Source: Vulcanimicrobiota bacterium (lineage in GTDB: Bacteria; Vulcanimicrobiota; Vulcanimicrobiia; Vulcanimicrobiales; Vulcanimicrobiaceae). Taken from it: a DNA stretch of 64,000 nucleotides. The stretch is from the NCBI GenBank assembly GCA_013036105.1, contig JAAXCX010000005.1, forward strand, positions 1 to 64,000, read 5' to 3'. Under the pieces are notes generated by a model. It worked only from the letters and a program-made list of their open reading frames with translations, made no database searches and was not told the DNA's origin. A program made the position numbers and the translations under genes. Numbering within the stretch: position 1 is the stretch's first letter; each line of letters opens with the position of its first letter. Below are positions 1-64,000 of the stretch, one piece after another.

Positions 1-36
1 GTAGAAGACCCGGTGCGCGACAAACCTATTGAGAAT

Positions 37-138
37 CTTTCGCAACGTCGAAAGGGAGGCGAGAGTCTCCGTCCGGTTGCCCCGCGTGTAGATGATCTTC
101 ACGGGACGCGCAACCTTGCACAGGGTCACGGGGCAACC
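37..138. other. Cluster of three hairpins upstream of tatA
   Basis: Three inverted repeats follow each other. The first pairs ctttcg (37-42) with cgaaag (49-54). The second is a short ggag/ctcc pair (55-58 with 67-70). The third is a perfect 10-bp helix, ggttgccccg (75-84) with cggggcaacc (129-138), whose 44-base loop contains a smaller cgtg/cacg hairpin (85-88 with 100-103). The density suggests a structured RNA, either a 5' leader of tatA or the tail of an RNA gene cut by the window edge. I compared it by eye with RNase P, SRP RNA, tmRNA and common riboswitch cores and recognised none. No poly-T follows, so it is not an ordinary terminator. Confidence 0.4.
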
Positions 139-155
139 CTCTCAAAAGTGCGGGA

Positions 156-428
156 GTGCTCTCCATACCGGACATGGCTATCCTCGGCGTGCTCGCGCTT
201 CTCGTTTTTGGCGAGAAGAAGCTGCCCGGCGTCATGCGTCAAGCCGGGAAGATGATGCGCGACGTTCAGAATACCTCGCAGTCATTTTTGCGAGAAATGG
301 ATCGCGCGGCCGACGTGAGCGACCCCATCCCCCCGATCGACGTGCCGGTAGCCGAGCTGCCGTTCGAGCCGGCCTTACCGGCCGAGCCCGGGGAGACGCG
401 CGAACCTGAAAAAGAGGGCGGAAACTAG
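156..428 (+). CDS. tatA: Sec-independent (twin-arginine) translocase subunit TatA/TatE
   Basis: This 90-residue protein is predicted to be the pore-forming TatA component that exports folded proteins across the inner membrane. It has the family layout: a short periplasmic start, one transmembrane helix (about residues 6-19), the FGEKKLP hinge, an amphipathic helix (about 24-45) and an acidic, proline-rich disordered tail. The GTG start is chosen because the family needs the four or five residues before the helix; the later ATG at 174 would cut into it. No clear ribosome-binding site is visible. A Tat substrate, the multicopper oxidase near the other end of the window, is consistent with a working pathway. 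TatB is possible but the protein is short, so TatA is preferred. Confidence 0.85.
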   Translation: MLSIPDMAILGVLALLVFGEKKLPGVMRQAGKMMRDVQNTSQSFLREMDRAADVSDPIPPIDVPVAELPFEPALPAEPGETREPEKEGGN

Positions 429-670
429 ACGTTAAAGTTGCGGCGGATCTCGCCGATGCGCTCTTGCAGCAGCTGCTTGGCTTGAGACTGCAAGCGGCTT
501 TTTTGATCGTCGGGCAGGCGCTGGAATACCAGATAGCCCGCGGCGGCGGCTAAACCGCCCAGCACGCCTACGAGCAAAGCCTTACCGGCTTCGTTCGATA
601 CGTCGTTGCCGGGGCGGTCGCCGGCGGGCCATTGCTGTTCCGCCGGGGGCGTGCGATAAGTCTCTGTCAT
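425..670 (-). CDS. Small single-pass membrane protein, unknown function
   Basis: An 81-residue protein with a polar, proline-rich N-terminus (about 1-28), one glycine/alanine-rich transmembrane helix (about 29-48) and a charged C-terminal helix rich in Gln, Arg and Lys (about 52-80). It lies downstream of prp on the same strand with a 33-base gap, in the place where rpmA is usually found, but it is not ribosomal protein L27. Its stop codon overlaps the tatA stop by four bases, tail to tail. I do not recognise a family; a membrane-anchored amphipathic helix is all that can be said. Confidence 0.55.
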   Translation of the reverse strand: MTETYRTPPAEQQWPAGDRPGNDVSNEAGKALLVGVLGGLAAAAGYLVFQRLPDDQKSRLQSQAKQLLQERIGEIRRNFNV

Positions 671-703
671 GAAATTCTCCTCTGTCAGCTCTTACCCGCG
701 AAG

Positions 704-1039
704 TTAGGCTTCTGTTTCCTCGCGGCAGGTAACGTGGCGCGGATACTGCGATGCGATTTGGGCGATCGCGAGGCGGGCCGTGTCCACGACGGCCTGCACG
801 CGCTCGTCCTCCCGGCAGCTGCTCGGCCAGCGCAGCGAAAGCGTTCCCGAACTCTGTGTGGCGTCGAGCGGCACTTTGACGTGCGCTTCCAAACCGAGAC
901 GCGCCGCCTGCAAGATTCCCGAAACGGCCGCGCACACCAGCGAAAACTCGTCCGAGCTGGTCTCGGGTAATTCGACATGCCCTTCGGCAAAAACAGAGGA
1001 CAGCCGGTGCCGGCTGTCCTTGCGAAACGTGACGTTCAT
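704..1039 (-). CDS. prp: Ribosomal-processing cysteine protease Prp
   Basis: This 111-residue protein matches the Prp family, cysteine proteases that trim the N-terminal extension of ribosomal protein L27 in some bacteria. The catalytic pair is visible: His21 in the AEGHV motif and Cys36 in LVCAAVS, at the spacing typical of the family. The ATG at 1039 is preferred to an upstream in-frame ATG at 1090 because the family begins directly with the first strand (NVTFRKD) and because the longer version would run into rplU. It follows rplU by 13 bases, the conserved rplU-prp order, so co-transcription is expected. What is missing is rpmA (L27) immediately after it. Confidence 0.85.
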   Translation of the reverse strand: MNVTFRKDSRHRLSSVFAEGHVELPETSSDEFSLVCAAVSGILQAARLGLEAHVKVPLDATQSSGTLSLRWPSSCREDERVQAVVDTARLAIAQIASQYPRHVTCREETEA

Positions 1040-1052
1040 CACCGCGGAGCGT

Positions 1053-1370
1053 TTAAGGCAACTCGATTTTCGTGATCTGAATCTCTGCAAACGGTTGGCG
1101 GTGCCCGTTGAGCGTGCGGACGCGCTTCTTGGACTTATATCTGAAGACCAAAATCTTGCGGTCTTTATCCTGACGAAGCACCTTGCCGGTGACCGAAGCG
1201 CCCTTCACGAGCGGCGACCCAAGCGTGACTTTTTCCCCGCCCTTGCTCGCCAGGATCACCTGGTCGAAGGTCACGTTTTTGCCGACTTCGCTCTCGAGCA
1301 GATCGCAGCGGATGACGTCGCCCTCGGCGACTTTATACTGCTTGCCGCCCGTCTCGATAATCGCGTACAT
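1053..1370 (-). CDS. rplU: 50S ribosomal protein L21
   Basis: A 105-residue, full-length L21, a 23S rRNA-binding protein of the large subunit. The N-terminus MYAIIETGGKQYKV and the C-terminal KKRVRTLNGHRQP segment are diagnostic. It starts the rplU-prp unit. Directly upstream is a good sigma-70-type promoter whose -10 box ends nine bases before the ATG, with no Shine-Dalgarno, so the transcript probably begins within about two bases of the start codon. Confidence 0.97.
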   Translation of the reverse strand: MYAIIETGGKQYKVAEGDVIRCDLLESEVGKNVTFDQVILASKGGEKVTLGSPLVKGASVTGKVLRQDKDRKILVFRYKSKKRVRTLNGHRQPFAEIQITKIELP

Positions 1371-1379
1371 AACTTTGGA

Positions 1380-1408
1380 ACATTAGCATCCGCCCGGAGC
1401 GCTGTCAA
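1380..1408 (-). promoter_or_regulatory. Predicted rplU promoter, nearly leaderless
   Basis: On the minus strand a perfect TTGACA (1408-1403) is followed after 17 bases by TAATGT (1385-1380). Transcription should start near 1373, only a few bases before the rplU ATG. Confidence 0.7.
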
Positions 1409-1440
1409 CGCGCCGGCTCCGGGCCGGCCGCCCAAGCCGC

Positions 1441-1469
1441 TTGACGGGGCCCGGATCAAGTGCTATGTT
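1441..1469 (+). promoter_or_regulatory. Predicted promoter for the membrane protein/winged-helix operon
   Basis: TTGACG (1441-1446), a 17-base spacer and TATGTT (1464-1469). This gives a leader of about 40 bases before the ATG at 1515, which has a GGAG ribosome-binding site six bases upstream. An AT-rich stretch (TATAAAAT, 1483-1490) inside the leader could be a second -10 box. Confidence 0.55.
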
Positions 1470-1514
1470 TTGCAGAGAAGTCTATAAAATAGATTCATCT
1501 AGAACGGAGATCGT

Positions 1515-2090
1515 ATGGAATCCCTCAGCCCGGCCCAGGTCCGGGAGCACATCGAAATGGTCGACCGAATTCTGACCCGCTCCGAGCGCTCGCTGCGAGT
1601 CGGAGGCGAGTTCTTTCTCGTCTGGGGCCTTGCCGGCACGAGCGTGACGCTGGTCTTCCAATTGATCGTGAACGGCCGTTTGCCGGCCCCGGCACTCTGG
1701 GTGCTGCCGGCTCTGTTCGCGGCCGCGATCGCGTTCAGCATGTTTCGCGGGAGGCAGCTTGCCAAATGCTCCGACGGGCTGCCGCTCATCCAGCGCGAGT
1801 TCTTTGCCGTGCTGGGGATTTCGCTGGGCGTGGCGTTTTTCTCCGATGCGCTCGGATTCCATATCTTCACGATGTGGGCCAGCTCGGCAATTTGGAATGT
1901 TGCCGCGGCTATCGTGCTGCTCTTTATAGCCGTGCACGGTAACCGGCGCGCGCTTGTCTGCGGCATCATCGTGCTCGCATCGATTGCGGCCGCGAACTTC
2001 TTGCCCGCGATTACGGGATACGTGCTGGCGTCGGGAATGCTCTTTGGTTACGCCGGTTTTGGGCTCGTCAGCCTGATCTCGCGCGACTGA
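1515..2090 (+). CDS. Polytopic membrane protein, unknown function
   Basis: A 191-residue protein with a charged N-terminal segment (about 1-28) followed by about five or six hydrophobic helices in closely spaced pairs. No catalytic motif is visible. It is followed after one base by a winged-helix regulator, a pairing common in bacterial operons where the regulator controls its own membrane partner. The GGAG six bases before the ATG supports this start. Function unknown. Confidence 0.7.
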   Translation: MESLSPAQVREHIEMVDRILTRSERSLRVGGEFFLVWGLAGTSVTLVFQLIVNGRLPAPALWVLPALFAAAIAFSMFRGRQLAKCSDGLPLIQREFFAVLGISLGVAFFSDALGFHIFTMWASSAIWNVAAAIVLLFIAVHGNRRALVCGIIVLASIAAANFLPAITGYVLASGMLFGYAGFGLVSLISRD

Positions 2091-2091
2091 C

Positions 2092-2376
2092 GTGGACGAA
2101 CTCTTGCTCTCCAAGATCCGCTTAGGCGTGATCGCGCAACTCCTGAACGCGGAGTGGATCGCATTTAGTGAGTTGCAGCAGGCGACGCAAACGACCAACG
2201 GCAATCTAGGCGCGCATCTTGGCAAGCTCGTGGAAGCCGGTTACGTGAGCGAAGAAAAAACATTCGTGAATCGCAGACCGCAGACGCGTTACCGCTTAAG
2301 TAAAACGGGCCGTGCCGCGTTCGTGCAGCACGTTCGCGACATGCAGCGCCTGCTCGAAAAAGAGAGCGCGTCATGA
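2092..2376 (+). CDS. Winged-helix transcriptional regulator (HTH_34-like)
   Basis: This 94-residue protein has the stand-alone winged-helix layout: helix 1 with ISKIRL-like residues, a recognition helix in TNGNLGAHLGKLVEAGYV (about 35-53) and a wing at VNRRPQTRYRLSKTGR (about 58-75). It resembles the short MarR/ArsR-related family annotated as winged helix DNA-binding domain. GTG start, one base after the preceding stop; its own stop overlaps the next gene in ATGA, so it is translationally coupled to the methyltransferase. It probably regulates this operon; the ligand is unknown. Confidence 0.75.
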   Translation: MDELLLSKIRLGVIAQLLNAEWIAFSELQQATQTTNGNLGAHLGKLVEAGYVSEEKTFVNRRPQTRYRLSKTGRAAFVQHVRDMQRLLEKESAS

Positions 2377-3080
2377 CCTCACCGTGGTGGTACAGCGGAC
2401 GCACGTGGGTCTTCGCCGCAATCTTCTTTGCCGGGTTCTTCATCGGCGGATTTGTATCGGGCGCGTTGCACCACGCATATGTTCCGGCCTACCGGGAATG
2501 GGGACGCGACCTCGGCACGAGCGGTCCGATGTGGATGCTCGCGGGCGCGGTGCTCTGCACTGCTCTGTGCTTCGCGTTGCGCTTGTGGGGCTCAAGTTAC
2601 TTGCACGCCCGGATCGTTTGGAATCCGCAGGCGCGCACCGATTCGCTGATCGTCTCCGGACCGTTCTGTTACGTTCGCAATCCGCTCTATTTAGGAAACT
2701 TCTTTTTGGCAATCGGCATCGGGCTGATGGCGCCGGTGGCCGGCTTTGCGGTCATCGTTATCGGCAATGTGCTCTTTGTGCTTGCGCTTGCAAAGCACGA
2801 AGAAGTTATGCTCGAGGCGCGCTACGGCGAACGCTTCCGCACGTACGCCGCGCAGGTGCCGTCGCTTGTGCCGCGTCTGTTTCCCGTCGCGGCGCAAGGC
2901 GATGCCCATCCGTCGCTCGCAGGCGGCCTGCTCTCAGAAGTTCTGATGGCGGCGCTCTTGCTGGGCGTCATTCTCGCTTTTGTCGACCGGCAGCACGGAG
3001 AGATCGATTTCTTCGTCCTCTACGGCGCCGGTCTCATCGCGCAACGGCTCATCGTTCGCGCGCAACAACAATCCACTTAG
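2373..3080 (+). CDS. Isoprenylcysteine carboxyl methyltransferase-like membrane protein
   Basis: A 235-residue membrane methyltransferase of the ICMT/phospholipid methyltransferase superfamily. Four or five hydrophobic helices flank the family core: SGPFCYVRNPLYLGN (about 93-107) and the AdoMet-binding KHEEVMLEARYGERFRTY segment (about 140-158). The bacterial substrate is unknown; members methylate lipids or small molecules at the membrane. The C-terminal extension after residue 185 carries two extra hydrophobic stretches. The ATG overlaps the stop of the regulator gene, so the three genes are likely one operon. Confidence 0.75.
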   Translation: MTSPWWYSGRTWVFAAIFFAGFFIGGFVSGALHHAYVPAYREWGRDLGTSGPMWMLAGAVLCTALCFALRLWGSSYLHARIVWNPQARTDSLIVSGPFCYVRNPLYLGNFFLAIGIGLMAPVAGFAVIVIGNVLFVLALAKHEEVMLEARYGERFRTYAAQVPSLVPRLFPVAAQGDAHPSLAGGLLSEVLMAALLLGVILAFVDRQHGEIDFFVLYGAGLIAQRLIVRAQQQST

Positions 3081-3095
3081 GAAAGAGAGTTCATC

Positions 3096-4052
3096 GTGTT
3101 TGCATCAGTGGTCTTAGCGGCCGCAACGCTACTCGCTCCGGCGATGCCGGCGAATTGCACGAAGCCGGTGGCATTCAGCGGAACGCTGTGCGCGCCGGTG
3201 ACGCCCGGCAAACATCCCGCCATCGTTTTGCTGGGTGGCTCGGAAGGCGGCGACTCGATGTCGCGCGTCGCGCCCGAGTTTGCCAAACAAGGGTACGTAG
3301 CGGCATCGGTCGCGTATTTTGGCGTGCCGGGATTGCCGAGTATACTCGAACTCGTTCCGGTCGAAACGGTCGGCGGCGCACTGGCAGAGCTTGCGAAACG
3401 GCCCGACGTCGATCCGAACCGCATCGCGATCTTCGGAATCTCGAAAGGCGGGGAGCTCGCGCTGCTGGCAGCTTCGACGTATCCGCAGATTCACGCGGTG
3501 ATAGCCGACGTTCCCAGTCCGTTCGGTTGGGAGAGCATTCCCAACGGTCCGGTAAGCGCGCCGCACTCGTCGTGGACGATTGGCGGGAAACCCGTTGCGT
3601 TCGTCTCGTACGCGGCGGCGATGGGACAATCGATTGCCCAGAGCTTCAGCCAGAACAAACCCATGGATCTGAGACCGGGCTATGACGCCTCGATGACCGA
3701 TAAAACAGCGGTAGCGGCCGCGATGTTTCCTCTGGAAAATATTCGCGGTCCGGTATTGTGCCTGGGAGCGCAAGACGATCAGATCTGGAATTCTCCGGCG
3801 CAGTGTTCGATGACAATGGCGTATTTGCAGACGCGTCATCATGCCTACGCCGACGCTTCCCAAGTCTATCCCGGCGCCGGTCACATTTTCTTGTTTGCAA
3901 CGCCGCAGCAGCCCCTCGTTCAGGCCGCGGAAAACGGCACGCAGATCCTGCTCGGCGGCACGGCGCAGGCGAACGTCGCAGCGGGTCAGCAGGCGTGGGC
4001 GACGATCTTTTCCTTCCTCGGTTCAGCTCTGCAGGCGCGAACTTCACCCTAA
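3096..4052 (+). CDS. Secreted acyl-CoA thioesterase/BAAT-type alpha/beta hydrolase
   Basis: A 318-residue alpha/beta hydrolase with an N-terminal signal peptide (about residues 1-19). The nucleophile elbow GISKGGE places Ser116, Asp227 or Asp228 is a plausible acid in LGAQDDQIW, and His263 lies in YPGAGHIF. The GxSKGxE elbow is typical of the bile acid-CoA:amino acid N-acyltransferase C-terminal domain and related bacterial hydrolases. The substrate cannot be read from sequence. GTG start with AGGAAAGAG upstream. It lies 15 bases after the methyltransferase and probably belongs to the same transcript. Being exported argues against a CoA-thioester substrate; an extracytoplasmic ester is more likely. 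Confidence 0.75.
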   Translation: MFASVVLAAATLLAPAMPANCTKPVAFSGTLCAPVTPGKHPAIVLLGGSEGGDSMSRVAPEFAKQGYVAASVAYFGVPGLPSILELVPVETVGGALAELAKRPDVDPNRIAIFGISKGGELALLAASTYPQIHAVIADVPSPFGWESIPNGPVSAPHSSWTIGGKPVAFVSYAAAMGQSIAQSFSQNKPMDLRPGYDASMTDKTAVAAAMFPLENIRGPVLCLGAQDDQIWNSPAQCSMTMAYLQTRHHAYADASQVYPGAGHIFLFATPQQPLVQAAENGTQILLGGTAQANVAAGQQAWATIFSFLGSALQARTSP

Positions 4053-4068
4053 GGCAAAATAGCGCGCG

Positions 4069-5559
4069 ATGCGCGCATCTCGGGTAGGAACGATCGTGTG
4101 GAGCGCCGTCCTTGTTGTGACGGCGCTTCGCGCAATCTTTGATGCGACGCTGCCGATGACCGGCGACGAAGCGTACTACTGGGAATGGAGCCGCCGCCTT
4201 GCGGCCGGATACGTCGACCATCCGCCGGCAGTCGCGGTGGCGATTGCGATTTTCGCGTGGCTTGGGCAGACGCCGTTTGCGGTGCGGCTGCCGTTCGTTC
4301 TTTGCGGTTTAGGCACGGCGATTTTCGCGGCCGGCGCGGCAAATGTTTTGACCGGCGATCGCCGGGCCGGATGGATTGCGGCGCTTGCGGTATCGCTCGC
4401 GCCGATGATGATTATCGCTTTTGGTATCGTTAGTCCCGACGGGCCCTTTGCGCTGTTCTGGGCCCTCGCCCTTTATTGCGCCGCACGCGCGTTCCGCGGT
4501 CGATCGTGGACCTGGTTTGTGTTCCTGGGCGTTGCGCTCGGCCTGGCGCTCCTGTCGCGCTTCTTTGCGGTCGCTCTTGTGGCCGGTATTATCGCAGCAG
4601 CTTGCGCGAAGCCGTACCGGAGCATGCTGCCGCGTGTCTTGCTCAGCGCGCTCATCGCTTGTGTCGTATGGTCGCCGTTTCTTTTTTGGAACGCGTCCCA
4701 CCATTGGATATCGTTCACGTTTGCGCTCGTGCAGCGGCACGAACCGCAATATTCTTTCGGCCGGCCGTTTCTAACCTACATGTATGGCGCGCTCGCATTT
4801 TCACCCGGCCTTTGGATTGCGGCGACAATTGTCGCGCTGCGGCCGCGAGAACCGTTGATCGCGTGGACGGCATTGCCGTTGTGCGCCGTGTTCTTGCTGT
4901 TGGCGTTTCGCGAGTCCGTGGAGGTGTATTGGTTTATCGGACCGTTCATCTCGCTCTGCGTTGGACTCGGCAGTCTGTTCGCCGGGTGGGAGACGCAACG
5001 GCAGTTGCGGCGGGGCTCATGGACCTTCGCGCCGGCGGTCATACTCTGCGCGCTCGTCATCTTTGCGTTAATTGCTCCGGGCGCCGTCTACGCCGGGGTC
5101 AGGCGCGCCGGTCTTCGTTTGAACAACGGCGGCCCATTCGAGGTGTTTACCTATCCATCGCTTGCGAAGGACGTGCGGAGGTTGGCGCGTTCCCGCAACG
5201 CCGGCGTGATGACCGACGGATACGGGTTCTCATCGCTGCTGGATTTTTACGGCGGCCTGCGCCCAATTTTGATCGGCTACGACGCGCAAGGACAAGAAGG
5301 GCGACATTGGTTCACCGACGCCGACCATCCACGTCTGCTGCTGTTCGTCGATAAAGTGCCGCTTGCGAAACGCGCCGACTTCACGGAGCAAATGCTGCTC
5401 GCGTGCAAGCGCGTCAGGCCGGGGCCCGTGCTCACCTATCCGCTCGCGGCGGACGACCGCAGCGTCCCCCCGCGCCAATATTTCACGACGTGGTGCGTTG
5501 CGAAGCCGGGTTCGATTGCGGCGCTTCGCTGGAACGATACGGTGAAGGTTACACGGTAA
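4069..5559 (+). CDS. Glycosyltransferase family 39 (PMT/ArnT-like) membrane protein
   Basis: A 496-residue GT-C fold enzyme that transfers a sugar from a polyprenyl-phosphate donor outside the cytoplasmic membrane. The first luminal loop has the signature TGDEAYYWEW (catalytic Asp, about residue 29) followed by YVDHPP. About ten hydrophobic helices fill residues 1-350; the C-terminal 140 residues are a soluble domain. The acceptor could be lipid A, a cell-surface polymer or protein. It starts 17 bases after the hydrolase gene. Its 3' end overlaps the opposite-strand Rieske gene by 11 bases. Confidence 0.8.
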   Translation: MRASRVGTIVWSAVLVVTALRAIFDATLPMTGDEAYYWEWSRRLAAGYVDHPPAVAVAIAIFAWLGQTPFAVRLPFVLCGLGTAIFAAGAANVLTGDRRAGWIAALAVSLAPMMIIAFGIVSPDGPFALFWALALYCAARAFRGRSWTWFVFLGVALGLALLSRFFAVALVAGIIAAACAKPYRSMLPRVLLSALIACVVWSPFLFWNASHHWISFTFALVQRHEPQYSFGRPFLTYMYGALAFSPGLWIAATIVALRPREPLIAWTALPLCAVFLLLAFRESVEVYWFIGPFISLCVGLGSLFAGWETQRQLRRGSWTFAPAVILCALVIFALIAPGAVYAGVRRAGLRLNNGGPFEVFTYPSLAKDVRRLARSRNAGVMTDGYGFSSLLDFYGGLRPILIGYDAQGQEGRHWFTDADHPRLLLFVDKVPLAKRADFTEQMLLACKRVRPGPVLTYPLAADDRSVPPRQYFTTWCVAKPGSIAALRWNDTVKVTR

Positions 5560-5854
5560 CGTAGACGTCGTCGCCGTCAATGCGAACGGGGTATTTGGGC
5601 AGTGGCATGACCGCCGGAAGCGTGAGCGCTTCGCCGGTGCGCACATCGAACGTTGCGCCGTGGCGCGGACATTCGATGCGCGCACCGTCGAGTTGGCCCT
5701 GATCCAGCGCGCCGCCGTCATGCGTGCAGATATCTTCGACGGCGTAAATCTCGCCGCCGACATTGCAGAGCAGCACTTCGACGCCGTCGACGACGACGCG
5801 ATGCGCCTCTCCCTGCGCGATCTCGCTTTTCTTAGCGGCCAGTTGTTCGGCCAT
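5549..5854 (-). CDS. Rieske [2Fe-2S] ferredoxin-like protein
   Basis: A 101-residue soluble Rieske protein of the NirD/BedA type. The cluster ligands are complete: Cys43-x-His45 in DICTHDGG and Cys62-x2-His65 in CPRHGATFD. Such small Rieske proteins act as electron carriers and are often found beside SUF iron-sulfur assembly genes; here sufB lies two genes upstream. It follows the VOC gene by eight bases, so the two are co-transcribed. No partner oxygenase is present in the window. Confidence 0.88.
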   Translation of the reverse strand: MAEQLAAKKSEIAQGEAHRVVVDGVEVLLCNVGGEIYAVEDICTHDGGALDQGQLDGARIECPRHGATFDVRTGEALTLPAVMPLPKYPVRIDGDDVYVTV

Positions 5855-5862
5855 GGCCGCGC

Positions 5863-6225
5863 TTAGTCGCGACCGTTCTTGCGGAAGTGAATGATGAACG
5901 TATTGCCCTCTGAATCTTCGGCGAAGGCCATCTTGCAGACGGGCGTGTCTTCGGTTTCGGGCTCGATCTTCACGCCGGCCTTGCGATAGCCGTCTACGGC
6001 CGATTCGAAGTTGTCGACGGCGAACATCACGCCGTTACCCGCCGTCCACGCCCCGTCGCTCATCTTCCATATACTAAACGTGGAGTTGTCGGGCATGACG
6101 AACTCGGCGCCCTGACCGCCGAACTCGCTGGTCAGCGGTAAACCCATGACGTCGCGGTAAAATTTGGTGGCGCGGTCCACGTCTTTAACGAGGTACGCGG
6201 TCGTATCTATTCCTACAATCGGCAT
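5863..6225 (-). CDS. VOC (glyoxalase/bleomycin-resistance) superfamily protein
   Basis: A 120-residue protein with the paired beta-alpha-beta-beta-beta units of the vicinal oxygen chelate fold. Recognisable pieces are AYLVKDVDRATKFYRDVMGLPL at the start and the C-terminal AEDSEGNTFIIHF strand. The usual metal-binding glutamates are only partly evident, so it may be a binding protein or dioxygenase-like enzyme of unknown substrate. A strong GGAGGAG lies eight to ten bases before the ATG. It is separated from sufB by a terminator, so it probably has its own promoter or depends on read-through. Confidence 0.75.
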   Translation of the reverse strand: MPIVGIDTTAYLVKDVDRATKFYRDVMGLPLTSEFGGQGAEFVMPDNSTFSIWKMSDGAWTAGNGVMFAVDNFESAVDGYRKAGVKIEPETEDTPVCKMAFAEDSEGNTFIIHFRKNGRD

Positions 6226-6267
6226 ATTTTATTGCTCCTCCAAAGCGCGAACCGTGCCGTTCGGCAA

Positions 6268-6292
6268 CGAAAAAGACCGCCCTTGCAGGCGG
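6268..6292 (-). terminator. Rho-independent terminator after sufB
   Basis: On the minus strand, ccgcc (6292-6288) and ggcgg (6281-6277) form a 5-bp GC stem with a 6-base loop, followed closely by TCTTTTTC. It sits 26 bases past the sufB stop and before the VOC gene. Confidence 0.65.
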
Positions 6293-6317
6293 CCAATTTT
6301 GTTGGAGGACGCGACGA

Positions 6318-7736
6318 TCAGCCGACTGAGCCTTCCATCTCCATTTTGACGAGGCGGTTCAGTTCGACAGCGTACTCCATCGGCAATTCCTTGACGAAGA
6401 AGTCGAAGAAGCCGTTAACGATCATCGCGGTCGCGTCGGCTTCGTTCAAGCCGCGGCTCATCGCGTAGAAAAGCTGCTCTTCGCCGATTTTGCTGACGCT
6501 GGCTTCGTGCTCGACGGTCGAACGCTGTTCGTGGATCTTCATCGTGGGCTTAGTGTCGCTGGCCGACTCTGCGTCCATAATGAGCGCGTCGCACTTGACG
6601 CGCGTTTTGGCGCCGACCGCGCCCGGGAAGATCTCGACCAGTCCGCGGTACGTCGTTTTTCCGCCGTGCGCGCTGACCGATTTGTTGGTGACCATCGACG
6701 TCGTGTTGGGCGCGGCGTGAATGACCTTCGCCCCGGCGTCTTGGTGCTGGCCTTCGCCGGCAAAGGCCATCGAGAGCACTTCGCCGCGCGCGCCTTCGCC
6801 CATCAGGTAGATGGCCGGATACTTCATCGTCAAGCGCGAGCCGATATTGCCGTCAACCCATTCGACCGTCGCGTTCTTGTGAGCGTATGCGCGCTTGGTG
6901 ACGAGGTTGAAAATGTTACGATACCAGTTTTGGATCGTCGTATAGCGGATCGACGCATCCTCGAGTGCGATGAGTTCGACGACCGCGCTGTGCAGCGAGC
7001 TGGTCGAAAATTTCGGCGCCGTGCATCCCTCGATGTAGTGCACTTTCGAGCCCTTGTCGGCGATGATCAGCGTGCGCTCGAACTGGCCCATGTTCTCCGC
7101 GTTGATGCGGAAGTAGGCCTGGAGCGGCTGCTTGACTTCAACGCCCGGCGGAACGTAGATGAACGAACCGCCCGACCACACGGCCGAGTTGAGCGCGGCG
7201 AACTTGTTGTCGGCGACCGGAATGATCGTCGCCAGATATTTTTGCACGATCTCCGGATACTGCTTGACGGCGGTATCCATGTCGCAAAACAGCACGCCGA
7301 GCTCTTCCAGCTCTTTGTTTACGTTGTGGTAGACGACTTCGGATTCGTACTGAGCGGAGACGCCGGCCAAAAACTTGCGCTCGGCTTCGGGAATGCCGAG
7401 GCGGTCGAACGTCTTCTTGATGTCGTCGGGAACGTCGTCCCACGAGCGTTCAGATTTGTCGGTCGAACGCACGAAGTAGTGGATGTTGCCGAAGTCGATC
7501 TCAGAGAGCAGCTTGGTATCGCCCCACGTGGGCATCGGCTTGCTCAGGAAAACGTCCAGCGCTTTGAGGCGGAAGTCGAGCATCCACGCCGGCTCGCCCT
7601 TCATCTCACTGATGCGCTCGACGATCTCGCGCGTCAGGCCCTTCCCGGACTTAAAGACGTACTTATCCTCGGAATCGTGGAACCCGTGACGGTATTCCTC
7701 GATGAGGGGCTGGGCAGGCTTCAGTTGGGTGGCCAT
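6318..7736 (-). CDS. sufB: Fe-S cluster assembly scaffold protein SufB
   Basis: A full-length 472-residue SufB, the scaffold on which the SUF system builds Fe-S clusters with SufC and SufD. The family's conserved C-terminal half is clear: the [13 protein letters not shown] region, the beta-helix around [13 protein letters not shown], and the MSRGL..EA and LEMEGSVG-type ending. It is transcribed alone: no sufC, sufD, sufS or sufU lies on either side, the next gene upstream is divergent (speD) and a terminator follows. The start has no Shine-Dalgarno; a TACCTT box eight bases upstream predicts a leaderless mRNA. A palindromic operator overlaps its promoter, which suggests iron- or cluster-responsive control. 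Confidence 0.96.
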
Positions 7737-7744
7737 GTCTTATA

Positions 7745-7773
7745 AAGGTATGTCAGCGTCTAGCGATAGTCAA
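7745..7773 (-). promoter_or_regulatory. Predicted sufB promoter
   Basis: On the minus strand TTGACT (7773-7768) and TACCTT (7750-7745) are separated by 17 bases. Transcription would start about at 7738, one or two bases before the sufB ATG. Confidence 0.6.
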
Positions 7774-7799
7774 GATAATGAAGGCCTATCTTCACTATC
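7765..7799. promoter_or_regulatory. Large palindromic operator candidate over the sufB promoter
   Basis: GATAGTCAAGATA (7765-7777) and TATCTTCACTATC (7787-7799) are inverted copies matching at 12 of 13 positions, separated by nine bases. The left arm contains the whole -35 box of the sufB promoter, so a dimeric protein bound here would block polymerase. The arms do not match the SufR or classical Fur consensus that I know well; a Fur-, DtxR- or Rrf2-family repressor is a reasonable guess. Confidence 0.6.
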
Positions 7800-7904
7800 C
7801 TCAGAGACCTCCACAGACCGGCCATGGTTGCGGTTCCAGAATGGGCAAGCGGGCGGGCGGCCGACCGGTGAACGACGTCGCGGTCGGCGGTGCGCTCGAA
7901 TAGC

Positions 7905-7933
7905 TTTACAGCGGGGGCGATAGGGGCTATTCT
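7905..7933 (+). promoter_or_regulatory. Predicted speD operon promoter
   Basis: TTTACA (7905-7910), a 17-base spacer and TATTCT (7928-7933) predict a start near 7940, leaving a leader of about 187 bases. Between this and the sufB operator (7800-7904) I see no gene or recognisable site. Confidence 0.5.
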
Positions 7934-7938
7934 TTTTT

Positions 7939-8126
7939 CGAGCTCTTTTTAAGGAAGAGCTCGCGGTCATGGGAGGCGCGCCCTTACGCGCCATCGCGGC
8001 GAGCCGCACGCGCACCGAAAAAGCGCCGGCAAGAGCTCGCCGATAGGTCGGGGACGTGGCTGCACTGCAGGCGCCAGCCGGCAAGTCCGGAGGTGGGATT
8101 CCCACAAGTCGAGGAGAGCGCAAGAA
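7939..8126 (+). promoter_or_regulatory. Structured 5' leader of speD with competing helices
   Basis: The predicted transcript opens with a perfect 9-bp hairpin: cgagctctt (7939-7947) with aagagctcg (7955-7963). An identical aagagctcg recurs at 8031-8039, so the first arm can pair with either copy, though the second copy can also sit in a small cggc/gccg hairpin (8027-8030 with 8039-8042). A further hairpin gtggg/cccac (8093-8097 with 8101-8105) lies just before the speD ribosome-binding site GAGGAGAG (8111-8118). A short upstream ORF spans the second aagagctcg copy. This layout is what a translational attenuator would look like. I recognise no known riboswitch class; the proposal is inference. 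Confidence 0.45.
7969..8046 (+). CDS. Possible arginine-rich leader peptide of the speD operon
   Basis: A 25-codon ORF from ATG to TAG inside the speD leader. Arginine occurs at positions 7, 13, 15, 22, 24 and 25, so three of the last four codons are Arg. AAGGA (7951-7955) lies 13 bases upstream, which is a long spacing. Codons 21-25 cover the second aagagctcg element, so a ribosome stalled at the end would mask it. It could be a chance ORF; high GC favours Arg codons. Leader peptides that sense precursors are known for polyamine genes elsewhere (speF in enterobacteria). Confidence 0.3.
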   Translation: MGGAPLRAIAASRTRTEKAPARARR

Positions 8127-8540
8127 TTGAAAGCACTCGGTACGCACATTGTGTGCGAACTCTCGGGGTGTGACCCGACGGCCCTTTCGGACGTAGACGG
8201 CGTCCAGGCAATGATGGTCGCCGCCGCGCGAGCGGCAAACGCGACCATAATCGAGAGCTCCTTTCACCGCTTCGAGCCGCAAGGCGTGTCGGGGACGGTT
8301 ATTCTTGCTGAATCGCATCTCTCGATTCACACCTGGCCTGAAAAGAAATATGCCGCCATGGATTTTTACACGTGCGGCGATCACACGGAACCGTGGCTCG
8401 CGTGTTTACACGCAGCCAAAGTACTCTCCGCAAAGCGAATGCTGACCACCGAATTCAAACGGGGCATCGAAGCAAAGAACGGAACCTTCACGCACGTCGT
8501 AACGGCAACCGAAGCAAAAGATCGACCGCGAACCGCCTAA
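8127..8540 (+). CDS. speD: S-adenosylmethionine decarboxylase proenzyme, class 1B
   Basis: This 137-residue proenzyme makes decarboxylated AdoMet, the aminopropyl donor for spermidine. It self-cleaves between Glu62 and Ser63 in the AESHLSIHTW motif, turning Ser63 into the pyruvoyl cofactor; His68 and Cys83 are also in place, at the same positions as in the Thermotoga enzyme. TTG start, supported by GAGGAGAG eight bases upstream. It leads a run with speE, a thioesterase and the gcv genes, and is preceded by a long structured leader. It is full length for the prokaryotic class. Confidence 0.95.
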   Translation: MKALGTHIVCELSGCDPTALSDVDGVQAMMVAAARAANATIIESSFHRFEPQGVSGTVILAESHLSIHTWPEKKYAAMDFYTCGDHTEPWLACLHAAKVLSAKRMLTTEFKRGIEAKNGTFTHVVTATEAKDRPRTA

Positions 8541-8564
8541 CCCGCGGTTTTTATTTCGTAAGCG

Positions 8565-9452
8565 ATGCCGAAGACCGAACGTTGGCAGTGGTATGTCGAG
8601 CAGTTCTCTCCCACTGAAGAGCACCACCACGCCGTAGACCGCGTCTATTATCAAGGGCATTCGCAATTCCAAGAGATCGGCATCGTCGGAACACGCGTCT
8701 TCGGGAAGATGCTCATTCTTGACGGCGACACGCAAAGCTCTCAAGCGGATGAAAAGATCTATCATGAGGCGCTGGTTCATCCGGCGATGGCCGGCGCCGG
8801 CGATCGCGCCGATGTCCTGATCCTCGGCGGCGGCGAGGGCGCGACGCTCCGCGAAGTTTTACGTCATCCGGATGTACGCCGTGCGACGATGGTCGACATC
8901 GACGGAGACGTCGTCGAACTTTCAAAAACGTACTTGGCCGAGTGGTCGCAGGAAAGCTTCAACGATCCCAAAGCTCGCGTCATCATCGGTGACGCGCTCA
9001 AGTTTTTAGCCGAAGACGACGATCGCTACGGGGTCATCATATCGGACCTGACCGAACCCCTCGAGGATTCTCCGAGTAATCCACTCTTTTGCGACGAGGT
9101 TTTTCGCAATATCAAAAACCGGCTCGCACCGGGCGGAATCTACGTCTTGCAAGCGAGCACGGCCGGATTCCACAATCTGTCGTTGCACGCGAAGATGGCG
9201 CGCACGCTGCGAAATTACTACGAGCACGTCGTCTCGTATTACACACACGTCCCGGCCTTTGACAACGACTGGGCATTCATCGCATGCAGCGATGGGGTGA
9301 ACCTCGCCCACCTCGACGAGCCGGAAATCGCGCCGTACTGCCGCGAACTGCGCGGCGAGAATTTCTTCTACGACGCGGAGACGCACCGCAGGATATTCGC
9401 GCTGCCGCTCTATCTGCGGCGCGCGCTCGCCGAATCCGGAGAGACGTTTTGA
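8565..9452 (+). CDS. speE: Spermidine synthase (polyamine aminopropyltransferase)
   Basis: A 295-residue aminopropyltransferase that joins putrescine and decarboxylated AdoMet, releasing methylthioadenosine. The Rossmann nucleotide loop LGGGEGATLRE (about 87-97) and the catalytic Asp161 in ISDLTEPL are present, after an N-terminal beta domain with YHEALVHPAM. It lies 24 bases after speD. Its by-product would be handled by the MTA phosphorylase encoded near 41 kb. The aminopropyl acceptor could be putrescine or agmatine; sequence alone does not decide. Confidence 0.94.
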   Translation: MPKTERWQWYVEQFSPTEEHHHAVDRVYYQGHSQFQEIGIVGTRVFGKMLILDGDTQSSQADEKIYHEALVHPAMAGAGDRADVLILGGGEGATLREVLRHPDVRRATMVDIDGDVVELSKTYLAEWSQESFNDPKARVIIGDALKFLAEDDDRYGVIISDLTEPLEDSPSNPLFCDEVFRNIKNRLAPGGIYVLQASTAGFHNLSLHAKMARTLRNYYEHVVSYYTHVPAFDNDWAFIACSDGVNLAHLDEPEIAPYCRELRGENFFYDAETHRRIFALPLYLRRALAESGETF

Positions 9453-9457
9453 GCTCC

Positions 9458-9886
9458 ATGGATCAAGAATCGGTGCGGCGCCAATGGGATAAGGAGCGCT
9501 CGCACTTCGTCGAGCTGCTCGACTTAAAATTGGACAGCGTCGGCAAGGGAACGGCGATCATGCGCATGCCGTACCGGTCGCAGATATCCAACGGAACGGG
9601 CGCCGTCCACGGCGGAGCGATCGTGAGCCTATGCGATACGGTTTTTTACGTGGCGCTCGCATCGCTCTACGGGCGCGACCAAGATACGACCACGGCTTCA
9701 CTGCAGTGCAATTTTCTGGCGCCGGCGGTGGGTCCGGAGGATCTGGTGGCGGAAGCCACCGTGCTGCGAGCCGGGCGGCGGATCTGCTACGGCGAAGTCA
9801 CGGTGCGCTGCGGCGACAAAGTGGTGGCGCACTCCACACTCAACTACTTAAACACGTACCCCAGCGAGAAACCGCCAAAAAAATGA
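9458..9886 (+). CDS. PaaI-type hotdog thioesterase
   Basis: A 142-residue hotdog-fold acyl-CoA thioesterase. The active-site loop NGTGAVHGGAIVSLCD (about 45-60), with the conserved HGG and following Asp, is typical of the PaaI/YdiI group. The ATG five bases after the speE stop is chosen; a TTG nine bases earlier overlaps that stop and is an alternative. Its stop overlaps the gcvT start in ATGA. Its place between speE and gcvT is unusual and does not explain itself; a housekeeping role removing stray acyl-CoA is possible. Confidence 0.85.
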   Translation: MDQESVRRQWDKERSHFVELLDLKLDSVGKGTAIMRMPYRSQISNGTGAVHGGAIVSLCDTVFYVALASLYGRDQDTTTASLQCNFLAPAVGPEDLVAEATVLRAGRRICYGEVTVRCGDKVVAHSTLNYLNTYPSEKPPKK

Positions 9887-10986
9887 AGCAAACCGCACTT
9901 TACGACGAGCACGTGAAACTGCGCGCCCGGCTGATTCCATTCGGCGGCTTCGACATGCCCGTCCAGTACCAAAGCATTTTGCAGGAACACGAAGCGGTGC
10001 GCAAAGCGGCCGGCCTTTTCGACCTTTCGCACATGGGGCAGTTCATTTTGGAAGGCGACGGCGTGGCCGAATGGGCTGACGGGATGACGGTCAACGCCGT
10101 TCCGACAATGAAACCATGGCAAGCGCGCTACAATATTTTTACCAACGAACGCGGCGGCGCGCACGACGACGTGATTTTCTACCGCCTGCCAGACCGCTGG
10201 CTGCTGGTCGTCAATGCCGGCAATGCCGACAAGATGTGGAAGATTCTCAACGACAACGTGGGCGGCTCGGGCGTGAAGATGACGTCGCTGCACGGACGCA
10301 ACGCGCTGATCGCGATTCAGGGACCGCGCTCCGTCGCCATGCTGCAGCCCCATTGCGACGCCGATTTGAACGGGCTCAAATATTATTTTTGTACCGAAGG
10401 CAAAGTTTACGGGAAGAAAGCGGTTATCGCGCGGACCGGATACACGGGAGAAGACGGCTTTGAACTTTTCGTCGATGGGGCAGACGCGCCCGAGATCTGG
10501 TCGAAACTTTTGGCCGATAATGCCGGCGGTGGCCTGATTCCGGCGGGTTTGGGAGCGCGCGACGTTTTGCGTTTGGAAGCGGGGATGCCGCTCTACGGAC
10601 ACGAGCTCACCGAAGAGATCACGCCGCTGCAAGCCGGCTTGGGTTGGGTTATCAAGATGAATAAGCCGGAGTTTCTCGGGAAAGCCGCCTTGGAAGATCA
10701 GCAGAGCCTCGACGACTACCCGCGCATCGTGGGGATCGTCATGGACGGCCGCGCGCTCGCGCGCGAAGGCTATCACGTTTTTCTGGGCGAGAAGCGCGTG
10801 GGCGAGATCCGCAGCGGATCCGTAGGTCCGTCGGTCGGCAACAAGAGCATCGGAACGGCGCTGGTCGACAAGGAAGCCGCAACTCCCGGCACGGACGTAG
10901 TGGTTCACATTCGCGGGACCGCCTACGGCGCCAAAGTCGTAGAGCTTCCATTTTACAAGAGGAGTTACAAGATTGGCGCAGCCTGA
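9883..10986 (+). CDS. gcvT: Glycine cleavage system T protein (aminomethyltransferase)
   Basis: A 367-residue aminomethyltransferase that moves the methylene carbon from H-protein to tetrahydrofolate and frees ammonia. Family signatures include the N-terminal IPFGGFDMPVQY, FDLSHMGQ, RTGYTGEDGFE and GARDVLRLEAGMPLYGHEL, with the C-terminal barrel after about residue 280. The ATG overlaps the thioesterase stop; a longer in-frame reading upstream would run through the thioesterase gene and is rejected. It overlaps gcvH by 14 bases. Confidence 0.96.
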   Translation: MKQTALYDEHVKLRARLIPFGGFDMPVQYQSILQEHEAVRKAAGLFDLSHMGQFILEGDGVAEWADGMTVNAVPTMKPWQARYNIFTNERGGAHDDVIFYRLPDRWLLVVNAGNADKMWKILNDNVGGSGVKMTSLHGRNALIAIQGPRSVAMLQPHCDADLNGLKYYFCTEGKVYGKKAVIARTGYTGEDGFELFVDGADAPEIWSKLLADNAGGGLIPAGLGARDVLRLEAGMPLYGHELTEEITPLQAGLGWVIKMNKPEFLGKAALEDQQSLDDYPRIVGIVMDGRALAREGYHVFLGEKRVGEIRSGSVGPSVGNKSIGTALVDKEAATPGTDVVVHIRGTAYGAKVVELPFYKRSYKIGAA

Positions 10987-11356
10987 AGGCCTGCTCTACA
11001 GCAAAGAGCACGAATGGGTGAAGATCGAGGGCGATAACGCGACGGTCGGGATCACCAACTACGCTCAAGATTCGCTGGGCGACATCGTCTATGTCGAACT
11101 GCCCAAAGCCGGCAAACAGATCGCCCAATTCGCGGCGGTCGGCGTTGTGGAATCGGTGAAAGCCGTATCGGATCTGTTCACGCCCGTCGGCGGCGAAGTA
11201 ACCGAGATCAATACTGGGCTCGAAAACGATCCGGCGCTGGTCAACCGCGAGCCGTTCGAAGGCGGGTGGCTCTTTAAAGTGAAGCTCGCGGGCGACGCGC
11301 AAACGTCGGGGCTGATGTCGGCCGCCGACTACGAGAATTTTACCAAAGAAAGCTAA
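10973..11356 (+). CDS. gcvH: Glycine cleavage system H protein
   Basis: A 127-residue lipoyl carrier protein that shuttles the aminomethyl group between P, T and L proteins. The lipoylated lysine is Lys63 in VVESVKAVSD; the family ending with ENF is present. TTG start, supported by AAGAGGAG seven bases upstream, overlapping the end of gcvT. Lipoylation would depend on the lipB and lipA genes at 53-54 kb. Confidence 0.97.
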   Translation: MAQPEGLLYSKEHEWVKIEGDNATVGITNYAQDSLGDIVYVELPKAGKQIAQFAAVGVVESVKAVSDLFTPVGGEVTEINTGLENDPALVNREPFEGGWLFKVKLAGDAQTSGLMSAADYENFTKES

Positions 11357-11359
11357 CCC

Positions 11360-12721
11360 TTGTACACGCCCCATACCGAGCGCGACGTCGCGCAGATGCT
11401 GAAAACCGTCGGCGTCGATTCGCTCGACGCGCTGCTGCGCGTTCCCGATGCGGTGAAGCTGCGCGAAAAGCTCGAGGTCGTTCCAGCGCTCCCGGAAACC
11501 GGAATCGTGAGCCGCTTCGAAGAGCTTGCGCGCATGAATCCGGGCGCTTCGCTCGTTTCGTTCCTGGGCGCGGGCAGCTACCGGCACTACGCTCCGCCGG
11601 CGATTAGCGCGCTTGCGATGAGGGGCGAATTTCTCACCGCATATACGCCCTATCAGGCCGAAGTGTCGCAAGGCTATCTGCAAGCGATTTACGAGTGGCA
11701 GACCTACATCTGTTTGCTGACCGGAATGGACATCGCCAACGCGTCGGTCTATGACGGCGCGACCGCGCTGGCCGAAGCTGCGATTATGGCACTCAATGAA
11801 AACGGGCGCCAGAAAATCCTCGTGTCGCGCGCGATTCATCCAAACTACCGCGCGGTTCTGAAAACGTACTGCGACGGCTTGGACGTGGCGATCGAAGAGC
11901 TGCCGGTCGCGGAGGACGGCACGACCGGCCTCGGCGAGCTGGCGCGTTTGGCCGCGACCAAAGAGTACGCGTGCGTCGCACTGCAGTCGCCGAATTTTTT
12001 CGGCGTCATCGATACGCCCGGTTCGGCCGAACAAGCCGCGTTAAAAGAGAGCGGCACCGTCTTGGTGGCGGTGATCGCTGAAGCGATGTCGCTCGGCGCG
12101 CTGCAGCCGCCCTCGCAATGGGGCGCCGGCATCGTCGCCGGCGAGGCGCAGAGCTTTGGCGTGCCGGTGGCGTACGGCGGTCCGTACGTCGGCTTTATCG
12201 CGGCGACGAAAGAGCATCTGCGCCGTATTCCGGGACGCCTCGCCGGTAAAACGGTCGATTCAAACGGCAAAGAAGGCTACGTTCTGACGCTGCAAGCGCG
12301 CGAGCAACACATTCGCAGAGAACGAGCGACTTCCAACATTTGCACGAATCAAGCGCATTGCGCGCTGATTGCCACGATGTATTTGGCGCTCGTTGGAAAG
12401 ACCGGTCTGCGCGACGCCGCGGCATTAAACGTGCAGCGCACGCGCGAACTGGCGGCAGCGGTCGACGCAATTGACGGCTGTTCGCTGAAGTTTTCCGCGC
12501 CGCATTTCAACGAAATCGTCGTCTGCGTGCATCAGCCCGCGCGACACGCGCTGGCCAAGCTCGAGCATCGCGGCATTTTGGGCGGCGTCGATCTCGGGCG
12601 TTACTACCCCGAGTACGACAATTGCATCCTGATGGCGGCTACGGAAATGACGACGACGCGAGAGATTCAAGCGCTGACCAAGGCTCTGCACGAGGTGGTA
12701 CATGTCCACGCCCGTGTCTGA
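11360..12721 (+). CDS. gcvPA: Glycine dehydrogenase (decarboxylating) subunit 1
   Basis: This 453-residue protein is the N-terminal half of the two-subunit glycine decarboxylase. Typical motifs are FLGAGSYRHYAPP (about 69-81), the AYTPYQAEVSQG region and QAREQHIRRERATSNICTNQA (about 313-333). It pairs with subunit 2, which carries the pyridoxal phosphate lysine. TTG start three bases after gcvH; it overlaps subunit 2 by 20 bases. The split form is the usual one outside proteobacteria and eukaryotes. Confidence 0.96.
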   Translation: MYTPHTERDVAQMLKTVGVDSLDALLRVPDAVKLREKLEVVPALPETGIVSRFEELARMNPGASLVSFLGAGSYRHYAPPAISALAMRGEFLTAYTPYQAEVSQGYLQAIYEWQTYICLLTGMDIANASVYDGATALAEAAIMALNENGRQKILVSRAIHPNYRAVLKTYCDGLDVAIEELPVAEDGTTGLGELARLAATKEYACVALQSPNFFGVIDTPGSAEQAALKESGTVLVAVIAEAMSLGALQPPSQWGAGIVAGEAQSFGVPVAYGGPYVGFIAATKEHLRRIPGRLAGKTVDSNGKEGYVLTLQAREQHIRRERATSNICTNQAHCALIATMYLALVGKTGLRDAAALNVQRTRELAAAVDAIDGCSLKFSAPHFNEIVVCVHQPARHALAKLEHRGILGGVDLGRYYPEYDNCILMAATEMTTTREIQALTKALHEVVHVHARV

Positions 12722-14165
12722 CCATACCGCCTCGCCGCTCATCTTCGAATCCGGTCAAGACGGCCGGGCCAACCGTTATTTCGAACGCGGAAAGAATCTG
12801 AGCGAATTCTTACCGCGCGAAACGTTGCGCGCGGATCTACCGATTCCGGACAATAGCGAAATGGACGTGGTGCGGCATTTCACGCGCCTATCGCAGCGCA
12901 CGTTCGGCATCGACGTTGGATTTTATCCGCTCGGCTCGTGCACGATGAAATATAATCCGCGGGTCAACGATGCGATGGCGAACCTGCCCGGCCTGCGTGA
13001 CCTGCATCCGTACACTCCCGACGATCAGGCGCAAGGTGCGCTGCGAATCATGTGGGAGCTCGAGCGCAGCCTGTGCTCGCTCTTCGGCATGGCGGCATTT
13101 TCACTCAATCCGTCGGCGGGCGCGCATGCCGAGCTGGCGGCGCTGCTGATCGCCAAGGCGTATTTCAAGAGCCGCGACGAGAGCAAGCGCGACAAAGTGA
13201 TCGTTCCGGACACGGCGCACGGCACGAATCCGGCTTCAGCGGCAATGTGCGGTTTCAAAGTTATCTCGCTGAAGAGCGACAAGCGCGGGCGCGTAAGCGT
13301 CGACGAAGTCAAGAAAGTGCTCGGCGACGATACTGCCGTCGTCATGATGACCAACCCCAACACGCTCGGCCTCTTCGAAGATCACGTTCACGAGATCACG
13401 CGCGCGGTTCACGAAGCCGGCGGCCTCTGCTATTACGACGGCGCGAACGCCAACGCGCTGATGGGCAATGCGCGGCCGGGCGATATGGGCTTCGATCTCA
13501 TGCATCTCAACCTGCACAAGACCTTTACGATTCCGCACGGCGGCGGCGGCGCCGGATCGGGTCCGCTGGGCGTGGCGAAGCATTTGGTTGATTTCTTGCC
13601 GACGCCATACGTCCGGAAAAAAAACGACTCGTTCGTTCTCGACTTCGATATGCCGAAAAGCATCGGTCCGATGCGGTCGTTCTGGTCGAACTTCGCGCAC
13701 ATCGTACGCGCGCTGGCTTACGTGTACGCCAACGGCGCCGAGGGCCTGACGAAAGTCTCGCAACTCGCCGTTCTCAATGCGAACTACCTGCGCGTGAAAA
13801 TTCGCGAGTTCTTGGAGACGCCGTATGACGAGATTTGCCGGCACGAGTTTGTGGCGTCGGCGCAAGCGTTGAAGAAAGAGACCGGCGTGCGGGCGCTCGA
13901 CATCGCCAAGGCGCTGCTCGACCGCGGTTACATGGCGCCGACGATGTATTTCCCGCTGATCGTTCCCGAATGCCTGATGATCGAGCCGACCGAAACCGAA
14001 TCGAAGGAAACGCTCGATGCATTCGTGGACGCGCTTGGGGACATCGTCGAAACGGCGAAGCGCGAACCGGAGAAAATTTTGGCGGCGCCGGTTACGACGG
14101 TCGTCGGACGTCTCGACGAGACGCGCGCCGCCCGCGAACCCGATCTACGGTGGTACCCGAGCTAG
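12702..14165 (+). CDS. gcvPB: Glycine dehydrogenase (decarboxylating) subunit 2
   Basis: A 487-residue pyridoxal-phosphate subunit of glycine decarboxylase. The Schiff-base lysine is Lys273 in LHKTFTIPHGGGG; GSCTMKYNPR (about 79-88) and the PDTAHGTNPASA loop are also diagnostic. It closes the speD-speE-thioesterase-gcv run, in which every junction is a short gap or an overlap. Its last 21 bases overlap the end of an opposite-strand membrane protein gene. Confidence 0.96.
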   Translation: MSTPVSDHTASPLIFESGQDGRANRYFERGKNLSEFLPRETLRADLPIPDNSEMDVVRHFTRLSQRTFGIDVGFYPLGSCTMKYNPRVNDAMANLPGLRDLHPYTPDDQAQGALRIMWELERSLCSLFGMAAFSLNPSAGAHAELAALLIAKAYFKSRDESKRDKVIVPDTAHGTNPASAAMCGFKVISLKSDKRGRVSVDEVKKVLGDDTAVVMMTNPNTLGLFEDHVHEITRAVHEAGGLCYYDGANANALMGNARPGDMGFDLMHLNLHKTFTIPHGGGGAGSGPLGVAKHLVDFLPTPYVRKKNDSFVLDFDMPKSIGPMRSFWSNFAHIVRALAYVYANGAEGLTKVSQLAVLNANYLRVKIREFLETPYDEICRHEFVASAQALKKETGVRALDIAKALLDRGYMAPTMYFPLIVPECLMIEPTETESKETLDAFVDALGDIVETAKREPEKILAAPVTTVVGRLDETRAAREPDLRWYPS

Positions 14166-14885
14166 ACCCAGAACCGCTGCCCACTGCGCCCTAAGCGGGA
14201 CGAGCCACCGGCCGAGAAGCAGCACCGTTCCCACCGCGATCGCTCCGATAAGTACGGGCGAGCGATGGGGCTGATCGAGTGCGTCCCATATGGCTATAAA
14301 CGCAAATGCGATGAATATAACGTGCATAAAAATCGCCACGGGATGCATGCCGGAGGGGTAATCGTCATATCGAGTGAGCTGAAGTGGACCGGCGCACATT
14401 GCCGCGAGGAGTACGGTAACGACGATCAAGAGGTCGCCGTATGTCGGGATCATCCTGGGCAGATCTGCGACAACGAACGCTCGCGATGGCTGGCTGAGGC
14501 CGGCGAGGTTGTGATAGCGCAGAAGCTCGTCCCAGTTCTTGCCGTAGATATCAATCCGGCGCTCCACAACGTAGCTCATCGCATGGGTCAAGCGGTCTTG
14601 AACGCGTCTCGAAGCAATGCCGGTCATGCGAATTTTCTTTTCGTACAAGCGATTGCGGTCGAGGAAGTGGCCGGCGAATTTCCACGATTCCTCATATTGC
14701 GCGCGGGCCAGGGCGGCGCTCTCCCCCACTCCAAGGACATGCAGGCTTAGGCTCGCATTTTCAGATTGAAAAATGGCCGTACGGTTTGCGAACACGATGA
14801 TGAGGACCGCTGCGGCGACAATGCAGGCGGCCGCCAAAGCCGCGCGGATAGTTCTGACCGCTTGAGCAGTTAGCGTTCTTCGCAC
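14145..14885 (-). CDS. Membrane protein with long extracytoplasmic domain, unknown
   Basis: A 246-residue protein with one N-terminal transmembrane helix (about 15-33), a polar segment of about 100 residues, and three C-terminal hydrophobic helices (about 148-170, 182-202, 208-228). No family motif is recognised. It stands alone between convergent gcvPB and divergent vapD. The 3' end overlaps gcvPB, but hydrophobic pattern and length argue that it is real. Confidence 0.6.
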   Translation of the reverse strand: MRRTLTAQAVRTIRAALAAACIVAAAVLIIVFANRTAIFQSENASLSLHVLGVGESAALARAQYEESWKFAGHFLDRNRLYEKKIRMTGIASRRVQDRLTHAMSYVVERRIDIYGKNWDELLRYHNLAGLSQPSRAFVVADLPRMIPTYGDLLIVVTVLLAAMCAGPLQLTRYDDYPSGMHPVAIFMHVIFIAFAFIAIWDALDQPHRSPVLIGAIAVGTVLLLGRWLVPLRAQWAAVLGLARVPP

Positions 14886-14927
14886 GTGTCAGCCTTTGCC
14901 TTAAGGTGACGTGCCGCCCTGTACTTG

Positions 14928-14955
14928 TTGTTTAGCCGGCAGGGCGTGATATGCT
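14928..14955 (+). promoter_or_regulatory. Predicted vapD promoter, leaderless
   Basis: TTGTTT (14928-14933) and TATGCT (14950-14955) with a 16-base spacer. The -10 box ends nine bases before the ATG at 14965, so the transcript should start close to the codon. Confidence 0.5.
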
Positions 14956-14964
14956 AACTGGGAG

Positions 14965-15303
14965 ATGAATCTTCAAATCGATCTCCTGCCGCCGCCGACG
15001 GGGGTGCACCGAATGTACGCGATTGCGTTTGACCTTGATACGGATTTGCTAAAGACGTCCTACCCGGCGCCGTCTTGGGACAACGCGTATTTTGATGTGC
15101 GAGCCGTGCTTGAAGAACGTGGCTTTAACTGGCGGCAAGGTTCGGTCTATTTCGGCGACGAGCGCGTGACGCCGGTAACGTGCGTGCTGGCCATTCAGGA
15201 GCTCTCCAAGCGCTTCGAATGGTTCTCGTCGTGCGTGCGCGATATCCGAATGCTGCGGATTGAAGAGAACAACGATCTCTCTCCCGCGATTGAGGCAAGC
15301 TAG
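14965..15303 (+). CDS. vapD: VapD-like ribonuclease (Cas2-related ferredoxin fold)
   Basis: This 112-residue protein resembles VapD, a small endoribonuclease with the same fold as Cas2. The family features are MYAIAFDLDTD (catalytic Asp on strand 1), GFNWRQGSVYF (about 54-64) and WFSSCVRDIRMLRIEE near the end. Family members usually begin at the MYAIAFDL methionine, here residue 17, so ATG at 15013 is an alternative start; the first ATG matches the promoter spacing. Some VapD proteins are toxins with a VapX antitoxin; none is visible here, and no cas gene or repeat array is near. Role uncertain. Confidence 0.75.
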   Translation: MNLQIDLLPPPTGVHRMYAIAFDLDTDLLKTSYPAPSWDNAYFDVRAVLEERGFNWRQGSVYFGDERVTPVTCVLAIQELSKRFEWFSSCVRDIRMLRIEENNDLSPAIEAS

Positions 15304-15328
15304 AACCTAACCGGGCACCGCGCTATTC

Positions 15329-15805
15329 GTGGAAGGTCAGCGCGGCACAAGTCTCATCGAAGTGCTCATTTCGGTTGCGATCCTGGCGATGCTTTGGGCG
15401 ATTGCGTCGATGAGTTTCGGCAATCGCACATTTGAAACGAAGTCCGCGGCCACTATTTTTGACGCGCAACTCGCGCACGCGCGCACGATTGCATCCACGA
15501 CCGGAGGAACGGCAACGCTGAGCTTTGCGATCGGACCGGGCGGAAGCGGAACGGTCGTGTCCATCTCGCCGGCGGACGCTCCGCCCGAAACGCTGCGCTC
15601 CGACGTCTCCGAGCCGGCCTTGGGGAAGCCGCCCTTCACGATTACCGTCGACGCGTATGGCCGCGCGGTGGCCCCCCAGCCCTGCCCCTCAGGTGGCGGC
15701 TACGCCCTCACGTTTTCCGCCGGCGCCGCCTCAGAGAGCCGCTTGCTGCCCTGCCCAGCCATGGCCGTTGGGTCGCCCGAACCGGTCGGAACGGTCCCTC
15801 CGTAG
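15329..15805 (+). CDS. Type IV pilin-like/pseudopilin protein
   Basis: A 158-residue protein with a class III signal: a short basic leader ending in Gly6, then TSLIEV with Glu at mature position 5, followed by one hydrophobic helix (about 8-27). The rest is a globular domain with few charges and three cysteines. It would be cleaved and N-methylated by a prepilin peptidase, then built into a pilus or pseudopilus. No assembly ATPase, platform protein or peptidase gene is in the window. GTG start, weak ribosome-binding site. Confidence 0.7.
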   Translation: MEGQRGTSLIEVLISVAILAMLWAIASMSFGNRTFETKSAATIFDAQLAHARTIASTTGGTATLSFAIGPGGSGTVVSISPADAPPETLRSDVSEPALGKPPFTITVDAYGRAVAPQPCPSGGGYALTFSAGAASESRLLPCPAMAVGSPEPVGTVPP

Positions 15806-15829
15806 CAGGCTCTTCTTGGGCCCGTCGGC

Positions 15830-15835
15830 TATAAT
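15830..15835 (+). promoter_or_regulatory. Consensus -10 box upstream of the NUDIX/scp genes
   Basis: A perfect TATAAT with no convincing -35 partner. It would give a leader of about 62 bases, which holds an aggcg/cgcct hairpin (15848-15852 with 15865-15869) and an AGGGG ribosome-binding site seven bases before the NUDIX start. Confidence 0.4.
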
Positions 15836-15903
15836 CGAAGGAATAGGAGGCGACCCAGCGGGGGCGCCTTTCCGGTCCTCTAGGGGTTCTTTAGGGGCTT
15901 ACG

Positions 15904-16383
15904 ATGCGAATCAAATTCGAGGTTTCGGCGGGCGGTCTCGTGCTCCGGCGGCGCGAGTCGGCCTATGATGCTTTGCTCATCGGGCGAGGCACGCCGCGGA
16001 TTTGGACGCTGCCCAAGGGCCACGTTGAAGTGCGGGAATCCCACGAGCAAGCCGCCCTGCGCGAGGTCCGCGAGGAGACCGGCTGCTGGGCCGAGATCGT
16101 CACCAAACTGAACGACATCTCGTACTGGTTTTACCTGAACCATCTCAAGCACAAAAAGTCCGTCACGTTTTACCTGATGCGCTATCTTTCCGGGGATACC
16201 GCAAATCACGATCACGAAGTGGACGAAGCGCGCTGGTTCGAGGTCGGGGCCGCGAAGCGAGCGCTCAAGTACGTCAACGAGAAGCGGCTGATCGACATGG
16301 CGCAAGATTACCTGATGGCCCATCCCACCGAGTTTGGCGATATTCCGGTTGTCGCGAGGGTTGCCGAGCAGCGTACCTCGTAA
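15904..16383 (+). CDS. NUDIX hydrolase
   Basis: A 159-residue protein with a complete Nudix box, from GHVEVRESHE through REVREETG (about 39-61), which binds the metal for pyrophosphate cleavage. N-terminal strand SAGGLVLRR is typical of the diadenosine polyphosphate/MutT-like subgroup. The C-terminal part, including HDHEVDEARWFEV, fits the fold. The true substrate cannot be told. It starts a run that continues with scpA nine bases later. Confidence 0.88.
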   Translation: MRIKFEVSAGGLVLRRRESAYDALLIGRGTPRIWTLPKGHVEVRESHEQAALREVREETGCWAEIVTKLNDISYWFYLNHLKHKKSVTFYLMRYLSGDTANHDHEVDEARWFEVGAAKRALKYVNEKRLIDMAQDYLMAHPTEFGDIPVVARVAEQRTS

Positions 16384-16392
16384 AGTAGCTCC

Positions 16393-17157
16393 GTGACCGA
16401 TTCGGGCGCTCCGGCCGTCCTACAGCCTGACCAAAATGAACACGCGCTGCGCGTTAGCGTGGCGAATTTCGACGGTCCGCTCGATTTGCTGCTGCACCTG
16501 GTCAAAGAGAAGCAGCTCGATATCGCGACCGTTCCGCTCGCGTTAGTTGCGGAGCAATTTCTCGAGTACGTTTCGATGATGCAGGCCATCGACGTCGAGG
16601 TTGCCGCCGAGTATTTGGTCGTCGCCGCCACTCTTGTGTTCTTGAAATCGCGCGCGTTGCTGCCGCCGATTCCGGCGGAGTTTCTGGAAGAAGGCGAGTC
16701 GCCCGAAGAAGTTGAGGAGCGGCTGCGTCAACGCCTCATCGCGTATTCGAAATACCGTGAAGTCGGCGAAGATCTGCGCCAGCGCCAGTTCGAGGCGTCG
16801 TCCTATTTCTTTCGCGACTTCGGCGATCCGCACGGCGAGTTGCGCCAGCGCTACCGCGTCGATCCCAACCGCCTCACGCACGCGTTCCTTACGATGCTGC
16901 AGAGCGCGCGTCCGGAAAAGCGAACGATCGCGCGCGAACGCTTGACGCTGGTGGCTTCCATGGATTACATCATGCGGCGCGTGCGCGAGCAGCGCGAGGT
17001 GCTGTTCTCGACGATCTGCAAAGAACTGGGCATGACGCGCGAATCGATCGTGGTGACGTTCCTGGCAATCCTTGAACTGATCCGGCGTAAGCGCCTGGGC
17101 TTCGATCAAAACGCGCCTTTCGACGACATCCGGCTCTTTTTGGTGGCCAAGACGTGA
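16393..17157 (+). CDS. scpA: Segregation and condensation protein A
   Basis: A 254-residue kleisin that bridges the two SMC heads and binds ScpB in the bacterial condensin. The N-terminal FDGPLDLLLHLVKEKQLDI (about 27-45) and the C-terminal winged-helix segment around FLAILELIRRKRL (about 228-240) are diagnostic. GTG start; its stop overlaps the scpB GTG start. No smc gene is in the window. Confidence 0.95.
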   Translation: MTDSGAPAVLQPDQNEHALRVSVANFDGPLDLLLHLVKEKQLDIATVPLALVAEQFLEYVSMMQAIDVEVAAEYLVVAATLVFLKSRALLPPIPAEFLEEGESPEEVEERLRQRLIAYSKYREVGEDLRQRQFEASSYFFRDFGDPHGELRQRYRVDPNRLTHAFLTMLQSARPEKRTIARERLTLVASMDYIMRRVREQREVLFSTICKELGMTRESIVVTFLAILELIRRKRLGFDQNAPFDDIRLFLVAKT

Positions 17158-17726
17158 ACGGGGAGCTCAATCAGCTGCGGCGCCCGATCGAAGCGCTGCT
17201 CTTCGTCGCCGGTGAAGCGCTGCCGATCAAAGAGATCGCGAAGCTGACGCGCGCGTCGGAAACGGACGTCGCCACGGCGTTGCAGCAGATCGAAGCGGAG
17301 TACGCGGAGCGCGGCATCGTGTTGCGCGAAGTGGCCGGCGGTTACCGTTTTGCAACCGCACCTTCGGCCCGGGAAGTCGTCGAAGCGTATCTGCTGCCGC
17401 CGCGCACGAATCTCTCGACGCCGGCGCTTGAAACGCTGGCGATTGTAGCTTACCTTCAGCCGGTTACAAAAAGCGAGATCGAAGCGATTCGCGGCGTCGC
17501 TTCCGACAGCGTCGTCTCGACGCTGCTCGACCGTATGTTCATCGCCGAGGCGGGGCGTAAAGACGTCGTCGGCCGTCCGCTGCTCTACAAGACGACGCCG
17601 GAATTTTTGGAGTCGTTCGGATTGCGTTCACTCGACGATCTTCCGCCCATGGAGTTGGAGCAAGGCCAGCCGCTCGAACTGGGTCTGCTGACCGCCAACC
17701 TGACCGCAAGCGCTCCCGCGGAGTAA
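17154..17726 (+). CDS. scpB: Segregation and condensation protein B
   Basis: A 190-residue protein with the two winged-helix domains of ScpB: IEALLFVAGEALPIKEIA (about 12-29) in the first and ALETLAIVAYLQPVTKSEIE in the second (about 91-110), followed by GRPLLYKTT. It dimerises and clamps ScpA in the SMC complex. Translationally coupled to scpA by a GTGA overlap. Of typical length. Confidence 0.95.
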   Translation: MNGELNQLRRPIEALLFVAGEALPIKEIAKLTRASETDVATALQQIEAEYAERGIVLREVAGGYRFATAPSAREVVEAYLLPPRTNLSTPALETLAIVAYLQPVTKSEIEAIRGVASDSVVSTLLDRMFIAEAGRKDVVGRPLLYKTTPEFLESFGLRSLDDLPPMELEQGQPLELGLLTANLTASAPAE

Positions 17727-17730
17727 CGGC

Positions 17731-18582
17731 GTGCGAATCGGCGTGCACGTGCGCGTCTCGGCGGGCTATCCGGCGGCCATTGAATACGCCAAGCGCGTCA
17801 AGGCCACGGCGATGCAAATTTTTTCGAGCAATCCGCGCAGCTATCGCACGGGCCCGGTCAACCGGCCGGCGCTTGAGAAATTTCGGGAACTGCGAAAAGA
17901 AGCGGGCATCGAGCCCTGCGCGATCCATACGCCCTACCTCATCAATCTTGCGGCGGAGAACGAAAAGGTCTCGACCGGTTCGCTCGCGCTGCTGCGCTAC
18001 GATCTGGAGGCGGCCGAAGCCGGCGGCGTCAGCTACGTTAATACGCATCTCGGTTCGTATGGCAAGCGTGACCGCAACGAGGGTTTTGCTTCCGCGTGCC
18101 GGCTGATGAGCGCCGCGCTCGAAGGGATTACGCCGGGCGTCACGCTGGTCATGGAAAACTCGGCGGGCGCCGGCTCACTGTGCGGCGGAACGCTCGAAGA
18201 GCTCGGGCGATTCATCAAAGCGATCGACCATCCGCAATTGGGCGTCTGTCTCGACACTGCTCACGCATGGGCCGCGGGTTACGAAATCAACTCGCAGCGC
18301 GGCGTTGACGATTTTCTCTACCAAGCTGCTGAACAGATTGGCCTCGACCGCATCCCGATGTTTCACTTTAACGACACGGAGGTGCCGCTGGGCGGAAATC
18401 GGGACCGCCACCATCACATCGGCGAAGGCAACATCGGCTTTGATGGCTTTCGCGCACTCGCCGCGCGCCCGGAATTGCGCGATAAGACTGCGATCCTGGA
18501 AACGCCGGGTGAAGAGGCCGACGACGCGCGCAACGTTGAAACGATTCGCGCCATATTCAAAGGCGCCGGCCACGACATATGA
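17731..18582 (+). CDS. nfo: Deoxyribonuclease IV (endonuclease IV)
   Basis: A 283-residue AP endonuclease that nicks DNA 5' of abasic sites using a trinuclear zinc centre. Metal ligands are visible in VMENSAG (Glu), CLDTAHAW (Asp, His), FHFNDTEVPLG (His, Asp), DRHHHIGEG (His) and ETPG (Glu), in the family order. GTG start four bases after scpB. Its stop overlaps dinB in ATGA, so a base-excision enzyme and a translesion polymerase are co-translated. Confidence 0.94.
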   Translation: MRIGVHVRVSAGYPAAIEYAKRVKATAMQIFSSNPRSYRTGPVNRPALEKFRELRKEAGIEPCAIHTPYLINLAAENEKVSTGSLALLRYDLEAAEAGGVSYVNTHLGSYGKRDRNEGFASACRLMSAALEGITPGVTLVMENSAGAGSLCGGTLEELGRFIKAIDHPQLGVCLDTAHAWAAGYEINSQRGVDDFLYQAAEQIGLDRIPMFHFNDTEVPLGGNRDRHHHIGEGNIGFDGFRALAARPELRDKTAILETPGEEADDARNVETIRAIFKGAGHDI

Positions 18583-19634
18583 TCGCGCACTTTGACATTG
18601 ACGCGTTTTACGCGAGCGTCGAAATCCGCGACAATCCCGATCTGCGCGGCAAGCCCGTTGCGGTGGCGGGCTCGAGTCGCCGCGCGGTCGTGCTTACAGC
18701 GTCATATGAGGCGCGGCCGTTTGGCGTGAAATCGGCCGTGCCGCTTTGGCGTGCGCTCGAAGCTTGCCCCGAGCTCGTTGTCGTGCGGCCCAACATGCAG
18801 AAATACCGCGACGTCTCGCACCAGATTTTCGCCATCTTCGAAAAGCGGGGGCATCCGGTGCAGGGCCTGTCGATGGACGAAGCATTCATTGACTTCGGCG
18901 ATTGCACGGCTGAGGCCGGGCGGGATTTGGCGCAAACAATCCGCGCGGAGATCTTCGACGAATGCGGATTAACCGTGAGCGCAGGCGTCGCGAGCGGAAT
19001 GATGGTCGCCAAAATTCTTTCCGACTCGTGCAAACCCAACGGATTGGAGTCGCTGGCGCCGGGGCGCGAAGCGGAGTTTCTCGCGCCGCTGCCCGTGGGG
19101 CGGTTATGGGGCGTGGGTCCCAAGACGCAAACGCGCCTCCAAGAACGCAGCATCACGACGATCGGCGACGTGGCCGCGCTTTCCGACGAACGCGTACGCG
19201 CAATCTTCGGTTCCTGGGGAATGGAGTTGCGTGACTTGGCACGTGGCATCGATCGGCGTAAAGTCGAGCCCGAGCGCGAAACGAAGTCGATTTCAACCGA
19301 GGAAACCTTCGAATATGACGTGCGCGACGAAAAACAACTGCGCGAGCTCTTGCGGGAACAGGCGCTGGAGTTAGCGCAAAAGCTCGAAAAAGAAGGGCTA
19401 TCGGCCTGCACGATCGGCATCAAGATAAAACGCGCTGATTTTCAAATCATCGTGCGGCAGACCAATCTCGCCGAACCAACCATGGATGCGAAGCAGATCT
19501 TTGACTCGGCAGTCCACTGTTTACGGCGCGCGGAACTCGGCCGTTCCCCGGTGCGTCTGCTCGGAACGCGAGTCGCGTCGCTCGTTGCGGGCGAACCGAA
19601 ACAGCAAACGCTATTTGCAGGTAGCCTGCAGTAG
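18579..19634 (+). CDS. dinB: DNA polymerase IV (Y family)
   Basis: A 351-residue translesion polymerase. Catalytic carboxylates lie in HFDIDAFYASVE (Asp6, Asp8) and LSMDEAFID (about 100-108); the helix-hairpin-helix thumb and little-finger domain follow. There is no obvious beta-clamp QLxLF peptide; the last residues include QQTLFAGS (about 341-348), which may serve. Coupled to nfo. No LexA-type operator is evident upstream because the genes sit mid-operon. Confidence 0.94.
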   Translation: MIAHFDIDAFYASVEIRDNPDLRGKPVAVAGSSRRAVVLTASYEARPFGVKSAVPLWRALEACPELVVVRPNMQKYRDVSHQIFAIFEKRGHPVQGLSMDEAFIDFGDCTAEAGRDLAQTIRAEIFDECGLTVSAGVASGMMVAKILSDSCKPNGLESLAPGREAEFLAPLPVGRLWGVGPKTQTRLQERSITTIGDVAALSDERVRAIFGSWGMELRDLARGIDRRKVEPERETKSISTEETFEYDVRDEKQLRELLREQALELAQKLEKEGLSACTIGIKIKRADFQIIVRQTNLAEPTMDAKQIFDSAVHCLRRAELGRSPVRLLGTRVASLVAGEPKQQTLFAGSLQ

Positions 19635-19644
19635 GAGGCTCGAC

Positions 19645-19968
19645 ATGATTGTGGCTACGACGGAAAATATCGCCGGTTATCGGGTCAAGGAAACAAAGGG
19701 CCAAGTCTTCGGAGTCGTCGTTCGAAGCCGCGGCTTAGGCGGGAACATCGTCGCCGCGCTCCGTTCGATCATGGGCGGTGAAATTACGGAATACACGCAA
19801 CTCGTCGAGGAGACGCGCCGTCACGCGATCGATCGCATGGTGCAAAACGCTCAGGCAATGGGTGCCGACGCTGTCGCCATGATGCGCTTCGATTCGTCGG
19901 AGATGGGCAACACGATGACCGAAGTGGTGGCCTACGGAACGGCCGTCACTCTGATGCCGGCGCAGTAA
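19645..19968 (+). CDS. YbjQ/UPF0145 heavy-metal-binding domain protein
   Basis: A 107-residue protein of the UPF0145 family. It shows VATTENIAGYRVKETKGQVFGVVVRSRG at the start and the conserved ARRHAIDRMVQNAQAMGADAV-like helix followed by FD..EMG.TM.EV.AYGTAV. The family forms a pentameric fold; metal binding has been proposed but a cellular role is not established. The ATG at 19645 is fixed by TAGGAGG six bases upstream; a longer in-frame reading would overlap dinB out of frame. Confidence 0.85.
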   Translation: MIVATTENIAGYRVKETKGQVFGVVVRSRGLGGNIVAALRSIMGGEITEYTQLVEETRRHAIDRMVQNAQAMGADAVAMMRFDSSEMGNTMTEVVAYGTAVTLMPAQ

Positions 19969-20246
19969 TGCTTCGCATAATTCTTATTCTCGCGGGGCTC
20001 TGCGCACTGGCATTTGGTCTCTTTACGCTGCGGTTTTCATTTATCGCGGCGCTGCCACCGTTGATCGCTGGCGGAGCGTTGCTGCTCGGGACGCTGTTCG
20101 AAGGCCGTTACCGCCCGCGCGTTCGCGCCGGAACCGATGGATGGGAGCCGACCGGTGAGAAGTTCATCGATCCCGGCACGGGCAAACTCGTCGACGTTGT
20201 TTACAATCCGAAGACGGGCGAACGTGAGTACAAGGAAGTTCCATAG
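19968..20246 (+). CDS. Small membrane protein, unknown function
   Basis: A 92-residue protein with two N-terminal hydrophobic helices (about 3-20 and 25-43) and a polar tail containing a repeated-looking PxTGEKFIDPGTGKLVDVVYNPKTGEREY segment. Its start shares the final A of the preceding TAA stop, so it is coupled to the YbjQ gene. Neighbours suggest joint function but nothing more can be inferred. Confidence 0.65.
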   Translation: MLRIILILAGLCALAFGLFTLRFSFIAALPPLIAGGALLLGTLFEGRYRPRVRAGTDGWEPTGEKFIDPGTGKLVDVVYNPKTGEREYKEVP

Positions 20247-21015
20247 CGGGCGCGACATCGGCTCGCGCCCCTATACGATCTTAGGGCGGCAGCCGCATCC
20301 GTTGCTTTTTGTCACGCTTTCAGGGTCACATCTGTACGGCTTTCCGTCGGCGGACTCTGATTTTGATCTTCGCGGCGTTCATGTAGTGCCGGCCGAGAGT
20401 GTGCTGGGTCTGTCCCAGTTCCCGGAAACTATCGAAGCAGAAACGGAAGAGGACGGCTTCGAGGATGAGCTGGTTACCCACGACGCGAGAAAATATTTCA
20501 GTTTATTGCTCAAAAACAACGGCTACGTGCTTGAGCAAATATTTTCGCCGCTAGTCATTTTTGACAGCGGTCATCTTGAAGAGCTGCGCGCGATAGCGCG
20601 AACGTGTATAACCTCGAACCACTCACTGCACTACAAGGGGTTTGGGTACAAGGAGTGGGCCCAGTTTGTTAAGCGGCCTACGAAACACGTCAAGCGCATA
20701 CTTTATGTATTCCGCGTATTGATGACCGGCATCCATCTGATGAACACCGGCGAGGTAGAAGCCAATATACTAAAGCTCAACGAAACGTTTCGTCTGCCCT
20801 ATATCCCTGAGCTTATTCAGCAAAAAATAGAAGGATATGAGCATGATGAATTGGCGGCCGGCCATGGGCTGGATTTTTACACCAAAGAATATGTGAAGCT
20901 GGAAAATATGTTAGAAGAAGCTGCCGGCAGCAGCCATCTTCCAAAGGAACCGCGTGGCCGGGAAGAGTTAAACCAGTTGCTTATAAGGATGCGCCTCAAA
21001 AACACTTGGCCGTAA
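20224..21015 (+). CDS. Stand-alone nucleotidyltransferase (PF10127/RlaP-like)
   Basis: A 263-residue member of the polymerase-beta-like nucleotidyltransferase superfamily. The core motif GSHLYGFPSADSDFDLRG (about 36-53) supplies the Gly-Ser and the Asp pair that bind metal; the helical C-terminal half is typical of the group that includes the RNA-repair protein RlaP. GTG at 20224 is chosen because it leaves about 35 residues before the motif; the start overlaps the previous gene by 23 bases. Base composition drops here (about 45% GC by hand count at 20821-20880), unlike its neighbours, which hints at acquisition. Substrate unknown. Confidence 0.75.
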   Translation: MSTRKFHSGRDIGSRPYTILGRQPHPLLFVTLSGSHLYGFPSADSDFDLRGVHVVPAESVLGLSQFPETIEAETEEDGFEDELVTHDARKYFSLLLKNNGYVLEQIFSPLVIFDSGHLEELRAIARTCITSNHSLHYKGFGYKEWAQFVKRPTKHVKRILYVFRVLMTGIHLMNTGEVEANILKLNETFRLPYIPELIQQKIEGYEHDELAAGHGLDFYTKEYVKLENMLEEAAGSSHLPKEPRGREELNQLLIRMRLKNTWP

Positions 21016-21040
21016 CGTAAGCCGCCCCGTCCTTCGACTC

Positions 21041-22006
21041 CTAAATATGGTCCGTCGACCACACTCCGTCGGCGGCGCCGGTCGTCTTAGCCCGCTCTAA
21101 AAACTTCTTGCCGCGCGCGCTGAGCGGCGCGATCATGAGGATCGCGTCTTTGCGTTTGCGCACCGAGCCGCGCGGCAATAGCCCGCGCACGTTGTCCGGC
21201 GGTAGCCAGCCTGTAATTTTCCGCAAATCGCCCGCGGCGGCGCGCAAGAGCGGCGCGACGAGCTTGCGATCGTTATCGCCGGCAAATCCGAACTCGTCGA
21301 GCACGTATGCATCGTGGGCCGGTTCGCGCTGGCCGAACACGTAGGCCGCGATTCCGCGCCCGCGGCGCACGACTAAATGCACGGCTTGGCCGCTCGTATG
21401 TTCCGACCCGTGCTGGATGCGCGTTTGCAGCCACTTCCAAAACGCAGGCCCGCGCTCGAATCCCCAGTCGCGCAGCGATTGCGTGGCGTCGAAGCAGCGC
21501 CTGATCGCCGGCCAATCTTTTTGCGTCATGGGTGCGACGTCTATGCGCGTCTGCGAAAGCGAATCCGCGCGAAACGAAATCAGGCGCGACGAAATCTCGA
21601 CAAACCCGAGCGCCCGGTAAAACTGCGGATGGATATCGGAGAAGAGGTAGGCGAAATCGAAGCGCTGCGATCTTGCGTTATCGAGCGCCATCGCCAGCAT
21701 GGCGCTGGCATAACCGCGCCCGCGCTGCTCCGGCGGCGTGAAGACGGCGCCGATGCCGATTGACGTAAGCTTATTCGAACGCAACCATGCGATTCGTTCG
21801 TAGCGTTTAAACGACGCGACGATGGCTTTTCCCGAGCGCAAGCCAAGCGTTTTATAGCTTCGCTTGCCGTAATCCGAGCGAGCGAGTTGGAGCGTTTGCG
21901 AAACGTACGCATCGAACGTCCGCCCGTTCGCCCAAAGCGGCGCGGTCAATGGCAATATGCGTTTTGCGTACTCGTCGGCCGGAATGGAGCTGAGCGTCTC
22001 GCTCAT
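21041..22006 (-). CDS. GNAT-family N-acetyltransferase
   Basis: A 321-residue protein with an N-terminal GNAT domain. The acetyl-CoA loop is VFTPPEQRGRGYASAMLAMAL (about 87-107), followed by FYRALGF (about 128-134). The C-terminal half could be a second, degenerate GNAT-like lobe, as in Eis-type enzymes. The ATG overlaps the helicase stop (ATGA), so it is the third gene of the nuclease-helicase operon. Whether it modifies the repair proteins or a small molecule is unknown. Confidence 0.75.
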   Translation of the reverse strand: MSETLSSIPADEYAKRILPLTAPLWANGRTFDAYVSQTLQLARSDYGKRSYKTLGLRSGKAIVASFKRYERIAWLRSNKLTSIGIGAVFTPPEQRGRGYASAMLAMALDNARSQRFDFAYLFSDIHPQFYRALGFVEISSRLISFRADSLSQTRIDVAPMTQKDWPAIRRCFDATQSLRDWGFERGPAFWKWLQTRIQHGSEHTSGQAVHLVVRRGRGIAAYVFGQREPAHDAYVLDEFGFAGDNDRKLVAPLLRAAAGDLRKITGWLPPDNVRGLLPRGSVRKRKDAILMIAPLSARGKKFLERAKTTGAADGVWSTDHI

Positions 22007-24204
22007 CGAGCGGAACGAGCCGCGCCGCTGGATCGCCACTTGTCCGACAGGTCGACAGCCCCCGGAATACGTGCGGCCTGCAGCTCGGCCAAGAATTCAG
22101 GTGCCGCAATTCCCCGCGTCGCTTTTTCATGCGCGGTCACGAGCGCGGAACATTTTGCACGGCGCAAGGCATAGACGAACGCGCGCCGCTCCTCACGGTT
22201 GTACCGCTCGCGCGTTTTGCTGCGGAACATATAGTAGGTAAACTTTGCGGTGCGCGCGGCCCGCGCTTCTCCGACGTTTTCTTTGGCAATCATGCCTTGA
22301 CTCGGGCTGTATAAAAACGCGTCGGGCACGTAGTACCGCGGAAATGCGCCCGCCCGCACGTTCGGCAAAATAACGTGATCGAACTCGCGCCCAGCGGCAG
22401 CGTCGATGCTCAAGATGCGTACGGCTTTTCCCGCTTCAATCGTTTCGCACGATTCGAACTCGCTATACATGCGTTCCTCGGCGTAGACCAAAAACTCCGC
22501 AAGAGATGCGTCAGGGTGATCTAACGCAAATGCCTCGATGCGATCGTACAGCCGCTGCAGCGTCAGCTGCTGATAACCGGCGCGCGCCGATCCGGGCGCG
22601 CCCTTTCGCGCGAGGCCTTGGCTCCAGACCAGTCGCGCAAGTTCTGGAAGCGGCAGCGCGCGCAACGCGTTCAGCCATTCTTTGCGAAGTTCGCGCAGCC
22701 GCATCAAGCGGTCTCGCGCCAAATCGGGCAGCGCTCCGTCGCGATCGCCGCGCAGCACGTTCCATCCCAGGCGAACGTCGCGCATCGGATCCCAGCGCGG
22801 CGCATGAGGTCCTGTTTCCGGCAGCGGTTCTTCGGTGAAGAGCAGCGTCTGCGTATCTTCGGGTTCGGCGCACAGCGCCGCCAGCGTCGAGTCTGCGAAG
22901 GCGACGGCCGGTCCGGAAAGCACGCGCAGCAGATATTCGTGACGGAACGGGTCGTGCACGAACCAAAGAATCGCGAGCGCGTCGACCGCTTCGGGCTCGG
23001 CGAATACGTTGAGGTCACCCGCTATTTGTGCGGGAATGTTTCGATCGAGCAAGGCGTCACAGTAGGCGCGCGCATTTGCAACCGACCGGAACAACAATGC
23101 GATCTCTCTCGGCTGCGCGCCGTTTGCCAGCAGGCCGGCGACGTGCTCTGAGACGAACTGCGTTTCGGCTTTCTTGGTGGTCGCCCGAAAAAGTGTCAGC
23201 CCGACCTGCGGATCGGTACTGACCGGCGGAGACCCGTGCGCGCCTAACAAATGCCGGCAAGCGACGTCAACGGCGAACGGACTGCGATGTTGTTCGGTTA
23301 AATCCACGCGCTCGCCGGGCAGCGCGAGCACGCGGTCGGGACGCGCGCCGCGGAAAGTCGAGGTGGCCGAAGCTTCGTCGATCGCGAAACAGACTGCATC
23401 GGCGTTTTCCCCGTAAACGGCTTGCAGCAGCTGCAGCTGCGCGATCGTCAGCCCCTGCGCGTCGTCGACAAAGGCGGCGGGATGGCGTTCGCGCACTTCG
23501 GCGCCCAGGTCGGGTGCATCGCGTATTGCTTTCACGGCTTCCGCGATTGCATCGCGTGGACTCAGGCATCCGCGCTTCACCGGATGATCCAAATACGAGC
23601 GGTAGAGTTTCGCCAAAATCTTCGCGAGGTCGATTTCGCGGCGATACTGACGCTGAAGCTCGGCACTGTCGACGTTGAGCGAGTCCTGATGCGTATCCTT
23701 GGTGTAGTACAGCAGATCCGGATGCGCGAAATTCGGAGGCTGTGCGTAGAACGCCGTGGCGCCGCGCAACGCGCTTTCCAGAAATTGCTCAGGCGAAACC
23801 AGCGCATCGCGGAACTTGCAGAACAGATGGAAGGCGGCATCCAAGAATCGCTGCGGAGCGCGCAATCCCGGCACTTCCGGATCGACCGTCGCTTCCATGA
23901 ACTCAGTCCATTCGAGCGAAAGCAGCGGCTGCGCCGATTCTTCGAACAAAATCGCCGCTTGCACGTCGTCGATCAGCTCCGGGCGCGGTCCGTCGCCGGC
24001 TTTGCGCACGAGGATCTCTAAGGCCAGCTCGTCGAGCGCGCGAACTGCGATTCGTTGACTGCCGCAGAGTCTGCGCAAGACGTCGAGCGAAGCTCCCGAC
24101 GGCGCCGTCATCAATGCGGGACTTGTTTGCGCCGCTTCGCTCGCGCGGCGTACGAGTTCGGCCGTTTTTCCGGTTCCCGCCGCGCCGGTAATGAAACGGC
24201 TCAC
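22003..24204 (-). CDS. UvrD-family (AddB/AdnA-like) DNA helicase
   Basis: A 733-residue superfamily 1 helicase. The GTG start at 24204 is chosen because it overlaps the nuclease stop (GTGA) and puts the Walker A loop GAAGTGKT at residues 7-14, where the family has it. Motif II reads VDDAQ rather than DExx, motif V region is AAGREFDHVILPN and motif VI is FVYALRRAK; these are looser than in true UvrD, as in AddB or AdnA subunits of end-processing complexes. It has no nuclease domain of its own; that is supplied by the preceding gene. It may load onto double-strand breaks. Confidence 0.8.
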   Translation of the reverse strand: MSRFITGAAGTGKTAELVRRASEAAQTSPALMTAPSGASLDVLRRLCGSQRIAVRALDELALEILVRKAGDGPRPELIDDVQAAILFEESAQPLLSLEWTEFMEATVDPEVPGLRAPQRFLDAAFHLFCKFRDALVSPEQFLESALRGATAFYAQPPNFAHPDLLYYTKDTHQDSLNVDSAELQRQYRREIDLAKILAKLYRSYLDHPVKRGCLSPRDAIAEAVKAIRDAPDLGAEVRERHPAAFVDDAQGLTIAQLQLLQAVYGENADAVCFAIDEASATSTFRGARPDRVLALPGERVDLTEQHRSPFAVDVACRHLLGAHGSPPVSTDPQVGLTLFRATTKKAETQFVSEHVAGLLANGAQPREIALLFRSVANARAYCDALLDRNIPAQIAGDLNVFAEPEAVDALAILWFVHDPFRHEYLLRVLSGPAVAFADSTLAALCAEPEDTQTLLFTEEPLPETGPHAPRWDPMRDVRLGWNVLRGDRDGALPDLARDRLMRLRELRKEWLNALRALPLPELARLVWSQGLARKGAPGSARAGYQQLTLQRLYDRIEAFALDHPDASLAEFLVYAEERMYSEFESCETIEAGKAVRILSIDAAAGREFDHVILPNVRAGAFPRYYVPDAFLYSPSQGMIAKENVGEARAARTAKFTYYMFRSKTRERYNREERRAFVYALRRAKCSALVTAHEKATRGIAAPEFLAELQAARIPGAVDLSDKWRSSGAARSAR

Positions 24205-25469
24205 CGTCCGAACCGCTGGTCCGGCGGATACGGGCGATCCGCGCACGCGATCGAGTACGCGCAGTACGTACACGCCGATGGATCGGTTGTGACCGCAAAC
24301 GCAGTCGTCGTACCGGCCGTCAGCTCCGCGCAGATTTCGATCATGCGCTCGCGCGCCCGTTCGAGTTCGCCAAGAGGAATGACGCCCGTCGCACTTGGCG
24401 AGCGCCCGATCTCCGACGGCACCGGAACGACTTCGAGCACGATTGGCTGGACGTCCAGCAGCGCGTCCTTTAATGGAAGCAGTGCGAGTTTCCAGACCTT
24501 GTCGCCTTCGGCGGTGCGCGCCCAGTAATAGAACGGCAGTTGGAAATCCTTGAACTGGCGGATCTTGTCGCGATATTCCGCCGCGCTAGTCGCGATCGTG
24601 CCCGTCTTATAGTCGATCACCGCGACGGCTCCGGTTTTATCGTCGCGATCCAGCCGGTCGATGTATCCGATGAACTCGTAGCCTTCCATCTCGAGCTCCG
24701 CCGAGAGCTCGCAGCCGACGACGGTGAAAGAAGCGCGCTTGGCTTCAGCCAGCAGCCATTCGACGTATTTTTTTGCGGTGCGCTGCGCGCGGCGGCGCTG
24801 CAGTTCGTACTCGACGGGCGTTTCGAAATTGTTGCGGTGACGATCGAAGGCGGAATTGACCAAGCCTTCAAGTTTGAGCGAAAGTTCGGCCGGGTCCGCG
24901 TCACCCGGACGCGGGAATTCGCCGTGCAAGGCTTCGAGTGCGGTGTGAAACGCGGTGCCGTAAAAAGAAGCGGAAGAACCTTTGTCTTCGACTGCGCCGC
25001 ACATGTACCGGTAGAACCATTTTCGCGGACATTCAACATACGCATTGAGCTGCGACGCCGAAAACCGCGGACGGGTAGCGCGCATTCCAACGCGGGGCTC
25101 CGGAACGGCCGGCTCGCAAAGTCTCAGCTCGCCGCGTTCCACCGCTGCAGGCGGCTGCACGTCCGTTTCGAGCTGAAAACGGCGCTCGATTTCTTGGCGC
25201 GCGGCCTCGCCGTCCTTAACTTTCTCGAGTTCGCGCAACGCCGCCGCGAACGGAGCGAGCGAGCGCTCTTGCGTGATACGATCGAGCAGGCCGCCCTCGC
25301 TCGCCGAGAGCGCGGCATATGCGGCGCCGAGCTCTTGAGGGACGCCGGAGAACGGCGATTGCAGCATGCGCACCGCGTGGCGCTCTTCGGGCCTTCGCGT
25401 CCACGCCAACGCCGCCGCTAGAAAAGCACGCTGCTCCGCCGACTGCACGATGCTCTCTTTGGAGCGCAC
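24201..25469 (-). CDS. PD-(D/E)XK nuclease with probable Fe-S cluster (RecB/AddB-like)
   Basis: A 422-residue protein whose C-terminal half is a RecB-type nuclease. Motifs in order: SQLNAYVECPRKWFYRYM, GTAFHTALE, GYIDRLDRD, AVIDYKTGT and QLPFYYWA. One cysteine before the domain (VECPRK) and CTYCAYSIAC near the end give the four-Cys iron-sulfur layout of AddB and Cas4. The N-terminal 150 residues look like the end of a helicase lobe. Start: an ATG at 25622 would overlap divergent ubiX; GTG at 25469 avoids this. First gene of a coupled three-gene operon. Confidence 0.8.
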   Translation of the reverse strand: MRSKESIVQSAEQRAFLAAALAWTRRPEERHAVRMLQSPFSGVPQELGAAYAALSASEGGLLDRITQERSLAPFAAALRELEKVKDGEAARQEIERRFQLETDVQPPAAVERGELRLCEPAVPEPRVGMRATRPRFSASQLNAYVECPRKWFYRYMCGAVEDKGSSASFYGTAFHTALEALHGEFPRPGDADPAELSLKLEGLVNSAFDRHRNNFETPVEYELQRRRAQRTAKKYVEWLLAEAKRASFTVVGCELSAELEMEGYEFIGYIDRLDRDDKTGAVAVIDYKTGTIATSAAEYRDKIRQFKDFQLPFYYWARTAEGDKVWKLALLPLKDALLDVQPIVLEVVPVPSEIGRSPSATGVIPLGELERARERMIEICAELTAGTTTAFAVTTDPSACTYCAYSIACADRPYPPDQRFGR

Positions 25470-25491
25470 GAAGGCGGCCCTGCTAGCGGCG

Positions 25492-25497
25492 TATAAC
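25492..25497 (+). promoter_or_regulatory. Predicted -10 box of ubiX, leaderless
   Basis: TATAAC lies eight bases before the ubiX ATG, with no Shine-Dalgarno between. No clear -35 box; the 36-base gap to the divergent nuclease gene leaves little room. Confidence 0.45.
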
Positions 25498-25505
25498 CGC
25501 GGGTC

Positions 25506-26063
25506 ATGCGGCGAATCATCATCGGCGTCAGCGGAGCCAGCGGAAGCGCGTTCGCGTATCGCGCGCTCGAGGTTTTGCGCGACGCTCCCGGCGTCGAGAC
25601 GCATTTGGTCGTGAGCCGGCAAGCTGCGCGCACAATTGAACTGGAGACCAAGAAGACCGTTAAGGATTTTGAGGCGCTGGCGGACGTCTCATACGATCAC
25701 GACGATCTCGCTGCTGCTATTTCCAGCGGGTCGTTCATTACCGAAGGCATGCTCGTCATTCCCTGTTCGATCGGAAGTGCCGGTGCGATCGCTCATTCGC
25801 TGAACGCGAATCTGCTCGTACGCGCCGCCGACGTCTGTTTAAAGGAAAGACGAAAGTTAGTGCTGATCGTCCGTGAAACCCCGCTGCATCTGGGGCATTT
25901 GCGCACGCTGACGCAACTGGCGGAGATGGGCGCGGTGATTATGCCGCCCATGCCGGCGCTGTACGCTAACCCGAAGTCGGTGGAAGACATCGTCGCGCAC
26001 ACCGTCGGCAAAGCGCTCGACCAATTCGGCGTCGAGCACAAGCTCTTCGAGCGCTGGTCCTAG
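25506..26063 (+). CDS. ubiX: Flavin prenyltransferase UbiX
   Basis: A 185-residue flavoprotein that attaches a dimethylallyl group to FMN, making the cofactor for UbiD decarboxylases. The FMN loop IGVSGASGSAFAYRAL (about 6-21) and the C-terminal RETPLHLGHLRTLTQLAEMGAVIMPPMPA signature (about 122-150) are full. The usual PCSMKTLA loop reads PCSIGSAGAIA, a mild variant. No ubiD is in the window. It stands alone between divergent and convergent neighbours; its 3' end overlaps the next gene tail to tail by four bases. Confidence 0.93.
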   Translation: MRRIIIGVSGASGSAFAYRALEVLRDAPGVETHLVVSRQAARTIELETKKTVKDFEALADVSYDHDDLAAAISSGSFITEGMLVIPCSIGSAGAIAHSLNANLLVRAADVCLKERRKLVLIVRETPLHLGHLRTLTQLAEMGAVIMPPMPALYANPKSVEDIVAHTVGKALDQFGVEHKLFERWS

Positions 26064-26806
26064 CGCGCGAACGTTTCGGCGAGCGCGATATCGCTCAGCC
26101 GGTCCACGTTTATCCCGATCTCCGCATACGGCGAGACGACCGCGCGGACGGGCGCTCCGATCACGTAAGAAGCGCGCGCCTCTGCTTGCGCGACGGTCAA
26201 GCGCTTGAGTGCGTAGCGCCATAGAATCCGCCAGCCGAAAAGCGACGCGAGTTTGAGCGGGTTCTTACGCGCCTCTCCCAATCGTTCGATAACGCGTTCG
26301 AGCGCGGGCCACACGCGTGGCTTCATGGTGATGAAGCCCGTGCCGCAGTAGTCTCCGTCGCGCAGGTGCGCCCACGTGTGCGGCGCCTCGGGAAATGCAG
26401 CCAGATGCGTGGCTTTTTCAAGGCAGCCATAAGTTAGATCGGCGTTCGCCGCTTCCGCGCGCGCGATGTAGTCGTCGACCGCTCGCGGCGTGAGCACGGG
26501 CAAATCCGAGGCGCTGATCAAAAGATCGGCGTCGGGATCGCTGCCGGCAAGGCCGCTGCGCAAGCTGTCGCGGATGCGCACGCCGTCGGCGCGTACATCG
26601 TCAGCTAACGCGAGCGCAGCCGATTGGTGGACTGACGGTGGGGCGACGACCACGATACGTCCGACGCCGGCCGAATCCCGCAGCGCGCGCAGCGTGCGTT
26701 CCACGAGCGTTGCGCCGTTGATTTCCACAAACGCTTTGTTCGGGGCGCCGGGCGTATGAGCGGCTAGTTCGTCGTGCGGGCCGCCCGCGAGAACTATCGC
26801 GTCCAT
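26060..26806 (-). CDS. MobA-like nucleotidyltransferase
   Basis: A 248-residue NTP-transferase. The N-terminal DAIVLAGG (2-9), with PNKAFVEINGATLVERTLRAL further on, forms the nucleotide-binding site, and SASDLPVLT (about 98-106) holds the metal Asp. It is close to the MobA/IspD/GlmU group, but the chain lacks a decisive specificity motif. ATG at 26806 has GGAG nine bases upstream and overlaps ispE by 13 bases; a GTG/ATG further out is less likely. Being coupled to ispE, an IspD-like role is tempting, but the match to IspD is not strong. Confidence 0.7.
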   Translation of the reverse strand: MDAIVLAGGPHDELAAHTPGAPNKAFVEINGATLVERTLRALRDSAGVGRIVVVAPPSVHQSAALALADDVRADGVRIRDSLRSGLAGSDPDADLLISASDLPVLTPRAVDDYIARAEAANADLTYGCLEKATHLAAFPEAPHTWAHLRDGDYCGTGFITMKPRVWPALERVIERLGEARKNPLKLASLFGWRILWRYALKRLTVAQAEARASYVIGAPVRAVVSPYAEIGINVDRLSDIALAETFAR

Positions 26807-27663
26807 GCCGCGCCGCTCCGGAAGGCGCATGCGAAGATCTCAAACTCCGGTACGGTGACGATGCGCTCGGCGAGTTTGTCGCGCTCGGCAGCGGTGCGAG
26901 TCAGCGCGTAGACCGCCGAGCCCGAGCCGCTCAGCATCGGCTTGCGCGCGCCGGCTTCGCGCAGCATCTCGATCGCTTGTGCGACTTCGGCTGTGGAAGT
27001 AACGACGTCGAAAAAATCGTTTTGCTGCAGCTCGATCACGCGATCGAAGTCGCCGCGCTGCAGCGCTTCGCCCAAACTCAAGCTTACCGAAGCGTTGCGC
27101 GGCCGGGAGCCGCGTTCGTTTTCATCGAGTGCCGAGTACGCATCGCGAGTCGAAATGGAAACCGGCGGCTTCACGACTACGGCGTGCCAATCGGGCGCCT
27201 TGCCGAGCGCCGTAACGCGCTCGCCCGTGCCTTCGACCAGCGCGGCGGTCTCCACTAAGAAGAAGGGCACGTCCGACCCTAACTCCATCGCGGCCTGCAC
27301 GTAATCGATCTGCGGAACACTATCGAAGACTCCGCGCTGCGCGGCGAGCAGAATAGCCGCGGCGTCACTTGACCCGCCGCCCAAGCCGGCTTGCACGGGA
27401 ATATTTTTTCGCAGTCCGATCTTCGCGCCCGATCGCAAATCGAGCGAGCGATAGGCACGCTCCACGAGATTATCGCTTTGCAGGGCCGGATCGTCGCAAA
27501 GAAATTGCAAGGCCTCGCCGCCCGGAGATATCTCCAGCTCGTCGCATAGGTCGACCGGCACCATCACGCTCCGGACACCATGGAGTCCGCCCGCGACGCG
27601 GCCAAGTACTTCGAGCGAAAGATTTAATTTCGCCGGGGCCTGCAACGTAACGCCTGCCTTCAT
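26794..27663 (-). CDS. ispE: 4-diphosphocytidyl-2-C-methyl-D-erythritol kinase
   Basis: A 289-residue GHMP kinase of the non-mevalonate isoprenoid pathway, phosphorylating CDP-methylerythritol. The glycine-rich ATP loop is IPVQAGLGGGSSDAAA (about 90-105), the start APAKLNLSLEVLGR is family-specific, and KPMLSGSGSAVYAL (about 246-259) is GHMP motif 3. Upstream 92 bases separate it from the divergent glycoside hydrolase; they contain a cccc/gggg hairpin but no clear promoter. Confidence 0.93.
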   Translation of the reverse strand: MKAGVTLQAPAKLNLSLEVLGRVAGGLHGVRSVMVPVDLCDELEISPGGEALQFLCDDPALQSDNLVERAYRSLDLRSGAKIGLRKNIPVQAGLGGGSSDAAAILLAAQRGVFDSVPQIDYVQAAMELGSDVPFFLVETAALVEGTGERVTALGKAPDWHAVVVKPPVSISTRDAYSALDENERGSRPRNASVSLSLGEALQRGDFDRVIELQQNDFFDVVTSTAEVAQAIEMLREAGARKPMLSGSGSAVYALTRTAAERDKLAERIVTVPEFEIFACAFRSGAAWTR

Positions 27664-27755
27664 TTCTTTGGCGAAGCTCTTGTTCTCGAATTAGCGCATC
27701 CCCTGGTCCGGGGTTGCGGCGGGACATCGCATAGCAAGGTCGTAGTCCATCGCCA

Positions 27756-30200
27756 ATGCGGGCGAGCTACGACGCACAGCACAACGAATTTTGCGCCTAC
27801 GTCTTGCCGGAAGCCCAGACGCCCTACGGCCTTTTGCTCGGGAATTTTAAGACCTACGCGCAATCGACGGCGAAGGGCGGAGTCCGGGGACTGTGGGATG
27901 CCGACACCGATCAGATCATCTTCGGCACCCATCAGGTCGCGTACCGTCTGCGCGAACTCAAGCAGACGATTTTCCCGCATCAAATCACACGCGAGTTTAC
28001 GTTTCTTCCGTACGCGCAAATCTCCGAATTCACTCTGGCTGACCGCTTGCACGTAACCGAGGCCTTTTACGTTCCGCACGGACCGCAGCACGAATGTGCG
28101 GTCAGTTTCGTCGTGGACATCACGCTCTACAACCCGGGCGGGACTCCGCTCGAAGTGGCCGCCTTCCCGTGGGCGCTTTTGGTCGGTCAACGTTTTTATG
28201 GCGAGCCCGAACACGAAGTGCATGCGTTGGTCGAAGGCGATTACATCTGCTCGAAAAATCAGCAGACGGGCGCCGAACGCTGGTGGGGAGCGTCGCTTTC
28301 GCCGCACGCGTCGGTTGTCGGCTTGCGGGAACAGGTCATGCTGCATAGCATGCGCGTCGGCTCGTTGAAGCCCGACGAACACTTAGAAGAAGTGACGCCG
28401 CAGCTGGCCGAGTGCGTGAGCCGGCGCATCTTCGGAGCATTTGAATACCGCATTACCGTGCCGCCGGGTTCGCGCGAAGCGCTGCGGCTAGCGGTCGTCT
28501 TCCACAAAGACGGCCGGGAGAAATCGCGCCCCGTGCTCGAACAGCTGCTGCACGACCCAAAGGCACTGCACGAAACCCAGCGCTATTTCGCCATCAAACT
28601 CCGCGACGCGCGGTTCATCTGTCCGTCGCCGGCGATTAGCCGCGCCGTGGTTTGGGCCCGCGCCAACATGCTGCGCGTCATTAAGGCCTACCCGAACGGG
28701 TGGGGCTCAACGAACTCTCCGCCCTCGGATATTCTCGTTTCGCGCGATACGTCGTGGTTCGTGCACGGCTTCGATTATTTCTTACCGCAGTTTAGCCGTG
28801 ACGCGATCGAAGTCTTCAACAAATTCGCCGACGAGAGCGGCGAGATGATCGAATACGTGCGCGGCGTCAGCGGTTTCAAAACCTCATACGATCTCAACAT
28901 CAACGACGACACGCCGCTGCACTTGATCGCGATGCTGCATCATTACAACGCGACACTCGACGACCAATGGGTGCGGCAGTGGTTTCCGCTGATCTGCAAG
29001 ATCGCCGACTACATGCTGACCCAACGCGACAAGAACGGCCTGATTTTTTGCCGTGCCGGCGGCGTGGATATGTTCGGCATCAGTTCGTGGCGCAACATCA
29101 TTCCGTATTACACGCTCGACGGAGCGGTCACCGAAATCAACGCCGAGGCCGTGTTCGCGCTCGATGCCGCTGCGATGCTCTCGGCGGTCGTCGGCGACAA
29201 CGAACGCTGGAGCAAATATTCGCAAGAGTCGCAAGCCCTGCGCCAAGCGGTGATGCAGTATCTCTACAACGACGACACCGCCGCATTTGTATTAAACTAC
29301 GATCAGCAGCAGAACTATCAAGACAACTTTACCGCCGACGAAATCTTTCCGGTGCTCTTTAACGTCGCCGATGCGGGCCAGCGCCGCAAAATTTTGGACC
29401 GCTTGTGCGAAGCGGATTTTCAAACGCCGGTCGGCATCCGCACGATCTCGACCGCCGACGCCTGGTATTTCCCGTCACACGGTTTTGGATTGCTCGGCGG
29501 CGTGTGGCCCGACCTGACGCTCTGGTTCGCGGTTGCGCTGGCACACAATGGTTCGCCCGATGCGGCGGTCCGGTGGCTTGAGGCGATTTACGACACGATG
29601 GAAGCGGGCGCCGTGCGCAACACCGTTCCCGGCGAATTCTGCGAATGGTTCGACGGCGGTTCGCTGACCAACCGCGGCATGTACCTGTCGCCTTGGACGA
29701 GCGCGAAATATATTTGGGCAATCGCGGAAACAATCGGCGGGCTCAACGGCTATCGCACGAGCGGACGGCCGCACCTGGTGCCGCAGCGCGTCAAGGATTG
29801 GCAATGGTCGGCGGCGGCGCGCGTGCAGTGGGGCGGAAAGAGCTGCACGTACGTGATCGATTTCAACCGCAATCATATTTATGCCGACATGCACGAGCTC
29901 TCCGCGGAAGAACCGTTTGTCTGTCTCTACGCCGGCCGCGACGTGAGCCTTGAGGTAACGACGTCGCCCGTTGAAGTAGCGGCGATCGCCTTTGAAGACG
30001 ATCAAGGCGCGGTGCGCGTTTTTCTCTGCAACCTCCTCGATCAGGCGCGTCACGTCTCGGTGGAGTTCCGCGGCTTCACCGAACGCGTAGCGCTCGAAGC
30101 CGGCGAACTGCACGAGCTTCACCTGCTAGGCAAACCTGCCGACCGCAAAACGCGCGCTGCCGCACGCGACGTCGCGCCGCAAGCACTGCAGCATGTATAA
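27756..30200 (+). CDS. Large (alpha/alpha)6-barrel glycoside hydrolase, debranching-enzyme-like
   Basis: An 814-residue cytoplasmic protein (no signal peptide). An N-terminal beta-sandwich (about 1-270) precedes a helical barrel (about 290-690) with SRDTSWFVHGFDYF, NINDDTPLHLI and GGVWPDLTLWFAVA, then a beta-rich C-terminal domain (about 700-790). The barrel resembles amylo-alpha-1,6-glucosidase and related glycoside hydrolases; candidate acids are Asp and Glu in ISRDTSW and EFCEWFDGG. The carbohydrate is unknown. No other sugar-metabolism gene is nearby. Start taken at the first ATG; no clear ribosome-binding site. Confidence 0.65.
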   Translation: MRASYDAQHNEFCAYVLPEAQTPYGLLLGNFKTYAQSTAKGGVRGLWDADTDQIIFGTHQVAYRLRELKQTIFPHQITREFTFLPYAQISEFTLADRLHVTEAFYVPHGPQHECAVSFVVDITLYNPGGTPLEVAAFPWALLVGQRFYGEPEHEVHALVEGDYICSKNQQTGAERWWGASLSPHASVVGLREQVMLHSMRVGSLKPDEHLEEVTPQLAECVSRRIFGAFEYRITVPPGSREALRLAVVFHKDGREKSRPVLEQLLHDPKALHETQRYFAIKLRDARFICPSPAISRAVVWARANMLRVIKAYPNGWGSTNSPPSDILVSRDTSWFVHGFDYFLPQFSRDAIEVFNKFADESGEMIEYVRGVSGFKTSYDLNINDDTPLHLIAMLHHYNATLDDQWVRQWFPLICKIADYMLTQRDKNGLIFCRAGGVDMFGISSWRNIIPYYTLDGAVTEINAEAVFALDAAAMLSAVVGDNERWSKYSQESQALRQAVMQYLYNDDTAAFVLNYDQQQNYQDNFTADEIFPVLFNVADAGQRRKILDRLCEADFQTPVGIRTISTADAWYFPSHGFGLLGGVWPDLTLWFAVALAHNGSPDAAVRWLEAIYDTMEAGAVRNTVPGEFCEWFDGGSLTNRGMYLSPWTSAKYIWAIAETIGGLNGYRTSGRPHLVPQRVKDWQWSAAARVQWGGKSCTYVIDFNRNHIYADMHELSAEEPFVCLYAGRDVSLEVTTSPVEVAAIAFEDDQGAVRVFLCNLLDQARHVSVEFRGFTERVALEAGELHELHLLGKPADRKTRAAARDVAPQALQHV

Positions 30201-30201
30201 T
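30196..30201 (+). promoter_or_regulatory. Consensus -10 box, leaderless start of the proline-rich protein
   Basis: A perfect TATAAT ends six bases before ATG 30208, inside the last codons of the glycoside hydrolase. The expected start of transcription coincides with the start codon. Confidence 0.5.
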
Positions 30202-30207
30202 CGTCCG

Positions 30208-30675
30208 ATGGATTCGTCGAAGCGCTTCGCGACTATCGTTATGGCGCTGGGTATCGTCGTGCTCGTCTCGGCGATCGCCATCGGCGAACGTGCGGGCGAT
30301 CGTGCCATCGGCCAGGTCACCGAAAAGCGCTTGGAAAGCATCGCGCCCATTACGGTGGCGCCGGCCGCTCCGGATGCCACCGTAGCGCCGTACGGCCCAG
30401 ATTGGAAGCGCACCGACGTTATGGCCGCCGCGCCCGACCCCGGCTTCCCGGACCCGCGCGTGCCGCCCGCGGCGCCTCCGACGCCATCGCCGGTTCCGCG
30501 CTTCACGCCCCCGCCGTTTGTCGCTCCGACAAGCGCGCCCACCCCGAGGGCGACGCCGAATCTCAGCCTGCCGATTTGGCGCCGCAACGAGCCATTGCCG
30601 ACGGTCACACCCTCGGCCGAGCCGTCGCCCACTCCGACCGGTTCGCCGCAACCGGAGCAAACCACACAGCCTTAG
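30208..30675 (+). CDS. Single-pass membrane protein with proline-rich outer domain
   Basis: A 155-residue protein with one N-terminal transmembrane helix (about 7-25) and a long low-complexity region rich in Pro, Ala and Thr (about 50-155), probably extended through the periplasm. ATG 30208 is preferred to one five codons earlier because of the -10 box spacing. Function unknown; such tails often span peptidoglycan. It lies 21 bases before pdxS. Confidence 0.6.
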   Translation: MDSSKRFATIVMALGIVVLVSAIAIGERAGDRAIGQVTEKRLESIAPITVAPAAPDATVAPYGPDWKRTDVMAAAPDPGFPDPRVPPAAPPTPSPVPRFTPPPFVAPTSAPTPRATPNLSLPIWRRNEPLPTVTPSAEPSPTPTGSPQPEQTTQP

Positions 30676-30696
30676 AATATATACCAAGGAGCTTTT

Positions 30697-31584
30697 ATGG
30701 CCGAAACCGGCACCACAACCGTTAAACGCGGACTAGCCCAAATGCTGAAAGGCGGCGTCATCATGGACGTCGTCACGCCCGAACACGCCGTTATCGCCCA
30801 AGAAGCCGGCGCGGTGGCAGTGATGGCGCTCGAACGGATCCCGGCCGATATTCGCGCTGCGGGCGGCGTCGCGCGCATGAGCAACCTTGAACTGGTGCAA
30901 TCGATCATGGATGCCGTCACGATTCCGGTCATGGCCAAATGCCGTATCGGCCACTTCGCCGAAGCGCAGGCGCTGCAAGAGCTCGGCATCGATTTCATCG
31001 ATGAATCCGAGGTGCTTACCCCGGCCGACGAACAATACCACGTTGACAAGACTCCGTTCACAACGCCGTTTGTCTGCGGCGCGCGCAACTTGGGTGAAGC
31101 GCTGCGCCGGATCAACGAAGGCGCCGCGATGATCCGCAGCAAGGGCGAAGCCGGCAGCGGCAACATCGTCGAGGCCGTGCGTCACATGCGCGCGATTACC
31201 GAAGCGATCGAAGTGCTTGTGCATGCAAAGGATTTAAAAGCATACGCGCGCGAGATGCGCGTGCCGCTGAAACTCGTGAAAGAAGTGGCTGAGGCCGGAA
31301 AACTTCCCGTCGTGCTGTTCTGTGCGGGCGGCATCTCCACGCCGGCCGATGCGTCGCTCATGATGCAGCTCGGCGCCGAAGGGAACTTCGTCGGCAGCGG
31401 TATCTTCAAGTCCAACAATCCGCGCGCGTTTGCCAAAGCCATCGTCGATGCGACGACGCATTTTTCCGATCCGAAAGTGATCGTCGAAACGAGTTTGTCA
31501 TTGGGCAAAGATAGCCGCGCGATGGAAGGGCTCGACTTGCGCAAAATCCCCGAGTCGGAGCTGCTCGCTCCCCGTGGGAACTAA
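30697..31584 (+). CDS. pdxS: Pyridoxal 5'-phosphate synthase lyase subunit PdxS
   Basis: A 295-residue barrel enzyme that makes pyridoxal phosphate from ribose 5-phosphate, glyceraldehyde 3-phosphate and ammonia. Asp24 (VIMDVV) and Lys81 (VMAKCRIGH) are the catalytic residues; [17 protein letters not shown] is the phosphate site region. AAGGAG six bases before the ATG is one of the better ribosome-binding sites here, and a TAGAAT at 30673-30678 may be its -10 box. Overlaps pdxT by 11 bases. The product serves gcvPB and the decarboxylase in this window. Confidence 0.97.
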
Positions 31585-32188
31585 CGCCGGAATTGTAGGC
31601 GTCCTCGCGCTGCAAGGCGACGTTGCCGAACATCTGCAGGCACTCGAGGAATCCGGCGTTCAAGCGCTGACGGTAAAATCCGAAGAAGATCTCGGCCGCG
31701 TTGATGGATTGATTATTCCCGGCGGCGAGTCAACAACGGTCATGAAACTTCTGCACCGGTTCGAACTTGCCGAACCGGTGATCGCGCGAACGCGCGAAGG
31801 CATGCCGCTCTGGGGCACGTGCATGGGCATGATCGTCGTGGCTCGCGACGTCACCGGCACCCCGCAGCCGACGCTTGGGTTGATGGACATCTCCGTGCGC
31901 CGCAACGCCTTCGGGCGGCAGAACGAATCCGCCGAAGTCTCGCTTCCCATTCCGGCTCTGGGGAGTAAAAATTTTCCGGCGGTGTTCATTCGCGCGCCGT
32001 GGGTCGAGCGCGCCGGACCTGCGGTTGAAGTGCTCGCCGAACGCGATGGCCGCGCGGTCATGGTGCGACAAGAAAACATGCTGGGCACGTCGTTCCATCC
32101 CGAACTTAGCGGGGACCGCCGCGTGCACGAGTATTTCATGCGGATGGTGCGCGACGCTCTTGTAGGGAAGCGCCGCAAAATCGCTTAA
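31574..32188 (+). CDS. pdxT: Pyridoxal 5'-phosphate synthase glutaminase subunit PdxT
   Basis: A 204-residue class I glutaminase that feeds ammonia to PdxS. The triad is Cys83 (WGTCMGM), His175 and Glu177 (FHPELSGD); IPGGEST is also typical. GTG start inside the end of pdxS. Full length. Confidence 0.96.
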
Positions 32189-32200
32189 GTCTTACCGGGC

Positions 32201-32464
32201 ATGGAGACGCAGGCCCCATCGCAGATTCCTGCGATCGAGGAACTCATTACGGATATCGTCGCGCGGCTGACGCTGACCGCGCACGTTTTTCTCTCCGATG
32301 AGGAAGGTAAGCAGCCTGACCTGGCCTCGGCGGAGATTGCGATCGACGTGGCCGGCGCCGCGTTCGAACGGGCCAAAGAACGCTTAAAGCCCGGAGAACG
32401 GTTGGCCATCACGCAGTTGCTGACCGAGACGCGAATGACGTTTGTGAGAAAGCGCGGCCTGTGA
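32201..32464 (+). CDS. DUF1844-like small protein
   Basis: An 87-residue protein, mostly helical, similar in pattern to the DUF1844 family: a hydrophobic LTAHVFLSDEEG stretch, a middle AIDVAGAAFERAKERL helix and a final QLLTETRMTFVRK helix. Function of the family is not established. Its stop overlaps the HNH gene in a GTGA, so the two are coupled. Confidence 0.5.
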   Translation: METQAPSQIPAIEELITDIVARLTLTAHVFLSDEEGKQPDLASAEIAIDVAGAAFERAKERLKPGERLAITQLLTETRMTFVRKRGL

Positions 32465-32991
32465 CCGACGTACTCGTGCTGAACTTCACCTATGAAGCGC
32501 TGAACATTACCAGCTTTCAGCGCGCGGTGAAGCTACTGTTCGCGGGCAAGGCCGAGCTGCTGCATGGCCGCGAGCGAATCATTGCATCCACGTCTTTCGA
32601 AATGCGCATGCCTTCGGTGATCCGCATGCTGTACTACATCCGGCGCCCCATGCAAAAAGTCGCGCTGACGAAGAAGAACATCCTCATCCGCGACGATCAC
32701 TCGTGCCAATACTGCGGATTGCGCGGCGACCGGCTGATGACCGTGGATCATGTGATCCCGCGAAGTAAAGGTGGTCCTTCGACGTGGGAAAATTTGGTCT
32801 GCGCCTGCATGCGCTGCAACAACCGCAAGAACAACCGCTCGCCCCACGACGCCAACATGTCGCTCAAGCGAAAGCCGCGGCAGCCCAAGTACATTCCGTG
32901 GATTCAAATCAAACGGAACACACTGCCGGACGAGTGGGGCAAGTTTCTCTTCCTGTATAACGTTTCGATCGACGAGCGCGTCGAAGCCTAG
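32461..32991 (+). CDS. HNH endonuclease
   Basis: A 176-residue protein with an HNH module: zinc-binding CQYC (about 78-81), catalytic VDHVIPRSKGGPSTWENL (about 92-109) and CMRCNNRKNNR (about 114-124). The N-terminal VLVLNFTYEALNITSFQRAVKLL segment is the common companion of this chromosomal HNH group, found in many free-living bacteria as single genes rather than in restriction systems. Biological role is not settled. GTG start coupled to the preceding gene. Confidence 0.88.
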   Translation: MTDVLVLNFTYEALNITSFQRAVKLLFAGKAELLHGRERIIASTSFEMRMPSVIRMLYYIRRPMQKVALTKKNILIRDDHSCQYCGLRGDRLMTVDHVIPRSKGGPSTWENLVCACMRCNNRKNNRSPHDANMSLKRKPRQPKYIPWIQIKRNTLPDEWGKFLFLYNVSIDERVEA

Positions 32992-32995
32992 CTCC

Positions 32996-33640
32996 GTGCG
33001 TCGCCTGCTCGCCGCCGCGCTCTTTGCAGCGGTGGCGCTTAGCGTGCCCGGCTGCGTGCATGCGCGATGGCCGGCAAAGACGCTCGCAGACGGCGTGCCG
33101 ATAAATTCGACGCCGGTCGTCGCAACGGTGACGCAGCTGCGCGCGATGGCGCGCCCGTCCGGCGTCGACGCTTTTAACGCGACTCGAGTGCCGCAAGAAC
33201 GGCAACTCTATCGGGTTCGCGCCGTCCTCTTACGCTTTTCGCTGGCAAGCGACGGTGACGTTCATCTCGCCGTTGCCGATCCGCACGATTCCGCCGCCAC
33301 GATGATCGCGGAGATTCCGGACCCGGCTCGCATGACCGGCGCGCCCACGCAGTATCGCAATGAAGTCGCGCAAGCGCGCCGGAGCTTCATCGCTCGGTAC
33401 GGGAAGCCGGTCTTCGGTGTTTGGAGGCCGGTGGGAAGCCAAATAGAAATCACCGGACCGGTTTTTTTCGATTTGCTCGACGGCCAAGCCGGCGGTCAAG
33501 CTGCCGGAGCGCCTAATGCCGTTGAGATTCACCCGGTGCTTCGGATCGTTCCCTTGGTCAAATCGAGCCAAGCGCCCGTAGCTATCTTGGATCGGAGATC
33601 GCTCGCTTTTTGGCGAGCCAACGGTCGAATTCGACAATAA
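32996..33640 (+). CDS. Putative lipoprotein, unknown function
   Basis: A 214-residue protein with a signal peptide and a possible lipobox: the hydrophobic stretch ends in SVPGC, with Cys20 as lipid site. The mature part shows repeated beta strands (RVRAVLLRFSLASDGDVHLAVAD and PVGSQIEITGPVFFDLL) and may be a small beta-barrel or OB-like domain. GTG start four bases after the HNH stop. Overlaps the next, opposite-strand gene by 59 bases. Confidence 0.6.
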   Translation: MRRLLAAALFAAVALSVPGCVHARWPAKTLADGVPINSTPVVATVTQLRAMARPSGVDAFNATRVPQERQLYRVRAVLLRFSLASDGDVHLAVADPHDSAATMIAEIPDPARMTGAPTQYRNEVAQARRSFIARYGKPVFGVWRPVGSQIEITGPVFFDLLDGQAGGQAAGAPNAVEIHPVLRIVPLVKSSQAPVAILDRRSLAFWRANGRIRQ

Positions 33641-33905
33641 GTCGTATGGCGATAACGACGCCGATAAAGCCATAGGTAAAAGGATCGACTGCGCGCTCGC
33701 CCCAGTAACGCCTCGCGAGGCTCTGGCCTATGATCAGGACGATGGCACTGACAAACCCTGCAAATCCCGCGCGACCCGACTCCGAGCTGAGATCGAACCA
33801 GAGGCTCCGCCAACTGAAACGGCTCGGCACGCTTCTCCGGGCGTCCCAGAAAAAGACCACCAGCCCCAACGTGACCGCGATAATGCCGGTCGTAGTGGCG
33901 CTCAT
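33582..33905 (-). CDS. Small three-helix membrane protein, unknown
   Basis: A 107-residue protein with three hydrophobic stretches (about 5-20, 48-64, 78-93). No family recognised. A TAAAAT box six bases before its ATG supports real expression as a leaderless mRNA. Its final 59 bases lie antisense to the lipoprotein gene end. The 196 bases upstream, before the decarboxylase, contain a gcggc/gccg-type hairpin but no gene. Confidence 0.5.
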   Translation of the reverse strand: MSATTTGIIAVTLGLVVFFWDARRSVPSRFSWRSLWFDLSSESGRAGFAGFVSAIVLIIGQSLARRYWGERAVDPFTYGFIGVVIAIRLIVEFDRWLAKKRAISDPR

Positions 33906-33911
33906 GGCATT

Positions 33912-33917
33912 ATTTTA
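33912..33917 (-). promoter_or_regulatory. Predicted -10 box, leaderless small membrane protein
   Basis: On the minus strand TAAAAT ends six bases before the ATG at 33905. No -35 box is evident. Confidence 0.45.
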
Positions 33918-34101
33918 TCCGCGCGGCAAGGGAAAATCCCCGCCGGGCATGCATTGTAAGAGTGAAATGATGCTTTCAAGTGTTGCGCTACGCATGGCCG
34001 CCTGGCTCATTTCGCATCATAGCGCCACGGCAAAGGGACAATCGCAGATCTAGCTCTGCCTTCTCGTTTCTCTTTTCGCTCTCCGATGAGGGAGTATAGC
34101 C

Positions 34102-35586
34102 GTGGACCAATCTAAGACTCCGTACTTTCAAGCTTTGCTCGACTATGTCGATGCGGGCGTCATTCCGTTCCATACGCCGGGCCATAAGCAAGGCATCGGC
34201 ATGGATTTGGCGTTCCGCGAATTTATCGGCGACAATTTTTGCGCGATCGATCTCACGCCGATGCCGGGCATCGACGACTTGCTGCAGCCGACGGAGTCGC
34301 TGCTCGAGGCGCAACAGCTGGCGGCCGAGGCGTACGGCGCCGACCACACCTATTTCCTGATCAATGGCTCGACCAGCGGCAATCAGTGCATGATGATGGC
34401 GGCCCTGAATCCGGGCGACAAGCTCGCGGTGCCGCGCAACGCGCACAAGTCCATGCTGGGCGGCTTGGTCATGAGCGGCGTCGAGCCGATCTATATGCAG
34501 CCGGTCATTGACGAAGCGCTGCACATGGACCACTGCGTCACGCCGGAAATCGTTGCGCAGACGCTTGAAAAGCATCCCGAGGTCAAAGCCGTGTACGTGG
34601 TCACGCCGACCTATTACGGCGTGGCCGCCGACATCAAAGGCATCGTCAAGGTCGCGCGCGCCGCCGGCAAATTGGTGCTCGTGGACGAGGCTTGGGGCCC
34701 GCACTTTCACTTTCATCCGCAGCTGCCGGTGTCGGCGACGGCCGCAAAGGCCGATCTCGTGATCAACTCGACGCACAAAATGCTTTCCGCGTTTTCGCAG
34801 TGCGCGATGCTGCACGAAATCGGGCCGCGCATCCGCATCGACCGGCTCGAGGGCGTGCTCAAGATGTTTCTTTCGACCTCTCCCAATCTGCCCATGGTCG
34901 CTTCGCTGGACGTGGCCCGCAAGCAGATGGCGATGGACGGCTTGGAACTGCTTTCGCGCACCATCGAGCTGGCGCAAGAGACGCGCAAACGTCTGAATGC
35001 CATCCCAGGCGTGTACTGCTTCGGTGAGGAGCTCAAAGGGCGTCCCGGCGTCTTCGATCTCGACCCGACGAAGGTCACGATCACTGTTAAAGACCTCGGC
35101 TACACCGGCTACGAGGCCTCCGCAATTCTGCGCCGCCGCTACAACGTGCAAGTCGAGCTGGCCGATCTCTTCAACGTCGTCGCGCTCTTTACGATCGGTA
35201 CGTCGCAAGAGGCGGCGGAGCGTCTCGTCCAAGGCGTCGCGGAGCTGGCCCGCGAGGATCGCCCGGTTGACATTTTCTCGCCGTCGGGCATTTTAGAGCG
35301 GCGGTTGAAGACCGGCAGCTACAAGTTGCCTGCGATTCCGCCGATGCGCATGCTGCCGCGCGATGCGTTTCTCGCGCCGACCGAAGCGGTGCGGTTCAAG
35401 CAGAGCAAAGGCCGCATCTGCGCGGAAACGATCTCCCCGTACCCGCCGGGGATCCCGGTAATCGCGCCCGGCGAAGAACTGACCGATGAGATCATCGATT
35501 ACTTGTCGCTGGAGATCAAGGCCGGAGTCCGCATGCAAGGTCCGTTCGATCGCGAGCTGAAGCGCGTCCGCGTCGTCAAGGAATAG
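34102..35586 (+). CDS. Orn/Lys/Arg decarboxylase, short (Bacillus SpeA-like) type
   Basis: A 494-residue fold I pyridoxal-phosphate decarboxylase. PFHTPGHKQG (about 22-31), the phosphate-binding LINGSTSGN loop, VDEAWGPHFHF and the cofactor Lys226 in STHKMLSAFSQ are all present. It lacks the N-terminal wing domain of the large enterobacterial enzymes, as in Gram-positive arginine/lysine decarboxylases. With speD and speE in the window, arginine decarboxylase feeding polyamine synthesis is the likely role, but lysine cannot be excluded. No agmatinase or agmatine deiminase is present. GTG start with GAGGGAG about nine bases upstream. Confidence 0.88.
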   Translation: MDQSKTPYFQALLDYVDAGVIPFHTPGHKQGIGMDLAFREFIGDNFCAIDLTPMPGIDDLLQPTESLLEAQQLAAEAYGADHTYFLINGSTSGNQCMMMAALNPGDKLAVPRNAHKSMLGGLVMSGVEPIYMQPVIDEALHMDHCVTPEIVAQTLEKHPEVKAVYVVTPTYYGVAADIKGIVKVARAAGKLVLVDEAWGPHFHFHPQLPVSATAAKADLVINSTHKMLSAFSQCAMLHEIGPRIRIDRLEGVLKMFLSTSPNLPMVASLDVARKQMAMDGLELLSRTIELAQETRKRLNAIPGVYCFGEELKGRPGVFDLDPTKVTITVKDLGYTGYEASAILRRRYNVQVELADLFNVVALFTIGTSQEAAERLVQGVAELAREDRPVDIFSPSGILERRLKTGSYKLPAIPPMRMLPRDAFLAPTEAVRFKQSKGRICAETISPYPPGIPVIAPGEELTDEIIDYLSLEIKAGVRMQGPFDRELKRVRVVKE

Positions 35587-35635
35587 CTCGGGCACTTGTA
35601 AAAAATACACCAAACGGAATTCTTAGTGAGGATTG

Positions 35636-37168
35636 GTGTTGGCCATTAAAGCCGAATCCATAGCTCCTAACTGGGAGCTGACGCAACTCCTCGACATTTT
35701 CCCGCTCCCCATACGGCAATCGCTTGTTCGCCTGCCCAACCTCGAGGATATGATCGAGGTTGTACTCGATCTCGGGCGCCCGCCCGAAGCGCGCTTCGAA
35801 AACGACTTCGTCTATCTTTCGGAGACGCCGGTCTCGGCCGAAGATATCGCGCAGGTCAGCTCGCGCCTCTCGGCATTCGGAGCCGACAATCGCGCGGGGA
35901 TCGAACAGACGCTGCACCGCATCAGCGCGATCCGGAACCGGACGGGAAAGATTGTCGGGTTGACGTGCCGCGTCGGGCGCGCAGTTTATGGAACGATCGA
36001 TATCATTCTGGATATTTTGCGCAGCGGTAAGTCCATTTGCTTGCTGGGGCGGCCTGGCGTCGGCAAAACGACGATGCTGCGTGAGTGCGCGCGCATGCTC
36101 TCGGAAGATCGCAAGCGCGTCGTCATCGTGGATACGTCCAATGAAATCGCCGGCGACAGCGACATTCCGCATCCCGGGATCGGAACCGCGCGCCGCATGC
36201 AAGTGACCGATCCGGCGCTGCAGCACGGCGTTATGATCGAAGCGGTCGAAAACCACATGCCGCAGGTTATCGTCATCGATGAAATCGGCACGGCGGCCGA
36301 AGCTGAAGCCGCGCGCACCATCGCCGAGCGCGGCGTCGTGCTGATCGGAACTGCGCACGGCCAGACGCTGGAAAATCTGCTGATGAACCCGACGCTGGCC
36401 GACTTGATGGGCGGCATCGGCGCGGTCACGCTTTCAGATGAGGAAGCGCGCCGCCGCGGGACTCGCAAAACCGTGCTCGAGCGCAAGGCGCCGCCGACCT
36501 TCGATGTGGTGGTGGAGATTCACGACCGCGACCGCCTGGCGATCCACAAGAACGTGGGCGAGGTCGTCGACGCCCTGCTGCGCGGCTATCAGCCCCAGCC
36601 GGAGATCCGCCAGCGCACCTCGGCGGGAGTTTCTATCGTCCAAGAAGCCGACACGGAGTCCATGCCGCACATCGCGATGGCGCCCAGCTACGATGTCCCC
36701 GAAGAAGACCGCGAAAAGCCGCTGATGATTTTTCCGTACGGGGTTTCGCGCAACAAGATCGAGCGCGCCGTCCACAATCTGCGCGTCAACGCTTCGATCG
36801 CGCGCAAGTGGGACGATGCCGACGTCGTGCTGACGCTGAAGGCGTTGGAGCGAAAAGAGCAGCCGCGCCTCAAGCAGATCGCGTCGGAAAATATTCCGAT
36901 CTACGCGATTAAGACCAACACGACGACGCAGATTCAGGGCTGCCTCAAAGACGTCTTCAATCTGCCCTCGCTCGACAACGAGGAGATCGCCTTGCGCGAA
37001 GCCGAGGAAGCCGTCTATCAAGTCCTTCTCGACAGTCAGGCCATCGAGCTTTCGCCGCAGACATCGTATCTGCGCCGGATGCAGCACCAGGTGGCTGAGA
37101 AGTACCGCCTGCAGTCGCGCAGCACGGGCCTGGAGCCCAACCGAAGGGTGCGGATATTTAAAGCCTAA
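35636..37168 (+). CDS. SpoIIIAA/ycf45-like AAA ATPase with R3H domain
   Basis: A 510-residue ring-type ATPase. Walker A is LGRPGVGKTT (about 138-146) and Walker B VIVIDEIGT (about 211-219), in the secretion-ATPase-like domain shared with SpoIIIAA and plastid ycf45. The C-terminus is an R3H single-strand nucleic-acid-binding domain: QHQVAEKYRL followed by EPNRRVRIF. The family is common in cyanobacteria and non-sporulating lineages, where its job is unknown. Start: TTG 35633, GTG 35636 and TTG 35639 are adjacent; the GAGG at 35628-35631 favours the latter two. Confidence 0.88.
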   Translation: MLAIKAESIAPNWELTQLLDIFPLPIRQSLVRLPNLEDMIEVVLDLGRPPEARFENDFVYLSETPVSAEDIAQVSSRLSAFGADNRAGIEQTLHRISAIRNRTGKIVGLTCRVGRAVYGTIDIILDILRSGKSICLLGRPGVGKTTMLRECARMLSEDRKRVVIVDTSNEIAGDSDIPHPGIGTARRMQVTDPALQHGVMIEAVENHMPQVIVIDEIGTAAEAEAARTIAERGVVLIGTAHGQTLENLLMNPTLADLMGGIGAVTLSDEEARRRGTRKTVLERKAPPTFDVVVEIHDRDRLAIHKNVGEVVDALLRGYQPQPEIRQRTSAGVSIVQEADTESMPHIAMAPSYDVPEEDREKPLMIFPYGVSRNKIERAVHNLRVNASIARKWDDADVVLTLKALERKEQPRLKQIASENIPIYAIKTNTTTQIQGCLKDVFNLPSLDNEEIALREAEEAVYQVLLDSQAIELSPQTSYLRRMQHQVAEKYRLQSRSTGLEPNRRVRIFKA

Positions 37169-37171
37169 AGT
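37166..37171 (+). promoter_or_regulatory. Predicted -10 box, leaderless
   Basis: TAAAGT ends seven bases before the ATG at 37179 and includes the stop codon of the ATPase gene. Confidence 0.45.
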
Positions 37172-37178
37172 ACTTCGC

Positions 37179-38147
37179 ATGCAAAAAATCGTTTGTCTTG
37201 CGAGTATTTTGGTGTTGCTCGGAGCGGCGCCCAAGCCGCCGAAAGTCTCGCTCGGCACGTTCATGCGGTCCATCCTGCCGATGGCCGCCCAAAATTTCGC
37301 TCCGGTACGGGGCGCCAAGTACAGATGGGATACGTCTTATGTCGCGTACACGGCCGCCCCCAAGGCGACGATTTGCGGCGCGTGCAAGATTTACGATGAA
37401 TACGCGCGCGGGAAGTACCCAGAGAACTGGTATGTGGACGACCGCTGGACGTCAACCTGGACCATGGCAAAAAATGAGGCATACGTCAGAGCGCAATTGG
37501 CGCCGGTGCTCTCCGGATACGCTCTGCATCGCACCGTCTCGTACTCCTATCCTACGCTGACGTACCGTAATCCGAGCAACCACTGGGTCACGGTTGATTT
37601 CTACAAGGGCTTTTTTAACGTGCGTGTGGGGCGCGATCTTGCCAAGGCCGTCCACGTATTGAATCCGCCCAGCAAGGTGCAGCTTCAACAGCTGAGCAGC
37701 GGTGCATCGAACCTGATAAGATTGGCTCTTCCCGATGCCGTCAACAACTTTGCCGCGCTGCGCGCGCCCGGCAAGACGAAAGGCATTTTTGGCGAGGATA
37801 GTTATCAGCTCAACGCATCGTTCGGCTCGATGTTTAAGAGCTGCGACATTTCGAACGTTACCAACGGGTTTGGCTTCAAGGACTTCCAACCCAAGTGGGT
37901 GTTGAACTGCCGAACCGTTTCGATGGCCGGAACAAAGGCCACGTTGGAAGAGCCTGTGCGCGCGGCGATCTACGCGGCCATACCGGGCGGCTACACGGCC
38001 ATAACCGACGCTTCGGCGCTTTTTCTGGATGATTACCGCTGGGACAACACCGATTCGATGGTCTCGGTGAGTGTGGGCTCGAACGAGAGCAAGGGCGTGG
38101 TCAGTTTCAATATTTCCATCTTTCACTTCTTGCCCAAGCCGTCGTAG
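37179..38147 (+). CDS. Secreted protein of two repeated domains, unknown function
   Basis: A 322-residue protein with a signal peptide (about 1-17). The mature part appears to be a tandem duplication: each half has an N.FA.[VL]R opening helix (about 38-44 and 189-196), a central strand region with a cysteine pair (ICGACK; KSCDIS and LNCRT), and a final helix-strand unit (VRAQLAPVLSGY; VRAAIYAAIPGGY) followed by beta strands. No family is recognised. It directly precedes tmk in the same reading frame, separated by a stop codon and one codon. Confidence 0.6.
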   Translation: MQKIVCLASILVLLGAAPKPPKVSLGTFMRSILPMAAQNFAPVRGAKYRWDTSYVAYTAAPKATICGACKIYDEYARGKYPENWYVDDRWTSTWTMAKNEAYVRAQLAPVLSGYALHRTVSYSYPTLTYRNPSNHWVTVDFYKGFFNVRVGRDLAKAVHVLNPPSKVQLQQLSSGASNLIRLALPDAVNNFAALRAPGKTKGIFGEDSYQLNASFGSMFKSCDISNVTNGFGFKDFQPKWVLNCRTVSMAGTKATLEEPVRAAIYAAIPGGYTAITDASALFLDDYRWDNTDSMVSVSVGSNESKGVVSFNISIFHFLPKPS

Positions 38148-38150
38148 CCG

Positions 38151-38756
38151 CTGTTTATTTCATTCGAAGGTATTGAAGGCAGCGGCAAGACGACGCTGCT
38201 TTCCGCCGTTGAAGCCGAACTGCGCAAGGACGGCCGCGATCTGCTCGTGACGCGCGAGCCGGGCGGCACGCCTGCGGGCGACGCCATCCGCCGCGTCTTT
38301 ATCGAACCGCATTTCGAACTGAGCGCGATGGCCGAGACGCTGCTCGTGAATGCGTCGCGCGCGCAGCTCGTAACCGACGTCATCCGGCCTGCGCTCAAAG
38401 CGGGCACACTGGTGCTGTGCGATCGCTACATGCATTCGTCGCTCGCCTATCAAGGGTACGGCCGCGAGCAGCCGCTCGAAGCGGTGCGCGCTATCTGCGA
38501 CGCAGCGACAGGCGGACTGATGCCAGATCTGACGCTGCTCATCGACGTGTCGTACGAAACGTCGCGCGAGCGCTTGCACGCGCGCGGCAACGTTGACGAT
38601 CGTATGGAAAAAATGGAAGAAGCGTTTCACCGTCGCGCGCGCGCCGGGTTTTTGGAGCTTGCGAACAGCGATCCGCGTATCATTGTGATCGACGGCGAGC
38701 AAGACGAGGCGCAGGTTTTCGAAGCAGCCATGGAAGCGATCCGCCGTGCACTTTGA
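38151..38756 (+). CDS. tmk: Thymidylate kinase with non-standard start codon
   Basis: A 201-residue dTMP kinase. The P-loop FEGIEGSGKTTL (about 5-16), TREPGGTPAG (about 33-42) and the DRYMHSSLAYQG region are complete. In this frame the only codons between the preceding gene's TAG and the P-loop that could start are CTG 38151 and ATT 38157; there is no ATG, GTG or TTG. Starting at the in-frame GTG at 38247 would delete the P-loop. CTG 38151 gives the normal family N-terminus. Overlaps holB by 11 bases, as often seen for tmk-holB. Confidence 0.9.
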   Translation: MFISFEGIEGSGKTTLLSAVEAELRKDGRDLLVTREPGGTPAGDAIRRVFIEPHFELSAMAETLLVNASRAQLVTDVIRPALKAGTLVLCDRYMHSSLAYQGYGREQPLEAVRAICDAATGGLMPDLTLLIDVSYETSRERLHARGNVDDRMEKMEEAFHRRARAGFLELANSDPRIIVIDGEQDEAQVFEAAMEAIRRAL

Positions 38757-39753
38757 TGTGGTCGGCGCGGAAGGCCCCAAACGCTTTTTCGGGCGCCTCA
38801 CTAAAGAGACGATTGCGCACGCCTATCTTTTTACCGGCCCGCCCGGCGTGGGGAAGAAAACATTTGCACGGCGGCTGGCGCAGTCGCTGTTATGCGAGGC
38901 GCCCAAGGAACACGTGCTCGGATACGACGGAACATGCACGTCGTGCAAACTCATCGGCAAGGAAGAGACGCGCCATCCCGATCTTCTAGAGAGTATCGGA
39001 GCGCTGAAAATCGGCGAGGCCGATGAACCGATGGCCTTTCACGAGGCCGACGCGATCACGTCGCGCGACCTGGTCCGGCAGCTTTCGCTGCAGTCTTATT
39101 CGGGCGGCTTTCGCATCTTTGTATTGGGCGACATTGACTTTGCCTCGCCGGCCGCGGCTAACGCGCTGCTGAAATTCTTTGAAGAGCCGCCGCCGCGCGT
39201 CGTGCTGCTGCTGACGACGCCCACCCCTTCGCGACTGCTCGCGACGATTCGCTCACGGCTGGTCGAAGTGCGCTTTCCGTCGCTGCGGCAATCCGAAGTG
39301 ATCGAAATTCTGCGCGCGAAAGGCTTCGATCAAAAGAAGGCGCAGCTCGGCGCGGCGCTGTCGCAGGGTTCGGCAACGCGCGCGCTGGCGGCGCTTTCCG
39401 ACGACGAGGAACAACTGCGCGATCAAGTTGCGGACTGGTTTTTCGAAGTCGTCAAAGGCGAGACACCGGAAGTGGGCTGGGCGTCGCGGGAAACGCTCGA
39501 TGAAGGATTGGAGATCGTCAAGACTTTGATGCGCGACTGGATCGCGCTGCGTTCCGAAGGCGTCGCCGCCGGTGACGCGCTCGCGGTTGACTACGCGCCG
39601 AAACTCAAAAAGCTTCCAAAAATTGAGGCGGCGGCAGCCATCGGCGCCCTGACCAAAATCGGCGAAGCGCAGAGGCTCGCGCGCACGAACGTCTCGCCGG
39701 CGCTTGTGAGCGAATTTGTCCGGATGTCGCTACCAGTAGGGGCGGAACGCTAG
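38746..39753 (+). CDS. holB: DNA polymerase III delta-prime subunit
   Basis: A 335-residue clamp-loader subunit. Walker A is intact, GPPGVGKKT (31-39). Cysteines at LLCEAP and TCTSCK belong to the zinc module, and NALLKFFEEPPPRVVLLLTT (about 138-157) is the hallmark helix. The arginine-finger SRC motif reads IRSRLVEVRF, with Leu for Cys. GTG start inside tmk. Coupling with tmk is common across bacteria. Confidence 0.93.
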   Translation: MHFDVVGAEGPKRFFGRLTKETIAHAYLFTGPPGVGKKTFARRLAQSLLCEAPKEHVLGYDGTCTSCKLIGKEETRHPDLLESIGALKIGEADEPMAFHEADAITSRDLVRQLSLQSYSGGFRIFVLGDIDFASPAAANALLKFFEEPPPRVVLLLTTPTPSRLLATIRSRLVEVRFPSLRQSEVIEILRAKGFDQKKAQLGAALSQGSATRALAALSDDEEQLRDQVADWFFEVVKGETPEVGWASRETLDEGLEIVKTLMRDWIALRSEGVAAGDALAVDYAPKLKKLPKIEAAAAIGALTKIGEAQRLARTNVSPALVSEFVRMSLPVGAER

Positions 39754-40425
39754 ATCGCCATATTGCTTCGCGACGACTAGCGCGATGTAGCCGAGTGCGA
39801 TGGCGGTGAGCAGAGCGCCGGCGATTTCGTTGCCGATATCGCTAAACGGCAGCCATTGAACGGCGTACACATTGAGTGCGACCCATACGATCAGGCAAAT
39901 AATGACCAGGATGGCGGTCGCCAGCGGTTGGCGCCGCGCGGCCTGTAAGGACGCCGAAAGCGATGCGCCTCCCGGAGTTCCGCCGATGGCAGCGGCTGGA
40001 ATCGCGTAGATAAAAGCCCACAAGGCGAGCGCACCGAGGGCCAACGCGACATAGCTGCTCCCGCTCATCGAGCCGATGTAGCGCGCGACCCAGGTCAGGA
40101 ATAAAAACCCGATGACGGCGATCAAAATATTTCCGGCCTTGCGGCGGCTATCGTTCCAGGCCGAAGGCAAGCTTGCGCGCCCGTGCCGCCATGCATCGTC
40201 CGCAAAGATCAGCGAGACACCGAACGCGAAGCCGTACATGATTTTTACGAGCAGCGCGACAAGGCCGATGCCCGCGCCCCCGCTTGCCGCAAAAAACCAC
40301 ACGCCGGCGTAGTTAAGAGCGATCGCGATGAGAGCGGCGACCAGCGGCGGAAAGAGAACGCCGAGGTTGCGCGCGTAGAGCGGCAACGCTTGGACGTACA
40401 TGGCGAGGTCGACCTTGGTCGTCAC
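39730..40425 (-). CDS. Polytopic membrane protein, unknown function
   Basis: A 231-residue protein with about six hydrophobic helices and few charges except a DDAWRHGRASLPSAWNDSRRK loop (about 75-95). The layout resembles the broad DUF4013/YesL-like group of unknown function, without a firm match. ATG overlaps the mtnP stop, so it is coupled to the nucleoside phosphorylase. Its end overlaps holB by 24 bases. Confidence 0.6.
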   Translation of the reverse strand: MTTKVDLAMYVQALPLYARNLGVLFPPLVAALIAIALNYAGVWFFAASGGAGIGLVALLVKIMYGFAFGVSLIFADDAWRHGRASLPSAWNDSRRKAGNILIAVIGFLFLTWVARYIGSMSGSSYVALALGALALWAFIYAIPAAAIGGTPGGASLSASLQAARRQPLATAILVIICLIVWVALNVYAVQWLPFSDIGNEIAGALLTAIALGYIALVVAKQYGDLAFRPYW

Positions 40426-41225
40426 GCGCGCGAGCCTTGTAATGCCGACTGGCAGCCGCAGGAGCCGTTGACGTCGATCTTCTCGACGATGCGGGAGATG
40501 GCGCCTTTCACGCGCGCGTTGTTGCGGTTGAAGACTTCGATGACCTCATGATGGGAGACCGGCGGTCCGTCCAACCCCTCCAGGCCGACATCGTAATCGG
40601 TAATCAGCGAAATGTTGACGTAGCACATCTCGAGTTCGCGCGCGAGATAGCACTCTGGATACTGCGTCATATTGATCACTTCCCAGCCGGCCGAAGCGAA
40701 CCACTTCGACTCGGAGCGGGTTGAAAAGCGCGGTCCCTGCACAACGACGATCGTCCCGTGATCGTGCGTGTCGATGTCCAGCGACTTCAGCGCCTCGATC
40801 GCGATCGGCCGCAGTTGTGGACAGTACGGGTCGGCGAAGCTGACGTGCGTGGTGATCGGTCCGTCATAGAACGTGTCGATGCGGCCGGTGGTGCGATCGA
40901 CCACTTGATCGGCGACTACCATGGAACCCGGCGCGACCTTCTTGGCCAGCGAGCCGCAGGCAGTCGGGCCGATAATCCGTTTGACGCCGAGCGCCTTCAT
41001 CGCCCACATGTTCGCGCGATAGTTGATCATGTGCGGCGGAATGCGGTGGGCCTTGCCGTGACGCGGCAGAAAGGCGACTTTCTTGCCTGCGATTTCGCCT
41101 AGCGCGAAAGCATCGCTCGGCGAGCCGTAGGGCGTCTCGACCTCGACCTCGCGCGCGTTTTCGATCAGTGAATAAAAACCGGAGCCCCCGAAGACCCCGA
41201 TATCGGCGCGATCTTTTGTTTGCAT
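40422..41225 (-). CDS. mtnP: S-methyl-5'-thioadenosine phosphorylase
   Basis: A 267-residue nucleoside phosphorylase that splits methylthioadenosine into adenine and methylthioribose 1-phosphate. GVFGGSGFYSL (phosphate site), LPRHGKAHRIPPHMINYRAN and TACGSLAKKVAPG are typical of the MTAP family, as is QGPRFSTRSESKWFASAGWEVINMTQYPE. It removes the by-product of SpeE (8.6 kb). A short C-terminal tail with CGC is unusual. No ribosome-binding site is obvious. Confidence 0.92.
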   Translation of the reverse strand: MQTKDRADIGVFGGSGFYSLIENAREVEVETPYGSPSDAFALGEIAGKKVAFLPRHGKAHRIPPHMINYRANMWAMKALGVKRIIGPTACGSLAKKVAPGSMVVADQVVDRTTGRIDTFYDGPITTHVSFADPYCPQLRPIAIEALKSLDIDTHDHGTIVVVQGPRFSTRSESKWFASAGWEVINMTQYPECYLARELEMCYVNISLITDYDVGLEGLDGPPVSHHEVIEVFNRNNARVKGAISRIVEKIDVNGSCGCQSALQGSRA

Positions 41226-41279
41226 GGCGGGCGCTGTTCTTTAGGAAACGCTCGAGCCCCTCGAAGGAGCCCCGAGAGC

Positions 41280-42917
41280 TCAGGGAATCGGGATCTCTTT
41301 CACTACCTGCATGGTGCGCGAGTCAATCTTCGCTAGTTTTTGCGCCCAGGTTTCCACGACCCAGATCACGCCGTGCGGTGTGGTCGTGATACCGGTCGGC
41401 CCGGCGTCCGGCGTTGGCAGCCGGGTTGCGCCAATTTTACCGTCATTCGTTAGATGCATAACGAGATTCTGGTACGGCACGGTCCACCAAATCGTGTCTT
41501 GCCGATCGATGGTCGCGTGCATGTCGCCCGCATGTGGCCACGCGAGCTTCGGAGTCCATCGCGTTGCGACGCCAGGTATCGCGGTGCCGTCGTACTGGAC
41601 AGCCTTTCCAGCGCGCACACATGCGGCGCTCAAATCGGTGAGCACACACGGCACCCCACGCGCGTCAACCACATGCAACTGGTGCCAGCACGGACATTTT
41701 GGCTTAATGTTTGATATCGACTGAACGACCTTGCCGTCAAGGTTGACCCGCATAATGTTCTCGTTGAATAGCCATGCGCCGTCCGAAAGCGCACCTACGT
41801 CCCAAATAAACGATGAGCTCGCGTACCGGCGCAGGGGGGCTCCCGTCAGAAATGAGCCATACCAATTGCCGGTTCCAAACCACATGCCGCCTTCCGGCGC
41901 AGGTGATATGGAAGCGACGCCAAGCGGTTCGGTGGGCAAGCCGTTCTCGCCGCCCACAACATTGTACACATCGCTAACGTTCTGCACTTCGCGGATTGAG
42001 CCGTCGGGATAGGCAGCGCCGAAAGCGCGGGAATTGGCCTCCGTAAAAAAGGCCACTCCATGGGCGCCGACGGTAACAGAGCGCGGCATGCGCGGCCCCC
42101 AAGGACCGTCACCGACCGGGTAGATCGAAAGCTCGTCACCAACGAAGTGTCCAATCGCGTTTCCGAATATTTCCGTAAACCAAATGGAGCCATCTTCGGA
42201 AGCTGCGATGTCTGACGGCTGTGCGCGCACATCCAGATGGAATGTGTGAAAACCTGAGCTTTCATCGTACTGTACGATCGTGGATGCAGGACGATTTAGA
42301 AACCAGAGCTTGCCCGTTTTGTCGGACACAATGACAGAGGGCTCGTTGAAGGGAGCTCGCCCGGCGACGGCGTTTTTTATCTCGGAGCTCGTGACGTTGC
42401 GAAGAACGTAACCGCCAAATGTGGTCCGTGCGCTTGGCACACCGATGCTTGCGATCACCGAGCCATTAGCGGTCATAAGGCGCAAGATGTAACGGCCACG
42501 CGCAACAATATCCGTGTACCAAGCATCGTTCTCTAACTGTACTGAAAACCGAGAACGGATCGGTGCGTCAAGGGGATCTAACTCCGCACGCGCGACGCGT
42601 AACGGGAGCGTACCGGCCGCCGAATACCACATTTCTTCCGTGAAGTTCGGGCCGTCCTTACCATTTAATAGACGCAGCGTTACGTGTCGCGTTTTCCCCG
42701 GGAGTGCGACGGCCCGCCAGTGGATGTGGCAATTGGGCGTCGTTCCAACAATACGGTAATAGCCCGGAGTGACGTTCACTTCCCATTGCCCGGCGGCCAT
42801 CGCTTGAACTCGCTGCGGCGCAGGAGCCATCTCGAGCGCCGGTCTGCCGGAGCCGTTCGTGCACGGCAATAACGAGATGAAGAGATGAGAAACTACCGTA
42901 GCCAGCACCGGGAACAT
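41280..42917 (-). CDS. Secreted Vgb-like (virginiamycin B lyase-type) beta-propeller protein
   Basis: A 545-residue exported protein. After a signal peptide (about 1-21) comes a beta-rich domain (about 35-180) and then propeller blades of the Vgb/NHL type, such as PSDIAASEDGSIWFTE and PTGITTTPHGVIWVVE. True virginiamycin lyases are shorter and cytoplasmic; this is probably a sensor or binding propeller. ATG 42917 has AGGGGG five bases upstream; GTG 42923 is an alternative. Stands alone downstream of the bifunctional nuclease gene by 17 bases, so it may be its operon partner. Confidence 0.65.
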   Translation of the reverse strand: MFPVLATVVSHLFISLLPCTNGSGRPALEMAPAPQRVQAMAAGQWEVNVTPGYYRIVGTTPNCHIHWRAVALPGKTRHVTLRLLNGKDGPNFTEEMWYSAAGTLPLRVARAELDPLDAPIRSRFSVQLENDAWYTDIVARGRYILRLMTANGSVIASIGVPSARTTFGGYVLRNVTSSEIKNAVAGRAPFNEPSVIVSDKTGKLWFLNRPASTIVQYDESSGFHTFHLDVRAQPSDIAASEDGSIWFTEIFGNAIGHFVGDELSIYPVGDGPWGPRMPRSVTVGAHGVAFFTEANSRAFGAAYPDGSIREVQNVSDVYNVVGGENGLPTEPLGVASISPAPEGGMWFGTGNWYGSFLTGAPLRRYASSSFIWDVGALSDGAWLFNENIMRVNLDGKVVQSISNIKPKCPCWHQLHVVDARGVPCVLTDLSAACVRAGKAVQYDGTAIPGVATRWTPKLAWPHAGDMHATIDRQDTIWWTVPYQNLVMHLTNDGKIGATRLPTPDAGPTGITTTPHGVIWVVETWAQKLAKIDSRTMQVVKEIPIP

Positions 42918-42934
42918 CGACACCCCCTAAACCG

Positions 42935-43408
42935 CTATCGGTTAAAATCGCTCGGTTTCAGATCCTCGATAAATTTCTTGAACTTCTCGATATCGGCTTC
43001 GCCGGTTTTTTCGCTGGAGATCGATTCTTCGAGCACGATTTTGTCGGCAACGTAAATGGGCGCGCTCATGCGCAGCGCCAGCGCGATGCCGTCGGACGGG
43101 CGCGTATCTACTTCTTGCAGTTCGCCGTTTTTGCGCACGACGAGTTTGGCGAAGAATGTGGACTCACGGATGTCGTGGATGACGACTTGTTCGAGCCGCG
43201 CTTCGAGCGTTTCGAAGATCGTGCGGATGAGATCGTGGGTGAGCGGGCGCGGAACTTGCGCGCCTTCGAGCGCCAGCGCGATCGCGGTCGCTTCGAACGG
43301 GCCGATGAGAATTGGAAGGAAGCGTTGTCCGTCGACGTCTTTGAGGATGACGACCGGATCGTGCGTGAGCAGATCGATCCCGAGCTTATCGACCTTCATC
43401 TGGCGCAT
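42935..43408 (-). CDS. Bifunctional nuclease (BFN/DUF151) family protein
   Basis: A 157-residue protein of the DUF151 family: DPVVILKDVDGQRFLPILIGPFEATAIALALEG and the DTRPSDGIALALRMSAPIYV signature are clear. Family members show DNase/RNase activity in plants and thermophiles. ATG 43408 is preferred; an in-frame reading further upstream would run into divergent ychF. A TACGTT box nine bases before the ATG predicts a near-leaderless mRNA. Confidence 0.88.
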   Translation of the reverse strand: MRQMKVDKLGIDLLTHDPVVILKDVDGQRFLPILIGPFEATAIALALEGAQVPRPLTHDLIRTIFETLEARLEQVVIHDIRESTFFAKLVVRKNGELQEVDTRPSDGIALALRMSAPIYVADKIVLEESISSEKTGEADIEKFKKFIEDLKPSDFNR

Positions 43409-43417
43409 GCCTATCCA

Positions 43418-43423
43418 AACGTA
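43418..43423 (-). promoter_or_regulatory. Possible -10 box of the bifunctional nuclease gene
   Basis: Minus-strand TACGTT nine bases before ATG 43408. The 79-base gap to divergent ychF would hold both promoters. Confidence 0.35.
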
Positions 43424-43487
43424 CGCGCTCGGAAGCGCTCTGCCTGCCAGGTCGCCGAAGCAGCCCAGCCGAACGGAGCGCGGTTCC

Positions 43488-44582
43488 ATGGCGCTATCCT
43501 GCGGTATCGTCGGTTTGCCCAACGTCGGCAAGTCCACAATCTTTAACGCGCTCACGCGGTCCGCGCAGGCGTTGGCCGCCAACTACCCGTTTGCCACGAT
43601 CGAACCCAACGTCGGCGAGGTGCCGGTGCCCGACGAGCGGCTCGACGCGCTAGCCGAGATCGAAAAGTCCGAACGTATCGTTCCGGCGACCGTCCGCTTT
43701 GTGGACATCGCCGGATTGGTGCGCGGCGCGAGTTCGGGGCAGGGCCTGGGCAACGCTTTTTTGAGCCACATTCGCGAGACCGACGCGATCGCGATGGTCG
43801 TCCGGTGCTTTCACGACGAAAATGTCATCCACGTCGAGGGCGGACCCGATCCGGCCCGCGATATCGAGATCGTCGGCCTCGAGCTGGCGCTCGCGGACCT
43901 GGCTTCCCTGCAAAAGCGAGTCGACAAACTCGCTCGCGAGGCCCGCGCCAACCCGAAGATGCGGCCCAAAGTCGCGGCTACCGAGAACCTGATCGCGGCG
44001 CTGGAGCAAGGGCGCCCGGCGCGGTCGTTTCCGGCCGGATCCGACGAAGCGGACGTGGCCGGCGAATCGTTTCTGCTGACCGCTAAGCCTCTGTTGTATG
44101 TGGCCAACGTCGATGAGGAGCAACTCACCGCGCCAGGGCCGCTGGTGCAAGCCGTGGAGGCCATTGCGAAGGGCGAGGGCAGCCGCGTCGTCGTCCTGAG
44201 CGGCAAGGTCGAGGCCGAACTGGCTGGCTTGACCGACGCGGAAGCTGTCGAATTCCGGCACGAGCTCGGCATCGAGCGCAGCGGCCTGGACCGACTGGCG
44301 GCCAGCGCCTACGACGCGCTCGGGCTTATGACGTTCCTGACCGCCGGCCCCAAGGAGAGCCGGGCGTGGCCCATCGAGCGCGGGACCAGGGCGCCGCAAG
44401 CCGCCGGCACCATTCACACCGACATCGAGCGCGGCTTCATTCGGGCAGAAATCGTAGACTACGCCGATTACGTGCGCTATAAAACGATGGACGCGCTGCG
44501 GGCAGCGGGCAAGGTGCGCAGCGAGGGTAAGGATTATGTCATGCGAGAAGGCGATGTCGTGAACTTTCGGTTTAACGTGTGA
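43488..44582 (+). CDS. ychF: Redox-regulated ATPase YchF (Obg family)
   Basis: A 364-residue member of the Obg/YchF P-loop proteins. G1 is GLPNVGKST (9-17), followed by NYPFATIEPNVG, the G3-type DIAGLVRGASSGQGLGN (about 65-81) and a C-terminal TGS-like domain with EIVDYADYVRYKTMDALRAAGKVRSEGKDYVM. ATG chosen at the family start, with GGAG ten bases upstream. Its stop overlaps gdhA's GTG start. Confidence 0.95.
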   Translation: MALSCGIVGLPNVGKSTIFNALTRSAQALAANYPFATIEPNVGEVPVPDERLDALAEIEKSERIVPATVRFVDIAGLVRGASSGQGLGNAFLSHIRETDAIAMVVRCFHDENVIHVEGGPDPARDIEIVGLELALADLASLQKRVDKLAREARANPKMRPKVAATENLIAALEQGRPARSFPAGSDEADVAGESFLLTAKPLLYVANVDEEQLTAPGPLVQAVEAIAKGEGSRVVVLSGKVEAELAGLTDAEAVEFRHELGIERSGLDRLAASAYDALGLMTFLTAGPKESRAWPIERGTRAPQAAGTIHTDIERGFIRAEIVDYADYVRYKTMDALRAAGKVRSEGKDYVMREGDVVNFRFNV

Positions 44583-45850
44583 ACCCTACAGTAACCACCA
44601 CCGCGCGCGATGTTTCGGTCTTTGGCGACGGCATCGCGTATTTCAACGAAGCGGCCGAGCTGCTCCAACTCGAGCGCTCGATGCGCGCGATTCTCACCCA
44701 TCCGTCGCGTCAAATTATTTTCTCGATCCCGTTCCAGCGCGACTCGGGCGAGTTCGAGGTCTACACCGGTTATCGCGTGCAGTACAATTTCGCGCGCGGT
44801 CCCGTCAAAGGCGGCATTCGCTACCATCCGGGAGTGACGCTCGACGAAGTCACGGCGCTCGCGTTTTGGATGACCTGGAAATGCGCGGTTGTGGATTTGC
44901 CGTTCGGCGGCGCAAAGGGCGGCGTGACGTGCGATCCGTCAAAACTTTCCGATAGCGAACTCGAGCGCATCACGCGCCGCTACGCGGCGGAGCTGGTGGA
45001 AGTGGTCGGACCGGACAAAGATGTTCCTGCGCCCGATGTCGGGACGAACTCCAAGACGATGGCGTGGTTCATGGACACATACTCGATGCACATGCGCCAA
45101 ACGGTGCCGGGCGTCGTAACCGGCAAACCGCTGGCGATTGGCGGATCGAAGGGGCGCGTCGAAGCGACCGGACGCGGCGTTACGATCGTTGCGATGGACG
45201 AGATGGAGAACATGAAGATCAAGCCGTCGCAAACGAAAGTCATCATTCAGGGGTTTGGCAACGTCGGCATGTGGGCCGCGCGGTTGTTTGCGCAGCGCGG
45301 ATGTAAGATCGTTGGCATTTCCGACGTCACCGGCGCCTACTACAATCCGAAGGGTATCGATCTCGAAAAGGCGATTGAGCTAGCGGAGCAAGATCACAAT
45401 CTGGCGGCGTTTCGCGGCGGGGATAAAATCAGCAACGCGGAGCTGCTGGTAAGCGAGTGCGACGTGCTTGTGCCCGCGGCGCTGGAGCGCGTGCTAACGT
45501 CGGAGAATGCGCCGAACGTGAAAGCGAAGCTCGTTGTTGAAGGCGCGAATGGCCCCACGACACCGGACGCCGACCATATTTTGAACGAGCGCGGCATAAC
45601 GGTCATTCCGGACATCATGGCCAACGCCGGCGGCGTTACGGTTTCATACTTCGAGTGGGTTCAAGACAAGATGGGCTACTTCTGGAAGCTCAACGAAGTG
45701 AACGACCGGCTCGAAGATACGCTCATTACCAACTTCCACGAATTGCGCAGTATCGCCAACCGGCATAAAATTCCGTACCGCACCGCCGCGTATATGGTGG
45801 CGATCGATCGGGTCGTTCAGTCGCTAAAGCTTCGCGGGGTTTACGCGTAG
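44579..45850 (+). CDS. gdhA: Glutamate dehydrogenase
   Basis: A 423-residue hexamer-type glutamate dehydrogenase linking 2-oxoglutarate and ammonia to glutamate. The catalytic Lys113 is in LPFGGAKGG, the glutamate site in GPVKGGIRYHP, and the Rossmann loop in QGFGNVGMWAA (about 222-232). Coenzyme preference is not decided by sight. GTG start coupled to ychF. Ends six bases before a convergent gene. Confidence 0.95.
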   Translation: MNPTVTTTARDVSVFGDGIAYFNEAAELLQLERSMRAILTHPSRQIIFSIPFQRDSGEFEVYTGYRVQYNFARGPVKGGIRYHPGVTLDEVTALAFWMTWKCAVVDLPFGGAKGGVTCDPSKLSDSELERITRRYAAELVEVVGPDKDVPAPDVGTNSKTMAWFMDTYSMHMRQTVPGVVTGKPLAIGGSKGRVEATGRGVTIVAMDEMENMKIKPSQTKVIIQGFGNVGMWAARLFAQRGCKIVGISDVTGAYYNPKGIDLEKAIELAEQDHNLAAFRGGDKISNAELLVSECDVLVPAALERVLTSENAPNVKAKLVVEGANGPTTPDADHILNERGITVIPDIMANAGGVTVSYFEWVQDKMGYFWKLNEVNDRLEDTLITNFHELRSIANRHKIPYRTAAYMVAIDRVVQSLKLRGVYA

Positions 45851-45855
45851 AAGCC

Positions 45856-46539
45856 TTATTGTGCTCGCGCCTGCTCGTAAACAAGGCTGCCGACGAAACC
45901 CTGCCAGCCCTCGCCCTCAAGTAACCGCTTCACGGGGTCTATCGGACTCAACGCGGAGGCAGCGTCTCGCGACAATTGAGGATCATAACTGACTCTTACT
46001 TGGCCATTAACCATTATCCTAAATGGTAACAGGAATGGCAAAAGCGTTTTTTGGCTTGCGAATGAAGTTACTGGCCCTTTGGAAAAGGTTCCGGTGATTT
46101 GAAAATATTCTTCCTCGTTTGGGGATTGAGTTTGATAAGCTTTCGCTAAGAGGTCCAGCACAGTGGTTCGATTTCGGTAGATGGCCATGAACCTATCATG
46201 GAGTTCACTGGGTTGATTGGCGTCTCGAAAGATACGTAACTGTCGCTGGTATGCCGCTTCAGCCGTAGCATCCAGCCACTTCTGAGTTACAATTTGCGAA
46301 AATCCGGCGGCCGCATTCTGTTGAGGATGTTTTAGGGCGGCGACCAATTCCGAGATGGAAACGCGCGGATTTGTCCCTTGACACGTGGCGCGGCAGAGCA
46401 GATAGTACCGGCTCACGTGATTTCCCTCGGACGTAAAGCTGTAGTGATTCGTGCTGAGAACCACTTGGGTGAATCTCTGCTTGCTCAAGCCGACTTGAAT
46501 GATAGTTAGAGCAACGAGCGCTGCGATCAATATTTTCAT
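45856..46539 (-). CDS. Membrane-anchored or secreted protein of atypical composition, unknown
   Basis: A 227-residue protein with an N-terminal hydrophobic helix (about 2-15) that may be a signal or an anchor. The rest is mixed alpha/beta with several Gln- and Tyr-rich segments; no family recognised. ATG 46539 with a weak AAGAA upstream. GC is markedly lower than around it (about 42% by hand count at 46021-46080), suggesting later arrival. It follows rhodanese by 100 bases. Confidence 0.55.
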   Translation of the reverse strand: MKILIAALVALTIIQVGLSKQRFTQVVLSTNHYSFTSEGNHVSRYYLLCRATCQGTNPRVSISELVAALKHPQQNAAAGFSQIVTQKWLDATAEAAYQRQLRIFRDANQPSELHDRFMAIYRNRTTVLDLLAKAYQTQSPNEEEYFQITGTFSKGPVTSFASQKTLLPFLLPFRIMVNGQVRVSYDPQLSRDAASALSPIDPVKRLLEGEGWQGFVGSLVYEQARAQ

Positions 46540-46639
46540 TTCTTGATATGTATCGTTAGTGCTACGCGGGCCTCGACAGGCTCGGCCGTGATTCGACATC
46601 GCGTTCGCCCCAAGGGCGATCGCGGCTCACCATGACAAT

Positions 46640-46942
46640 CTAGTCGGGCCGCGGCTCTAAAGGGAGGCCGGCCGATTGCCAAGCTGCGTAGCCGCCCTCC
46701 AGCGCTTCGGCGTTGTAGCCTCTTTCGCGTAACGTTTGCGCAACGCGCGAACATGAATTGCCGCTCCCGCAATAGAGCACGACGTGCTCGTCTTTGGTGA
46801 ATGGCAAATCGACCATCGCTTCGAGCGCCTCGCCGTCTGCACGCATTGAGCCTGGGATTTGCTGCTCGTCGGGCTTCTTGCGAATGTCGATGAGCTTCAG
46901 CTCGCCGGGTCGCGCTTTCTTGACGTCGTCGATGCTAGCCAT
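46640..46942 (-). CDS. Rhodanese-like sulfurtransferase domain protein
   Basis: A 100-residue single rhodanese domain. The active-site loop starts at Cys58, CGSGNSCS, after LIDIRKK (family CH2A motif). Single-domain rhodaneses move sulfane sulfur or act as thiol carriers. Cys64 is a second nearby cysteine. It starts three bases after the SGNH gene ends, so they are co-transcribed. No clear partner indicates its acceptor. Confidence 0.88.
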   Translation of the reverse strand: MASIDDVKKARPGELKLIDIRKKPDEQQIPGSMRADGEALEAMVDLPFTKDEHVVLYCGSGNSCSRVAQTLRERGYNAEALEGGYAAWQSAGLPLEPRPD

Positions 46943-46945
46943 CGG

Positions 46946-48499
46946 CTAGGGGAGCGGATACGGCCACGCCGGATTGATAGCGCGGATGACAAACGGGTTG
47001 TATGAATCCGTCTGCGCGATTGCTCCGACTTGCGCATTCGACAGCGGAGCGATTCCGAGGTTGTATTTCGTATCGAGCGCGCCGATGAAAACGTTCGCAA
47101 TTACCGCGTAACCCGTGTTCGACGGATGCAAACCGTCATAGCTCAGGATGCCGCCGCCGAATTGTAACGTCAGCGTCACGCCGGGAGCGAGCGTGAGGCC
47201 CGTCGCGGCCAGTGCCCTAAACTGCGTCGTAATTGGTGCAAGTGCAACGCCGGTCGCGGTGGCGGTCGAATCGATTGCCGAGTTATAGGCGGCGTTCAGT
47301 CCGATGACTTGCGCGGAAAACGCTGAGTCCAAATAGGTCGGACCGTCGCCGCTGCCGGGTCCGCCCGGATCGAGGTTCGGGGTAATGCTCGGCGAGGAAG
47401 AACCGAGTTCCGCCAGCACGCCGAAGAAACCCGACTCCGTCAAGAAACCGGTCGCGCCCGTGTACTTGCCGATAATGTACGCCTGCACGGCTCCGGCAAC
47501 GGGGGCCGGTACGCCGAGCTTCTGCAAGTCGGCCGAGATTTTTGCGGCCGGAAAGAATTGAGGAACCGGAAGTTCCCCGGTACCCGGGTTGCCGAGAATA
47601 TCAGGCAGATCGCCGACGACGACTTGCGATCCGCTCGCCTGCAGCGTCGTGATGATCTGCGTGAGGTCAGTTGCCAGTTGTGTGGGCGAATCGGTGACCG
47701 GCGAATTCCCGTGCGAGAAGATGAACTTCAGCAGGTCGTTTGCGCCAAGCCAAACCGTCGTGACTTTCGGTTTGAGCGAAACGGCGGCGTTGAGCATGGT
47801 CGGGTTGGGCAGCGTCGCTGCGAATTGGCCCAGCACCGGATAGAAGAGTTTGCTTTCGTCTTGGATGAGCGATTGCAGACCGCCCGAACTCGCGTCGCCC
47901 GGAAGGGTAACGTATGATGGGCAGCTCGTCCCCACCGGTCCCGGCGGCGCGCCGGTAATCGGCGCATTCATCGCGACGGCTTCATGCATGGTCGCGCCAG
48001 GAACGCCGAGGTTAGCAATCGGCGACGACGGAGCCATGCGCGTGAGCGGCCACGTTGCCTGTGAGTAGGCCTGTTGGTTGAATGCATCGCATCCGAGGTG
48101 CGTCGGCGCGAAACCCGCGTTTAAAGTGGAAACGACGAGTTGGCTTCCCAAGCCCGGCTTCACGATCAGCGGAAGCACGCCCGTGCTGGCGGCACTCTTT
48201 CCAGTGTATTGCTGATAGAGAAGCGACCAGAAGCCATTTTCTTGCGTCGGCGGCACGGCTGCGCCGGGAAGCGCGGAGATACCCGGCGCGGTTGCCGTTG
48301 GATCGCCGAGCTGTCCTTCGGATTGCTCGCCGAACGTCAGGCTGTCGCCGACGCCGACCAAATTCTGTTGCGTCAATCCTCCGCCCGCCGGTAACACGGG
48401 GGCAACGGGCACGCTGCCGTTACTGCCGACGCCGCCGCTGCAAGCCGCCAGAGCGATGAGTGTGAGCGCCGCCGCAGCGCGTTGGATAGTTGTTTGCAT
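46946..48499 (-). CDS. SGNH/GDSL-type hydrolase lipoprotein
   Basis: A 517-residue lipoprotein: signal peptide ending in lipobox LAAC (Cys20), followed by a low-complexity linker. Catalytic motifs of SGNH hydrolases are present: GVGDSLTFG (block I Ser), NLGVPGATM (block II), WLGANDLLK (block III) and YDGLHPSNTGYAV (block V Asp, His). It probably acts on a lipid or acylated polymer in the envelope. ATG 48499 fits GGGG ten bases upstream. Lies 17 bases after the outer-membrane protein gene on the same strand. Confidence 0.82.
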   Translation of the reverse strand: MQTTIQRAAAALTLIALAACSGGVGSNGSVPVAPVLPAGGGLTQQNLVGVGDSLTFGEQSEGQLGDPTATAPGISALPGAAVPPTQENGFWSLLYQQYTGKSAASTGVLPLIVKPGLGSQLVVSTLNAGFAPTHLGCDAFNQQAYSQATWPLTRMAPSSPIANLGVPGATMHEAVAMNAPITGAPPGPVGTSCPSYVTLPGDASSGGLQSLIQDESKLFYPVLGQFAATLPNPTMLNAAVSLKPKVTTVWLGANDLLKFIFSHGNSPVTDSPTQLATDLTQIITTLQASGSQVVVGDLPDILGNPGTGELPVPQFFPAAKISADLQKLGVPAPVAGAVQAYIIGKYTGATGFLTESGFFGVLAELGSSSPSITPNLDPGGPGSGDGPTYLDSAFSAQVIGLNAAYNSAIDSTATATGVALAPITTQFRALAATGLTLAPGVTLTLQFGGGILSYDGLHPSNTGYAVIANVFIGALDTKYNLGIAPLSNAQVGAIAQTDSYNPFVIRAINPAWPYPLP

Positions 48500-48516
48500 G
48501 TTGCTCATCCCCGTAA

Positions 48517-49710
48517 TTAAAACTGAATGACGCTGGGCGAACCGATACCGATTTGGATCTGCAACTGCGTCGCCTTCAGGCCTCCGACCGTCGGAACCGT
48601 ATTGGCCGAACACGGTAGCTGCAGGCAGTTGAGTTGCTTGATACCGTACGGCGTGTAGTTGGTCGGGCCGCCGCTATTGAGCACCAACTGTACGAACGCC
48701 GTTGGCCCCAAGCGCTGGGCAATCCCGGCAAAGTAAGCGGCCACATGCTGCGCGTACGGATCGGCGGGCAGATAGTCGCGCGAACTCTGCGGCTCCAGGA
48801 AGATTTTGGTGGTGGGCGTCGGGTTGTATTCGAGATAGAGAATCTGATAGAGCTGCGCGTGGTTCTGCTGGTTGAGTCCGGCCGTATGCACCAGCCACGA
48901 TGGCGCCACGGTGAACGTGCCGAACATCTTCGGCGTCTTCAAGAACGGAATCGTTACGGCCAGCGAGTAGACTTGCGTCGTGCGCGTGCTGATGCCGAAG
49001 TGCGGCACGCCGTTGAAATCGACGAACGGAACCACGTCGCCGTTACCGCCCGATGCGTTGACTTGCGACCAGCGCGAGACGTAGGTCGGCGTAACGACGA
49101 TCGGAATCTCCCGGCCGCGGAATTTTCCGACGTTGATCAGATTCTCCCAAAGTCCGAGAAAAAACTTATCTTTGGTCGTGACGTCAACCGGCGCACTGAT
49201 GCCGGTGCATGTGCTCGACGTCGCGCCGCTGAGATCGACGCAGCTCGGATTGACGCCCGGAATCGGCGGAAAGCCGCTAGGCAAGAAAAACGGAACTTGT
49301 CCGCTATTGAAACCGACCGGATAGTGCTGCAGTTCGTAATAGTTGGCGATAACGCTCATCTTCGGGCTGAAGCCGTAGCCTGCGACGACGTCGGTGCCGC
49401 CTTGCATCCACTTGTTTCCAAAGCTGCCGACATTGCCGTACGGATGCGCGAACGAGAAATCCACCGTGTACGTGAAGCCGGTCGGCAGACCGATTTCCGT
49501 TTTGCCTCCAACTGGAACCTGACCGACGGGCGGGACTTGCGCGACCGTGCCCGGGGGTAATCTGTGAGCATTCATCGCGTTCTTGATCGCGGTGTTCGCG
49601 CCGCGGACCACCGTGCCGTAGGGTCCGGTTACGTCGGCCAGCGCCGGCGCGGCGACAAGAGTAACCGAAATCACGCAGAGTGCGCCTGCACGAAAAAAAG
49701 AACGAAGCAT
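48517..49710 (-). CDS. Outer-membrane beta-barrel-like protein
   Basis: A 397-residue exported protein: signal peptide ending at ALAD (about 1-25), then many amphipathic strands with aromatic girdles (YTVDFSFAHPYG, VIANYYELQHY, TYVSRWSQV) and a C-terminal Phe, the usual barrel-insertion signal. Family not recognised; a porin or transport channel is possible. GGAG is ten bases before ATG 49710. It lies between the RND exporter and the SGNH lipoprotein on one strand, 39 bases after the exporter gene, so a shared role in export or lipid handling is plausible. Confidence 0.7.
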   Translation of the reverse strand: MLRSFFRAGALCVISVTLVAAPALADVTGPYGTVVRGANTAIKNAMNAHRLPPGTVAQVPPVGQVPVGGKTEIGLPTGFTYTVDFSFAHPYGNVGSFGNKWMQGGTDVVAGYGFSPKMSVIANYYELQHYPVGFNSGQVPFFLPSGFPPIPGVNPSCVDLSGATSSTCTGISAPVDVTTKDKFFLGLWENLINVGKFRGREIPIVVTPTYVSRWSQVNASGGNGDVVPFVDFNGVPHFGISTRTTQVYSLAVTIPFLKTPKMFGTFTVAPSWLVHTAGLNQQNHAQLYQILYLEYNPTPTTKIFLEPQSSRDYLPADPYAQHVAAYFAGIAQRLGPTAFVQLVLNSGGPTNYTPYGIKQLNCLQLPCSANTVPTVGGLKATQLQIQIGIGSPSVIQF

Positions 49711-49749
49711 CAAATCGATCTCCAGCTCCAGCGGTGTGGATTTTTGGGG

Positions 49750-52700
49750 TTAGGCGGGAACTGGGGGTTCGCCTTCAGGCAGACCGAGCTCCGGCAAGTC
49801 GGCTGGGAACCTGCGCAAGCCCTTGCGCCGCAAAACCCACGACTTCACGATAACATAGAGCACAGGCGTAATTGCTAAGTTTAGGATCGTCGAAACGACC
49901 ATGCCGCCGAAGACCGCCGTTCCGAGCGAATGGCGGGCCGCGCTGCCGGCGCCGCTTGCAAAAACCAGCGGCGTTACGGCGATGATGAACGCAAGCGACG
50001 TCATCAAGATGGGCCGCAGCCGGGTCTGCGCGGCGCGGGATGCCGCGGTGATGAGATCTGCGCCTTGCGCCAATTGCTGATTTGCAAACTCCACGATAAG
50101 AATGGCGCTCTTACTCGCCAGCCCGATCAGCATGACGAAGCCGACCTGCGCGTAGGCGTCGCTTGCGATGTGGCGCACATCGAGGAAGACGAGAGCGCCG
50201 AGAATGGCGACCGGCACGGCGAGTAGCACGATGAACGGATCGACGAAGCTTTCATACTGAGCGGCAAGCACCAGGAACACGAAGACGATGCCGACTCCGA
50301 AAATCAGCGCCGAAAGCACCCCGCCTTCGATTTCCTCGCGCGAAATGCCCGACCACTCATAACTCACCCCGGGCGGATCGATCTGCGCGGCGAGTTTTTC
50401 CATTGCCGCGATCGCTTGTCCGGAGCCTTTGCCCGCGGCTGCCGATCCGTTGATTTCGATCGAGCGGTAGAGATTGTAGTGGTTGATAATAGGCGATGAA
50501 AGGCCGAGCTTCGTCTGCGCGATGCCGCCGAGCGGAACCATGCCACCGTCTTTCGAGCGCACGTACAGATATTGCAGTGACTGCATGCTGTTGCGGAACG
50601 GTTCTTCGGCCTGAACCATGACGCGGTACGAGCGGTTGAGATAGTCGAAGTCGTTGACGTAAAATGATCCGAGATCGGTCTGCATCGTGTTGAAGACGTC
50701 GGTCAGCGAGACGCCGATCGACTTGGCCTTCTCGCGGTCGACGTGGATTTGCATCTGCGGCGAATTGATGCGGAATGTCGTAAAGACATTGAGCAGATCC
50801 GGATCTTTATTCCCGAGCCCCATGTAACCGAACGCCGTGCCCATGAGCGCGGGCAGCCCGACGTTGCCGCGATCTTCCAATTCGAATTGAAAACCGCCGA
50901 AATTTCCAACGCCTTGAATCGCCGGCAGATTGAATGCGAACACTTGCGCATCGGGGATGCCGAAGAATTGCATTTGAATGCGCTGCAGCAGCGCCGGCAG
51001 CGAATGCTGACCTCCGCGGCGCTGCGACCACGGCGCCAGTCGCGCGAAGAGAATGCCACGATTGGGGCCACTTCCGGTGAAACTGAAACCCGAGACGTCG
51101 AAGACGTGCACGATCTCCGGCTGTTTGCTGAGGATGGCCTCAACGCGTTTTGCCACGCTCAGTTCGTGCGCGAGCGACGAACCTTCCGGAGCTTGAATCG
51201 TTACGACGAAAAATCCCTGATCTTCGTCGGGAATAAACGCCGTCGGCGCGGTACGGAAGAGGAAGAACGTCGCGAGCAGCGCGCCGAGGAAGAGCGCCGC
51301 CACCAGATAGCGCGCGCGCATCATTTTCGGCAGCGTGTCGCGGTACCAACCGCGGAAGGCGTCCAAGCCACGGTTGAAAATCACGAAGAGCGGAAAGTGT
51401 GAGTGGTAGTCGCGCCGGAGCATGCGCGCGGACATGACCGGCGTCAGCGTGAGCGACGCAAAGAGCGAGATGGTAATTGACGCAGCGATTGTCATCGCGA
51501 ACTGGCGGTAGAGTTGTCCGGTCGTTCCCGGAAAAAATGCGACCGGCACGAAAACCGCCAGCAGCACAAGCGACGACGCTACGACCGCACCTTGAACCTC
51601 GCGCATGGCCGCGGCGGCGCCTTCGTTTCCGGTCATGCCTTTCTCTTGAATAAAGCGCGCGATGTTTTCGATGACGACGATCGCGTCGTCAACCACCAAT
51701 CCGGTCGCGAGCGTCAAGCCGAAAAGCGTGATGGTATTGATGGTGAAGCCGAAGAGCTTCATCACGAAGAACGTGCCGATCAGCGAGATCGGAAGCGTGA
51801 CGGCCGGAATGACCGTTGAGCGCGGATCTTGCAAGAAAAGATAGATGACCGCGATGACCAGGAAGATCGAAAGCAGCAGCGTCCAGATGACTTCGCGGAT
51901 CGATTCGTTCACGAACTCCGAACTATCGAAGGCCATCTCCCAGGTCACACCGGGCGGAAACGTCTTCTGTAACTCGTCCATTTGCGCGCGCACGCCTTGG
52001 GAGACTTGCAGTGCGTTGGCCGTCGGAAGTTGCAGCACGCCCATGCCGACGACGTTTTTGTTTCCGTCGAATGAGATGACGCTCGAGTAATCTTCGGCGC
52101 CGATCTCGATGCGGGCCACGTCGCCCAGGCGCGTAAAGCCGCCGTTCGGATCGGCGCGAATGATAATATTGCGGAACTGATCGGGAGTGCTTAGGCGTCC
52201 CTCGGCGTGCACGCTGATGGTAAACGGCTGGTTGGAGGCCTCGGGAGCGCTGCCGATACTGCCGGCGGCGACTTCAACATTTTGTTCTTGCAACGAGCCG
52301 ATGACGTCGGAGATGGCGAGCCCGCGCGCTTGCAGCTGCAGCGGATTGACCCACACGCGCATCGCATAGCGCCGCTGTCCGAAGATGATGACGTTGCTCA
52401 CGCCCGTCACGCGTTTGAGCGCGTTGACGACGTTGAGCTCCGCGAAGTTGCTTAAGAAGAGCTGGTTGTATTGTTTGTTGGTCGAGCGCAACGCCAGCGC
52501 CATCGCGAACGTGCCAGAATTTTTCGAGACGGTGACGCCGGTCTGCTTGACTTCGTTCGGCAGTCGTCCGAGCGCCGATTGCACCGCATTCTGCACGTCG
52601 CTCGCCGCTGTGTCGAGATTCGTGCCGAGATTAAAGGTAGCCGTGATTGAGCTGGTGCCGTTGTCGGAACTCGTCGAGGTGACGTAGCGCAGGCCCTCGA

Positions 52701-52914
52701 CGCCGTTAACGGCTTGTTCGAGCGGCGTGGTGACGGCCGACTCGACCGCCTGCGCGTTGGCGCCCGTGTAGTTGGCGCTGATCGTTACGACCGGCGGCGC
52801 GATCTGCGGGTATTGGGCGATCGGCAAAGTCGGGATGACGATAAGTCCCGCGATGACGATGACCAGTGAACAGACGGCCGCGAGTATCGGCCGCCGCAAA
52901 AAGAACGGTGTCAC
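49750..52914 (-). CDS. RND multidrug efflux transporter, HAE-1 (AcrB/MexB) family
   Basis: A 1054-residue inner-membrane pump, normal length. It has the twelve-helix pattern with two large periplasmic loops; LDAFRGWYR is a coupling loop and the proton relay Asp pair lies in ATGLVVDDAIVVIENI (about 397-412). Start is the GTG nine bases after lipA. Usually such pumps need a membrane-fusion adaptor (AcrA) and an outer-membrane channel (TolC); neither is recognised here. The outer-membrane protein downstream is not TolC-like. Substrate unknown. Confidence 0.93.
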   Translation of the reverse strand: MTPFFLRRPILAAVCSLVIVIAGLIVIPTLPIAQYPQIAPPVVTISANYTGANAQAVESAVTTPLEQAVNGVEGLRYVTSTSSDNGTSSITATFNLGTNLDTAASDVQNAVQSALGRLPNEVKQTGVTVSKNSGTFAMALALRSTNKQYNQLFLSNFAELNVVNALKRVTGVSNVIIFGQRRYAMRVWVNPLQLQARGLAISDVIGSLQEQNVEVAAGSIGSAPEASNQPFTISVHAEGRLSTPDQFRNIIIRADPNGGFTRLGDVARIEIGAEDYSSVISFDGNKNVVGMGVLQLPTANALQVSQGVRAQMDELQKTFPPGVTWEMAFDSSEFVNESIREVIWTLLLSIFLVIAVIYLFLQDPRSTVIPAVTLPISLIGTFFVMKLFGFTINTITLFGLTLATGLVVDDAIVVIENIARFIQEKGMTGNEGAAAAMREVQGAVVASSLVLLAVFVPVAFFPGTTGQLYRQFAMTIAASITISLFASLTLTPVMSARMLRRDYHSHFPLFVIFNRGLDAFRGWYRDTLPKMMRARYLVAALFLGALLATFFLFRTAPTAFIPDEDQGFFVVTIQAPEGSSLAHELSVAKRVEAILSKQPEIVHVFDVSGFSFTGSGPNRGILFARLAPWSQRRGGQHSLPALLQRIQMQFFGIPDAQVFAFNLPAIQGVGNFGGFQFELEDRGNVGLPALMGTAFGYMGLGNKDPDLLNVFTTFRINSPQMQIHVDREKAKSIGVSLTDVFNTMQTDLGSFYVNDFDYLNRSYRVMVQAEEPFRNSMQSLQYLYVRSKDGGMVPLGGIAQTKLGLSSPIINHYNLYRSIEINGSAAAGKGSGQAIAAMEKLAAQIDPPGVSYEWSGISREEIEGGVLSALIFGVGIVFVFLVLAAQYESFVDPFIVLLAVPVAILGALVFLDVRHIASDAYAQVGFVMLIGLASKSAILIVEFANQQLAQGADLITAASRAAQTRLRPILMTSLAFIIAVTPLVFASGAGSAARHSLGTAVFGGMVVSTILNLAITPVLYVIVKSWVLRRKGLRRFPADLPELGLPEGEPPVPA

Positions 52915-52923
52915 TCTTATGCG

Positions 52924-53805
52924 CTAGGCAAAAGCCTGCTCGGCGTGATACGAGCTGCGCGAGAGCGGGCTCGAAACGACTTGGTGAAAGCCTTTGGTGC
53001 GCGCGACCTCGCCGAGCTGCGCGAATTTCTGCGGATGGACGAAGGTTTCGACCGGCAGATGTTTTTTCGTGGGCTGCAAGTACTGGCCCATCGTGAAGAT
53101 GTCCACGCCAGCGGAGCGGGCGTCGTCCATGACTTGTTCGATCTCTTCGTCGGTTTCGCCCAGACCGAGCATGATTGAGGTCTTCGTGTAACGGTCGGGC
53201 GCGCGTTGCTTGGCGTGCCGCATGATGCTCAGCGATTGGTCGTACTTGGCGCGCTTGTCGCGGACGCGCGGCGTGAGCCGGCGCACCGTTTCGAGGTTGT
53301 GCGCGAAGACGTCGGGCTTGGCGTCGAGCACAATGTCGAGCGCGTTTAAGTCGCCGCGATAGTCGCCGCTCAGGATTTCTACACGCGATCCGGGCACGCG
53401 CTCGTGGATCTCCCGCACCGTGTTTGCGAAGATGAGCGCGCCTCCGTCGGCCAGATCGTCGCGATCAACCGCGGTCAGCACCAAATATTTCCAGCCGAGA
53501 TCGCGCACCGCTTCGGCTACGCGCACCGGCTCCATCCAATCAACAACGCCCTTCGGGTTGCCGGTCTTTACGCTGCAGAAACGGCAGCCGCGCGTACACG
53601 TATCGCCCAGAATCATGATCGTCGCCGTGCCGGCGCCCCAGCATTCCGCCAGGTTCGGGCACATCGCTTCTTGGCAGACGGTATTTAAGCGCAGCCCCGT
53701 TACTTCGCGCTTCACGCGCTCGTAGTCGTCGCCGTGCGGCAGTTTCACTTTCAGCCATTCGGGCTTCGGCACGCGCCGCTCGCGGGTCAGGTCGACGTGT
53801 ATCAT
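52924..53805 (-). CDS. lipA: Lipoyl synthase
   Basis: A 293-residue radical SAM enzyme that inserts two sulfurs into octanoyl-lipoyl domains. Radical-SAM cysteines: CTRGCRFC; auxiliary cluster cysteines: VCQEAMCPNLAEC; C-terminal RSSYHAEQAF supplies the serine ligand. ATG overlaps the lipB stop, so the pair is coupled. An upstream extension into lipB is rejected. It works with gcvH and lpdA in this window. Confidence 0.96.
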   Translation of the reverse strand: MIHVDLTRERRVPKPEWLKVKLPHGDDYERVKREVTGLRLNTVCQEAMCPNLAECWGAGTATIMILGDTCTRGCRFCSVKTGNPKGVVDWMEPVRVAEAVRDLGWKYLVLTAVDRDDLADGGALIFANTVREIHERVPGSRVEILSGDYRGDLNALDIVLDAKPDVFAHNLETVRRLTPRVRDKRAKYDQSLSIMRHAKQRAPDRYTKTSIMLGLGETDEEIEQVMDDARSAGVDIFTMGQYLQPTKKHLPVETFVHPQKFAQLGEVARTKGFHQVVSSPLSRSSYHAEQAFA

Positions 53806-54458
53806 GCGACCGCCTCCGACGAGGCCCGCGTGAAGCCAAAAGCTTTTTCGAAAGCGTCGAGCAACGCGTCGCGTGCCTCGGCGATCGAAACGGCGCGGCC
53901 TGCTTCCTTCGAGAGGCTCGTCAGTCCGCGATCGGTTAAACCGCACGGATTGATGAGCGAGTCGTAGCTCAAATCGTTGGAGACATTGAGCGCGATGCCG
54001 TGCATGGACGTCATCTTTCTTACAGACAAGCCGATCGCGCAGAGCTGATCGTTGCCAACCCACACGCCGGCGTGATCCGCGTGCTGCTCGCCACGCACGC
54101 CGAACTTCGCGCACGCTTGGATAACGGCGCTCTCAAGGGCACGCACAAGCGGAACGACTTCGCGAAAGCGCGCCAAGCGCCGGATAGGGTAGACGACGAG
54201 TTGCCCAGGACCGTGATAGGTGACGTCGCCGCCGCGTTCGATCTCGACGAGGTCCACGCCCCGCTGCGCCAGCGCTTCCTTAGAAAGAAGGACGTTGCCG
54301 GACTTAGCGTTGCGGCCAAGCGTGACAACGGGCGGATGCTCGACGAAAATCCACGTCTCGGGGTCTTGGCCTTTGCCGACCCGTTCGTGTAACTCGTGCT
54401 GCATCTGCCAGATCTCGCGATAAGGCCGCAGCCCGAGATCGAGCACCCTGGCGTTCAT
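53802..54458 (-). CDS. lipB: Octanoyl-[acyl-carrier-protein]-protein octanoyltransferase
   Basis: A 218-residue enzyme moving octanoate from ACP to lipoyl domains. RGGDVTYHGPGQLVVYPI (about 75-92) is the signature; the catalytic Cys172 (NPCGL) and Lys148 (VRKMTSMHG) are present. AAGGG four bases before the ATG. It follows lpdA by 15 bases and overlaps lipA. Confidence 0.95.
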   Translation of the reverse strand: MNARVLDLGLRPYREIWQMQHELHERVGKGQDPETWIFVEHPPVVTLGRNAKSGNVLLSKEALAQRGVDLVEIERGGDVTYHGPGQLVVYPIRRLARFREVVPLVRALESAVIQACAKFGVRGEQHADHAGVWVGNDQLCAIGLSVRKMTSMHGIALNVSNDLSYDSLINPCGLTDRGLTSLSKEAGRAVSIAEARDALLDAFEKAFGFTRASSEAVA

Positions 54459-54473
54459 TCAGCCCTTAGAATC

Positions 54474-55925
54474 TTATTTTGCAGCCGCCGGTTGCGGGGC
54501 TTTAGGCTTGGGGTTCACGATGTGGATCGCTTTGCCGTGGGCGGCTTCGGCCGCTTCCATGATGCCCTCGGTCAGCGTGGGGTGCGGATGAATGGAGAGG
54601 CCGATGTCTTCGAGCGTCGCGCCCATCTCGAGCGCGATCACGCCTTCGCCGATCAGGGATTCCGCTTGCGGCGCCACGATGTGCATGCCGAGCAGCATGT
54701 CGGTTTTTGCGTCGCCGACGAGTTTGATCAATCCGTCGGTATCGTTCATCGTCCGCGCGCGGCCGCTGGCTTTCTGCGGAAACTTACCGATGCGTACCTC
54801 GTGGCCGGCGGCTTTGGCCTCTTCTTCCGAAAGTCCGACAGTTGCCACTTCCGGATCGGTGTAGACGCAATTGGGAATCGCGACCGGATCGAAGGCGGCA
54901 GACTTATCACCGGCGATCACTTCGGCCGCGATGACGCCTTCTTTCATGGCCTTGTGCGCGAGCAGCGGCATTCCGGCGATGTCGCCGATCGCGAAAATAT
55001 TTTTGACTTTCGTGCGGCGCTGCTGGTCGACATCGACGAATCCGCGCTCGTTGGCTTCCAGGCCCGCGGCCTGCAGGTTCAAGTTATCGCTGACGGGACG
55101 CCGGCCGACCGCCACGAGCACGCATTCGAAGTCGCGCGTTTCGTCTTTGCCGTTGGTACCCTCGCCGTTGAACGTCGCTTTGACAGTCTTGCCGTCTTTC
55201 TTGACGGCGCCGACTTTGGTGTTCAGCATGATCTCGACGCCCTGTTTTTTGAGGATGCGTCCGAGTTCTTTGCCGATCTCCAGATCGGTGCCGGTCAATA
55301 TCTGCGGCATCATCTCGACGACGAGCACCTTCGCGCCAAGGCGCGTGTAAACGGTTGCGAATTCCAAGCCGATGACGCCGCCGCCGATGATCAAAATCGT
55401 TTTCGGGACAGATTTGAGTTGCACGGCGTCATCGGAGTTGATGATCGTCTCGCCGTCGCGCGGCCATGCCTTCACGTCGACCGGGGCCGAGCCGGTGGCG
55501 ATCACGGCGTACTCCGCCTTAATCGTGTCGGTGCCGCCCTCTTTGGTCTTGACGGTTATTTCCGTCGCGCTTTTAAAGGAAGCTTCGCCGTAAATGAACT
55601 GCACGTTGTTGAATTTGAAGAGCTGCTTTACGCCGCCGACGTTTGCGTTGACAACCTCGGTCTTGAACTTGGCGACGCCTTCGCGATCGACTTCCGCCTT
55701 GGGCACTTTGAGCCCGAGCGCGTCCGCATGATCGATCTGCCACACGATCTCGCCGACGTGCAATAGTGCTTTTGTCGGAATGCATCCCCAATTCAAGCAA
55801 ACGCCGCCCGCCTCGTCGCGGTCCACGCAAATGACTTTCTTCCCGAGTTGCCCTAACCTGATCGCGGCGTGGTAGCCGCCCGGGCCCGCGCCGATCACGA
55901 CGGCGTCGACTTGATGCTCTGCCAT
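54474..55925 (-). CDS. lpdA: Dihydrolipoyl dehydrogenase (E3/L-protein)
   Basis: A 483-residue flavoprotein that reoxidises dihydrolipoyl groups. The FAD loop VIGAGPGGYHAAIRLGQLGK is at 10-29, the redox disulfide Cys43/Cys48 in GVCLNWGCIP, and the NAD loop ILIIGGGVIGLEFA in the middle; the C-terminal HPHPTLTE supplies the active-site His. The tail ends in a Lys/Pro-rich stretch. It starts the lpdA-lipB-lipA run, a lipoate module for gcvH and perhaps 2-oxo acid dehydrogenases elsewhere. Its ATG overlaps the mutY ATG by two bases on the opposite strand. Confidence 0.96.
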   Translation of the reverse strand: MAEHQVDAVVIGAGPGGYHAAIRLGQLGKKVICVDRDEAGGVCLNWGCIPTKALLHVGEIVWQIDHADALGLKVPKAEVDREGVAKFKTEVVNANVGGVKQLFKFNNVQFIYGEASFKSATEITVKTKEGGTDTIKAEYAVIATGSAPVDVKAWPRDGETIINSDDAVQLKSVPKTILIIGGGVIGLEFATVYTRLGAKVLVVEMMPQILTGTDLEIGKELGRILKKQGVEIMLNTKVGAVKKDGKTVKATFNGEGTNGKDETRDFECVLVAVGRRPVSDNLNLQAAGLEANERGFVDVDQQRRTKVKNIFAIGDIAGMPLLAHKAMKEGVIAAEVIAGDKSAAFDPVAIPNCVYTDPEVATVGLSEEEAKAAGHEVRIGKFPQKASGRARTMNDTDGLIKLVGDAKTDMLLGMHIVAPQAESLIGEGVIALEMGATLEDIGLSIHPHPTLTEGIMEAAEAAHGKAIHIVNPKPKAPQPAAAK

Positions 55926-56823
55926 GAAATTCGGCTTCGACGGGCCCGTGCGCGCCTCCGCCGAAGCACCGGGCGTGAAGCCGGTTCAGCGACGATTGCT
56001 TTCTTGGTACGCGAAAAACGGCCGGAGCCACTTGCCATGGCGCAAAACGCGCGACCCTTACCGCGTTCTGGTCAGCGAGTTCATGCTGCAGCAGACGCAA
56101 GTCGATCGCGTCCTGCCGAAATATCGAGCGTTTCTCAAACGCTTCCCGAATATGCGAACTTTGGCCGCGGCGTCGCTGGCCGACGTGATCCGCGAATGGC
56201 AAGGGCTGGGTTACAATTCCCGTGCGTTGCGATTGAAACGGATCGCGGAAGAAATTGTCACGCGATTCCAGGGCGCCGTGCCGCGTGACGTCGAGTCTTT
56301 GCGCCGGCTGAACGGTATCGGTCCCTACACGGCCGCTGCATTGAGAACGTTTGCGTTTGAATACGATGACGCTGCCGTGGATACGAACGTGCGCCGCGTC
56401 GTGCAGCGCTTAACGCTCGGTACGGAAGAACCGCAAGCGTTCGTCCCCCGCGGCCGGGGACACGATTGGAATTCGGCGCTGATGGATTTCGGCGCCACGG
56501 TTTGCACCGCGCGCGCGCCGAAGTGCGCGATCTGTCCGCTGAAATCGCTTTGCCCTTCCTTTCCGGTCGAGCCGGCCGAGCTCAAACGCTCGCCGCCTAA
56601 AGCGAAGACCTTGCCGTTCGAACAGACGGCCCGGTTCGCGCGCGGACGAATCATCGACCGTTTGCGGAACCTGCCTCCCGGCAGGCGCGTCTCGTTGCTC
56701 GCCTTGCACCGTGAGCTGGCGCTGCCGGGCCGCTCGGCTCAGGACGTCACGATGCTCGTCGAAGCGCTCGCGCGCGACGGACTCGTTACCGTCCGCAAAA
56801 GGCAGGTCGCCCTTACCGACTAG
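55924..56823 (+). CDS. mutY: A/G-specific adenine glycosylase
   Basis: A 299-residue base-excision enzyme that removes adenine mispaired with 8-oxoguanine. SEFMLQQTQVDRVLPKY (catalytic Glu), the helix-hairpin-helix NGIGPYTAAALRTFA, VDTNVRRVVQRL (catalytic Asp) and the cluster CTARAPKCAICPLKSLC (C-x6-C-x2-C-x5-C) are all present. It lacks a NUDIX-like recognition domain and ends with a short winged-helix-like tail, like actinobacterial MutY. GTG 55948 or GTG 55975 (start of the conserved region) would give a shorter protein and avoid overlap with lpdA. Confidence 0.9.
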   Translation: MKFGFDGPVRASAEAPGVKPVQRRLLSWYAKNGRSHLPWRKTRDPYRVLVSEFMLQQTQVDRVLPKYRAFLKRFPNMRTLAAASLADVIREWQGLGYNSRALRLKRIAEEIVTRFQGAVPRDVESLRRLNGIGPYTAAALRTFAFEYDDAAVDTNVRRVVQRLTLGTEEPQAFVPRGRGHDWNSALMDFGATVCTARAPKCAICPLKSLCPSFPVEPAELKRSPPKAKTLPFEQTARFARGRIIDRLRNLPPGRRVSLLALHRELALPGRSAQDVTMLVEALARDGLVTVRKRQVALTD

Positions 56824-56825
56824 CG

Positions 56826-56831
56826 TACATT
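56826..56831 (+). promoter_or_regulatory. Predicted -10 box of the first S9 peptidase, leaderless
   Basis: TACATT ends seven bases before the ATG at 56839, only three bases after the mutY stop. No Shine-Dalgarno. Confidence 0.45.
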
Positions 56832-56838
56832 CGTCCCG

Positions 56839-58830
56839 ATGCGCTTAGCAATAATCGCTGCGATTTCTATCGCGGCTTTGTTCCCGGCGGCGGCCTCCGC
56901 TCGTACCATCGACTTTAGCGACGTTCGCAATATCGTTTCGCTCAGCAGTCCGCAAATTTCACCGGACGGAAAGCGAATTGTCTTCGTGCGTTCACGTCCG
57001 GACTTCGCGAAAGATCGCTCGCAAAGCGATCTGATGCTGATGGACGTGAAGACCAAGAAAGTCCGGCAGATCACGTTCAATCGCCGCGGATTAGCTTCAC
57101 CGCGCTGGTCGCCCGACGGATCGAGCATTGCGTTCTTGATGTCGACGATGGTTGAGGGCGTGACCGATCCGCAAGAAGAGATATTCGTTCTCCCGCTCGA
57201 CGGCGGAGATCCGCGGCCGGTTACCAAAGCCGAGCAAGGCGTTGACGGATTTGCCTGGAGCCCCAACGGCTCGCAGTTCGCCTTCATCACGCAGGATCCG
57301 AATCCGTACAAGAAACAAGTCGAAGCGCATAACGACGCATTTGAAGTAGGCGCGAACGATTATCTGCACACCGAAGCATCCATCCCGTCGCATCTTTGGA
57401 CGATCGGAAGCAACGGCGGCACGTCTAAACGCCTGACGAGCGGCTCGTGGAGCTTGGGCACCGTCGATCCCGGCGCCACGTCGGATATCTCGTGGTCGCC
57501 CGATGGTAAGAAGATTGCGATCATTCATTTTCCGACGCCGCTGATCGGCGATTCCTTGGGTGCGGTCATCGATATTGTTGATGCGCGGACGGGAAAGCGA
57601 AGCCCGTTAACCGGCAACAAAGGTTTGGAAGGCTCGCCTGATTTTGCGCCGGCCGGAAATCTGATCGCGTATTCGCGCAACGCCAACGGCGACGACACCA
57701 AAGGAAATGCCATCTACGTCACGCATATCGGCGGCGGACCCGGCAAAGATATTCGCGCGCACATCGATCGCACAATTAACGGTACGGCTTGGGATCCGAG
57801 CGGCAAAGCGCTGTGGCTCTTCGGACCTGACAGATCGAATGTCGCTGCATGGTACGTCACCTTAGGCGGATCGACGCAGCGCGTCAACCTGGGAAATGTC
57901 GCGATCTCGCAAACCGGTCCGGTCGCGCGCAAGACGGGCGCGCTTGCGTTCACCGGTACGACGACCAATCATCCGGCTGAGCTCTATTATCTCGCGTCCC
58001 CGAAATCGACGCCGGTACGGCTAACGAATTACAACGGATTCATAACCAAGCTGCAGCTGGGCCGCGTCGTCGAGATGAATTGGAAGAACGACGGCTTCTC
58101 GGAAGACGGCGTACTGACGCTTCCGCCCAGTTACGATTCGAAGAAATCCTACCCGCTGGTGCTTATCGTCCATGGCGGACCGCAATCGGCGTCGACGTTG
58201 GTCTGGAACAGCCAGAATCAGATTTTTGCTGCGCACGGCTATCTGATCTTTAATCCCAACTACCGCGGCAGCACAAACTTAGGCGATCGTTACGAACACG
58301 CAATTTGGCATGATGCCGGCGCAGGTCCCGGACGCGACGTGATGGCGGGAATCGCGGCCGTCGAGAAAGCTTATAAGGTAGACACGAGCCGTATGGCGGT
58401 CACGGGCTGGTCGTACGGCGGTTACATGACCTCGTGGATGACCGGCCACTACAATATTTGGAAAGCGGCTGTCGCCGGCGCGGCGCTCAATGACTGGTTC
58501 GACGACTACAACGAAGCGTTTTACGTTTACACCGACGTCCCGTGGTTCGGGGGTTCGCCTTGGAATCCGAAGTATACGGCCATGTGGCGCGAGCAGTCGC
58601 CGATCACGTACGCGCAATCGATTAAGGCGCCGACGCTGATTATGGGCGACATCGGCGATAACAACGTGACGATCACCAATTCGTTCAAGATGTACCACGC
58701 GCTCAAAGACAATGGCGTGCCGGTGCAGTTCGTAGCGTATCCGGTGCACGGGCATTTTCCGAGCGATCCCGTTCGCTCCGAAGACGTCACAAAACGTTGG
58801 CTTGCCTGGGTCGACCGGTATTTGAGGTAA
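56839..58830 (+). CDS. Secreted prolyl oligopeptidase-family (S9) peptidase 1
   Basis: A 663-residue exported serine peptidase. Signal peptide about 1-21, then a beta-propeller with repeated SPDGK blades (about 30-380), then the catalytic domain. The nucleophile is Ser525 in GWSYGGYMTSW; the acid is in LIMGDIGDNN and His in VHGHFPSD. It probably degrades oligopeptides in the envelope, as acylaminoacyl- or dipeptidyl peptidases do. The next gene is a paralogue. Confidence 0.92.
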   Translation: MRLAIIAAISIAALFPAAASARTIDFSDVRNIVSLSSPQISPDGKRIVFVRSRPDFAKDRSQSDLMLMDVKTKKVRQITFNRRGLASPRWSPDGSSIAFLMSTMVEGVTDPQEEIFVLPLDGGDPRPVTKAEQGVDGFAWSPNGSQFAFITQDPNPYKKQVEAHNDAFEVGANDYLHTEASIPSHLWTIGSNGGTSKRLTSGSWSLGTVDPGATSDISWSPDGKKIAIIHFPTPLIGDSLGAVIDIVDARTGKRSPLTGNKGLEGSPDFAPAGNLIAYSRNANGDDTKGNAIYVTHIGGGPGKDIRAHIDRTINGTAWDPSGKALWLFGPDRSNVAAWYVTLGGSTQRVNLGNVAISQTGPVARKTGALAFTGTTTNHPAELYYLASPKSTPVRLTNYNGFITKLQLGRVVEMNWKNDGFSEDGVLTLPPSYDSKKSYPLVLIVHGGPQSASTLVWNSQNQIFAAHGYLIFNPNYRGSTNLGDRYEHAIWHDAGAGPGRDVMAGIAAVEKAYKVDTSRMAVTGWSYGGYMTSWMTGHYNIWKAAVAGAALNDWFDDYNEAFYVYTDVPWFGGSPWNPKYTAMWREQSPITYAQSIKAPTLIMGDIGDNNVTITNSFKMYHALKDNGVPVQFVAYPVHGHFPSDPVRSEDVTKRWLAWVDRYLR

Positions 58831-60839
58831 TGATGAAGCATTTCGCTTTGATTTTGGCGCTCATCGTTGCGACGGCGGCTTCGGCCTCGGCGCGCACGAT
58901 GGTTTTGGATGACATGAAGTCGCTCTCGGGACTTTCCGAGCCGGCGCTCTCGCCTGACGGCAGCGTCATCGCGTTCATTCTCTCGGTTCCCGACTATAAA
59001 ACAGATCGCAGCATGCGCACGCTGATGCTCTACAACTTAGGCGACAACAGCACGCGGCCGCTGACCGCGGGGCGGCGCGGTGTCGCTTCGCCGGCATGGT
59101 CGCCTGATGGAAAGCGCTTGGCGTTTCTTTCGATCACGGGCGAAGGAGACAAAGCTGCCGAGCAGGTCTTCGTTCTGGATATGCGCGGCGGCGACGCATC
59201 GCAGTTGACGCACGCGGCAAACGGCGTCGAGCAGTTCACGTGGCGTCCGGATGGCGGCGCGATCGCCTACGTTACGCCCGACGATCCGGTCAACAAAAAA
59301 GACATCGAGAAACATCTCGACGCGTTTGTCGTGGGTGACCAAGCCTATCAAGACAAAGCGGCGCCGGCGCCAAATCATATTTGGCTGATCAACGCCGACG
59401 GTTCCGGTGATAAGCGCTTGACGCAGGGCACCTGGAGTTTGCCCACAGCCACGCCGCCGGGTCCGCCTGCATCACCCTTGTCGTGGTCGCCCGACGGCAA
59501 ATCGCTGATCTTCACGCGCATGCCGAACGCTTACGATACGGACGGCTATCTCGCGACTGTTGACGTGCTCGACGTACAGTCGGGCACAATTCGCACGCTC
59601 ACGTCGCACGGCAAATACGAAGGGTACGGCAGCTTCTCGCCCGATGGAAGTAAGATCGCGTATTTCTATCCGTTTCAAGGCGATCCGTCGGCACAAAATG
59701 ACATTCTCGTAACCTCGTCAAGTGGCGGTAACGGGAGTGACGTTACGGCCGGCGACATCGATACGAACGTGGCGCGCGCGATCTGGATGCCGGATTCGAA
59801 ATCTTTATTGATTGCGGGACACAGGGGAACGGATGCAGCGCTTTGGGTGAAGCCGCTCGACGGCGCCGCGCAGCGCCTGCAGCTGGGGCCCGTTCAGCCC
59901 GTGCAACCGTTCTGGCTCGATGGCAGCGTTAGTAACACCGGCGCTATCGCGTTTACCGGGAGCGAAGCAAACCATCCGAACGAGCTCTATTACATGAGTT
60001 CCGCCAGTGGGACGCCGAGGCGCTTAACGTCTTATAACGACGCGGTCGCGAAACTCGATCTCGGCAAAGTTCAACCGGTTACGTGGTCGTTCGAGGGATT
60101 TTCCGAGAACGGTACGCTGACGTATCCGCCCGGATACGACGCCAGCAAAGCCTATCCGCTGGTGCTCGTGGTTCATGGGGGTCCGAATTCGGCTTCGATT
60201 CTTTCGTTCAGCACGCTCAACCAGCTGTTAGCCGCGCGCGGCTTCCTGGTCTTCAATCCGAATTATCGCGGCAGCGATAACCAAGGCGAGCAATACTGGC
60301 ACGCTATTTTCAACGACGCGGGCGCGGGGCCGGGGCGCGACGTGATGGCGGGAATCGCAGCGGTCGAACAGACGGCGCACGTCGATACGTCCCGCATCGG
60401 AGTCTCGGGGTGGTCGTACGGCGGCTACATGACCTCGTGGCTCGAGGGGCATTACAACATTTGGAAGGCGGCGGTCGCGGGTGCAGCCGTCAATAATTGG
60501 GTTGACGAGTACACGCTTTCCGATAACGGCGTTACCGTCGGCATTTCAGAGATTTCGGGCTCTCCGTTCGTTGGAAACAACATGGCGCTCTACCGTGCTC
60601 AGTCGCCGATCACGTACGCGTGGAATATTACGGCGCCGACGCTTATCTTAAGCGATACCGGCGACGTGCGCGTTCCCATCACGCAATCGTACGAAATGTT
60701 CCGCGCGCTAACCGATCACGGCGTAACGACGCGCTTCTTTGCCTATCCGATCGCAGGGCATTCACCCGGCGATCCGGTCCGCGCGATGGACGTCAACCGG
60801 CGCTGGATCGACTGGCTCGTTCAATATTTAAAACCGTAG
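58830..60839 (+). CDS. Secreted prolyl oligopeptidase-family (S9) peptidase 2
   Basis: A 669-residue paralogue of the preceding gene. Signal peptide about 1-20; propeller; catalytic Ser529 in GWSYGGYMTSW, acid in LSDTGDVRVP and His in IAGHSPGDP. Long identical stretches, for example DAGAGPGRDVMAGIAAVE, point to tandem duplication. The loop after the nucleophile (VNNWVDEYTLSDNG versus LNDWFDDYNEAFYV) differs, suggesting a changed substrate pocket. The ATG shares the A of the preceding TAA stop. The gap to the oxidase gene (60840-60905) holds nothing clear. Confidence 0.92.
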   Translation: MMKHFALILALIVATAASASARTMVLDDMKSLSGLSEPALSPDGSVIAFILSVPDYKTDRSMRTLMLYNLGDNSTRPLTAGRRGVASPAWSPDGKRLAFLSITGEGDKAAEQVFVLDMRGGDASQLTHAANGVEQFTWRPDGGAIAYVTPDDPVNKKDIEKHLDAFVVGDQAYQDKAAPAPNHIWLINADGSGDKRLTQGTWSLPTATPPGPPASPLSWSPDGKSLIFTRMPNAYDTDGYLATVDVLDVQSGTIRTLTSHGKYEGYGSFSPDGSKIAYFYPFQGDPSAQNDILVTSSSGGNGSDVTAGDIDTNVARAIWMPDSKSLLIAGHRGTDAALWVKPLDGAAQRLQLGPVQPVQPFWLDGSVSNTGAIAFTGSEANHPNELYYMSSASGTPRRLTSYNDAVAKLDLGKVQPVTWSFEGFSENGTLTYPPGYDASKAYPLVLVVHGGPNSASILSFSTLNQLLAARGFLVFNPNYRGSDNQGEQYWHAIFNDAGAGPGRDVMAGIAAVEQTAHVDTSRIGVSGWSYGGYMTSWLEGHYNIWKAAVAGAAVNNWVDEYTLSDNGVTVGISEISGSPFVGNNMALYRAQSPITYAWNITAPTLILSDTGDVRVPITQSYEMFRALTDHGVTTRFFAYPIAGHSPGDPVRAMDVNRRWIDWLVQYLKP

Positions 60840-60905
60840 GTAGCGTCATGGTGAGCGCGCGCGAGAGTGCGGCTGCTGAGAATTGCTAGCCCCACCCCTA
60901 TTGCG

Positions 60906-62531
60906 CTACACCAAGAGCGTGTTCGACATCATCCCCTGATCTTCGTGGACCAGTTTGTGGCAATGGAAGACGTCTTTGCCGCGCCACTGTTTATAGCGCA
61001 CGCGCATGACGACTTTACCGTTGGGCGGAACCCAGACGCTGTCGCAAATGATCGGTGGATTATAGTTGACGGTGCCACTCGAGCCGGTGACCTGATGCAC
61101 TTCGAAAGAATTGGTGTGGAGATGGAACGGATGGCCTTCAGACATGTTGTTCGTGATCGTCCATGTCTCGGCGTTTCCAACCGGTAGAACGAACTCCGCC
61201 GGGACACTTGTCTCGTCGTAGACGTTGCCGTTTACGGTGAGTGCGGTTCCGAAAAGAATCGACGGCGACGGAAAGGTGTTGCTGAAGAGAACCGAGCGAG
61301 TTCCGGTGATATCGCTGTCGGCAATCAACGGATATTCACGTGTCGGCGTCGGCAACGACGTGGGAATCGCCATCGAAACCGGCGTTCCGGATACGACGAA
61401 CTGCGTAAGGGGAAAGGCCGGCCACGGATGCGGATCGGTCGTATCGGCGACTGCGCTAAGATTGTAGTTTCCCGGCGCCGCCGGAGCCCGTAGAAGCAAC
61501 TCGATGCGCCCGCCCATCGTCAACAGCATGTGGGCGCCGGCGAGATCGACTAACTGAGGCGCCAGCAGGTTCACGCCGTCGTAGCCGATCACGTAGACTT
61601 CAAAGCCCGGAAGTGAAAGTGGCAGGTTTAGCGTGTTCGAGCCGTTGAGAATTCGCAGCCGGACCACCTCGCCCGGCTGCACCTGCACCACCGGTGGCGG
61701 CGAAGGGTTCGGAACGCCGCAGTTCGAGGCGCCGCAAACGGGCGGCACGGTGAAGTCGATGAGATTCACGAGCTGTCCGTTGACTATCGCAAAAAGATAA
61801 TCGGAGCGCGGTTTGTATCCGCCGCTTGCCGGCGGCTTATAGGCTGCGTACTCGAGATCGTAGATGCCCGGGGTCGTCGTGCTCGCGTTGACGTTGATCG
61901 TTTGAAACGCCAGCCGTAAATCGCGCGCGGCGGCAATCTCCGGAACGTTGTCGATCGCGCCTTTGACCAGAATCAAGCCGGCCATTCCGCCGGAAACCTC
62001 GACGTCGGTCGATCCGTGGTGGTGCGGATGGTACCAGTAGAGTCCCGCCGGCTGATCCGCGGGAATCGAAAAATTGTACGTATAGGTGCTGCCCGGCTGG
62101 ATGGCTACCATCATCGCCGCGCGATCACTGGTACCGATCGGGTCGAAAATGTGCGGCACGACTTGAACACCGTGCAGATGCAAGTTGGCGGTGTTGAAAA
62201 GATGCGGGTTGTTCATCGGGTCGATGCCCGGCCCCGGCGTTGCTGCCGCGTTTGGCGGAAATCCGTTGACGACGTTGATTGTGAGCTGCTGGCCCGGCAC
62301 GACGGTCATGGTCGGCCCCGGAATAATGCCGTCGAACGTACGCGTTCGCAGCGTCTTTCCGCCGAAAGTGTGGTCGGAATACTGCGTCGTCAGCGTAAAC
62401 GCCGACGAAATGTTCGGAGCGAGCGATCCGCCCGAGGTGATGACGTTGCATCCTTCGACGGCCAACACGCCGGCGGTGGCGGCGGCCGCGGCTCCGCCAA
62501 TGAGAAGTTCGCGCCGTGATATATCAGGCAT
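60906..62531 (-). CDS. Tat-exported multicopper oxidase
   Basis: A 541-residue cupredoxin-domain oxidase. A twin-arginine signal, ISRRELLIGG (about 4-13), is followed by a hydrophobic stretch. Copper ligands are complete: HLHG, WYHPHHHG, GHPFHLH and HCHKLVHEDQGM. It lacks the long methionine-rich insertion of CueO, so copper or manganese oxidation, or a laccase-like phenol oxidation, remain possible. It fits the tatA gene at the start of the window. ATG 62531 is chosen because it starts just before the RR motif. Confidence 0.92.
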   Translation of the reverse strand: MPDISRRELLIGGAAAAATAGVLAVEGCNVITSGGSLAPNISSAFTLTTQYSDHTFGGKTLRTRTFDGIIPGPTMTVVPGQQLTINVVNGFPPNAAATPGPGIDPMNNPHLFNTANLHLHGVQVVPHIFDPIGTSDRAAMMVAIQPGSTYTYNFSIPADQPAGLYWYHPHHHGSTDVEVSGGMAGLILVKGAIDNVPEIAAARDLRLAFQTINVNASTTTPGIYDLEYAAYKPPASGGYKPRSDYLFAIVNGQLVNLIDFTVPPVCGASNCGVPNPSPPPVVQVQPGEVVRLRILNGSNTLNLPLSLPGFEVYVIGYDGVNLLAPQLVDLAGAHMLLTMGGRIELLLRAPAAPGNYNLSAVADTTDPHPWPAFPLTQFVVSGTPVSMAIPTSLPTPTREYPLIADSDITGTRSVLFSNTFPSPSILFGTALTVNGNVYDETSVPAEFVLPVGNAETWTITNNMSEGHPFHLHTNSFEVHQVTGSSGTVNYNPPIICDSVWVPPNGKVVMRVRYKQWRGKDVFHCHKLVHEDQGMMSNTLLV

Positions 62532-62537
62532 GGCGTG

Positions 62538-62543
62538 AGGATA
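62538..62543 (-). promoter_or_regulatory. Predicted -10 box of the multicopper oxidase, leaderless
   Basis: Minus-strand TATCCT ends six bases before the ATG at 62531. The 43-base gap to divergent nth holds no clear -35 box. Confidence 0.45.
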
Positions 62544-62574
62544 CGTCGCCTGCAGCGGCAAACCCCGCCCGCTA

Positions 62575-63324
62575 ATGCCGAAGATCCCGTTCCCCAAAAG
62601 CAAGGTAAGCAGGGTCATCGCGGAGCGCGAGCTGGCGATCCTGGAAAAAACCTATCCGCACGCCGTTACGGCGCTGCATTACTCCAACCCGTTCGAGCTG
62701 CTCATGGCGGTCATTCTTTCGGCGCAGTGCACCGACGCACGCGTGAATTTGGCAACGCCGGCGCTGTTTGCAAAATATCCAACTCCTGAAAAACTCGCAA
62801 AAGCCAAACAGAGCGATGTTGAACGGCTTATCCGGTCGTGCGGATTCTTCCGAATGAAATCCAAGAACATCATCAGCGCCTCGCGCGCGTTGGCCGAACA
62901 GCACGGCGGCGTGGTTCCATCGCAACGCGAAGAGCTCGAAGCGCTGGCCGGCGTCGGAAGGAAAACGGCGAGCGTCGTTATGTCGGTTGCGTTCGAGCAA
63001 GCCGCGATCGCGGTTGATACGCACGTGTTTCGCGTCGCACACCGCTTGGGACTAACGCTCGGAAAGAACCCGCGCGACGTCGAGCAAGATCTTCAGAAGA
63101 TCGTTCCGCGCGAGCAATGGCGCCACGCCCATCATTGGCTGATCATGCACGGCCGCGCGATCTGTAAAGCGCCGATCCCGCGCTGCGGGGAGTGTCCGGT
63201 CAACCAGATTTGCCCGACGCCCAAGATACTGGCTAGAAGCTTAACGGCCCGGGCCCTTGCAAGTGCGGCGGGGGCTCCAAAGCCTCGTCCGCGGCGATCA
63301 GTTGCAGCAAAGAAGAAGCGGTAA
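62575..63324 (+). CDS. nth: Endonuclease III (DNA glycosylase/AP lyase)
   Basis: A 249-residue glycosylase for oxidised pyrimidines. MAVILSAQCTDARVN, the helix-hairpin-helix LAGVGRKTASVV with catalytic Lys, and VDTHVFRVAHRLGL with Asp are clear; the cluster is CKAPIPRCGECPVNQIC (C-x6-C-x2-C-x5-C). The last 30 residues form a basic tail rich in Ala, Pro and Lys, beyond the usual end. The gene overlaps the opposite-strand gene by 92 bases at its 3' end. Confidence 0.93.
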   Translation: MPKIPFPKSKVSRVIAERELAILEKTYPHAVTALHYSNPFELLMAVILSAQCTDARVNLATPALFAKYPTPEKLAKAKQSDVERLIRSCGFFRMKSKNIISASRALAEQHGGVVPSQREELEALAGVGRKTASVVMSVAFEQAAIAVDTHVFRVAHRLGLTLGKNPRDVEQDLQKIVPREQWRHAHHWLIMHGRAICKAPIPRCGECPVNQICPTPKILARSLTARALASAAGAPKPRPRRSVAAKKKR

Positions 63325-63745
63325 GCGCTTCACCATACCCCGCTTCGGTTGAAATTTTCGACAGGTTGATCAGTGACGGCGTCTGGGCGCCCGGATCGAA
63401 TTGCCACTCTCCGTCCAAACCCAGACCGGAGACACGCACGAGCTGATGGACTTCATCGAGATCCAACGTGACGCGCTTGTCTGCAAAGCGCAAGCGCAAG
63501 CGCAGCGGATGCAAAATCTTCACGAATTTCATGCCGCTGCGTCCGAGGATTGCATTGAGCCGTTTCGCACCGGCGGCAAGCCGCTCGCCGAAGGCGTCCA
63601 GAGCCTGTTCGGCGTCCTCAAATGGAACCGGCCCCTCGTCGATACCGTCGGCGGCGCGCGCAATCTCGCGGCGGGCGCGAATGCGCGTTGCCGCTTCCAC
63701 GATCGGATTCTGCTGCGTGAACTTCTCTTCAAAGGGGTTGGGCAT
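63233..63745 (-). CDS. Uncharacterised protein
   Basis: A 170-residue protein with no membrane segment. It is helical near the start (EAATRIRARREIARAADG) and has beta strands in the middle (LRLRLRFADKRVTLDLDEVHQLVRVSGLGLDGEWQF). No family recognised. ATG 63745 has GAGG nine bases upstream. It lies between convergent nth and a divergent secreted protein gene. Its last third overlaps the nth tail. Confidence 0.5.
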   Translation of the reverse strand: MPNPFEEKFTQQNPIVEAATRIRARREIARAADGIDEGPVPFEDAEQALDAFGERLAAGAKRLNAILGRSGMKFVKILHPLRLRLRFADKRVTLDLDEVHQLVRVSGLGLDGEWQFDPGAQTPSLINLSKISTEAGYGEALTASSLLQLIAADEALEPPPHLQGPGPLSF

Positions 63746-63793
63746 TGGAGGTGCCTCAAGTATTCGCGGGGCCTTTCGGTGAACTCCGCTTCC

Positions 63794-64000
63794 ATGCTGC
63801 GCCGTTTCCTGGCTGCGCTTCCCGTTCTCGCGCTGCTCTCCGGCGCGCCCGCCCGTGCGCAATCGACGGCGCTGACGCTCGATCAGGTCTTTGGCGTTCC
63901 CGTGCCATGGGGCGCGCAGCCGTCGCGCATCACCTGGGCGCCCGATGGCAACTCGTTTTTATATGTGCTTGCGACTCAGGATCCGTTTCAAGCCGTTCCG
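63794..64000 (+). CDS. Secreted propeller protein, probably S9 peptidase (cut by window end)
   Basis: The first 69 residues of a protein that continues beyond the window. A clear signal peptide (about 1-22, ending at ARAQ) precedes a segment with ITWAPDGNSFLYV, a blade of the kind seen in the S9 dipeptidyl peptidase propeller. It may be a third peptidase of this group. The catalytic part is not visible. Confidence 0.45.
   Translation, partial: MLRRFLAALPVLALLSGAPARAQSTALTLDQVFGVPVPWGAQPSRITWAPDGNSFLYVLATQDPFQAVP

Follow-up and report, generated by a model that had tools for sequence, protein, structure and literature searches.

A conserved branched RNA in the leader of the speD-speE polyamine operon of a Vulcanimicrobiota bacterium, a candidate riboswitch-type element

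Results

The window analysed here is a stretch of 64,000 nucleotides from a Vulcanimicrobiota bacterium (positions 1 to 64,000 of contig JAAXCX010000005.1, assembly GCA_013036105.1), and it carries on its plus strand a polyamine operon that opens with speD, encoding an S-adenosylmethionine decarboxylase of the B. subtilis type (8127-8540, start codon TTG at 8127; PF02675, TIGR03330), followed by speE, encoding spermidine synthase (8565-9452; PF01564, with TIGR00417 below its cut-off). Genes for a 4HBT thioesterase, gcvT, gcvH and both parts of gcvP follow these two in the same direction and with tight spacing, the whole row extending over 8127-14165, and if the transcript from speD to gcvP is shared, glycine cleavage would come under the speD leader too. 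Upstream of speD there is a promoter-like TTTACA-17-TATTCT (7905-7933, plus strand), from which we predict that the transcript starts near 7940, and a matching arrangement precedes the RNA described below in 70 of 76 relatives. This agrees with the initial annotation, which had placed the start ahead of the leader RNA. The predicted leader then holds, all on the plus strand, a 5'-terminal hairpin that we call P0 (7939-7963), an open reading frame of 25 codons (7969-8046, ATG to TAG), a conserved branched domain (7971-8105) and the Shine-Dalgarno-like GAGGAG of speD (8111-8116). The region has a single terminator-like site, on the minus strand at 8026-8043 inside the P3 region of the branched domain, and it probably reflects nothing more than the RNA structure there; a search of the leader on the speD strand found no intrinsic terminator. 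In the family that bears the RNA (L001-L030) nearly all speD genes start with TTG or GTG, and ATG starts occur in several families outside the class (L051, L054, L055 and others).

The initial annotation had read this leader as a possible attenuator, in which an arginine-rich leader peptide stalls ribosomes and thereby switches competing helices. The ORF and the complementary repeats on which that reading was built are present and can be read directly in the sequence, namely cgagctctt at 7939-7947, aagagctcg at both 7955-7963 and 8031-8039, and the 25-codon ORF with its R-A-R-R ending. The first of the two hairpins (arms 7939-7947 and 7955-7963) is also real and beats shuffled sequences in this genome (z -4.7) and on average in relatives (mean -1.95); its sequence is variable, with a hairpin of different sequence at this place in most relatives, and it is separate from the branched domain. 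However, when the leader was compared among relatives, a check that had been set beforehand as the refutation of the proposal, neither the ORF nor the competing helix was kept. The ATG is found in only 16 of the 76 relatives, and the length of the ORF is not kept even inside the genus, where the homologous frames have 25 codons (L001-L003), 67 codons (L005 and L006) or 30 codons (L007). We therefore judge the ORF at 7969-8046 non-functional, and by this comparison it is no conserved leader peptide. The sequence that allows 7939-7947 to pair with 8031-8039 is confined to this genus, and the second repeat overlaps the 3' arm (8036-8042) of a different and covarying helix, P3, the partner of which is 7997-8003. 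As the initial annotation had itself cautioned, GAGCTC is a palindrome, and in this genus the palindromic GAGCUC contributes to the matching of P0 with P3. Judged from the aligned leaders, then, the alternative pairing is a coincidence at the level of the genus, and we regard a ribosome-stalling leader peptide as extremely improbable. The speF attenuator is a polyamine gene leader that depends on a conserved leader peptide, in contrast to the speD leader here, which has no conserved ORF.

What is conserved in this leader is a branched RNA fold. We aligned 35 leaders by MAFFT without the use of structure (alignment A1), drew the structure by eye on this alignment, and represented it as a covariance model, R1, with which homologues were recovered without reference to genes; the 77 distinct sequences fitted to R1 form a second alignment, A2. 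The first element is the hairpin P2 (7975-7992), in which 7975-7980 pairs with 7987-7992 around the loop CCCUUA (99.6% of cells paired, double changes at 4 of 6 pairs). It is followed by P3 (7997-8042; 7997-8003 with 8036-8042), with 98.1% of cells paired and double changes at 6 of 7 pairs, and by P3a inside it (8006-8030; 8006-8007 and 8010-8013 with 8023-8026 and 8029-8030), with 95.5% paired and double changes at 6 of 7 pairs; a conserved internal loop AAGAG (8031-8035) lies on the 3' side of P3a. P4 (8047-8082) joins 8047-8051 to 8078-8082 and approximately 8053-8056 to 8072-8075, and contains P4a (8060-8063 with 8067-8070, double changes at 4 of 4 pairs), with 97-99.7% of cells paired over P4 and P4a. 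Strongly conserved unpaired stretches link P2, P3/P3a and P4/P4a and lead into GGAGGUGGGAU (8089-8099), which is invariant in A1, lies 38 nt before the speD start and forms the core of speD leaders across most of the phylum. Of the 66 unpaired positions of the domain, 27 reach a conservation of 95% or more, and these are spread over several joints and loops.

The six helices are paired in 96.4% of cells in A1, compared with 28-43% in slid controls, and changes on both sides were found in 17 of 35 pairs. The corresponding values in A2 are 96.2% of cells paired against 28-46% in slid controls and changes on both sides in 27 of 35 pairs. Double-change cells number 179, compared with 50 in shuffles, although the A2 counts lean towards the structure because the sequences were fitted to the model. 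The arms of P3 illustrate the extent of these changes, being CGGCGAG/CUCGCCG in this window, CUGCAG/CUGCAG in L013 and CGGAACG/CGUUCCG in L034. Summed over A2, about 165 cells hold G-U pairs on the speD strand that the opposite strand would turn into C-A mismatches, which identifies the sense strand as the RNA, and the one-base insertions and deletions and paired substitutions among the family leaders indicate an RNA and not a coding sequence. Taken as a whole, the leader has an ordinary free energy (z -1.0); the case for structure made by these alignments is one of covariation and not of stability. An analysis of mutual information pointed to no clear tertiary pair besides the known helices; it did show an exchange of G-A, C-G and A-U in upper P4.

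Near the 3' end of the domain is a UCCC strand (8100-8103), a candidate partner of either 7971-7974 (P1) or 8089-8093 (a local pairing within the core). In folding of the family leaders this YCCC strand favours the local core (~0.43) over P1 (~0.10), and it pairs with the Shine-Dalgarno sequence with a probability of only ~0.01, the latter being ~60% open; sequestration of the Shine-Dalgarno sequence by this strand is thus unsupported. The P1 closing helix has no signal beyond composition, with 410 of 500 shuffles, in which partners were shuffled among species, as good as the real pairs. Closure of the Shine-Dalgarno sequence in the leaders of family f3 was likewise not clearly above shuffles.

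We found that the RNA is closely tied to speD. SpeD homologues are present in 54 of 60 relatives, and comparison of their upstream regions in gene orientation showed that within the family approximately 135 bases of leader are kept and that the DNA farther upstream has diverged. R1 matches its own genome at E 2.8e-31 and 85 of 99 family genomes (53 of the 55 good ones). When 149 phylum genomes were searched, the only clear matches outside the family came from two of four sister-family genomes, and four further matches were weak (E ~0.05). There is one RNA copy per genome, except in G025, which has two RNAs and two speD copies. Twelve of the 14 family genomes that lack the RNA are listed without an AdoMet_dc (speD) match; in G036 speD is limited to a truncated copy at the end of a contig, and the remaining one, G098, lay outside the speD comparison. 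By tblastn speD is immediately downstream at all 30 RNA loci tested, and in G038 the RNA copy at a contig end runs into the speD start. The close relative G002, the genome of which is 7% contaminated, carries another speD at the end of a contig (C8:150179-150556, 68% identical to the query) with its upstream region unassembled. Among the 149 phylum genomes, above weak scores, we found no second target gene for the branched RNA, and a search for a viral copy of a 23-nt family-conserved segment found none. It might be argued that the element, which can be searched for as a unit, is an independent small RNA, or an antisense element, and stands before speD by chance. We consider this very unlikely, as the RNA ends 20-30 nt from speD in the aligned family loci with no terminator-like site between them on the speD strand, no copies lie elsewhere in those genomes above weak scores, and the G-U pairs speak for the speD strand.

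Most other families of the phylum lack the large domain and have instead a short core, GGAGGUGRRAU, 37-83 nt before speD and usually followed by YUCC. This core is kept in leaders of families f2-f16 (for example L039, L051, L054 and L131), and in several families AAAUAAAUC stands before it and AAAGGGGUGGCUUGCC after it, followed by ATG. Departures of one base in GGAGG occur in L052, L126 and L130, and several f3 leaders are one or two bases off in GUGRRAU; nothing core-like was found in the speD leader of L136, and L139 gave a poor match only. The short segment suffices in most of these families, and a hairpin of ~15 nt would be expected of a protein or ribosome site more than of an aptamer; both points could mean that a regulatory protein, or SpeD itself, binds the structured leader, with no metabolite involved. 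A conserved structure tied to one gene would suit this equally, yet the high conservation of 27 of the 66 unpaired positions over a fold of 135 nt exceeds what most protein sites need, and we consider a protein site unlikely.

GGAGGUG is complementary to the 3' end of 16S rRNA. The core is a perfect Shine-Dalgarno-like string, but one without an obvious start codon in range, and the usual Shine-Dalgarno sequence of speD is a separate element. All 35 leaders of A1 have GGAGGUG unchanged, and it is found again in most other families of the phylum at variable spacing to the start, all of which is consistent with a 30S standby or decoy site that the branched domain presents or hides, setting the translation of speD; in a variant of this explanation it would perhaps be polyamines acting on the ribosome that modulate speD translation. 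The large family domain is more elaborate than such control requires, however, and we hold it to be a decidedly unlikely explanation.

Discussion

The presence of a conserved structured RNA at the head of a polyamine operon makes cis-regulation likely, and in this respect the proposal of the initial annotation stands, without its attenuation through an arginine-rich ORF. With somewhat more weight for than against, we suggest that 7971-8105 acts in cis as a leader RNA of speD-speE and that it most likely senses a metabolite of the polyamine pathway in the manner of a riboswitch. As in riboswitches, a metabolic gene has a covarying structure in its 5' leader, and the highly conserved unpaired nucleotides provide a candidate binding core; together with the position in the leader and the exclusive association with speD these fit a riboswitch. 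A single gene association cannot name the ligand, and a protein-binding leader would look alike. In the mechanism that we propose, the promoter at 7905-7933 would transcribe a leader carrying the branched domain, the core of which may bind spermidine or another polyamine, decarboxylated SAM, SAM or MTA. Binding would then alter the way in which the GGAGGUGGGAUUYCCC segment is held, with a consequent change in the translation of speD-speE; we propose translation as the output because no intrinsic terminator was found on the speD strand.

No catalogued RNA family matches this RNA. Rfam 15 gave no family at or above its gathering threshold in the whole window, and at permissive thresholds the leader and its relatives gave unrelated weak matches or none. 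SAM-family models did not match this leader (E up to 5) or that of the relative L012 (E up to 3). The SAM-I riboswitch (RF00162) is similar in that its ligand, SAM, is the substrate of SpeD; its model had no match in the whole genome, and the same search was positive in B. subtilis. No description of this RNA was found in the open literature, supplements aside, and an unpublished or subscription-only description is possible. Previous work has described a spermidine riboswitch as a four-stem variant of SAM-I from Gram-positive genera that acts as a terminator off-switch, and its authors were not convinced by what had been claimed before as polyamine riboswitches (Salvail et al. 2023, PMC10853860). 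Similar to the RNA here it is a leader RNA before polyamine-synthesis genes that include speD and speE, but the RNA here has another architecture, with no SAM-I four-stem aptamer and no terminator-like site on its strand. The odc1 motif (uORF-25-1) is an alpha-proteobacterial hairpin and pseudoknot with its ribosome-binding site inside P1 and a conserved uORF of 11 residues, the UUG of which lies two nucleotides before the main UUG (PMC8632094). It resembles the speD leader in being a structured polyamine-gene leader with a UUG start codon and proposed translational control, and differs from it in fold and taxa and in its conserved uORF; an odc1-type UUG before the TTG at 8127 is absent (aagaaTTG).

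We put forward tentatively, at somewhat less than an even chance, that these leaders form an undescribed riboswitch class, so far from one bacterial order, which senses a compound of the polyamine pathway through a fold unrelated to SAM-I and is built on an older GGAGGUGRRAU element retained in speD leaders of the phylum. Polyamines and decarboxylated SAM are hard for RNA to bind selectively, and such a class, if real, would represent a second and independent way for RNA to sense one or the other. The fold is small, well backed by covariation and directly testable in vitro.

The phylum-wide presence of GGAGGUGRRAU suggests that in one lineage a simple leader grew into a large domain, making the speD leader a case for studying the origin of such RNAs. 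R1 had no match in Bacillota-like genomes, a set without a positive control. The leaders of the Bacillota-like L162 and L163 contain the exact GGAGGTGGGAT and that of L178 the near form GGAGGTGAAAA, at -51/-52 before speD; the local sequence around the element differs, and a wider relative of the core in these genomes is possible. With a stricter exact pattern searched in 84,980 species (one genome each) we obtained 7 matches, 5 of them before speD in genomes apparently within the phylum set and 2 in apparently unrelated DNA. The core pattern has 11 sites in 30 genomes, 9 of which are at speD leaders; the other two (G137:C3:34154-34168 and G139:C303:12983-12997) may reflect chance or a second target.
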